Assembly (NCBI GenBank): GCA_012719355.1
Contig: JAAYAM010000043.1
Coordinates: 1-35,352 of the forward strand
DNA length: 35,352 nucleotides
Direction: 5' to 3'
Source: Acidobacteriota bacterium
GTDB taxonomy: Bacteria > Acidobacteriota > UBA6911
Below the pieces are notes generated by a model. That model saw only the letters and a program-made list of their open reading frames with translations, was not told the DNA's origin and did no database searches. Position numbers and translations under genes: made by a program. Every line of letters starts with the position of its first letter. Position 1 is the first letter of the stretch. Positions 1-35,352 of the stretch are shown piece after piece.

Positions 1-341
1 AATTCGCGTAGGAGAGCCAGGATGTGGCTCCCGGCCGGCCCGCCGAATATCCCGTACTCGTGCTGGAGGCAGACGAGGTCGATATGGTTCATGTTCAGGA
101 AGTCGGCTGCATTCTTGTACGATGACAAATCGTTATGATCCAGTTCGAAGCGGACTCTGGGAGGATAGCTGTATCCCTCCGGCGTGTCGTTGATCGGTAC
201 TGCATAACAGGTCATATCAGGAAATCCGGCCGCGAGCGCCTCGCACAGATCAGTCGTGAAGGTGGCTATGCCGCACCTGCGTGGAAGATAGTTGCCGATG
301 ACTGCAATGCGTTTTGATCTGTTGTTTCCTGTTTTCGTCAT
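1..341 (-). CDS. GT4-type glycosyltransferase, N-terminal part (cut by window edge)
   Basis: Reading the minus strand from an ATG at 341 gives about 113 residues open to the window edge, with no stop. The N-terminus contains the pattern NYLPRRCGIATF and, further on, LVCLQHEYGIFGGPAG. Both are characteristic of the donor/acceptor N-lobe of a GT-B fold, family 4 glycosyltransferase group often called 'glycosyl transferase group 1'. Such enzymes are cytoplasmic and transfer a sugar from a nucleotide-sugar donor to a polysaccharide or other acceptor. A GAGG ribosome-binding site lies about 6 nt before the start. The C-terminal donor-binding lobe lies outside the window, so the sugar and acceptor cannot be inferred. 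The family assignment rests on these two motifs only. Confidence 0.72.
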   Translation of the reverse strand, partial: MTKTGNNRSKRIAVIGNYLPRRCGIATFTTDLCEALAAGFPDMTCYAVPINDTPEGYSYPPRVRFELDHNDLSSYKNAADFLNMNHIDLVCLQHEYGIFGGPAGSHILALLRE

Positions 342-365
342 CAAGACCTCACATATGCAAAGCAC

Positions 366-393
366 GGCCCGGGCGGCATACCGCCGCCCGGCC
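366..393 (-). terminator. GC-rich hairpin, possible terminator of the small exported-protein gene
   Basis: CCGGGCGGC (369-377) and GCCGCCCGG (383-391) form a perfect 9-bp stem with a 5-nt loop, about 27 nt beyond the stop codon of the minus-strand gene at 418-711 and before the glycosyltransferase start. No U-tract follows, so it may be a weak or factor-dependent terminator or an RNA-stabilising hairpin. Confidence 0.4.
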
Positions 394-417
394 GTCAGGC
401 CAACGTGACCCGCCAGG

Positions 418-711
418 TCACTTCTTAACAATTTTTTTAAAGTTGGTTATGGCTTGAATTTCACCGTTCTCGTTTTGAGTACAGGTGACTACGGCTTTGT
501 CGCCCGGTTTGAGATTGCGTATGTAGCGTGCTGCCTTCTTTTCAGCGGTGACAGTTTTGTCCTCCCCTTTTTCATCCCTGATGGTTATTTTCTTTCCCAT
601 CGGGTCGACGGCAACCACTTCAGCTGTAAGCTTCTGGGTGGAAGGTTTCGCCGGAGCCATGACTGTTCCGCTCAGGATCAGTACAGAAAGCAGAAGCGCC
701 AGTTTTCTCAT
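418..711 (-). CDS. Small exported protein with OB-like (DUF5666-like) domain
   Basis: This encodes 97 residues. The N-terminus (MRKLALLLSVLILSGTVMA) is a clear Sec signal peptide. The mature part is about 75 residues of short alternating strands (KLTAEVVAVDPMGKKITIRD...KPGDKAVVTC). This 'modify-context-with-metal/ion' pattern resembles small periplasmic OB-like proteins of the DUF5666 type. A strong AGGGAGGA ribosome-binding site lies 6 nt before the ATG. The product is probably periplasmic; the ligand and function are unknown. It stands alone between a divergent regulator and the glycosyltransferase, with its own sigma70-like promoter. I am sure it is a gene and unsure of the fold. Confidence 0.75.
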   Translation of the reverse strand: MRKLALLLSVLILSGTVMAPAKPSTQKLTAEVVAVDPMGKKITIRDEKGEDKTVTAEKKAARYIRNLKPGDKAVVTCTQNENGEIQAITNFKKIVKK

Positions 712-749
712 AGAGTTCCTCCCTTTCTCAGAATTGGAAGCCGACTAAC

Positions 750-777
750 TACATAATACGTCGACAGAATTTGTCAA
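750..777 (-). promoter_or_regulatory. Sigma70-like promoter for the small exported-protein gene
   Basis: On the minus strand TTGACA (complement of 772-777), a perfect -35 box, is followed after 16 nt by TATGTA (complement of 750-755). This would start transcription about 30 nt before the ATG at 711. It partly overlaps an imperfect palindrome TCAA-A-CCGG-TTGA (774-786) that could be an operator in the divergent region shared with the NorR-type gene. Confidence 0.4.
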
Positions 778-841
778 ACCGGTTGAACTCCCCGTCCGAG
801 GTTGTATAGTTAACAACATCGTTGAGCTATGGAACTGGGAA

Positions 842-2410
842 ATGGAAGCGTTGATTGATATTGCGAAGGACCTTACTGCATCGCTGGCGGCGGAGGACCG
901 CTATGCGAGGCTGTTGGCTGCAGTAACCCGGCTGATCCCCTGCGATGCTGCATGCCTGCTTCGTCTCGAGGACGGGTATCTGGTCCCGCTTGCCGGCAGA
1001 GGGCTCGTGCAGGAGGCGCTGGTCCGTCGTTTCAGTCGCAGGGAGCAGCCGCGCCTTGATGTAATCCTGAATTCGCCGGAGCCGGTCCTGTTTCCGGCCG
1101 ACAGTCAGCTTTCCGATCCATTTGACGGGTTGCTGATCTCAGATCCTGGAGGATCGCAGAAGGTGCATGCCTGTCTTGGCTGCCGTCTCGTTCAGGGCGA
1201 GCGGGTAGTCGGGGCCCTGACTGCGGATGCCCTGGCGCCTCACGCGTTTGATGCTCTGGACATGCAGGTTGTGGCGGCGCTTGGAGCTTTGGCCGGGGCT
1301 GCGATCCATACGACATTGCTTATCGAGGCGCTTGAGCGCACGGCCGAACGGCGCGGCCAGGTCGCTCGGGAGCTTGTCAGGAACGCCTCCGGCGCGGAAC
1401 GCGGACTGATAATCGGAAACAGCTCGTCCATACGAAGGCTGATGGAGGAAATCCAGGTTGTGGCGCGTTCAGACCTGCCGGTGCTGATCACGGGAGAGAC
1501 CGGGTCGGGGAAAGAACTGATTGCGCGTCACATTCATTCGAGTTCGGCGCGAAACCAGGAGGCGCTGATTCAGGTAAACTGTGCGGCTCTGCCCGAATCG
1601 ATTGCCGAAAGTGAGTTGTTCGGCCATGTGGCAGGGGCGTTCACGGGCGCAATGCGGGACCGTGCGGGGAAATTCGAGATCGCACATGGAGGGACGCTGT
1701 TTCTTGATGAAATCGGAGAGCTGCCGATGACCATCCAGCCGAAGCTCCTCCGTGTGCTGCAATACGGCGAGATACAGCGCGTCGGGTCCGATCGCTCGAT
1801 CCGGGTGGACGTGAGGCTGATCGCGGCGACCAACCGTGATCTCAAGGCGGAGATCGAGGCCGGGCGTTTTCGTGTCGATCTGTACCACCGGCTGGCTGTC
1901 TATCCGATCCATGCTCCTGCGCTGCGCGAGCGGCGTGAGGACATTCCCCTGATTGCCGCCCACATTCTCGAGAGCTGGCGCCAGCGTCTTGGACTTGGAC
2001 CGCTGCGGCTGTCCGATGATGCCCGCGAGCGTCTTGTTGCGACGGAATGGCCCGGCAACGTCCGGGAGCTTGAAAATGTCATCAGCAGAGGTGTCCTGAG
2101 GGCTTCACAGCGGGCAGGCGAGAGAGGTGTCGGGGTGCTGGTCGAAGTACGTGATCTTGACCTGCCGCAGGTGATAACAGTGGAGCAGGCGGGAATGGCG
2201 GAAACCGAACCGGCCGAGGCGCCCCGGCAGACGCTGGCAGACAGCGTCATGGCCTTCCAGCGCCGCAGGATCTCGGACGCCGTAGCGCGCAATCACGGCA
2301 ACTGGGCCGCCGCAGCGCGGGAGCTGGGACTGCACAGGAGCAATCTTCATCATCTGGCCACCCGCCTGGGCCTGAGACCCGCATCCAGAAAGGCTCTGAG
2401 ACATAGATAG
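842..2410 (+). CDS. norR: NorR-type sigma54-dependent transcriptional activator
   Basis: The 522-residue protein has three domains in NorR order. A GAF sensor (about 1-190) is followed by an AAA+ sigma54-interaction domain and a C-terminal Fis-type helix-turn-helix (about 478-515). The AAA+ domain has Walker A GETGSGKE near 218, the sigma54-contacting GAFTGA loop near 265-270 and a FLDEIGEL Walker B near 286-292. NorR proteins sense nitric oxide with a non-heme iron in the GAF domain. The conserved stretch PADSxLxDPxDG is present, and so is the HxC pair of iron ligands (His109, Cys111). By homology it would activate nitric-oxide-detoxification genes from a sigma54 promoter. No norV/norW or NO reductase lies in this window, and the next gene is an unrelated helicase, so its target is not adjacent. 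Confidence in the family is high and in NO as signal moderate. Confidence 0.88.
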   Translation: MEALIDIAKDLTASLAAEDRYARLLAAVTRLIPCDAACLLRLEDGYLVPLAGRGLVQEALVRRFSRREQPRLDVILNSPEPVLFPADSQLSDPFDGLLISDPGGSQKVHACLGCRLVQGERVVGALTADALAPHAFDALDMQVVAALGALAGAAIHTTLLIEALERTAERRGQVARELVRNASGAERGLIIGNSSSIRRLMEEIQVVARSDLPVLITGETGSGKELIARHIHSSSARNQEALIQVNCAALPESIAESELFGHVAGAFTGAMRDRAGKFEIAHGGTLFLDEIGELPMTIQPKLLRVLQYGEIQRVGSDRSIRVDVRLIAATNRDLKAEIEAGRFRVDLYHRLAVYPIHAPALRERREDIPLIAAHILESWRQRLGLGPLRLSDDARERLVATEWPGNVRELENVISRGVLRASQRAGERGVGVLVEVRDLDLPQVITVEQAGMAETEPAEAPRQTLADSVMAFQRRRISDAVARNHGNWAAAARELGLHRSNLHHLATRLGLRPASRKALRHR

Positions 2411-2470
2411 ACTTACACTATTGCAGCGCGATAATCATTTTGTCTTCCGAGCAAGGCAAGAACCTCAAAC

Positions 2471-4687
2471 ATGACAAACGCTGAATTCGATCTTGCAGAA
2501 CAGTTTGCCCTGTATACCAGGAAAAACTGTTTCATTACCGGGAAAGCTGGGACGGGCAAGACGACCCTGCTGAAACGGATCGTCGGAGAGACGCAGAAGA
2601 ACGCAGTTGTCGTCGCTCCCACGGGCGTGGCCGCGATAAATGCAGGCGGCGTAACGATTCATTCCATGTTCGGACTGCCGCTCACCTGTTTCCTCCCGAC
2701 AGATGACTTCGTGCATCAGAAGCCGGCGACCAACCGCAGAGAACTGCTGGAGCACCACATGCATTTCCGTAAGGACAAGCTTCGTGTGTTCCAGGAACTG
2801 GAGCTTCTCATAATCGACGAGGTGAGCATGGTACGGAGCGATGTGCTCGATGCCGTGGACTTCGTCCTGCGTACTGTCCGGCGGAACAGGAAGCCTTTCG
2901 GCGACGTGCAGGTGCTGTTGTTTGGAGATATGCACCAGCTGCCGCCGGTTGCGAAGGAGCCGGAGTGGGGCTTGATGAAGTCCTACTACCGCAGCCCCTA
3001 CTTCTTCGATTCACTCGTCTGGCCGCAGTTGGATGCCGCCGAAATCGAACTGAAGACGATCTACCGCCAGAGCGATGCCCGCTTCCTGACGCTGCTGAGC
3101 CACATCCGCGAACGCAGGATGGATGCGGAGGATTTCGAGAGACTGCGCGAGCGTTACAATCCCGGATTCAATGGAGCCCGTGAGGGGTATGTTCTTCTCT
3201 CTACGCATAACTACAGGGCCGATAGCGTGAATGAGTCGGAGCTGGCGAGACTGCCCGGCAGGCTCAGTTCATTCGAAGCGGAGATTGAAGGGGAGTTTCC
3301 CGAAAACATGTATCCCTGCGACAGATTGCTGCGGCTGAAAGTCGGGGCGCAGGTGATGTTCATCCGGAACGACACCGAGCAGGGAAGATATTACAACGGC
3401 AAACAGGCGGAGGTGAAAGGGATCGACGGAGACCGGATCACGGTCACATTCAGCGACAGCGGGCGCGACTATCTGCTGCGCCGGGAAAAATGGGAGAACG
3501 TCGAGTACAGCATTGATGAGGAAACCGGCGAACTGGTCAGGGATGAGATCGGTTTTTTCAGCCAGCTCCCATTGCGGCTGGCGTGGGCGATCACGATCCA
3601 CAAGAGCCAGGGACTTACCTTCGATAGGGTCATCGTCGACGCCGGCCGGTCGTTTGCAGCCGGCCAGGTGTATGTCGCTCTCAGCCGCTGCAGATCCCTG
3701 GAAGGAATCGTGCTGCATTCTCTGATTACTCCGGCCGTTCTGCATGATGATCAGCGAATCAGTGAATTCAGCTCTTCAAACAAGAGGACCGAGAACCTGC
3801 AGGAGTCACTTGTGCTGGAAAAGCGCCAGTACGCCAGGTACCTGCTGCTTCGGCTGTTTACCTTCTCCAGTCTCCAACAGCACCTTCCGGCGTGGCTGGA
3901 ACTGATCAACAAGAAAGACATTCCCGACAAGGATGGAGCCCTTGCCCTGCACGCCCGGATAAGCGGTCAGCTCGACGAGATCAGCTCCACTGCCGGAAGA
4001 TTTCAGAACCAGCTTCAGCGCATCATGGCCGCGATGGAGAAAGATCCTGCGCACCTTGCCCTTCTGAGGGAGCGTTGTGCAAAGGCGATAGAGCATTTCA
4101 CAGGCCGGATTGCCACCGGGATCATCGATCCGGTGACCGACCATATCAATCTGCTCGCCTACAAGAAGAAGATGAAGCGCTACCTGCACCAGGTGCAGCT
4201 TGTCCAGAACGCGTGCTGGGCAAAGATCGAACAGCTATACAAGGCCCGCTTCATGGACGAACAGTTGTACAGTGGCGGCGTAGTGCACAAGAGAGAAGAC
4301 TCTCATCGCGTCGTGAGCTCTGCCACATCCGGCAGGAAGGAAAAGGGGGGCACCTACCGTGATACCCTCGCCCTGCATAGACAGGGGAAGAGCATGGATG
4401 AGATTGCCTCTATCCGGGGGCTCACGTTGAGCACCATAATTGATCATGTCTCCAGGCTGATCCTGCAGGGGGAGATCGAAGTGAGAGATATCCTTCCTGC
4501 TGAAACCATCAACGCCATTATGGCGTTCCTCAAGGAGCAGGATAAGGGGAATGCCGGCCTTACGGAAATCCGGATCGCGCTGGACAACAGATACGAGTTT
4601 GCAGATATAAAACTGGTCAGAAGCCATTTCCAGCGCGTGGCCGTAAAGAATCCCGAAGCCGGCAAAAGTGCTTTCGCAGCAGAATAA
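2471..4687 (+). CDS. PIF1/RecD-like superfamily 1 helicase with C-terminal HTH_40 domain
   Basis: The 738-residue protein opens with a Walker A motif GKAGTGKTT (24-32), continues with APTGVAAINAGG and has Walker B LLIIDEVSMV near 112-120. Near 374 it carries TIHKSQGLTFD, the motif VI region typical of PIF1/RecD-type DNA helicases. About 200 residues of mostly helical linker follow. The last ~110 residues (HRQGKSMDEIASIRGLTLSTI...GEIEV) match the helix-turn-helix domain (HTH_40) found at the end of RecQ-like and PIF1-like bacterial helicases. It is expected to be a cytoplasmic ATP-dependent 5'-3' helicase in DNA repair or recombination. It follows the NorR gene by 60 nt with only a weak AAGG ribosome-binding site. 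Its biological substrate is unknown. Confidence 0.85.
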   Translation: MTNAEFDLAEQFALYTRKNCFITGKAGTGKTTLLKRIVGETQKNAVVVAPTGVAAINAGGVTIHSMFGLPLTCFLPTDDFVHQKPATNRRELLEHHMHFRKDKLRVFQELELLIIDEVSMVRSDVLDAVDFVLRTVRRNRKPFGDVQVLLFGDMHQLPPVAKEPEWGLMKSYYRSPYFFDSLVWPQLDAAEIELKTIYRQSDARFLTLLSHIRERRMDAEDFERLRERYNPGFNGAREGYVLLSTHNYRADSVNESELARLPGRLSSFEAEIEGEFPENMYPCDRLLRLKVGAQVMFIRNDTEQGRYYNGKQAEVKGIDGDRITVTFSDSGRDYLLRREKWENVEYSIDEETGELVRDEIGFFSQLPLRLAWAITIHKSQGLTFDRVIVDAGRSFAAGQVYVALSRCRSLEGIVLHSLITPAVLHDDQRISEFSSSNKRTENLQESLVLEKRQYARYLLLRLFTFSSLQQHLPAWLELINKKDIPDKDGALALHARISGQLDEISSTAGRFQNQLQRIMAAMEKDPAHLALLRERCAKAIEHFTGRIATGIIDPVTDHINLLAYKKKMKRYLHQVQLVQNACWAKIEQLYKARFMDEQLYSGGVVHKREDSHRVVSSATSGRKEKGGTYRDTLALHRQGKSMDEIASIRGLTLSTIIDHVSRLILQGEIEVRDILPAETINAIMAFLKEQDKGNAGLTEIRIALDNRYEFADIKLVRSHFQRVAVKNPEAGKSAFAAE

Positions 4688-4793
4688 AGATTCCTGTTGT
4701 ACATGGAACTGAAACGGAAACCGTCAGTGAACGTATTCAGATGCTTCACGAAACCATAATCCTACTTTTGACATCGGGAACTTGATCACGACC

Positions 4794-5450
4794 ATGACTG
4801 AGACCCAGACAGCGCCGCCTGCCGTTGAAAACTTCTTTTGTCCGATAGGAACTGAATTGATTATCCAGTTTGAAGGAGATGCCGCCCAGCTGAGGAGCTC
4901 ACTGGTTGGTCTGGAGAATGGGCAGTTTCTCATCATCAAAGCTCCCAAAGCTCCGGGACTGCAACCGCTGCTCATGATAGACAAGCCCGTCAAGGCCATC
5001 TTCCTGCACAAGGGAACGGTCTTCGGCTTCATGTCGAAAATCCTCCTTTCAATCATGTCTCCGGTTCCGCTGTTTTTCATTGCCTGTCCGGAAAAAATGC
5101 AGCGGCACGAACTGAGGCGGAATCTCCGAATGGACTGTTCCCTTCCGGTCGTGCTTCGTGACAAGGGCAGGGAACATAATGGCATCATCATGGACCTGAG
5201 GTCCACCGGATGCCGTGTGACGATCGCCGTTGATCCCGGAAGCCCCACTGAGTTCAAAGTGGATGATACAGTGGAACTGACCTGTGAAATGCTCGGCATA
5301 GACCGGGAGAAACCCATCCGCGGGATAGTCAGGAATCTGAGCCAGGATGGAAAAAGGACTCACCTGGGGTGCCAGTTCGATACCGCCGATCCCGGCGCAC
5401 TGGAAGGAATCCAGATATACCTGAGCCAGGTCTCCAATCTGATTTCCTGA
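4794..5450 (+). CDS. PilZ-domain protein with YcgR-like N-terminal domain
   Basis: The product is about 218 residues from ATG 4794; an in-frame TTG at 4782 is an alternative start. An N-terminal beta-rich region (about 12-100) resembles the YcgR-type flagellar-brake domain that precedes PilZ. The PilZ domain starts at RHELRRN (104-110), which supplies the RxxxR arm of the c-di-GMP-binding motif. The second half of the motif, usually (D/N)xSxxG, reads D134-L-R-S-T-G139, so Arg stands where the conserved Ser is expected. The protein is therefore probably a cytoplasmic c-di-GMP effector, possibly with altered binding. Partner genes for motility are not in the window. The domain call is firm; ligand binding is uncertain. 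Confidence 0.8.
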   Translation: MTETQTAPPAVENFFCPIGTELIIQFEGDAAQLRSSLVGLENGQFLIIKAPKAPGLQPLLMIDKPVKAIFLHKGTVFGFMSKILLSIMSPVPLFFIACPEKMQRHELRRNLRMDCSLPVVLRDKGREHNGIIMDLRSTGCRVTIAVDPGSPTEFKVDDTVELTCEMLGIDREKPIRGIVRNLSQDGKRTHLGCQFDTADPGALEGIQIYLSQVSNLIS

Positions 5451-5609
5451 GCCTTCAGAACACCTCAAGATAATGACTTGACTCCGGGATTGCGGTTAGG
5501 CAATTCTAGTGCCGTTGATTCATCTCGTTTACATCCTGAATTCCTCTTTACTGGCGGAGGTGTTGCCAGTCGACTTCCCGCCACAACAGGTCCATTGGAG
5601 AAATGGGTT

Positions 5610-6323
5610 ATGCCCGCAAAAGAGATCTTTGCGAATTGTGATGATGCGGTGGCTGACATTTTCGATGGCGCGGTGATCATGATAGGCGGATTCGGTTCGT
5701 TTGGCGGGTTGCCGATCAATCTCATCGTGGCGCTGGCCAGACAGGGTGCAAAGAACCTGACCGTGATAGCAAATCAGGGCGGCGTCGGATTCGAGCTCAG
5801 CAAGAGGATTAAACCGGGCGGTTACCAGGACATCGGTGCCCTCTATGAAAAGGGACAGGTGAAGAAGTTCATCGGATCTGTCCCGGCCCTCGGGGGTATG
5901 CCTCCGAGTTCCCCTATTGAGACATTGCACCGGGAGGGGAAGGTGGAAATTGAGATGGTTCCGCAAGGAACCCTGGCCGAAAGGATACGGGCAGGAGCAG
6001 GCGGTCTTGGCGGCTTTTACACCCCTACCGGCGTCGGCACTCCGGTCGAGATCGGAAAAGAAAAGAAGGTCATCAACGGCAGGGAGTATATTCTCGAACT
6101 TCCATTGACCGCTGACTTCGCCCTCATTAAGGCTCATAAAGCAGACACTGCGGGGAACCTGGTGTACAGGGGCACGGCGCGGTGCTTCAATCCCGTAATG
6201 GCCATGGCAGCCACCACTACCATTGTGGAGGTGGATGAGATTGTCCCGGCCGGAGCGCTCGATCCGGAGCAGGTTGTCACTCCTCATCTGTTTGTCAGCC
6301 GTATCGTGGAGGTGAAAAAATGA
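5610..6323 (+). CDS. 3-oxoacid-type CoA-transferase, subunit A
   Basis: From ATG 5610 (GGAG 9 nt upstream) the protein has about 237 residues, the normal length of the alpha subunit of family I CoA-transferases (AtoD/ScoA-like). Longer in-frame starts back to 5478 add an unrelated-looking N-terminus. The glycine-rich MIGGFGSFGGLP near the N-terminus and VIANQGGVG further on belong to the CoA-binding half. With subunit B it would move CoA between an acyl-CoA donor and a carboxylic acid in the cytoplasm. It opens a tightly packed operon (5610-11455, then 11529-12779). Its TGA overlaps the ATG of the B subunit by 4 nt, indicating translational coupling. The acid substrate is not determined. Confidence 0.88.
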   Translation: MPAKEIFANCDDAVADIFDGAVIMIGGFGSFGGLPINLIVALARQGAKNLTVIANQGGVGFELSKRIKPGGYQDIGALYEKGQVKKFIGSVPALGGMPPSSPIETLHREGKVEIEMVPQGTLAERIRAGAGGLGGFYTPTGVGTPVEIGKEKKVINGREYILELPLTADFALIKAHKADTAGNLVYRGTARCFNPVMAMAATTTIVEVDEIVPAGALDPEQVVTPHLFVSRIVEVKK

Positions 6324-6985
6324 GAATACGTCTCGATGAACAAACCATCGCGCTGAGAGTGGCCCGGGAATTCGAAGACGGGATGGTCATCAATCTCGGA
6401 TACGGCATGCCCGTGCTGTGCGCCAACATGATACCCGAAGGAAAGACCATATATTTTCAGAGTGAAAACGGAGTCCTCGGATACGGCGCCCTGGGGTCGG
6501 ATGAGGAGAAGGATTACGAGTTGATCAATGCCTGCGATCAGCCTGTTACCCGTGTGCCGGGGATGTGCTTTTTCGATAGTGCCATGTCGTTTGACATGAT
6601 CCGGGGCGGGCACATTGATCTTGTCGTTCTGGGCGCTTACCAGGTTTCGGAAAAAGGGGACCTGGCCAACTGGGGCCGCCCGGGCAGACCTGCAACGGGC
6701 ATGGGTGGTGCAATGGATCTTGCCGCGGGCCGAAAGAAGCTTTTCGTTATGATGCTCCACACCACCAAAGAAGAGGGCCACCGTATAGTCAGAGAATGCA
6801 GTTTTCCTCTCACCGCAAGAAACTGCGTCGACAAGATATTCACCGACATCGCGGTAATCGAGGTTGTGATCGGGAAGGGGCTCGTCCTGAAGGAAGTCGC
6901 TCCCGGCTGGAATGCCGATGAGGTGCAGGCCCTTACTGAAGCTCCGCTCATCATTGCAGATGACCTGAAGGAAATAGAATTATAA
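6320..6985 (+). CDS. 3-oxoacid-type CoA-transferase, subunit B
   Basis: This 221-residue beta subunit of a family I CoA-transferase contains QSENGVLGYG. The Glu of SENG (Glu49) is the catalytic residue that forms the glutamyl-CoA thioester in this family. Length and the overall motif order match AtoA/ScoB-type subunits. The ATG overlaps the stop of subunit A (ATGA), so a stoichiometric A2B2-type complex is likely. The gene is followed after 12 nt by a UPF0261 gene with a good AAGGAG site. Together with the biotin enzymes downstream it suggests activation of a small oxo- or hydroxy-acid to its CoA ester, which is inference from context. Confidence 0.9.
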   Translation: MRIRLDEQTIALRVAREFEDGMVINLGYGMPVLCANMIPEGKTIYFQSENGVLGYGALGSDEEKDYELINACDQPVTRVPGMCFFDSAMSFDMIRGGHIDLVVLGAYQVSEKGDLANWGRPGRPATGMGGAMDLAAGRKKLFVMMLHTTKEEGHRIVRECSFPLTARNCVDKIFTDIAVIEVVIGKGLVLKEVAPGWNADEVQALTEAPLIIADDLKEIEL

Positions 6986-6997
6986 GGAGAAACGGCA

Positions 6998-8257
6998 ATG
7001 TCGATTGCGGTCGTGGGAATGCTCGATGAGAGGGAGCCGGCGCTGAAGCTGATCAGGGAACAGATCGAAAGGAGGGGACACAAAACTCTGCTGATCGACA
7101 TCACTGTAGGAACTGGCGCCATCGTACCTTCCATCAAAGCGGATGTGACTCCTGCCGACCTGGCTGCGCTTGCAGACAAGGATGCCGCCGGAAGTGTGAA
7201 GGCTGCGACTTCGATAATGGCCGAGGGGTTGACGAGGAAGATACTCGAGCTGAGCCGGTCCGGAGAGCTCCAGGGAATGATCGCCATCACGGGAATGACG
7301 GGGGCTCTCATCTCGCTGGCTGCTATGGAACAACTCCCTTTCGGTATCCCCAAAGTCCTGATTTCGAGCACCACTGCTCAGCCGACCCATGCCGGACAGT
7401 TTGCAAATTACTTTGCCGTCAAGGACATCACCGTGATGAACACGGTAGTCGACACTGTCGGGATGAATGCGCTGGTCAGAACGGTTGCACTGAATGGAGC
7501 TAATGCGATCTGCGGAATGGTGGAAAGCGAGCTCCCTCCGCTGGAAGGAGCAAGACCCGCGATTGCCATAACCGAATTCGGTTTCTGTGACAAGGGCGCT
7601 CACTATATCCGTGAGCTGCTCGAAGAACGGTACGACCTGGTTTCGTTTCATGCCACCGGCCTGGGTGACAAGGCCCTGCTGGACCTTGTGCCCCGAGGCA
7701 TTTTTCAGGCCTTCATCGACCTGGTTCCCGGAGCCTTCAGCGAGTATCTTCTGGGAGGGAACCGGGGCATTGCGGGACCCGACCGTCTGAACGTCGCTTC
7801 GAAGCTGTCGATCCCTTACGTGTTCTGTCCCGGAGGTTTCGACCTGATAAGTTGCGGACCCATAGAGAGGAAAAACGGAAACGACCCTCTCTGGACCTCC
7901 AGAAAGCTCGCAGAGAGGAAGCTCTACCTGCAGGACTCTTACCGGGTACAGGCGAGAATGAATCCTGAGGAGGCTGAATACGTCGGACTTTCTGCAGCGG
8001 ACAGATTGAATCAATACATTGATAAGGAACGGGTCAAGGTAGTGATTCCGTTGAGCGGCTTTTCTTCTCTCGGGATCGAAGGTGGGCCGCTCCACGATAC
8101 GATCTCCGACAAAGCATTCCGGGTTGCTCTCACGGGACGGCTTGATCCCGCCATCGAAACCGTTGAAGTAGATGCCGACATTAACAGCCCGGTGTTTGCG
8201 AGGGCCGTAGCGGATGCCCTGTTGCGTGCGTTTTCCCGGAGGTGCGTCGCAGAATGA
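6998..8257 (+). CDS. UPF0261 / Tm-1-like ATP-binding domain protein (first paralogue)
   Basis: The 419-residue protein is recognisable as UPF0261 by its N-terminus (IAVVGMLDEREPALKLI) and a central glycine-rich segment including GMTGALISLAAMEQLPFGIPKVLIS. The family is named for the ATP-binding N-terminal domain shared with the tomato Tm-1 resistance protein; in bacteria its enzymatic role is poorly known. The ribosome-binding site is AAGGAG, 7 nt upstream. Its TGA overlaps the ATG of the carboxyltransferase gene by 4 nt. A second member of the same family lies at the end of the operon, so the two probably share or partition one task in the pathway. The product is cytoplasmic, with no signal peptide or membrane segment. 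Confidence 0.85.
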   Translation: MSIAVVGMLDEREPALKLIREQIERRGHKTLLIDITVGTGAIVPSIKADVTPADLAALADKDAAGSVKAATSIMAEGLTRKILELSRSGELQGMIAITGMTGALISLAAMEQLPFGIPKVLISSTTAQPTHAGQFANYFAVKDITVMNTVVDTVGMNALVRTVALNGANAICGMVESELPPLEGARPAIAITEFGFCDKGAHYIRELLEERYDLVSFHATGLGDKALLDLVPRGIFQAFIDLVPGAFSEYLLGGNRGIAGPDRLNVASKLSIPYVFCPGGFDLISCGPIERKNGNDPLWTSRKLAERKLYLQDSYRVQARMNPEEAEYVGLSAADRLNQYIDKERVKVVIPLSGFSSLGIEGGPLHDTISDKAFRVALTGRLDPAIETVEVDADINSPVFARAVADALLRAFSRRCVAE

Positions 8258-9981
8258 CCAGGATTGAATTTGTCGATCAGACCATCCGTGATGCTCAGCA
8301 GAGCCTCTGGGGACTGATGATGCGGACCGACCACATCGCCCCGATCGCGGAAACGATGGACAAGGTTGGATATCGGGCGATTGCCACTGTTGGGTCGCAG
8401 GCATTCACCGTCCAGGTGCGCAATCATGGGGAAGATCCGTGGGAGAGGATCAGGCTCCTTTCCAGGCTGATGCCGAACACCGTCCTGCGCGGCTCTTATC
8501 AGACTGCAAGCCTTTCCGCGTTCGACCTGAGCACCCCTCGGGACATCATTTCGCTCTGGATCAAACGGTCGGTAAAAAACGGCATCAAGAGCTTCTGGAT
8601 ATGCGACTACCAGGAGAACATGGACAGGTTCCGGTATTTCGCCCGGATTGCGAAGGGAGAAGGAGCCGAAGTTGTAACCGCCCTGATGTATACCGCCAGT
8701 CCTGCGCACAGCAATGAGCACTGGGCGGAGAAGACGAGGTTGATAGCATCGGCGAAGGAATGGACCGACCGGATCATGATCGAAGATGCGTCGGGCGTCC
8801 TGACTCCCGATCGCACCCGCGAACTGATTGAAATCGTTCAGCGGAATTGCGAGGGAATCCCGCTGGAGTTCCACGGTCACTGCAACTCGGGACTTGCACC
8901 TCTTTGTTATCTGGAAGCCATCAAGGCGGGCGTCACAACCGTTCACACCGCTGTTGCTCCCCTTGCCAACGGTACATCGCTCCCGTCGACACAGAACGTT
9001 TTGAGGAACGCGCGCCGGCTCGGCTATACCTGCGACCTTGATGAGGATGCTCTGGCTGCCGTCTCCGAGCATTTCCGGAAAGTTGCGGAACAGGAAGGAT
9101 TACCACTGGGTGCTCCGCGGGAGTACGATGTGTTTCATTTTGAGCACCAGGTTCCGGGCGGAATGATGACAAACCTGACGCGGCAGCTCAGGGAACTACG
9201 AATGGAGCATCGTCTCGACGAGATCCTGAATGAGACCATCGATGTGCGCAGGGAACTTGGCTACCCGGTGATGGCGACGCCATATTCCCAGATCGTCGGA
9301 AGCCAGGCCATGGAGAACGTCGTGTCCGGCGCGCGGTACAGAAAAGTAACCGATGAAGTGATCAAGTATGCGCTGGAGTACTACGGCAAGCCGGTTATTC
9401 CCCTGGATGAGAATCTGATGGACCGGATAATGAGCCTGCCGAGGACCCGGGAATTTCTCAACTGGAAACCGGAAGGATATTTGAAATCCGTCGATCAGCT
9501 GCGTCAGGAAATCGGTCCGGAACTCTCTGATGACGATCTCCTGCTCAAAGTCCTGATTCCCGGGAAGCCGGTGAAGCAGACGCAATCAGGCAGGCCCGCC
9601 GTCAGGCAGGCTCCTTCGCCGCCGGTAGTCAGTCAGGAGTTTCGCGGCGGATTCAGGGTGGAGGTGGACGGAGAAGTCTTCAACGTCACGATCTCGCCTC
9701 TCGGGGATGAAACCGTTTTCACGGCCACGGAAGGACAGGAATCGATCAAGAAACCGATCGAGCTGCCAAAGGGGGCGATCACCTGCGGGATGGCGGGCCT
9801 GGTACTGTCGATCGATGTCAGAGTCGGTGACCGTGTGGCCGAAGGTGATCCGGTTGCGTTGCTGGAAGCGATGAAGATGAGGAGGCAGGTAGTTTCGCCG
9901 TACGCAGGCGTGGTAAAGGAAATCAGATCAAAAGAGGGCGAAGTCGTGGATCCCGACGATGTTCTGATGCTGGTGGAATGA
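8254..9981 (+). CDS. Biotin-dependent carboxyltransferase of the OadA/PycB family, atypical metal site
   Basis: The start ATG 8254 overlaps the previous stop and gives 575 residues; a GTG at 8242 is also in frame. The N-terminal HMGL-like TIM barrel begins with DQTIRDAQQSLWG and holds the metal-binding HGHCN (His207, His209). A carrier domain at the C-terminus has the biotinylation site EAMKM, with Lys541 as the biotin-lysine. This is the two-domain layout of pyruvate carboxylase subunit B and oxaloacetate decarboxylase alpha. In that family a carbamylated Lys in IKDxxG completes the metal site; here the equivalent stretch is MIEDASG, with Glu177 at that position. The reaction may therefore differ from pyruvate carboxylation or oxaloacetate decarboxylation. 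It is cytoplasmic and expected to pair with the biotin carboxylase encoded 1 nt downstream. Confidence 0.88.
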   Translation: MTRIEFVDQTIRDAQQSLWGLMMRTDHIAPIAETMDKVGYRAIATVGSQAFTVQVRNHGEDPWERIRLLSRLMPNTVLRGSYQTASLSAFDLSTPRDIISLWIKRSVKNGIKSFWICDYQENMDRFRYFARIAKGEGAEVVTALMYTASPAHSNEHWAEKTRLIASAKEWTDRIMIEDASGVLTPDRTRELIEIVQRNCEGIPLEFHGHCNSGLAPLCYLEAIKAGVTTVHTAVAPLANGTSLPSTQNVLRNARRLGYTCDLDEDALAAVSEHFRKVAEQEGLPLGAPREYDVFHFEHQVPGGMMTNLTRQLRELRMEHRLDEILNETIDVRRELGYPVMATPYSQIVGSQAMENVVSGARYRKVTDEVIKYALEYYGKPVIPLDENLMDRIMSLPRTREFLNWKPEGYLKSVDQLRQEIGPELSDDDLLLKVLIPGKPVKQTQSGRPAVRQAPSPPVVSQEFRGGFRVEVDGEVFNVTISPLGDETVFTATEGQESIKKPIELPKGAITCGMAGLVLSIDVRVGDRVAEGDPVALLEAMKMRRQVVSPYAGVVKEIRSKEGEVVDPDDVLMLVE

Positions 9982-9982
9982 C

Positions 9983-11455
9983 ATGTTCGAGAAAATCCTC
10001 GTTGCGAATCGTGGCGAGATAGCCGTCAGGGTGATGAGAGCCTGTCGTGAGATGGGGATTCGCACGGTGGCCGTCTATTCCGAAGCAGACAGGGGATCGT
10101 TATTCGCCCGGTACGCGGACGAAGCGCATCTGATCGGTCCTGCGCCGGCTTCAAGGAGCTACCTGGATATCGACGCAATCATCAGGACCGCCATAGAAAG
10201 CGGCGCCGACGCGATCCATCCCGGTTATGGATTCCTGGCTGAGAATCCACGCTTCGCCGCAGCCTGTGAAGCGGAAGGAATCAGGTTTATCGGCCCCTCG
10301 GCGGGAGTGCTCGAACTGGTGGGGGACAAAGTGGCCGCCCGCCGTGCAATGGTCGAGGCGGGCGTTCCGGTCGTTCCCGGTGCAAACGAGTCCGTAGCGG
10401 ATCCTGACCGCGCCCGTGAAATCGCCCGCGCAATCGGTTTCCCTGTCATGATAAAGCCTGCCGGCGGCGGCGGCGGAATCGGAATGACGATTGTAGAAGA
10501 TGAAGCAAGCCTGTCGAATGCGCTGAAATCCGCGCGCTCGATTGCTGACACTGCCTTCGGAATCGCCGACGTCTATATCGAAAAGTATCTGCATAATCCC
10601 CGCCATATCGAAATCCAGATTCTCGGGGACAGCGAAGGAAATATTATTCATTTGGGGGAGCGCGAATGCTCGATTCAGCGCAGGCATCAGAAGCTGATCG
10701 AGGAGTCGCCTTCGACAGCCCTCACTTCGGAACTGCGCGCAGCGATGGGATCGGTCGCGGTGGATGCAGCCAGACGTGTCGGATATCAGGGCGCGGGAAC
10801 CGTGGAGTTCCTGTTTTCCGAGCAGAAATTTTATTTCCTTGAAGTGAATGCAAGAATTCAGGTGGAACACCCGGTTACCGAGATGGTGACCGGAATCGAC
10901 ATAGTCAAAGAACAGATAGGTATCGACTTCGGGCTTCCATTGAGTGTCCGACAGCACGACATCAGGATCAGCGGGAGCGCTATCGAATGCCGTATCAATG
11001 CCGAGGATCCGTTCGGAGGTTTCGTTCCGGCGCCGGGGAGAATCAGAGGATATCATCCTCCCGCCGGGCCCGGGATTCGCGTGGACAGCGGCGTCTGCAG
11101 CTCAGGGAGCGTGTCTCCCTATTATGATCCGATGGTGGCGAAACTCATCGTCTGGGGAAGAGATCGCGATGAATCCATCGGCAGGATGCAGCGGGCGCTC
11201 CAGGAATACATAATCACCGGGATCAGGACAAACATTCCATTCCACCGAGCCGTGATGGAGAACAGACGGTTCGCCGCAGGTGAACTCGGGACTCACTTCA
11301 TAGAAGAAGAGACGCATCTGGTGGAAGAGATGAAGAAGATTACCGAACGGGAGAATTCCCTCACGGAAAGATTGTCCAAAGTCGTGGAAGACAAGAAGAG
11401 AGTAGCTGCAATTGCGGCCGCGGCGGCGGTTGCCGGAATGCAGGGGAGGGAGTAG
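9983..11455 (+). CDS. Biotin carboxylase subunit (AccC/PycA-like)
   Basis: The 490-residue ATP-grasp biotin carboxylase begins with the classical FEKILVANRGEIAVRV, has the glycine-rich ATP loop KPAGGGGGIGM near 158 and ends its active-site region with EVNARIQVEHPVTEMVTGID near 287-306. It carboxylates the biotin carried by its partner using bicarbonate and ATP. The gene starts 1 nt after the carboxyltransferase stop, so the two almost certainly form one enzyme. Beyond the usual ~450 residues there is a charged, probably coiled-coil tail (MKKITERENSLTERLSKVV) ending in an Ala-rich stretch, which may dock onto a partner. It could be called accC by similarity, but context favours a pyruvate-carboxylase-like or novel carboxylase, so no symbol is given. 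Confidence 0.92.
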   Translation: MFEKILVANRGEIAVRVMRACREMGIRTVAVYSEADRGSLFARYADEAHLIGPAPASRSYLDIDAIIRTAIESGADAIHPGYGFLAENPRFAAACEAEGIRFIGPSAGVLELVGDKVAARRAMVEAGVPVVPGANESVADPDRAREIARAIGFPVMIKPAGGGGGIGMTIVEDEASLSNALKSARSIADTAFGIADVYIEKYLHNPRHIEIQILGDSEGNIIHLGERECSIQRRHQKLIEESPSTALTSELRAAMGSVAVDAARRVGYQGAGTVEFLFSEQKFYFLEVNARIQVEHPVTEMVTGIDIVKEQIGIDFGLPLSVRQHDIRISGSAIECRINAEDPFGGFVPAPGRIRGYHPPAGPGIRVDSGVCSSGSVSPYYDPMVAKLIVWGRDRDESIGRMQRALQEYIITGIRTNIPFHRAVMENRRFAAGELGTHFIEEETHLVEEMKKITERENSLTERLSKVVEDKKRVAAIAAAAAVAGMQGRE

Positions 11456-11528
11456 GACCGTACAAGCTGGTATCAATCGATTCCGCGCTACCTGTGGCCA
11501 GGGCCGGCACATCCATTTGGAGGCAATC

Positions 11529-12779
11529 ATGACTGAGAAGCCGAAGGTGCTGATGGTAGTTACCCTTGATACCAAGGAGGTGGAAGCCCGCTTCGTCCGG
11601 CTGTGTCTCGAAGAGCATGGACTTCAGGTCTGGCTCCTGGATGCCAGTGTCCGCCGTATCATTGAAGGGGGCGCCGAGATCGGCCCGGACCAGGTCGCAG
11701 GAGCAGCGGGAACGACTATCGCCGACATCCGCTCGCTCAACCACGAGGGGAAAAGCCTTGAAATCATGAAGAAGGGCGCAATCAGATGCGCACAGGAACT
11801 CCACTGCCGGGTAGGTTTGAGCGGAATTATTTCGGTGGGTGGCTCGCTGGGGACCGATCTTGGAACTGCCGTGATGCGTGCGTTTCCTCTTGGACTGCCG
11901 AAGGTGATGATTTCAACGATGGCTTCGGGCATGACCCGGCCGCTGGTCGGCACCAAAGACATCATGATGATCCCCTCAGTGTGCGATATTGTGGGCCTGA
12001 ATGCAGTCACCCGGTCAATACTCAGGAACGGCGCCCTTGCGCTCGCGGGAATGGCGGCCGGATACCGGCCCCTGACGGCATCGACAAGACCGCTGGTGGC
12101 AATTTCTACACTGGGGGCCACCGAAAGATGCTGCAGCGCCATCCGCCGGGCACTCGAGGAGAAGAACTTTGAAGTGATGGTGTTTCACACCCAGGGAATC
12201 GGCGGGGTTGCCATGGATGAAGCCGTGCGGGAGCAGGGGGTCGCTGTCGCCGTGAATCTGTCACTGATTGAAGTCAGCGATTACCTCTGCGACGGCATTT
12301 ACAGCGGCGGACCCGACAGATGCAAGGCCTCGCTTGAAAAAGGGATTCCGACTGTCTTCGCGCCGGGTAATGTCGACTTCATGGTGGCCGGACCGATCGA
12401 AGACGCACAAACCCGTTTCCCCGGAAGGCGCTACCATATTCACAATCCGGAGCTGACTGCGGTGAGGGCGGGAGAAGGTGAATTCAAGCGGCTGGCTGAG
12501 CACATGGCCGGACTCATCCGGACGGCAAACGGTCCGGTGGCGTTCTTCGTGCCGCTGCTCGGTTTCTCCGATCACGACAGCGAACGCGGGCATCTGCAGG
12601 ACAGATCGCTCCCGCCCGTCTTCGCCGAACATCTGAAAAAGGTGATGCCGGAAGGAGTTCCGGTAAAGGTGCTTCCTTGCCACATCAACGATCAGGAGTT
12701 TGCAGACAGCATTACAGAGCAGGTGCTCGCATTTCACTTCAGGAAGGGCGAACTGCAGGGAATTGAGTCAGGAGTCTAG
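11529..12779 (+). CDS. UPF0261 / Tm-1-like ATP-binding domain protein (second paralogue)
   Basis: From ATG 11529, with GGAGG 6 nt upstream, the protein has 416 residues. It matches the gene at 6998-8257 in plan: a short N-terminal strand (PKVLMVVTLDTKEVEARFV), a central glycine-rich region (ISVGGSLGTDLGTAVMRAFPLGLPKVMIS) and a C-terminal half with FAPGNVDFMVAGP, equivalent to VFCPGGFDLISCGP in the first copy. The family is named for a Tm-1-like ATP-binding domain and its bacterial role is unclear. It lies 73 nt after the biotin carboxylase and probably closes the operon. Identity to the first copy looks modest by eye, suggesting old divergence and separate roles rather than recent duplication. 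Confidence 0.85.
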   Translation: MTEKPKVLMVVTLDTKEVEARFVRLCLEEHGLQVWLLDASVRRIIEGGAEIGPDQVAGAAGTTIADIRSLNHEGKSLEIMKKGAIRCAQELHCRVGLSGIISVGGSLGTDLGTAVMRAFPLGLPKVMISTMASGMTRPLVGTKDIMMIPSVCDIVGLNAVTRSILRNGALALAGMAAGYRPLTASTRPLVAISTLGATERCCSAIRRALEEKNFEVMVFHTQGIGGVAMDEAVREQGVAVAVNLSLIEVSDYLCDGIYSGGPDRCKASLEKGIPTVFAPGNVDFMVAGPIEDAQTRFPGRRYHIHNPELTAVRAGEGEFKRLAEHMAGLIRTANGPVAFFVPLLGFSDHDSERGHLQDRSLPPVFAEHLKKVMPEGVPVKVLPCHINDQEFADSITEQVLAFHFRKGELQGIESGV

Positions 12780-12798
12780 GGTTTCCCGATGCCGGTCT

Positions 12799-15693
12799 TT
12801 ACACCGGACTGAGCAGTTCTATCAGTTCTTCGCGGGTGAAGATTTTGTTCAGCTGAGGACTGTCGACCTGCACCACAGAATTCATGAGCCGGCGCTTCTT
12901 CTCTATTATTGCAGCAATCTTCTCTTCCAGGGTCCCCTCAGTAACCAGTTTGATCACCTGGACTGATCGTTTCTGGCCGATTCGGTGGACACGGTCGGTT
13001 GCCTGATCTTCCCTGGCTGCGTTCCACCAGCGGTCGTAATGCAACACGGTGGATGCCGCGACCAGATCGATCCCGGTGCCGCCGGCTTTGAGGCTTCCCA
13101 GGAATACGCGGCACTCTGGATCTTCGTTGAAGCGCCTGACGATTTCGCCGCGGTTCCGGCTTGCACCGGTGAGCGAGGCGAATCCGATCCCGAGCGATCC
13201 GAGGAGCTTCTCCATCATTGCAATCATCCCCAGATATTGGGTGAAGACCACTATCTTCTGGCCGCTGTCGAGTGTCTCGAAAAGAAGTTCCTGGAAAAGC
13301 TCCCACTTGCCCGACTGATACTTCTCGTATGCCCCTATGCGGTTCAGAACAAGTGCCGGGTGGTCGCAGATCTGTTTGAGCAAATTGAGCAGGGCAAAGA
13401 TATGTATGTACGGCAATTGTTTCGAGTCTGATCTGAGCTGCGAAAGAAGCTCATTCCCCTTCTTCGACAAAGCCTCCCGGTACAGCCTCACCTGCATATC
13501 ACTGAGGGCGCACGTGCGCAGATCGTCGATTTTCTCCGGAAGCTCCGTCAACACATCCTTTTTCAGCCTTCGGAGGGTGAATGGCGAAATCGTCCTCTTC
13601 AGGATGTGAAAATCGGCAGACAATGAGCCGTCTGCATAACGCGCCGCGTATTCTTCGTCGCTTCCCAGATATCCAGGGAGCACAAGGTCGAAGAGCGATT
13701 TGATGTCGATCAGTGAGTTTTCCATCGGAGTGCCGGTGAGGCCGACGCGCACTCCCGCCTTGAGCAGGGCGGCAGCCTGATAGCTCTGGGTCTCGCGATT
13801 CTTCAGATTCTGAGCTTCGTCAAACAAGACCAGCGGAAACTCGATTTCCTTAAGCGCCAGGATATCATTCCGCATAATGTTGTATGAGGTCAGAAGCACG
13901 TCCCCCTCCTGCACTGCATCGCTCAGGCTGCGGTTCCCTCCATGGTAGACAACGGCATCGAGCCCGGGGGCATGGTCCCTGATCTTGTTTCGCCAGTGGC
14001 TGATGACGGTTGTGGGAGATACGACCAGAAATGGACCCTTAACCTGGTGCTTCTCCCTCAGCCAGACCATGAGGGCCATTGCCTGGTGTGTCTTCCCGAG
14101 TCCCATGTCGTCGCACAGGAGTCCGCCGAGTCCGTTTTCATAGAGGAAGCGCAGCCAGTCGACCCCTTTTTGCTGGTACGGCCGAAGTTCGGTTTTCAAT
14201 CCTTTCGGCCGTTTCCATGGTTTGGCCGGCTTGAGCGCGAGCAGCCGCTGGAGAATCCGGTCGCGTCCCTGCTCGCCTCTGACTTCGACCTTCTCCGGGA
14301 GGGAAGATAGCAGCCGGAGCAAGTCGACTGCTGAAAACCGTAGCCTGTCTCCCTGCACCGCCTCTTCGCTCTGATTCTCGATCGTCTCAAGTATGCGGAA
14401 GGCTTCGCAGTTTACGTCGATCCAGCCGCGCCTGGTTTTCAGGTACTTTTTCCCCTTCTGCCGGGCCTCGAGCACATCTGCGAGAGAGATCTTTTCCGAT
14501 CCTATTCCGTAACTGATGGAAAGCCAATACCAGCTGCGCTTGAGCGCGTCCAGGCTGATTTCGACCCGGTCAAATTCTTTGAAGATAGATAATTTCCTGA
14601 GCGGAGTGTCCAAGACCATGCTGCCGGACTTGATTTCTTCCTGGTGCTCATCCAGGAAGGAGGGGAACTGACTCTTCTTAAGCTGCATAGCTACGGGCGC
14701 CGCGAACCGCCGGGTCGAGTCCGGATGCTCCAGCTCGGCCAGTATGTTCATATCTTTGATGTAGACGAGGTCACCGTAGCGGAAGCGGGCGAAGTCCTTG
14801 CTTTCGAAGAACCCGGCTTCTCCTGAGGCCTGCAGCGCCTGGATCATAGGCCGGACTTCCAGATCGAGCTTTGTCTTGGAAGTGACTCTGAAGATCGACT
14901 TGAGAGGAACCGGGTGAATTTTCAGCAGCGGTTCATCCGGGAATTCGGAATGCAGCATCTTCAGGAGCTTACGCACCTTGATCCGCGGCACTATGAGTTC
15001 CAGCAGCGGAGCGTCCTTGCCTGAGCAGCTCAAGACGAAGTCTCCACTTTGTTTATCGATCGCCGGCCGAAACACAAAGCCGTCATCTCCATACTCCTGG
15101 AAGAAATGGTAGGAGAGGCGCCCCCAAAAACCCTGTTCTGTCGCCTGGCGGTTGGTCAGCATGCCTGCTTTATTGAGCTGCTTTTCCTCGGGTGAGCTCA
15201 GGATTCTGCTGAGCCTCTGGAAAAGCTGTCCGCGGTTGTGGTGGTCTCCGGGAAGGAGTCCGGCGCGTTCAATGAATCTAAGCGATGTTTCGCTGTCATC
15301 ACGCAGCCTGGCAAGTAGTCTGGCATCTGTTGAAGTGAATACGTAAGCCTTCCCTGATTGACTTACCTGCACTCGGTTGCTTTGAATCGAATCTCCTTCG
15401 GTGAGGAGCATCCCTATGCGATACCAGCGGCTTTCGGCAAAGAGTTCGCCTAGGCTGCGGCCGCCGTTTTGTTTCTCTATCTGCTCGACCAGTTTGACAA
15501 GTTCTGAGAAATGGCTGCAGGATTGCCCCTTTTGGCTCCGGCGGCAGGTGCAATTGCCGGTTTTGATTCGTCCGTTTTTTGCCCGCGGAAAGCACAGGGG
15601 CCATCCCGGGTCCTTATCCTTGCCCGCGGCAACCATCCCGTAGCCCTGGCGATGAAACTCGAGAGCAGGGTGTCTCGTCAATTCCCTCATCAT
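12799..15693 (-). CDS. SNF2-family ATPase/helicase with N-terminal SWIM zinc finger
   Basis: I place the start at ATG 15693 (AAGG 5 nt upstream), giving 964 residues. A SWIM zinc finger is visible at the N-terminus (Cys48-x-Cys50, Cys59-x-His61). The SNF2 ATPase core lies in the second half: DMGLGKTHQAM Walker A (near 530), DEAQNLKN, LTGTPMENS and VFTQY. It ends with the signature DRWWNAAREDQATDRVHRIGQ region. Bacterial SWIM-SNF2 proteins are DNA-dependent ATPases of uncertain role, often linked to transcription or repair. The start codon is 1 nt after the deoC stop, so the two are translated from one message. An in-frame extension to 15816 overlaps deoC and is unlikely to be translated. Confidence 0.9.
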   Translation of the reverse strand: MMRELTRHPALEFHRQGYGMVAAGKDKDPGWPLCFPRAKNGRIKTGNCTCRRSQKGQSCSHFSELVKLVEQIEKQNGGRSLGELFAESRWYRIGMLLTEGDSIQSNRVQVSQSGKAYVFTSTDARLLARLRDDSETSLRFIERAGLLPGDHHNRGQLFQRLSRILSSPEEKQLNKAGMLTNRQATEQGFWGRLSYHFFQEYGDDGFVFRPAIDKQSGDFVLSCSGKDAPLLELIVPRIKVRKLLKMLHSEFPDEPLLKIHPVPLKSIFRVTSKTKLDLEVRPMIQALQASGEAGFFESKDFARFRYGDLVYIKDMNILAELEHPDSTRRFAAPVAMQLKKSQFPSFLDEHQEEIKSGSMVLDTPLRKLSIFKEFDRVEISLDALKRSWYWLSISYGIGSEKISLADVLEARQKGKKYLKTRRGWIDVNCEAFRILETIENQSEEAVQGDRLRFSAVDLLRLLSSLPEKVEVRGEQGRDRILQRLLALKPAKPWKRPKGLKTELRPYQQKGVDWLRFLYENGLGGLLCDDMGLGKTHQAMALMVWLREKHQVKGPFLVVSPTTVISHWRNKIRDHAPGLDAVVYHGGNRSLSDAVQEGDVLLTSYNIMRNDILALKEIEFPLVLFDEAQNLKNRETQSYQAAALLKAGVRVGLTGTPMENSLIDIKSLFDLVLPGYLGSDEEYAARYADGSLSADFHILKRTISPFTLRRLKKDVLTELPEKIDDLRTCALSDMQVRLYREALSKKGNELLSQLRSDSKQLPYIHIFALLNLLKQICDHPALVLNRIGAYEKYQSGKWELFQELLFETLDSGQKIVVFTQYLGMIAMMEKLLGSLGIGFASLTGASRNRGEIVRRFNEDPECRVFLGSLKAGGTGIDLVAASTVLHYDRWWNAAREDQATDRVHRIGQKRSVQVIKLVTEGTLEEKIAAIIEKKRRLMNSVVQVDSPQLNKIFTREELIELLSPV

Positions 15694-15694
15694 C

Positions 15695-16354
15695 TTAACC
15701 TTGCAGCTCCCTCCATATCGCAACCCCGGAGGAAGTGCCGAGGCGGTTGGCGCCGGCGGCCAACATGGCCGACGCCGATCCCGCATCACGGATGCCGCCG
15801 GATGCTTTGACTCCAAAGTCAGGCCCGACGGTTCTACGCATCAGCGCCACATCCGCCGTGGTTGCTCCGCTGCGGCTGAATCCGGTCGAAGTCTTTACAA
15901 AGCGTGCCCCGCTTTCCACTGCAAGGCGGCAGGCCGATATCTTCCGATCATCTCCGAGAAGGCAGGTCTCGAGGATCACTTTGACGGGGCGTCCCTGTGC
16001 GGCTCTGACAATTTCGCACAGTTCCTGCAGCACGTACCGGTCATCACCCTGGAGAAGGCGGCCGATGTTGAGGACGACGTCGATCTCATCTGCTCCATCA
16101 GACACCGCATTTTCGCATTCGGAACACTTGGATGCGGTGGACATGGCTCCAAGCGGGAATCCCGCCACCGACACTACGGCTATCCCGGAGCCTGTCAGGC
16201 ATTCACGGGCACGGCGGACCCACGCGCCATTGACGCACACGCCAAAAAAGCCGCATTCCCGGGCTTCCCGGCAGAGTCTTTCCACATCCTCCGTCGTGGC
16301 TTCCGGTGCCAGCAGAGTGTATTCCACATGCAATGCAATCTGTCGACTGTTCAT
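15695..16354 (-). CDS. deoC: Deoxyribose-phosphate aldolase
   Basis: From ATG 16354 the protein has 219 residues, normal for DeoC. It cleaves 2-deoxyribose-5-phosphate into glyceraldehyde-3-phosphate and acetaldehyde in nucleoside catabolism, through a Schiff base. All key residues are visible: Asp92 in EIDVVLNIG, the Schiff-base Lys154 in FVKTSTGF and Lys183 in GVKASGGIRDA. Earlier in-frame starts to 16468 encode a non-homologous leader. It is the first gene of a two-gene unit with the SNF2 helicase; no other deo genes are nearby. Confidence 0.93.
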   Translation of the reverse strand: MNSRQIALHVEYTLLAPEATTEDVERLCREARECGFFGVCVNGAWVRRARECLTGSGIAVVSVAGFPLGAMSTASKCSECENAVSDGADEIDVVLNIGRLLQGDDRYVLQELCEIVRAAQGRPVKVILETCLLGDDRKISACRLAVESGARFVKTSTGFSRSGATTADVALMRRTVGPDFGVKASGGIRDAGSASAMLAAGANRLGTSSGVAIWRELQG

Positions 16355-16492
16355 GGAGCTTCTATTGTGGCGATACGATTCTTTATCGCAACTACTTTTT
16401 ACGGCAGGATGAGCTGGGATTGTGGTACGGCGGATGCATACCCGGAATGGGGACTCTTCGAGTTCCACATCCGATGATTACGGAGGTCCAAA

Positions 16493-17278
16493 ATGGAACT
16501 TGCCTTCAGAACAGGATGTGTCGGTCTATTGTTGCTGCTTTCCCTGGTTGAGGCTGCCGGCGGGCAGACGCGCAGGCAGATGAGAACCCCTCAATATGAT
16601 CCGACCCAGGAGATTACCATAAGCGGTACAGTCATGGCCATTCAACATCCCACCGGCAGGCGTTTTACCGGCACCCACCTGATGGTTCAGACCGATCAGG
16701 GTGATTTTGACGTCCATGCGGGTCCGTCGTGGTTTCTTGACCAGTCGAATATGACTGTTTCGGTCGGCGATCAGATTCAGGTTACAGGCTCTGCATATCC
16801 GGCAGAGGGTGCAAGGGTGTTGATCGCCCGTGAAATAGCCAAAGAGGGAACAATTGTGCAGCTGAGGGATTCGCAAGGCTTTCCTTTATGGTCAAGGGCG
16901 TCAGGAGCCGGGCAGCGCGGCATGGGACGCGGCAGAGGACCGGGAATGATGCCGCGGGCGGCAGGAATCTACAATACAGCCACTGAGACCAGCCTCACCG
17001 GAACGGTTCAGGAAATCGAAGGTGAGTCGTCAGTACCCTCGAGGGAGGGTGTAAGGGTTGTCCTGGATACCGGCACCCGTGACATGCCTGTGATGCTGGG
17101 CCCGTCCCAGTTTGCCCCTCAGCAGGATTTGAATCTGAAGGAGGGCGACCTGATCGAGGTGACCGGATCGAGAGTGGAAATCGACGGTGTCGACATGCTC
17201 GTGGCTCGAGCCATCACAAAAGACGGACGAAGGGTCGAATTGAGGGACCAGCAGGGCCGGCCGGTCTGGCAGAAGTAG
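16493..17278 (+). CDS. Exported protein with tandem OB-like (DUF5666-like) domains
   Basis: The 261-residue product starts after a strong GGAGG site with a signal peptide (hydrophobic CVGLLLLLSLVEAAG). The mature protein is two copies of one module. Copy 1 (about 35-135) runs from ITISGTVMAI to VQLRDSQGFPLW; copy 2 (about 162-260) runs from TSLTGTVQEI to VELRDQQGRPVW. Between them is a flexible Gly/Arg/Met-rich linker (near 136-155). Each copy has the features of a small OB-like barrel (GDxIxVTGS, REIxKEGxxVxLRD), as in periplasmic DUF5666-type proteins. The ligand is unknown. The gene stands alone, converging on the thiolase gene 20 nt downstream. Confidence 0.78.
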   Translation: MELAFRTGCVGLLLLLSLVEAAGGQTRRQMRTPQYDPTQEITISGTVMAIQHPTGRRFTGTHLMVQTDQGDFDVHAGPSWFLDQSNMTVSVGDQIQVTGSAYPAEGARVLIAREIAKEGTIVQLRDSQGFPLWSRASGAGQRGMGRGRGPGMMPRAAGIYNTATETSLTGTVQEIEGESSVPSREGVRVVLDTGTRDMPVMLGPSQFAPQQDLNLKEGDLIEVTGSRVEIDGVDMLVARAITKDGRRVELRDQQGRPVWQK

Positions 17279-17297
17279 CCCCGTCGGCTCCGGTTTG

Positions 17298-18476
17298 TTA
17301 GTCGCGCCGGCCGAGAATCGTTATGCTGCCGACACCACTGCCTGGGTTCATCCCGTGATTGTGGGTGAGACCGAGCCGCGGATTCTTGCGCTGGCGCGGA
17401 CCTGCCTTGCCCTGGAGCTGCTTGTAGATTTCGTACACCATTCGCAGTCCGCTTGCCCCCAGCGGATGCCCGAAGCATTTCAGCCCGCCGTCGGGATTCA
17501 CCGCCAGTTTTCCATCAAGCTCAAACGTGCCGGCATCAATGTACTCCTTCGCCTTTCCGCGTGGACAGAAGCCGAGGTCTTCATAAAGAACCATCTCGGT
17601 TATGGTGAAACAGTCGTGCACCTCTGCAACGTCGATCTCTTCGAAGGCGTTTCTGACGCCGGCCACGGCGAAAGCCTGGCGCGACGCGCGGAGCGTCTCT
17701 TCCAGATGTACGAAATCGTAGTCCTGCTGCAGGAAGCCCTGCCGGGCGCCGGTTGCGAGTCCCATCCCTTTGATCAGGATGTAATCATCGCGGAAACTCC
17801 TTGCCATGTCGGCGCGGGTCAGGATGGCGGCTGCGGCACCGTCGCTGACGCCGCACGCATCGTAAAGGCCGAGCGGCCAGGAGATGATCGGAGCATTCAT
17901 CGCCTGTTCAATCGTGATTTCGCGCTGGAAATGAGCCTTGGGGTTCAGTGAGCCGTTGTGGTGGTTTTTCACCGCAATCTTCGCCAGCGCCTGTTTCAGC
18001 TCAGCTTCAGTCAATCCATACTCGTGCATGTAGCGGGTGGCCATGCGGGCGAAGAAATGGGCCGGAGGAGTGCCGGGATAGTCGACCCGGGATGTCGGCT
18101 GTATTTCAGAGGAGTCAAGACCCCCCATCCCGACATCCTTCAGCTTCTCAGCGCCGATTGCCAGTACTATGTCGTAGACTCCGGCAGCCACGGCAAATGC
18201 GGCATTGCGCAAGGCGTCCGACCCGGTCGCGCAGAGATTTTCGACGCGGGTTACCGGAATGTAGTCGAACTTGAGAACTCCTGCCAAATTCTCTCCCGTG
18301 ATGAGGCGGGTCGTTCCGAACCATGCGGCCTGGATTTCCTTCTGCTCGATGCCGGCATCCTGGTAAGCTTCATATGCGGCTTCGATGATCAGATCGTCGA
18401 CGCTCTTGTTCCAATTCTCGCCGAACTTCGTGCATCCCATTCCGATGATGGCAACTTTGTCTTTGAGGCTTTCCAT
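17298..18476 (-). CDS. Thiolase-family protein (SCP2/lipid-transfer type)
   Basis: From ATG 18476, which overlaps the previous stop by 1 nt (TGATG) with AAGGAG upstream, the protein has 392 residues. It is a thiolase-fold enzyme of the SCP2-thiolase type: KVAIIGMGCTKFG at the N-terminus, ENLCATGSDAL with the probable nucleophile Cys82, and the C-terminal CFGHPLGASGLRM His motif. The usual second Cys region near the C-terminus reads THNHGMNPGSG and lacks the CxG Cys, as in other SCP2-type members. Such proteins act on acyl-CoA or partner with DUF35 proteins. Here the upstream overlapping gene carries a fused DUF35 domain, so the two probably form a complex. The substrate is unknown. Confidence 0.87.
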   Translation of the reverse strand: MESLKDKVAIIGMGCTKFGENWNKSVDDLIIEAAYEAYQDAGIEQKEIQAAWFGTTRLITGENLAGVLKFDYIPVTRVENLCATGSDALRNAAFAVAAGVYDIVLAIGAEKLKDVGMGGLDSSEIQPTSRVDYPGTPPAHFFARMATRYMHEYGLTEAELKQALAKIAVKNHHNGSLNPKAHFQREITIEQAMNAPIISWPLGLYDACGVSDGAAAAILTRADMARSFRDDYILIKGMGLATGARQGFLQQDYDFVHLEETLRASRQAFAVAGVRNAFEEIDVAEVHDCFTITEMVLYEDLGFCPRGKAKEYIDAGTFELDGKLAVNPDGGLKCFGHPLGASGLRMVYEIYKQLQGKAGPRQRKNPRLGLTHNHGMNPGSGVGSITILGRRD

Positions 18477-19906
18477 CACTTCTGCTCCTTTGCCGAACCT
18501 GGTTTCCGGACGGGTGAGCACTTCCAGTAGTAGTTGGTGATCTCGCCTGCTGTGTGGAGCTTTCGGAAGGTCATTTCGACTTCGAGCCCCACCGCCACTT
18601 CCCGCGGATCGCGATCAGTCATCTGAAAACAGCCGCGCCCTCCTCCCTCAAAGTCTATGACCGTATCAACCATGGGCAGATCGAAGGGTGGGATCTGGGC
18701 CAACCTGTCGAGTGTGTACGTGAAGACGGCCGCCCGCCTGTCGGACAGCCTGATATTTTCCATGCTGTCTTTCGCCCCGCAGCGTGTGCAGATTCGCTGC
18801 GGCGGGTACTGAATCGTGCCGCAGTGGGTGCATTTTCCGCCATAGAGGCGGAAGATCTGGTCACGTTCGCGCCAGATGGCGGAAGCGGAGGGACGTGCCG
18901 GCGGATAATAGTGCCCTTCGGGCGGCCTGTGGCGGAATGCCAGATAGGCCTCGTACTCGGGAATGATCAGCCTTCGGGCGAGATTGTTTTTGATTCCGCG
19001 CCTTCCCGGTATTACGGCGATTTCGTCGGTGACTCTAAGGAGAAGCAGGTCGGCACCGTTGCCGTAAGCGGCCGTCAGGATGGTGTCCCCCGGCCGGGAT
19101 TCCTCAAGTGCAGCCACGAGGAGCATCGGGGTGAAAGCCGCGCCGGTATTACCGAGTTTGCCGAACAGTGGATCCTGCACCTGGAAAGGCGCAAACCCGA
19201 GTCGCCTGGCCATTTCGGCGTGACGACGGCGGTCGGGTGCATTGAACACCACTTTGCTGATTTCTGCGGGTGAGATGTCCAGCTTCTTGAGAAATGCCGC
19301 CACTGTCCTGGGAAGGACCTTGAAGTATCCCTCGTCCATCATGAAGCGGTCTTCCCAGCCGGAAAGATATCTGCTGCCGTCAAGGCGCCAGACATCGAGC
19401 ATCTCGTTGGAAACCGAGTATGCCGCTTCGATTGTTGCGATTGGATTTCCGTTGCCGACAATGAATGCGGCTGCACCGTCGCCGTTATTCTGATCGAAGC
19501 TGTCGCGGGGCCGTCCCAACCTACCGCAGTCGCCGGCGGCAACGAGGACACTGCCTGCCGAGCCCGCTTTCACGGTATCAATGGCGGTCCTGAGTGCCGC
19601 GGTTCCTGCTCTGAGCGAGTTGGCGAAATCCACCGTTACAATGTCGTTGCGCAGATCGCACGCCATCGCAACCGTCGTAGCGGTGAGCTTTTCCTTATAG
19701 GGGGAGGTCGTTGAGGCGAAGTAGAGGCCGTCGATGGAGTTGCGATCACAGTCTCCCAGGCAATCCAGCGCTGCGGCTGCCGCCATCGTCAGGCTGTCTT
19801 CGTCATAGTAAGCGACCGCTTTCTCAAGAGGGAAACCCCAGCCTTTTGTCTCCGGTCCAAGCCGATGGAGCGGCACGTACGCGCCATAGGAAATGATCCC
19901 GATCAT
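18476..19906 (-). CDS. KS-III/HMG-CoA-synthase-like protein fused to a DUF35 Zn-ribbon/OB domain
   Basis: The 476-residue protein has two parts. Residues 1 to about 310 form a thiolase-superfamily fold of the HMG-CoA synthase type (GIISYGAYVPLHRL at the start; NGADLLLLRVTDEI near its end). Residues about 340-470 are a DUF35 acyl-CoA-associated module, with a rubredoxin-like zinc ribbon (CTHCG...CTRCG) followed by an OB fold. In HMG-CoA synthases the nucleophile sits in NAC-x-G-G-T; here the same place reads N96-S-L-R-A-G-T102, with Leu98 instead of Cys. The enzyme may be catalytically dead, structural, or use other chemistry. DUF35 proteins usually feed acyl-CoA to a thiolase partner, and a thiolase is encoded next with a 1-nt overlap. 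A GAGG site lies 8 nt before the ATG. Confidence 0.87.
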   Translation of the reverse strand: MIGIISYGAYVPLHRLGPETKGWGFPLEKAVAYYDEDSLTMAAAAALDCLGDCDRNSIDGLYFASTTSPYKEKLTATTVAMACDLRNDIVTVDFANSLRAGTAALRTAIDTVKAGSAGSVLVAAGDCGRLGRPRDSFDQNNGDGAAAFIVGNGNPIATIEAAYSVSNEMLDVWRLDGSRYLSGWEDRFMMDEGYFKVLPRTVAAFLKKLDISPAEISKVVFNAPDRRRHAEMARRLGFAPFQVQDPLFGKLGNTGAAFTPMLLVAALEESRPGDTILTAAYGNGADLLLLRVTDEIAVIPGRRGIKNNLARRLIIPEYEAYLAFRHRPPEGHYYPPARPSASAIWRERDQIFRLYGGKCTHCGTIQYPPQRICTRCGAKDSMENIRLSDRRAAVFTYTLDRLAQIPPFDLPMVDTVIDFEGGGRGCFQMTDRDPREVAVGLEVEMTFRKLHTAGEITNYYWKCSPVRKPGSAKEQK

Positions 19907-20242
19907 AGCGTTGTCCTCGCGTGAATGCCCTTGATGCTTTTTCGGTAGTGTAGCCAGACTGACGGTCCCAATCTAGCACTACTCCTCCTCTTCTGCAAAG
20001 AGCTTGCGCATCCGGTCTCATGTTGGAGGAATGGTTGTAATTTGTCCGGTTTGTGGTTTAAAGTGATACCAGTCAAAAACGGAAAAAAGCAAAAACAGGA
20101 GCAGGCACATCAACGGTGGCACTGTACGAGGCTTCCGGCTCGTCAGGCTGCCGAGGTATGAAGTGTAAACGTATAAGAGTCGGTTGTTGACAGGTCCTGA
20201 GCTTCGGAACAGACAGATTTCAATTTGTATTGGAATTGAGTC
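19907..20242. other. Divergent intergenic region
   Basis: This 336-nt gap separates the KS-DUF35/thiolase operon (minus) from the TPR gene (plus). It holds the ribosome-binding sites of both. TTGACA at about 20188 could be a -35 box for the TPR gene, but I see no convincing -10. No RNA gene or repeat is evident. Confidence 0.5.
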
Positions 20243-21262
20243 ATGGTCCATCAGAGAGCGCTGCGAAGCTGTCTTTTCCTTCTTTTGTCTCTTTCTTTCC
20301 TTGCACATTGGTCGGCCCCGGCGATGGCAGGCGAGACCTATCAGCTGATAGGCAGAATCAGCTACGGGGAGAAGGGCTTCTCCAGGGATAATCCGCCGCT
20401 GATTCTGCTGCAGGGTATGAAGAACCCTTTTGCCGCGCACACACGGGCCGATCCGGCAGGTGACTTCAAGTTCAAGAAGCTGCGCCCCGACATGTTTACC
20501 CTCATCGTCTATGTGGCCTTCGCCGGCGAGCACCGTCAGACGGTCGAAGTGAGTCCGGGTCTTGCAGATTCAAAAAAGAGAGTGTTCGTCGAGGTGGCTT
20601 TTCAGCCTAACCGGTCGAGAAAAACGCTCCAGGAAGTATCTTCGTCGCAGCTTTCGGTTTCGGTAAAAGCGATCAAGGAGCTCGAGAAGGCCTTCAAAAG
20701 ACTCGAGAAGCGAGACCGCGAAGGCGCTGTGGCGCATTTGAAGAAAAGCGTGGAAATATCGCCCCAGTTCATCGAGGGGTGGAATACACTTGGTACGATG
20801 GCATATCAGTCCGGCAAGTACGAACTGGCCGAAAGGTATTTCAGGGAGGCGTTGGAGCATGATCCGGAAAGTTACGCGCCGATGGTGAACCTCGGGGGCG
20901 CGCTCCTGTCGCAGGGAAAGATACGTGAATCGCTGCCTTGGAACATGGCCGCAGTGGAGTCGCGGCCTGATGATGCATTGGCACATTCTCAGGTTGGACT
21001 GAGCTACTACTATCTCGGCCGGTATCGGGAGGCGGAGGAACACCTCAAACAGGCGGTCGCTCTGGATCCGGGCCATTTCTCCTATCCGCAACTGCCACTG
21101 GCTGACATCTACCTGCGCAATCAGGATCTGAAATCGGCTGTACGTGAACTGGAGCACTTCCTCATGCTTCACCCTGATGCCGAACAGGCAGCCACCGTGA
21201 AAAGACAGGTAGAAATCATCTATTCACAGGCTGGTCGCAAGACTGTGCCCGGGACGCCCTGA
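20243..21262 (+). CDS. Exported TPR-repeat protein with N-terminal beta-sandwich region
   Basis: The 339-residue protein has a signal peptide (hydrophobic LFLLLSLSFLAHWSAPAMAG). A beta-rich region follows (about 30-125, YQLIGRISYG...FKFKKLRPDMFTLIVYV), resembling a carboxypeptidase-regulatory-like sandwich. The C-terminal half (about 145-325) contains at least four tetratricopeptide repeats with the usual W/G/Y/A/P spacing, such as GWNTLGTMAYQSGKYELAERYF and AHSQVGLSYYYLGRYREAEEHL. TPR arrays are protein-interaction scaffolds, so this is probably a periplasmic adaptor. This combination is common in Acidobacteriota-like genomes. The partner is unknown; the nearest downstream gene is a small cupin. 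Confidence 0.82.
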   Translation: MVHQRALRSCLFLLLSLSFLAHWSAPAMAGETYQLIGRISYGEKGFSRDNPPLILLQGMKNPFAAHTRADPAGDFKFKKLRPDMFTLIVYVAFAGEHRQTVEVSPGLADSKKRVFVEVAFQPNRSRKTLQEVSSSQLSVSVKAIKELEKAFKRLEKRDREGAVAHLKKSVEISPQFIEGWNTLGTMAYQSGKYELAERYFREALEHDPESYAPMVNLGGALLSQGKIRESLPWNMAAVESRPDDALAHSQVGLSYYYLGRYREAEEHLKQAVALDPGHFSYPQLPLADIYLRNQDLKSAVRELEHFLMLHPDAEQAATVKRQVEIIYSQAGRKTVPGTP

Positions 21263-21289
21263 ATGTGATTCCGCTCAGTTCGGATTTTT

Positions 21290-21324
21290 CGCATACTCTT
21301 TCTTTGCTTTCGTTGTAGTATGCG
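21290..21324. repeat. Inverted repeat upstream of the cupin gene
   Basis: CGCATAC (21290-21296) and GTATGCG (21318-21324) form a perfect 7-nt inverted repeat with a 21-nt spacer, 54 nt before the cupin start. It could be an operator or a weak hairpin ending the TPR transcript. Confidence 0.35.
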
Positions 21325-21377
21325 GTCTCTGGGCTTATGGATTGTTGCAGGCCCATATTTTGATGAAAGGTTCTCAG

Positions 21378-21809
21378 ATGGCTGAATCGAAGTATAGCAA
21401 ATACGTCGTCACGGACTTGATCGTTCCCGAAGAAAAGCAGAAGATCGCGGAAGCGTATTCCAAATACGCGACGAGGATTCTGTGGATGGACGAGAATGTG
21501 GTCGAAGGCGCCTTCCATATGAACACCGCATGGTACGTCAAGGCCGCAACGACCCTCGAAGACAAACCGCATGTGCATGATGCCGATGAGATCATCGGGT
21601 TTTTCGGCAGCGATCCGAACAATCCTCATGATCTGGGCGGCGAACTGGAAATCTGGCTCGAAGACGAAAAGCAGGTGATCAACAGGAGCGCCCTGCTGTT
21701 TGTTCCGGCGGGGATGAGGCATTGTCCGCTGATACTGAAGCGCGTCGACAGGCCGATTTTCCATTTTACGACCGTGCCGGGTGGCCGCTACATCAAGGAC
21801 GAAAAATAA
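21378..21809 (+). CDS. Small cupin-like protein
   Basis: From ATG 21378 (GAAAGG about 7 nt upstream) the product has 143 residues; in-frame TTG and ATG starts lie 15-36 nt upstream. The centre contains KPHVHDADEIIGFFG, giving a cupin-like His-x-His plus Glu metal-site pattern. A later stretch, ALLFVPAGMRHCPLILKRV, has the second cupin motif with PxGxxH. It is expected to be a single-domain cytoplasmic beta-barrel metalloprotein. Cupins of this type act as dioxygenases, isomerases or ligand sensors; which applies here cannot be told. A long hairpin follows 18 nt after the stop. Confidence 0.75.
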   Translation: MAESKYSKYVVTDLIVPEEKQKIAEAYSKYATRILWMDENVVEGAFHMNTAWYVKAATTLEDKPHVHDADEIIGFFGSDPNNPHDLGGELEIWLEDEKQVINRSALLFVPAGMRHCPLILKRVDRPIFHFTTVPGGRYIKDEK

Positions 21810-21827
21810 GGGTTTTCAAAACGAGAG

Positions 21828-21871
21828 CACGACGTTCCTTTGACCGGATACCGGTCAAGAGGGACGTCGTG
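21828..21871 (+). terminator. Long hairpin after the cupin gene
   Basis: The segment folds into 20 base pairs with one bulged A and a 3-nt ATA loop. An outer CACGACGT/ACGTCGTG stem leads through two G-U wobbles to TGACCGG/CCGGTCA. It begins 18 nt after the cupin stop codon. No U-tract follows, so it may stop transcription with help or protect the 3' end. Confidence 0.5.
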
Positions 21872-22046
21872 TGTTCGGATGCAACGGCCGCAACCGCAGC
21901 ATTATTGACCAATTTCAGGCAGTTCACCTCCGGCAGTACGGCTCCCATTCATTGGACAAACCGCAACCAGAAGGTATCTGATCAGCAAGTTTCTTAGGAC
22001 TGGAGCGAGACAATTTCGCTTGACTGAAATTGTTCGAATCGCTTAG

Positions 22047-22093
22047 GATGCATCTCGTATCACAGATCCAGTCTCGCATAAAAGATGCATCTC
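22047..22093. repeat. Short direct repeat in the receptor leader
   Basis: GATGCATCTC occurs at 22047-22056 and again at 22084-22093, a 37-nt period. The core GATGCATC is itself palindromic. Spacing near 3.5 helical turns could suit a dimeric regulator, but this is only a suggestion. Confidence 0.35.
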
Positions 22094-22190
22094 CATAGGG
22101 CGGACAACGTCTCTTATGCGCGACGTAGTGCGGGCCAATGTTTTAGAAAAGGACTCATTTCGGAAAAACGGCTTTTGGGAGTGAAGGGCT

Positions 22191-22246
22191 CTCAAAACGC
22201 AATGATTGTTCAGGAAAAACCTCCTGCCCTGGCCGGAGGTTTTGAG
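22191..22246 (+). promoter_or_regulatory. Mutually exclusive hairpins before the TonB receptor (possible attenuator)
   Basis: AAAACCTCC (22216-22224) pairs perfectly with GGAGGTTTT (22235-22243), giving a terminator-like stem whose 3' arm ends in Us. CTCAAAAC (22191-22198) pairs perfectly with GTTTTGAG (22239-22246), which would break that stem. The receptor ATG lies 27 nt later, after an AAGGGG site. The geometry is that of a terminator/antiterminator switch. Confidence 0.45.
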
Positions 22247-22272
22247 GGACTTTTGTACAAGGGGAATTAGAA

Positions 22273-25200
22273 ATGCCCAGAAGTAGTAAGCTAAGAGAGA
22301 AGTTTTGTATCGCGCTGTCGATAATGACGCTTCTTATCATGACTGCTCCGGCGTTCAGTCAATCCTCCAACAGTGCATTGAGCGGAACCGTACAGGACAG
22401 TTCAAAAGGAGTGCTGCCCGGTGCCACTGTCACTGCAACAAACACGGAGACGAACGTTGTCGGCACCACAATAACGAATGATTCCGGGGTCTACAGCTTC
22501 AGTCTTCAGCCCGGTCTCTACAAAGTCACGGCCGAGATGCCCGGATTCCAGACCCTTACCCGGACGGATGTAAAGCTGGGGGTAGGGGGACAGGCTCGTT
22601 TGAATTTCGAGCTGAACGTCGCCGGAACCTCGGTAGAACTGGAAGTAACGAGCACAGCTCAGGACCAGATTATTGAATCGAGTTCATCGACCGGTACCGT
22701 GCTTCAGGAAGAAGCAGTCACGGAACTGCCCCTGGCGAGCAATGACGTGATGGAGCTGATCAACATCATGGGCGGTGTGGTCAGGTCCGAAGACCCGATA
22801 TTCTCAAACTATGAACAGACCTTCGCAGGGGTGGCCGCCGGCAACATCAACATCCAGCGCGATGGGGTCACCGTCAACGATGTTCGATATAGATCCGGTA
22901 TCGTTTCACCTCAGCGCATCAATCCGGAAATGGTCGGAGAGTTCAAGATGATTCTGTCGCCGGTTGACGCCGAGCTTGGACGCGGCGCAGGACAGGTGCA
23001 GATCATCACCAAATCCGGATCCAATGCCTACCATGGATCGGGCGTATGGAACATCCAGAATTCGGCTCTGGATGCAAACGAGTGGGGTAACAACCGGGAG
23101 GGCGTGGAACCCAACTGGAGAAACCTCAACAACTACACCCTCACCGGCAGCGGCCCGATCATCAGGAACAAGACCTTCTTCTTTGTCAGCTGGGATCATC
23201 AGATTGTAAGGTCCAGGGACAATGTCAATGTTCCGGTTCTGACGCCCTGCGCCAGAAAAGGGATCTTCCGCTATTTTGAGGGCTGGAATAATGCCAACGC
23301 CCAGTACATGAACGTTGTCACTGGACCGGAGGGGAGCCAGATCCGTCGGGTAGTCGACACACTCGGCAATCCGCTTACCCCGACTACCTGGGCTGATGGC
23401 ACTGCCTATGACGGGCAGCTCCAGTTCCGCAGCGTTCTCGGTCAGCTTACCCCCGAGGCGATCGCCCAGATAAATAACGATCCGGTCAATTGCTCTCAGT
23501 ATGATTTCGGTGCACCCAATCGCGGACTTGAGCCGGATTCGGCCTGGGATCAATACAGGACTCAGTACGATACCTCAGGTTTTATTGAGCGTTTCACTAA
23601 TCTGATGCCGGAAGCCAACAACTGGGATATCGGGGACGGATTGAACGTTGCAGGATACCGGTGGGTTCGCACCCTGAAGGGGAGCGATACCGTGTACGGC
23701 AGCGGTGAAGACAATCTCCGTAAGGCCATCAACATCAAGATCGATCACAACCTGAACGACAGCCACAGGTTGAGCGGCAGGTATACCTATGAAAGCAACT
23801 ACGGGGATGCTCATTACGCAATGTGGCCTGCGGAAAACGGCGGTTACGGCGGATCGACCACGCGCTATCCCCAGAGCTTTTCAGTGAACCTGACATCGAC
23901 GCTGAAGCCGACTCTGCTCAACGAGTTCCGCATGGGGCTTTCACGAACCTCAACCCACAGCAATGAGCCGCTTCAGAACCCGGCATCGAAAGACCAGATG
24001 CTGGCGATCTTGAATCAACTGATGCCGACGGATAATTTCCCGAACTATGCGGGATTCCCGCTGATCGTCGGAGCCGGGCGCGGACAGTTTGCTTTTGCGA
24101 CCGATACCTACGGCAGCGGGCAGACCAACAGCCATCCCTATGGCAGCAGGGGAGCTCTTCCGACCGGTCGCGGCGGCTATGATCCTCGTTGGACATTTGC
24201 CGACACCCTGACTTGGACCCGGGGCACCCATTCGCTGAAGGCTGGTTTCGAGATGCGCCTCCAGCAGTCATGGCAGGAGCAGAACGGAGCCGCTCAGTTC
24301 AACAATTCGGCCAATACTTTCCCTTCAGTCCAGGGCGGAAATCTTACCTTCTCGCAACCCTCCGGCATCGCGGGATGGGAAGGACTGGTTGGCAGCGATA
24401 ACGGAAACTCTTCCACCGGCAACTTCACCCGAGCCTATGATCTGATGACCTATATGGCAGGGTCGATCGGCAACGTGCGCCAGTGGTATTACGTTGCGAA
24501 CAACACTGAGCCCTATCGCTGGAATGACTCGAGCGCGGGTGAGTTGAACCAGGTCGTCGACCTGCGAAACAGGGAATTCAGTTTCTTCCTCAAAGACGAC
24601 TGGAAGGTAACCAATGCCCTGACACTCAATCTGGGACTCCGGTATGAGTACTATGGGGTGCCATGGGTTGAATCCGGACAGGCCGCAGCCCTTGATGGGG
24701 GCCCTAACCGGCTGTTCAGCATTACCGGCAACAGCTTCGCCGACTGGATGCCTGCGACTCCAATCGAGGGTCCCGACGGGATGCTGACGCGGCAGATCTT
24801 CGTTGGGAAGAATTCGCCCAATCCGCATCTGAACATTTACAATCCCGACAGGAACAACTGGGGGCCGGCGATCGGTTTTGCCTACCAGCTCCCCTGGTTC
24901 GGGAAAGGGAAAACGACTCTTCGCGGAGGTTATCAGCTGAGCTACAGCGCCCTGGGAACCTTTGATGAATTCGCAGCCATCATGGCGCGGGTGACCGGTA
25001 TGACCTACTCACATGAGTACATAGGTGATGCGGACGATCATCCGTACCTTGACATGGCCGACCTTCCTGACATCATACCGATTCCGCAGTTCCTGAATCC
25101 CGGAACTGTTCCAATGGCAGTGCGTCCAGTGACGGACCGCAGCCAGGACATAACGGTCTGGGATCAGAACATCAGGAATCCCTATGTGCAGAACCTGACA

Positions 25201-26544
25201 CTGTCGCTGACGCGCAACATCACCTCAAACCTCAGCGTCGACGTCCGGTATGTCGGCACGTTGAGCCGGAAGCAGTTGGGAACGATCGACCTTACCGCGC
25301 CGAATCTTTTCAACAACGGTCTGCTCGAGGCTTTCGAGACTGCACGCAACGGCGGCCAGTCGGAACTGCTCAATTCCATCATTCCGGCCCGTGCGCTCTA
25401 CAGAGGAACGGTCACTGATCCCGTTACAGGGGAGCAGGTGCAGGCGACAGGGAGTGATCAGCTGAGGCTGAGCACCTTTACAAACTCCTATCTCGCCACC
25501 GGAGACTTCAACGGACTGGCCCGGATTCTCACAACGACGAACGGCTACCTCCGGGCTGCGCCTGGCATTAGAGGCGAGGTCCTGAGGCAGGGAGGCGCCC
25601 CTGAAAACTTCATTTCTGCGAATCCGCAGTTCAGGACCGCCAGCCTGGTCAGCAACCACAACCATGCAAACTACCATTCAATGCAGGCCCAGGTGACCCT
25701 GAGGCCGACCCGCGGTCTGAGTTTCCAGACAACCTATACCTGGAGCAGAAACCTCGGTGTAGGAGGAAGCTATACGGATCACCGCGACCGTGCGGAAGAC
25801 TACCAGCTGACCCGCTCACACCGGTCGCATTCGTTTACCACCTATGGCAGCTACATGCTGCCGTTTGGTGCCAAGGGATTCTTGCTGCGCAACCCGGGAG
25901 TGTGGAGACATGCTCTCGAGGGCTGGCAGATGAGCTGGATCCTGAGCGTCACCAGCGGCCTGCCCGGCTCCGTTACCGGCACCAACAGGTTGTGGGGCGG
26001 CGGACAGGTTGACCGTGTCGGACCGTTCGATCCGAAATCGGGTAAGGTTACGTGGGAGCCGGGAGCAGATGCCGGCTACTATTTCGGCGAAGACCAATAT
26101 ATGAAGGTGTCTGATCCGCAGTGCGACACGATTGCTCCGGAGCTGCAGAACGCCTGCAGAGTGAGGATCAATGCTATTGCGCTGGTTGACGGATTCGATG
26201 AGAATGGTGCGGCGATACCCGGACAAATCATCTTCCAGCATGCAAAACCGGGAACACGCGGCAATTTCCAGCCGAACATGTTGACCGGTCCGGCTCGCTG
26301 GACATTTGATATGGCGATGGGTAAAGAATTCCAGATGACGGAAGGGACTAAGATCGACTTTCGTGTCGACGCCCAGAACATACTGAACCATCCCACACCG
26401 TCCAACGGATACTATATTCGTAATGCCCGTTTCACGATGTTATACAACCCGAATTTTGCCATGAACGGAGCCGAGGACTTTGGCTACATCGATGCCAAAG
26501 GCGGCCACCGGACGTTCCAGGCCAAGATTCGAATCAGCTTCTAA
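22273..26544 (+). CDS. Oar-like TonB-dependent outer-membrane receptor
   Basis: The 1423-residue protein has a signal peptide (FCIALSIMTLLIMTAPAFS). A carboxypeptidase-regulatory-like domain follows (about 35-117; LSGTVQDSSKGVLPGATVTATN ... GVYSFSLQPGLYKVTAEMPGF). Next come a plug domain (about 130-240, with GRGAGQVQIITKSGSN) and a very long 22-stranded barrel region ending in an aromatic residue (KIRISF), as required for outer-membrane insertion. This arrangement is that of the large Oar/OmpA-related TonB receptors abundant in Acidobacteriota. Such receptors import oligosaccharides or other large ligands using TonB energy. The ligand is unknown and no SusD-like partner is nearby. The unusual leader suggests post-transcriptional control. 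Confidence 0.92.
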   Translation: MPRSSKLREKFCIALSIMTLLIMTAPAFSQSSNSALSGTVQDSSKGVLPGATVTATNTETNVVGTTITNDSGVYSFSLQPGLYKVTAEMPGFQTLTRTDVKLGVGGQARLNFELNVAGTSVELEVTSTAQDQIIESSSSTGTVLQEEAVTELPLASNDVMELINIMGGVVRSEDPIFSNYEQTFAGVAAGNINIQRDGVTVNDVRYRSGIVSPQRINPEMVGEFKMILSPVDAELGRGAGQVQIITKSGSNAYHGSGVWNIQNSALDANEWGNNREGVEPNWRNLNNYTLTGSGPIIRNKTFFFVSWDHQIVRSRDNVNVPVLTPCARKGIFRYFEGWNNANAQYMNVVTGPEGSQIRRVVDTLGNPLTPTTWADGTAYDGQLQFRSVLGQLTPEAIAQINNDPVNCSQYDFGAPNRGLEPDSAWDQYRTQYDTSGFIERFTNLMPEANNWDIGDGLNVAGYRWVRTLKGSDTVYGSGEDNLRKAINIKIDHNLNDSHRLSGRYTYESNYGDAHYAMWPAENGGYGGSTTRYPQSFSVNLTSTLKPTLLNEFRMGLSRTSTHSNEPLQNPASKDQMLAILNQLMPTDNFPNYAGFPLIVGAGRGQFAFATDTYGSGQTNSHPYGSRGALPTGRGGYDPRWTFADTLTWTRGTHSLKAGFEMRLQQSWQEQNGAAQFNNSANTFPSVQGGNLTFSQPSGIAGWEGLVGSDNGNSSTGNFTRAYDLMTYMAGSIGNVRQWYYVANNTEPYRWNDSSAGELNQVVDLRNREFSFFLKDDWKVTNALTLNLGLRYEYYGVPWVESGQAAALDGGPNRLFSITGNSFADWMPATPIEGPDGMLTRQIFVGKNSPNPHLNIYNPDRNNWGPAIGFAYQLPWFGKGKTTLRGGYQLSYSALGTFDEFAAIMARVTGMTYSHEYIGDADDHPYLDMADLPDIIPIPQFLNPGTVPMAVRPVTDRSQDITVWDQNIRNPYVQNLTLSLTRNITSNLSVDVRYVGTLSRKQLGTIDLTAPNLFNNGLLEAFETARNGGQSELLNSIIPARALYRGTVTDPVTGEQVQATGSDQLRLSTFTNSYLATGDFNGLARILTTTNGYLRAAPGIRGEVLRQGGAPENFISANPQFRTASLVSNHNHANYHSMQAQVTLRPTRGLSFQTTYTWSRNLGVGGSYTDHRDRAEDYQLTRSHRSHSFTTYGSYMLPFGAKGFLLRNPGVWRHALEGWQMSWILSVTSGLPGSVTGTNRLWGGGQVDRVGPFDPKSGKVTWEPGADAGYYFGEDQYMKVSDPQCDTIAPELQNACRVRINAIALVDGFDENGAAIPGQIIFQHAKPGTRGNFQPNMLTGPARWTFDMAMGKEFQMTEGTKIDFRVDAQNILNHPTPSNGYYIRNARFTMLYNPNFAMNGAEDFGYIDAKGGHRTFQAKIRISF

Positions 26545-26555
26545 TGCAAACCTCT

Positions 26556-26580
26556 GGGGAGCCGGTTCACCCGGCTCCCC
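26556..26580 (+). terminator. Terminator hairpin of the TonB receptor gene
   Basis: GGGGAGCCGG (26556-26565) and CCGGCTCCCC (26571-26580) form a perfect 10-bp stem with a 5-nt TTCAC loop, 11 nt after the receptor stop. There is no U-tract after it, but strength and position make it a probable transcript end. Confidence 0.6.
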
Positions 26581-26675
26581 GGATCCAAGCCTCTCTCCTC
26601 CGGTCCAGGGGGCCGTCCTTTTCCTGAATATCCATCCTTCCGTGGTGCGAGATCTTCCTCGTGAAAACCCAAACG

Positions 26676-27200
26676 TCAAACATCCGCTCTGGCTGGACCC
26701 AGGCTGATTATGCCTGTATCCCAGATACACCCGCCTGCGCAGTTCCAGCCGTAGTACCAGAGGTAAGTCCGGCTTCTCGCCCGGGAATACGGATCGACCA
26801 CGATGCCGCTGTGTCTCTCCGCCACCTGCGCCCACATGATGTAATTGGAAAATCCCCTCTGAAGATCGCGGAAAAGATCATGCCCGTACCGGCGCGCAAG
26901 AGTTCCGGTGTCTTCGGTGTCCTGGAGAAGCTCGATATTGGCTGAAAGATCACGTCCGTAGCGACGCGTAAACATGTCGATGTCTCTCGCGTTCCGCAGG
27001 AAAAGCACTCGCGATGCGTCTAGGATCGTCACTGTATGGCGATAGCGCAGCGCTTCAGGACGGAACCGCGTGGCGTTGCACCATCGTTTCCAGCTCTCAT
27101 CTACATCGAACCAGAAACCGTTCGGCTTCGGATGTCCACCTTGCGGATAATCCATCCTGCGCAGTGTTATTGGTTCTGATGCCCAATGATAGTACGCCAT
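26676..27200 (-). CDS. Unrecognised soluble protein, Trp/Tyr/Arg-rich
   Basis: This is an open frame of 174 residues on the minus strand. Its composition is protein-like, unlike its shadows: MAYYHWASEPITLRR at the start, HPKPNGFWFDVDESWKRWC near 23-41, repeated RRYG(R/H)DL, and a C-terminal WYYGWNCAGGCIWDTGI. The pattern of an N-terminal YH-x-[AS] followed by KP-x-GFW-x-x-x-D resembles a family of phage and bacterial hypothetical proteins I cannot name. The weak ribosome-binding site and isolation between a terminator and a plus-strand membrane gene leave some doubt. No signal peptide or membrane segment is present. It may be an acquired, possibly phage-derived, gene; that is speculation. Confidence 0.55.
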   Translation of the reverse strand: MAYYHWASEPITLRRMDYPQGGHPKPNGFWFDVDESWKRWCNATRFRPEALRYRHTVTILDASRVLFLRNARDIDMFTRRYGRDLSANIELLQDTEDTGTLARRYGHDLFRDLQRGFSNYIMWAQVAERHSGIVVDPYSRARSRTYLWYYGWNCAGGCIWDTGIISLGPARADV

Positions 27201-27307
27201 GTTGAATGCCGTTTAATACAGATGCTGCACTTTTGTTGTAGTATAGACGAAGATTTCCGACGCATTGCAGGAAACCGTGTGAAGTATCAGGAGGAGGAGT
27301 GACTTTA

Positions 27308-27724
27308 ATGAAACGAGTTCTCTCTTACTCTGTGGTACTGGCGGTGCTTCTTATCGTGCAGACGATTCTGGGCCGGGTGCTGACCGGCAGTTTATCCGTA
27401 CTGACTTATCCGGGCACGATTATCCCGTACATTGTGGCCATCGGATTGTATTACTACTGGTTGTCTCGTGAGGAAGGCATTATCTCCAACCGCAGTCGCA
27501 TACGGTCCGGATTCAGTATGATCGTCTACGGGTCACTGTTGTTTGCGTTTTTCATTCTGATGATTGGCCTGATCTATATGCAGGAGTCAGCGGGTCCAGC
27601 CTTGATGATGGCAGGACTTACGCTGGCCATAAGTATCCTTATTGGCTTCCTTTGGGTCGTTTTGATCAGTTTTCTTTACTCTTACCTGTCCACGCGCAGA
27701 AAATCGCCGGAAAGAACCTGCTGA
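27308..27724 (+). CDS. Small inner-membrane protein (DUF4199-like)
   Basis: From ATG 27308, with GGAGGAG 8 nt upstream, the product has 138 residues. Four hydrophobic segments are visible at about 4-22, 31-48, 66-92 and 98-127. The overall pattern, including YYYWLSREEG and a glycine after the second helix, resembles DUF4199 membrane proteins. It is predicted to lie in the inner membrane with no assigned function. A GTG at 27299 is a possible but less likely start because it falls inside the ribosome-binding site. Confidence 0.72.
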   Translation: MKRVLSYSVVLAVLLIVQTILGRVLTGSLSVLTYPGTIIPYIVAIGLYYYWLSREEGIISNRSRIRSGFSMIVYGSLLFAFFILMIGLIYMQESAGPALMMAGLTLAISILIGFLWVVLISFLYSYLSTRRKSPERTC

Positions 27725-27799
27725 ACTGTTCAATTCAGAAGGTTCGCTGCAGCTCATTTCCGGTTTCATCGCATAGTAGACATTACATGGTGAATAGTA

Positions 27800-27830
27800 T
27801 AGTATACACATGGTACGGTGCTATATACTA
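27800..27830. promoter_or_regulatory. Inverted repeat/AT-rich promoter region before the XRE gene
   Basis: TAGTATA (27800-27806) and TATACTA (27824-27830) form a perfect 7-nt inverted repeat with a 17-nt spacer, immediately before the XRE start. AT-rich TATAGT-like -10 sequences overlap it. XRE regulators often bind such sites to repress their own operon, so autoregulation is plausible. Confidence 0.4.
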
Positions 27831-27853
27831 CCGACATGCCAGAAGGAACTCTT

Positions 27854-28072
27854 TTGAAACTTGGAAACCACATCCGGCGCTGCCGCTTTGATCACGGTGA
27901 GATTTCCCAGCAGGCGCTTGCGAACGCGGTAGGAGTCACGCGGCTTACAATTCATTCCATTGAGAAAGGGAAATTCGTGCCGTCGACGCTCCTGGCGTTC
28001 AAAATCGCGCGCTTCTTCGGGAAAGGTGTCGAGGAGGTCTTTTATCTGACCAACGATGAGAACGAACCATGA
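27854..28072 (+). CDS. XRE-family (Cro/C1-type) small HTH regulator
   Basis: The product has 72 residues from TTG 27854, the start best served by an AGAAGGA site (6-nt spacing). ATG 27836 and GTG 27818 are in frame alternatives. The sequence LGNHIRRCRFDHGEISQQALANAVGVTRLTIHSIEKGKFVPS is a single Cro/C1-type helix-turn-helix, like YozG-class regulators, with a conserved AxxVGVxxxTIxxIE core. Such proteins are DNA-binding repressors. Its TGA overlaps the ATG of the following membrane gene (ATGA), the usual pairing of small XRE regulators with membrane proteins. Confidence 0.85.
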   Translation: MKLGNHIRRCRFDHGEISQQALANAVGVTRLTIHSIEKGKFVPSTLLAFKIARFFGKGVEEVFYLTNDENEP

Positions 28073-28967
28073 AGAAAGGATTTCCGATCGCGAATGGGAT
28101 TGCCCTGTTTTTGGCGTTCGTTTCCATCGGCTGGCTAGTCTACGACTTCTTCATGTTCGGCTTTCTCCGCTCGAAAATGCGCCGCATGGAGACTCTGCTG
28201 CCGTTCGACGAAACCCTCGCCAATTACGTATGGCTCGGGCTCCTCATCTTTCTTGTAGCTCACATGGCATCATTTGTGGCCATTGTCGTCCAGTTCCAGT
28301 GTTTCCGTAAAGCACGCGTGCTGGGCGTCGCCGCCCTGGTCCTGGGCGTGATTTCCTGTATGGGGGTCTCGTCGATTTTGCGGCCATGTCGGATATCGGG
28401 AATGATTACGACCGTGGCAGGGTGGCGGAGCTGGAGTTTCGTGTTCTCTACAGGATCGCCGCCGCCAGGGGCATAGTCTTCCTTGTCGTCATTGCCAATC
28501 TGGTGGAAGCCTTCATTCGGGGGCGCAGGATCCGGGACGAGGAGGTCGTCGCCAGGGATGAGGTTGTACTTGCCATGGTCCACGGGGTCGGAATCTTCTG
28601 CGGGATTGCCGGCCTCCTATGCACCAATGCCGCCTTCCTGTTCCGGCCGGCCCACCCGCTGCTCCACTTCACTTTCCCGTTTCTTTTCGTCCTTACCTTA
28701 ATCCCCTATTGCCTGCTGGCCGGATACTGGGTGGTGACAAAACTGCGCGAAGCCGACTCGAACTGGTATGACGAGAAGGAGTTCCAGGATATTTCAAAGG
28801 CCGGTTTGCTGTCGATGCTCACCACCGCCCCTTTCCTGGCGGGTATTTACGTCGTCAACTACAACGCCCCCAAGAGCCCGATCGACATTCTCCGGTTTCC
28901 GTTCTATCTGTACTTTGCGATGCTCGTCTTCTCGATTTGTTCTCTCTATTTCAGCCGGCACACCTGA
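28069..28967 (+). pseudogene. XRE-associated membrane protein, broken by a -1 frameshift
   Basis: Two overlapping frames together make one membrane protein of about 300 residues. Frame one (28069-28476) gives two clear TM helices and reads correctly to CMG. After that its sequence (RPCRISGMITTVAGWRS) loses membrane character. The -1 frame continues with GLVDFAAMSDIGNDYDRG and four further TM helices to 28967, a natural continuation. The switch point is a G5 run at 28362-28366: re-reading one G restores a single frame. Either the gene is inactivated, or a sequencing/assembly indel dropped one G, or slippage occurs during expression. Translationally coupled to the XRE gene (4-nt overlap). Confidence 0.7.
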
Positions 28968-29014
28968 TCCTGAGACAGGGATGGTGGGGGGGGACGAAGA
29001 GTGGAGGTGGCGGT

Positions 29015-29048
29015 GCAGATTGCACAGATCTCGATCTGTGCAATCTGC
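29015..29048. terminator. Perfect 15-bp palindromic hairpin between convergent genes
   Basis: GCAGATTGCACAGAT (29015-29029) is followed by the tetraloop CTCG and its exact complement (29034-29048). It lies 16 nt after the selenoprotein gene (minus) and 48 nt after the membrane-protein gene (plus), so it can act as a bidirectional terminator. There is no U-tract. Such long perfect palindromes also occur as dispersed REP-like elements; only one copy is visible here. Confidence 0.6.
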
Positions 29049-29063
29049 GTGATGCCTCGGGAA

Positions 29064-29804
29064 CTAGGGTGCGCCGTACTGAATGATCAGGAAATAACCG
29101 GATTCTCCGGCGTTCTTTGCATCAGAGTCGATGAGTACGTAATCACGCTCTGCTTTTTCGCCTTCCTTCCCTTTGAGTTGAATCTCGACCGTTCTGGTCT
29201 GACCCGCCTCGATCGTGATATTCCCTTCGCTGGCGCCGTCGAAATAAACCGTCTGGCCGTCTTTCGACCTGATGCCGGTGACTGTCAGCGGGAGCGTTCC
29301 TTCATTCTTGATCGCAAATGCCTGCTTCTTACCGGCCGCTCTTTCAGCCCCCTGCAGGGTTACCCTGCGCGGAGTGACAGCTATCTTGGCTGCCGGAGCT
29401 TCCTGAACTTCCCCCTTGATGGTAAAGATTTCGACGTTGACGAAACCGGCTACATTGGTGCTGACTATCGCCTTCTTCTCGAAGGGTCCCGGACGTCCTG
29501 CCGTGTCGTAGGTGAGCTTGAGTTCTGTCTTCTCTTTCGGATCCAATCTATGCTTGCCAAGCATAGCCTCTGTGCACGCTCAATTGGTCCTCAGGCTGGT
29601 GATCTCAACCGGCTCACTCCCGATGTTCTCTATTGTTGTCGTTGCGACGGCAGGTTTGCCTTCAGCGACCGTCCCGAAATCGAATTCGACCGGGGTCGCT
29701 TTCAGGACTTGCTCCTGTGACTGCGAATGTGCCAGCGAGACGGCAAGGGCAAATAGGCACACCGCCGTCAGAGTGGCTGCTTGAACGAATCTGTTTCGTC
29801 TCAT
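29064..29804 (-). CDS. Exported DUF1573-family selenoprotein (Sec at in-frame TGA)
   Basis: Minus-strand reading from ATG 29804 gives a signal peptide (LTAVCLFALAVSLAHS), then a DUF1573-type Ig-like domain. An in-frame TGA (29580-29582) falls at codon 75 and the same frame continues to 29064, giving 246 residues. The context is ITSLRTN-U-ACTEAMLGKHRLDPKEKTELKLTYD. DUF1573 proteins have S-C-G-C-T followed by the PGE-x-x-x-IKVTFD strand exactly here, so Sec replaces the first Cys of C-x-C. Thirteen nucleotides after TGA an 8-bp hairpin CTATGCTT/AAGCATAG with GGC loop fits a bacterial SECIS. A second Ig-like half ends the protein. It is predicted periplasmic and lies last in an operon with a rhodanese and a tetraheme cytochrome. 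The role is probably thiol/selenol redox chemistry. Confidence 0.8.
29548..29566 (-). promoter_or_regulatory. Putative bacterial SECIS element of the DUF1573 selenoprotein
   Basis: In the mRNA sense, CTATGCTT pairs perfectly with AAGCATAG around the loop GGC. The stem starts 13 nt and the loop 21 nt after the TGA codon. A G in the first loop position, short loop and this distance match the known features of bacterial SECIS hairpins bound by SelB. Confidence 0.7.
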
Positions 29805-29834
29805 ATGAAGCTCCTTCGGTTTTCAGCCGTGCCG

Positions 29835-30290
29835 TCACTGTAACGGCGTGCCGTGCACGTATTTTACTTTCTCCTCGAAATTGAATTTGGGATCCTGCTT
29901 TTCGGTGTGGCATTGCCTGCAAAGTTCAGGACCGCCATTCTTGATCATGTCGCTCGTCGGGTCCGCAATATGGTTGCTGCCGGGACCGTGACAGGCCTCG
30001 CACTGGACGCCTGCCATTTCCGGAGTCAGGTCATAATCGATGAATCCGCCATCCTGCTCAAATCCCGTGACATGACACTTCACGCACGCCGGCAGGTTCT
30101 CCTGGCCGGATTTCTTCAGACTGTCGATTGCTTTAGCATGCCGTGTCGTCTGATAACCGGCGCTGATGTCACTGTGACAGGGTTCGCACTGCGTCGCTCC
30201 AACGTAGGATCCCGATTTTTCTGAATACATCAATGGGACATTCAACACCAGCAGCAGTATCGAGATACCGTAAACATTCTTAAGTCTCAT
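29835..30290 (-). CDS. Exported tetraheme cytochrome c (cytochrome c554-like)
   Basis: The 151-residue protein has an N-terminal signal sequence (VYGISILLLVLNVPLMY). It carries four CxxCH heme-attachment sites: CEPCH (35-39), CVKCH (69-73), CEACH (97-101) and CRQCH (124-128). The spacing and the GATQCEPCH and GVQCEACHGPGSNH sequences match the cytochrome c554/multiheme Cys-x-x-Cys-His family in which electrons pass between periplasmic partners. It lies between the rhodanese gene (27 nt upstream) and the DUF1573 selenoprotein gene (30 nt downstream), all co-directional and exported. It probably supplies or accepts electrons for the two neighbours' sulfur or selenium chemistry, which is inference. 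Confidence 0.9.
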   Translation of the reverse strand: MRLKNVYGISILLLVLNVPLMYSEKSGSYVGATQCEPCHSDISAGYQTTRHAKAIDSLKKSGQENLPACVKCHVTGFEQDGGFIDYDLTPEMAGVQCEACHGPGSNHIADPTSDMIKNGGPELCRQCHTEKQDPKFNFEEKVKYVHGTPLQ

Positions 30291-30317
30291 AAAATCCTCT
30301 TGGCTCTACCGAGTTTA

Positions 30318-30737
30318 CTATTTCTCGATCGGATATCCAGCCTGCTTCCATCCCTTTATCGATGGGTCTTTAAGAATTCTCACGTTTTCATAGCCGAACC
30401 TGACCAACTGGGCCGCCATGTCGGAGCTGTCGGCTTCACCGGGACCACAGTCGCAGTAGGTGACGATCAGCTGATCTTCCGGCAGTGACCAGACGTCCTC
30501 AAGTTCAATCTGAGTCTTGTACGGGAGAGAGATCGCGCCTTTGATGTGTCCGGCCGCATAGATGTCCTTCGGCTGCACATCTATTATCGTTACGGGCGTC
30601 CCTTTGTCCATCATCTCCTTCAGTTCTTCTATGCTGATGCGTGCAATGTCGGCGCCTGACGCAGAGCCGAACAACAGAAGGAAGACTGCTCCTGCAATCG
30701 AAAGAGCGCACAATCCAGACCAACTCTTGCTTCTCAT
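30318..30737 (-). CDS. Exported rhodanese-like domain protein
   Basis: The 139-residue protein has a signal peptide (LCALSIAGAVFLLLFGSASG) and one rhodanese domain: a conserved IDVQPKDIYAAGHIKGAISLP stretch (52-72) and the active-site loop starting TYCDCGPGE. The usual persulfide-carrying Cys is Cys95; a second Cys97 makes a C-x-C pair that could cycle between thiol and disulfide. Rhodaneses transfer sulfane sulfur. AAGGAG lies 5 nt before the ATG. It heads the exported rhodanese-cytochrome-DUF1573 operon, whose promoter must lie in 30738-31327. Confidence 0.9.
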   Translation of the reverse strand: MRSKSWSGLCALSIAGAVFLLLFGSASGADIARISIEELKEMMDKGTPVTIIDVQPKDIYAAGHIKGAISLPYKTQIELEDVWSLPEDQLIVTYCDCGPGEADSSDMAAQLVRFGYENVRILKDPSIKGWKQAGYPIEK

Positions 30738-31071
30738 AATTCTCCTTCTTCCCTGCCATCTAAAGAATGAAGTCCCGCAGGAACAACTGAATTTACCACA
30801 TCCTGCTCAGCTGCCCAAAAACTGCTTCTACTCAGTATGATGCAGGCGTGGACAGGCAGGTTCACGCCGTGCGCCATATCGCCGCCGGGCCGACCTCTGA
30901 TTCCCGGATTCCCTCCCGTTGACCATTTCATCACTTCCAGCTAAACCTTATAAAGTGCAGGTCTCGTATAGGATATATGGTCTGTAATACGCCACCATAT
31001 TAGTTTCCGGGTTCCGAACCGGTCAAGCAAAAACGCGCACCAGAGGACCTGTCACCGGATCATGATTTTTG

Positions 31072-31100
31072 TTGACTCGATTTCTTCCTCAGGCTAGAGT
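31072..31100 (+). promoter_or_regulatory. Sigma70-like promoter upstream of the UGSC selenoprotein gene
   Basis: TTGACT (31072-31077) is followed after exactly 17 nt by TAGAGT (31095-31100), matching 5 of 6 and 4 of 6 consensus positions. It implies a leader of about 220 nt containing the GC-rich hairpin at 31150-31171. Confidence 0.4.
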
Positions 31101-31149
31101 GGATCTCGCAAAGGCGACGTAGTCTATTATGGGAGATTAAATTGTCTGT

Positions 31150-31171
31150 TCAGGCCGCAGGCGCGGCCTGA
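31150..31171 (+). promoter_or_regulatory. Leader hairpin upstream of the UGSC gene
   Basis: TCAGGCCGC and GCGGCCTGA pair in a perfect 9-bp stem with a 4-nt AGGC loop, about 155 nt before the UGSC start codon. It lies after the putative promoter and so within the leader. Without a U-tract its role is open. Confidence 0.4.
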
Positions 31172-31327
31172 GATAGAGAACTCACCGCATCATACGAAAA
31201 CAAGAAGTTACATCATATCGTTCCATGATGAAACAGATGGCATACAAACAGGGTGTGAATGGTCCTTCGGTCCATGTCGTACACCTCAGCCATGAGGAAC
31301 TTCAGTAGCGAGCAAGGAGGAGAATCT

Positions 31328-33028
31328 ATGTACCGACTGTTGTCCGTTGCGGCTCTGGTGGCTTTCGCCATCCTGGCCGTACACGCACCCTTCGAGACGG
31401 CTGTCGCGAAGGACGCGTCTGAATACCAATATGAGGTATTGAGTCCATGGGCGGAAGTTGATCCCATACCCCTCAGGGGGATTTCCGCCAGGTTAAACAG
31501 CATGGAGGGGAAGAAGATCGGATTGTTCGCAAATTTCAAGCGATCCGCCGTTCCCCAGGCCAATATGGTAGAGAAGAAGCTGAAGACAAAGTTCCCTACC
31601 ATCCAGACGTCGCTGTTCCACTTGAGAGAAGCCAACGTCACCGCGACTGAGACTCCGGAAAAAGACAAGTTTACAGAATGGGTCAAGAGTGTCGACGCGG
31701 TCGTCGCAATGGTGGGCGATTGAGGGTCCTGCACAAAGTTCCTCGCCTACAACGGTGTAGCGGTCGAGGACTTTGGAAAGCCGGTCGTGTTACTGGCTAA
31801 TCGCGGATTCGTGACAGACGCCCATTCTGCGGCGTCAGGTAAAGGTATGCCGGGCGTGAGAGTGGTCGGAACCACCATCGCTTGTGAGTCCACTGTTGAA
31901 GCCGATATCGAGTCCGGTATCGACGGAGCATTGAATGACATCATTGCAGCACTGACGAAACCTCTGACCCAGGAAGAGAAATCTCCTCAGGTCAAGACTG
32001 AAAAAGCTCCCAGAATCGCTTTTAAGGGAACGTATCAGGACGTAAACCAATTCTTCTATCGCAAGGGCTGGGGTGATGGCCTGCCGATCGTTCCTCCGAC
32101 AGAAGCTGCTGTCGCCGAGATGATGACCGGGACGGATCTTCCCGCAAATCACATGGTGGCCAAGCTTATTCCCCGTGGAGGAAAAGCTACCGTAGAGAAG
32201 ATTGCAGTCAACGCAGTCATGGCCGGCGCGCTCCCCACTCACATGCCCCTGATCCTCGCGGCGGTTGACGCACTGGCCGACCCCGCTACCAGGTTTGACA
32301 CCTTTGAAGTCAGTACCGGTTCCTGGGCCCCGTTCTTCCTGATCAACGGTCCAATCCGTAACGAGATCCACATCAACTCAAGCTCCGGCGCCCTCAGTCC
32401 CGGGAACATCGCCAACTCTGCCATCGGACGCGCGGTGGGACTGATCGTCAAGAACATCGGCGGCGCCCGCAAGGGCGTCGAAGATATGGGAACGCTGGGC
32501 AATCCGGGCAAATACTCTCTTGTTCTTGGAGAGAATGAGGAAGAAAGCCCGTGGGATCCCTATCATGTCGGTAAAGGGTACAAGAAAGAGGATAATACCC
32601 TCACAGTCTTCTTCCCGAACCGATATACGATGACTGTTCCTCCGGAGACGAACGCTGAAGGGCTTGCTAAGAGCCTGGCGCGCATGCGGCCGGGTGCACT
32701 TTCGGCCCTGATCGTAATCCCCGATCACGCGAAAATCTTCAAGAGTGAAAGCTGGACCAAGCAACAGGTCAAGGATTTCGTCATCAAGCAGAGTTCCAGT
32801 CCGACCGCCGGCGGCATCATGGGAAGCAACGCCCGGCGAGGTCGCGGCCTGCAGAACGAGGACTTCATGCTCGTCGTTGCCGGAGGTCCGGGAGTATGGC
32901 AGGGGCTGCTGCAAAGTGCAGGCGGCTTCAAGAACAGCTTTGTTACCAGGAAGATCAACCTGCCGAAGAATTGGGACAAGCTTGTCGCGAAATACAAGAA
33001 TCTTGTTCCCAATTACGTTAGGTATTAG
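31328..33028 (+). CDS. Exported UGSC-family selenoprotein with large C-terminal domain (Sec at in-frame TGA)
   Basis: From ATG 31328, behind AAGGAGG, one frame runs to 33028 through a single TGA (31721-31723) at codon 132. The context is AMVGD-U-G-S-C-TKFLAYNGV, the defining U-G-S-C motif of the UGSC family, which is known to contain selenocysteine. The N-terminus is a signal peptide (LLSVAALVAFAILAVHA), so the protein is predicted extracytoplasmic. Residues about 45-215 are the UGSC domain (KKIGLFANFKRSA ... PGVRVVGTTIACEST). Residues about 240-566 form a conserved domain starting FYRKGWGDGLPIVPPTE, which I recognise only as an uncharacterised UGSC-associated region. Total length is 566. A hairpin after the TGA may be its SECIS. 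The function of UGSC proteins is unknown; Sec next to Cys suggests redox chemistry. Confidence 0.85.
31734..31775 (+). promoter_or_regulatory. Putative bacterial SECIS element of the UGSC selenoprotein
   Basis: Beginning 10 nt after the TGA, nested stems CAAAG/CTTTG, TCCTCG/CGAGGA and CTACA/TGTAG stack into one hairpin with small bulges and a 4-nt ACGG loop. The loop starts about 28 nt after the TGA, inside the usual range. The loop lacks the G normally seen in its first two positions, so support is weaker than for the DUF1573 element. Confidence 0.5.
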
Positions 33029-33037
33029 CCACGGGTT

Positions 33038-33098
33038 CCGGGTTTCCATCGAAGGCACGAGATCGGGCTCCGGTCCCCAGCCTTCCACGGAAACCCGG
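33038..33098 (+). other. Structured RNA element between UGSC and aldehyde oxidoreductase genes
   Basis: CCGGGTTTCC (33038-33047) pairs perfectly with GGAAACCCGG (33089-33098), enclosing a second stem GAAGG/CCTTC (33051-33055 with 33081-33085) and a GC-rich loop. The element starts 9 nt after the UGSC stop. It may terminate most transcripts or act as a processing site that sets different levels for the two genes. Confidence 0.45.
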
Positions 33099-33200
33099 AC
33101 GCCCCGTTTGTGACGCGGACCCACGCTCTTCAGATAGTCCAGATACGAGAAAGCGATGTCGCCAGCCCGACCTGACGGCCCTGATCAGTGGAGATGAGAA

Positions 33201-35267
33201 ATGACTGGGGGATATGCCGGCAAAATACTGAGAGTGAACCTTACAAGTGGTCAGATCGGTTCTATACCGACTTCGAAGTACGAGGAGTTCGGTGGCGGCT
33301 ATGGTATAGGCGCCGCGATATTCTGGGAACTCTGCGTAGCTCCCGGAACCTGGGACCTGCAGGATGCGTTTGATCCCAGAAACGTCATCACTCTGATGTC
33401 CGGCCCGCTCGCCGCAACCGGCATCTTCTCCGCCGGACGCACCAGTGTTTCGGGCCTGGCCCCCCAGTCCTGGCCAGTCAACTGGTTTTCTCACAGCAAC
33501 TTCGGCGGCAGCTTCTCTCCCAGTCTGAAACTTGCCGGATGGGATGGCATCGTCATCGAGGGCAAAGCCAGTTCTCCTGTGTACATAAACATCGTTGACG
33601 ATGCGGTGACACTTGAAGACGCAAAGCCGCTGTGGGGCCTCTCTACCTGGGACACACAGGAAGAAATCTGGAAGATACTGAGCTCCAGGGCCTCAGTCAG
33701 ATATGGAAGCGAATGGCAGAAGCTGGGAGGTGGCTACACCATTCAGCGGCCCGCGATTGTCACCATCGGTCCGGCGGGCGAAAACAGATCTCGTATCGCT
33801 TCTCTGGTACATGGCGGCGGTTCGGGCGCGGGGCAGGGAGGATTCGGCGGTGTCTTCGGCTCCAAGAACCTGAAGGCGATTGCAGTCGTCGGCAGCGGCA
33901 GCGTGAAAGTAGCAGATCCTAGGGCGATCATGGATGTCCGGGAATGGTTTCGTGCCAAAGCCCCCCTCGGAGGGCAGCGTGGGCCCGGCAGGACAATCCA
34001 GGCAGGCGTATCCGGCTGTTTCGGTTGCATTCGCGGGTGTCACTCGAGAAATTCTGTCTATGGCCTTGACTCAGACGGCTGCGCCGAAAGTGTCTGGTTC
34101 AGTGTGCCGCCGCCGTACGAGCGGTCGGCCACGCGGGATCGGCAAAAGGGAGCCGATCTGGCTCAGCAGTTCGGACTCAACGCTTCGGAAATGAGTTACC
34201 AGGGATCGATGAGTTTCCCAAGTCCTCCGGGTCATCCAATTCAACCGACCGTCCCGTCAAAGACGGGAATGGCCTGGTATCTCAAGAAACTGTATGACAT
34301 GGGTGTTATCGGTCCCGGAAAGAACGTGGACACTTACCCGCTTCCGATGGACATTTATGACAGAATGGAATTCGCCGAGATTCTCACCACCGCTATCGCC
34401 AAGCGTATCGGAATCGGAGATCTGCTCGCTGAAGGAACCGTTCGCTTTGCCGAGAAGATCGGAAGAATAAGCGATACGGACGGCATTCTCCGTTTTCCTG
34501 CGTGGGGATATGTGGATCACTGGACGATGCCGACCGTGGAATGGGCTTACGGCACACTGCTCGATTCGCGCGACTGCAACAATCACGACATGCTGCTCAG
34601 CCCTGTCAAGGATATGTCCTGCGAACAATACGTGAAACTGCTTGCCGCCGCTACCCCGCCCCACAGCGATGATCCGTTCATGTTCGATTACAGCTGGAAG
34701 GGTGAGCAGGCGTACAAAACGGGAATCTATTCAGCCCACAAAGCTAAATTCGTGGCCTGGCACCAGCACTACGCGATGTTCTACAAGGAATCGATGCTTC
34801 TGTGTGACTGGGTGTTCGGCAACTCATACAATCCGCTTGCTCCCGACCGTCGCGGCGCCTCGCCGGAAGCCGAGCCGAAATTCATCAGTGCGGTCACCGG
34901 AAAGAAGATCAGTTTTATCGACGGGATTGAAATCGGCAGGAAGATCTGGAATCTGAAGCGGGCCGTCTTTGTGATGCAGGGAAGAAACCGCGACAACGAA
35001 AGATTCTCAGGATATATGTACAAACCGGGAGCATCGAGCGCCCACAACAGCCCTTCCATCCCGGTCTATGATGGTACGAAATGGGATTGGGTGAATTGCA
35101 GCGATCTCTACCTGGATGAAGACGGGTTTGAACGGTGGAAGACAACCTTCTACGAGCTTGAAGGATGGGACCCCAGGAACGGATACCCAAAGCGCGCGAC
35201 TTTGCAGAAGCTCGGGCTGCGTCATGTCGCCGATGTGCTTGAGAGCAGGAACAGGCTTGGTGCATGA
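33201..35267 (+). CDS. Aldehyde:ferredoxin oxidoreductase (AOR) family, tungsten-type
   Basis: The 688-residue protein has the AOR N-terminus (GGYAGKILRVNLTSG, then EFGGGYGIGAAIF), matching the pyranopterin-binding first domain. The [4Fe-4S] cluster Cys are present as C273-x2-C276-x3-C280, with the fourth Cys535 in MLLCDW. The family binds a tungsten (sometimes molybdenum) bis-pyranopterin and oxidises aldehydes or, in variants such as BamB, reduces other substrates, with ferredoxin or a partner as electron carrier. No signal peptide is seen, so it is cytoplasmic, unlike its UGSC neighbour. GGAG lies 10 nt before the start. No ferredoxin-like partner gene lies downstream in the window. The substrate is unknown. 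Confidence 0.9.
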   Translation: MTGGYAGKILRVNLTSGQIGSIPTSKYEEFGGGYGIGAAIFWELCVAPGTWDLQDAFDPRNVITLMSGPLAATGIFSAGRTSVSGLAPQSWPVNWFSHSNFGGSFSPSLKLAGWDGIVIEGKASSPVYINIVDDAVTLEDAKPLWGLSTWDTQEEIWKILSSRASVRYGSEWQKLGGGYTIQRPAIVTIGPAGENRSRIASLVHGGGSGAGQGGFGGVFGSKNLKAIAVVGSGSVKVADPRAIMDVREWFRAKAPLGGQRGPGRTIQAGVSGCFGCIRGCHSRNSVYGLDSDGCAESVWFSVPPPYERSATRDRQKGADLAQQFGLNASEMSYQGSMSFPSPPGHPIQPTVPSKTGMAWYLKKLYDMGVIGPGKNVDTYPLPMDIYDRMEFAEILTTAIAKRIGIGDLLAEGTVRFAEKIGRISDTDGILRFPAWGYVDHWTMPTVEWAYGTLLDSRDCNNHDMLLSPVKDMSCEQYVKLLAAATPPHSDDPFMFDYSWKGEQAYKTGIYSAHKAKFVAWHQHYAMFYKESMLLCDWVFGNSYNPLAPDRRGASPEAEPKFISAVTGKKISFIDGIEIGRKIWNLKRAVFVMQGRNRDNERFSGYMYKPGASSAHNSPSIPVYDGTKWDWVNCSDLYLDEDGFERWKTTFYELEGWDPRNGYPKRATLQKLGLRHVADVLESRNRLGA

Positions 35268-35352
35268 CGAGCTTTCAGCCACATTTGTACGGTATCCGGT
35301 GGAAGGGAGCTTTTTGAAAGAAAATACCGGGTATGATTTGGTATGATCGATC

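What the first reader, a model, noticed from the sequence alone, without database searches (positions are those of the whole stretch)
29064..29804. DUF1573 protein with selenocysteine in place of the first Cys of C-x-C
Seen: one uninterrupted frame across a single TGA, no indel needed; TGA sits exactly at the conserved Cys of the family motif (TN-U-ACT versus S-C-G-C-T); the sequence after the TGA is typical DUF1573 strand sequence; a perfect 8-bp hairpin with a GGC loop lies 13 nt downstream. Known: Sec usually replaces redox Cys, and bacterial SECIS hairpins lie just after the UGA with a G at the start of the loop. I do not know of a described selenocysteine DUF1573 protein, so this may be a new selenoprotein family and points to redox activity of the DUF1573 C-x-C pair.
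Basis: partly seen in the sequence, partly recalled or inferred. Interest (0 to 1): 0.92.

Follow-up and report, generated by a model that had tools for sequence, protein, structure and literature searches.

The report
Selenocysteine DUF1573 protein in conserved operon
An exported bacterial protein uses the rare amino acid selenocysteine where most of its relatives use cysteine; this type of selenoprotein was first reported in 2007, but here it sits in a conserved gene group with an electron-carrying cytochrome, a sulfur-handling enzyme and a second selenoprotein, a grouping I found no description of.

Summary
One in-frame TGA (29582..29580) falls on the first Cys of the DUF1573 C-x-C motif. 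All TGA-bearing relatives checked, including orthologues from every sampled genome of the genus (51-59% identical), carry TGA at that same column. The reading frame beyond it is under protein-level constraint. A hairpin in fixed register after the TGA covaries, and is more stable than synonymous recoding predicts in Sec genes but not in Cys genes. The genome encodes tRNA-Sec, SelA, SelB and a SelD that itself carries an in-frame TGA. Selenocysteine is therefore by far the best explanation. The claim of a new selenoprotein family is wrong: DUF1573 (OS_HP2, pfam07610, motif UxC) has been listed as a selenoprotein family since 2007-2008. What does look undescribed is (i) this divergent subfamily (57.6 bits against the NCBIfam OS_HP2 cut-off of 100) and (ii) a conserved periplasmic module: rhodanese, tetrahaem cytochrome c, DUF1573-Sec and the selenoprotein UGSC. 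It is found across this Acidobacteriota genus and, co-oriented, in a Nitrospiraceae genome. Proposed role: a Sec/Cys pair passing electrons between the cytochrome and a sulfane-sulfur (or similar) substrate. That role is inferred from anatomy only.

The parts
29064..29804 (-). DUF1573 selenoprotein gene, 246 codons, TGA at codon 75 read as Sec; signal-peptide-like N-terminus and two Ig-like domains
   Evidence: GGAG ribosome-binding-like stretch before the ATG
29580..29582 (-). In-frame TGA (Sec codon), first position of the U-x-C motif
29548..29566 (-). SECIS-like hairpin, 8-bp stem, loop GGC, 13 nt after the TGA
   Evidence: covariation, synonymous-recoding test, same register in the Nitrospiraceae copy
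29835..30290 (-). Exported tetrahaem cytochrome c (PF13435), upstream in the same operon, 30-nt gap
30318..30737 (-). Exported rhodanese, Cys form (YCDCGPGE), first gene of the operon, 27-nt gap to the cytochrome
31259..33028 (+). UGSC-family selenoprotein gene, TGA at 31721-31723 (motif VGD-U-GSC), divergent from the operon; start may be the ATG at 31328

Best explanation
The gene encodes an exported two-domain DUF1573 (Ig/ASH-like) protein in which UGA at codon 75 is decoded as selenocysteine by the cell's SelA/SelB/SelD/tRNA-Sec system, directed by the hairpin just downstream. U75 and C77 form a U-x-C pair on a turn of the first Ig-like domain; the most likely chemistry is a reversible selenenylsulfide. 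The gene is the third of a tight rhodanese, tetrahaem cytochrome c, DUF1573-Sec operon, with the selenoprotein UGSC divergent beside it. I propose a periplasmic electron relay: the cytochrome exchanges electrons with the U-x-C pair, which reduces or releases sulfane sulfur (or a comparable chalcogen or oxidised-thiol substrate) handled by the rhodanese and UGSC. Shown by sequence: the U/C column, hairpin covariation, Sec machinery, conserved gene module. Inferred: export, selenenylsulfide formation, electron flow, substrate. My probabilities: about 0.95 for Sec insertion, 0.7 for a redox (not merely metal-binding) role, 0.3 for the specific sulfur-relay picture. The confidence given below is for Sec insertion at this codon.
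For: TGA always at the first Cys column of C-x-C in TGA-bearing relatives; orthologues in all nine other sampled genomes of the genus keep it at 51-59% identity. Frame after the TGA shows third-position excess of changes. Hairpin: 23 Sec genes mean z -1.99 against 43 Cys genes -0.39, p=1e-6; 6 of 8 pairs with two-sided changes, 18 cells against 4.5 in shuffles. tRNA-Sec(TCA), SelA, SelB, and SelD with its own in-frame TGA. selA in 21 of 24 genomes with a TGA copy against 12 of 35 with only Cys copies seen. Module conserved in the genus and in a Nitrospiraceae genome.
Against: No protein-level evidence. The window's own hairpin is not exceptional given its amino acids. Three draft genomes with a TGA copy lack a detected selA. 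Substrate and electron partner rest on gene neighbourhood only; C-x-C pairs can also be metal ligands.
Confidence: 0.95

Rival explanations
1. The TGA is a real stop: a pseudogene, or two separate ORFs with the second re-initiating at the ATG of MLGKH (the 166-aa ORF that a gene finder would call).
For: An ATG-started ORF 29564..29064 exists.
Against: The split would cut through one Ig-like domain. The TGA is kept at one column in many species and the Met is replaced by Val or Thr in orthologues. Sequence after the TGA is conserved at the protein level.
Confidence: 0.02
2. The U-x-C pair is a soft-metal or metalloid binding site (Hg, Cu, As or the like), not an electron-transfer pair.
For: A roughly CxC geometry with Se suits soft metals; the 2026 review discusses metal-binding roles for some selenoproteins.
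Against: Conserved operon with a tetrahaem cytochrome and a rhodanese points to redox chemistry; none of the neighbours I scanned was a metal transporter or metal regulator.
Confidence: 0.2
3. UGA is generally reassigned in this organism (for example to Trp or Gly).
For: One in-frame TGA taken alone could suggest it.
Against: The TGA aligns with Cys, not Trp or Gly. Other genes of the window read as single long ORFs under table 11 and some end in TGA. A complete Sec system is present.
Confidence: 0.005
4. Sequencing or assembly error turning TGC or TGT into TGA.
For: Draft metagenome assembly in 377 contigs.
Against: Same TGA in independently assembled genomes from several habitats, including another phylum.
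Confidence: 0.002

Closest known systems
OS_HP2 / DUF1573 selenoprotein family (Zhang and Gladyshev 2007-2008; PF07610; NCBIfam NF041425)
   Same: Same Pfam domain, Sec at the first position of the U-x-C motif, Cys homologues common
   Different: 57.6 bits against the NF041425 cut-off of 100; motif U-A-C in the window and several orthologues instead of U-G-C; linked to rhodanese, cytochrome c and UGSC genes
UGSC selenoprotein family (PF24696, NF041046)
   Same: The neighbouring gene 31259-33028 is a UGSC-Sec protein (PF24696, 78.4 bits against a cut-off of 25)
   Different: Below the NF041046 cut-off (63.7 against 125) and carries a long extra C-terminal part; a UGSC fusion to a domain 'Unknown_1' was reported in 2008, identity with this part not tested
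Rhodanese-related (seleno)protein, LYCAU type (NF041203, motif CxU)
   Same: The operon rhodanese matches it over nearly its whole length (60.2 bits) and has C-D-C at the motif
   Different: Below the cut-off of 115, and Cys, not Sec, in all copies seen
Tso (three-selenoprotein) and SAO selenoprotein operons
   Same: Several selenoprotein genes of different families side by side, one of them rhodanese-related in Tso
   Different: Different protein families; only a weak TsoB hit for the rhodanese (29.3 bits against 805)
Ig-like ASH/HYDIN/SPD-2 domains; P. gingivalis 2qsv
   Same: Predicted fold and Pfam PF22544 hit
   Different: Those eukaryotic domains are structural scaffolds; no Sec or redox role is claimed for them here

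Membership tests
DUF1573 (PF07610) | Score above the Pfam gathering cut-off | tested here: met
   83.6 bits against 26.1
DUF1573 (PF07610) | C-x-C (or U-x-C) motif in the first domain | tested here: met
   U75-A-C77; the two positions are among the five invariant columns of a 17-sequence family alignment
OS_HP2_seleno (NF041425) | Score above the NCBIfam curated cut-off | tested here: not met
   57.6 bits against 100; other acidobacterial Sec copies also fall short, 62-94 bits
Bacterial selenoprotein | In-frame UGA aligned with Cys of homologues | tested here: met
Bacterial selenoprotein | SECIS hairpin directly after the UGA, with G early in the apical loop | tested here: met
   no dedicated bSECIS program was available
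Bacterial selenoprotein | selA, selB, selC and selD in the genome | tested here: met
Bacterial selenoprotein | Selenium in the protein | not testable with these tools
   needs mass spectrometry or 75Se labelling
Tso selenoprotein operon | Tso-family proteins above their NCBIfam cut-offs in the cluster | tested here: not met
   Among the proteins scanned, only a weak TsoB hit for the rhodanese, 29.3 bits against 805

The most novel reading that the evidence does not exclude
Rhodanese, tetrahaem cytochrome c, DUF1573-Sec and UGSC-Sec form an undescribed periplasmic two-selenoprotein electron-transfer pathway, shared between Acidobacteriota and Nitrospirota, which gives a first functional context for DUF1573 and UGSC selenoproteins, probably in sulfur or chalcogen redox chemistry.
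Probability: 0.45. Interest if true: 0.72.

Novelty: new variant of a known kind. Interest (0 to 1): 0.5.

Why it matters
DUF1573 is a widespread family of unknown function: 198 of 297 sampled genomes of this phylum have a match. Replacement of one motif Cys by Sec on several branches singles out that residue as catalytic-type. The conserved neighbours (tetrahaem cytochrome, rhodanese, UGSC selenoprotein) suggest concrete partners to test for two selenoprotein families listed without a known function. It also warns that standard gene calling truncates this gene and the neighbouring UGSC gene at the UGA.

Tried and rejected
Re-initiation or pseudogene, assembly error and UGA reassignment: rejected. 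New selenoprotein family: rejected on the literature. Original 2007 NAR paper: not held, so its content is cited through later papers. phmmer against PDB sequences gave only weak antibody-chain matches. AF2 of the UGSC neighbour was too poor to use (pLDDT 54). A relatives search centred on the Nitrospiraceae genome was not possible. The operon rhodanese as a third selenoprotein: rejected, it has Cys in every copy. First translations in the wrong strand or frame.

Full report
What is there. The gene is on the minus strand, 29804..29064. Read with TGA=U it is one frame of 246 residues with a single TGA at codon 75 (29582..29580) and the motif RTN-U-A-C-TEA. Pfam calls residues 38-133 one DUF1573 domain with 83.6 bits.

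The TGA is conserved at one column. PF07610 finds two DUF1573 domains in the host genome and both contain one TGA. The second (contig C154) reads HS-U-G-C. All nine other genomes of the genus that were searched carry an orthologue at 51-59% identity (two in one genome), each with one TGA. In about 27 TGA-bearing DUF1573 sequences from this phylum and one Nitrospiraceae genome the TGA is at the first Cys of C-x-C. A DUF1573 tree needs at least 8 U/C changes, 5 of them forced by well-supported branches (few columns and one misregistered row, L086, so approximate).

The downstream part is translated. Against L075, L076 and L077, 56-60% of the differences after the TGA are at third codon positions (46-48% before it). 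The only candidate re-initiation codon near the TGA is not conserved.

SECIS. Stability of nt 12-38 after the motif codon was compared with 400 synonymous recodings per gene. Sec genes (23): mean z -1.99, 74% at p<0.05. Cys genes (43): mean z -0.39, 7%. Mann-Whitney p=1e-6, not corrected for relatedness. The window's own hairpin gives p=0.25, because its residues MLGKH already encode most of it, so it would not have been convincing alone. On an ungapped 13-sequence alignment 6 of 8 pairs show two-sided changes, 18 cells against 4.5 in shuffles, and slid pairings do far worse. The Nitrospiraceae copy has GTGTGCTT-GGA-AAGCACAC in the same register.

Machinery. tRNA-Sec with anticodon TCA, SelB, SelA and SelD with an in-frame TGA in its SG-U-ASK stretch are all in the genome. 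selA was found in 21 of 24 genomes with a TGA copy and 12 of 35 with only Cys copies seen (counts tallied by hand, Fisher p=5e-5, not corrected for relatedness; the match list was truncated and not every TGA copy in these genomes was read, so the split is approximate).

Module. Upstream on the same strand, with gaps of 27 and 30 nt, are a rhodanese (30737..30318) and a tetrahaem cytochrome c (30290..29835). Divergent to them is 31259..33028, a UGSC-family selenoprotein gene with its own TGA. tblastn and HMM searches find the cytochrome and/or the rhodanese next to the DUF1573 gene at the genus loci, and UGSC with Sec near it in several. In a Nitrospiraceae MAG (L113, 40% identity) rhodanese, cytochrome, DUF1573-Sec and UGSC-Sec follow each other on one strand. 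None of the Cys DUF1573 loci returned by the scan of named genomes had this rhodanese or cytochrome. All four window proteins begin with signal-peptide-like stretches (read by eye, no predictor run). The cytochrome keeps four CxxCH motifs and the rhodanese an invariant YCDCGPGE loop. The cytochrome's best NCBIfam match is the C-terminal part of a UshA-like (seleno)protein model.

Host. Named relatives of the orthologue are uncultured Acidobacteria/Acidobacteriota MAGs, so the host is most likely an uncultured acidobacterium; the genome itself is unnamed.

Structure. The AF2 model (mean pLDDT 85) shows two Ig-like sandwiches, with the U-x-C pair (75-77) on the turn between strands 66-73 and 78-82 (the domain reading follows from the Foldseek matches). 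Foldseek matches ASH/HYDIN-type domains and the P. gingivalis structure 2qsv.

Mechanism (inferred). A U-x-C pair on an exported scaffold, operonic with a multihaem cytochrome and a rhodanese, fits a periplasmic electron relay in which Se reacts first and C77 resolves it as a selenenylsulfide. A sulfane-sulfur substrate is my best guess because of the rhodanese, at about 0.3. A soft-metal site is the main rival, at about 0.2.

Known or new. DUF1573 selenoproteins are known: OS_HP2, pfam07610, UxC, in PLoS Genet 2008 Table 2, and in the tables of PMC9312934 and PMC13188914, the former citing NAR 2007. The window protein is a PF07610 member but falls below the NF041425 OS_HP2_seleno cut-off (57.6 against 100), so I file it as a divergent subfamily. 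In the open-access text I could search, I found no description of the four-gene module: DUF1573 occurs in three papers only, and the operon section of PMC13188914 does not name it. Most subscription papers were not searchable.

Noticed in passing
31259-33028 (+), TGA at 31721-31723: A second selenoprotein gene in the window: UGSC family (PF24696), motif VGD-U-GSC, with a long extra C-terminal part; gene finders would split it into two ORFs.
   Followed up: yes
L001:1189-1869 (-), contig C154 of the host genome: A second DUF1573 selenoprotein in the same genome (motif HS-U-GCE), in a different subfamily; SelB is on the same contig.
   Followed up: partly
29015-29048: A near-perfect 34-bp palindrome (16-bp arms, 2-nt centre) just after the DUF1573 stop, found only here in the genome; no T run follows on the gene's strand.
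   Followed up: partly
L073 (genome G113, contig C207): A Cys DUF1573 (motif GTCGCQT) lies beside a divergent UGSC-like gene whose in-frame TGA reads SW-U-GAATS: a second pairing of the two families.
   Followed up: no
L113:7590-8882: In the Nitrospiraceae module the UGSC gene is followed by a gene matching residues 251-511 of the window's UGSC protein, with no Pfam family; that part can apparently stand alone.
   Followed up: no
L055 (genome G122), about 2844-4178 (-): Another distant UGSC-like gene near the module with in-frame TGA in GH-U-SSCSPA.
   Followed up: no
33201-35267 (+): Aldehyde ferredoxin oxidoreductase family gene directly after the UGSC gene; this neighbour was not found next to the module in the named genomes scanned.
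   Followed up: partly
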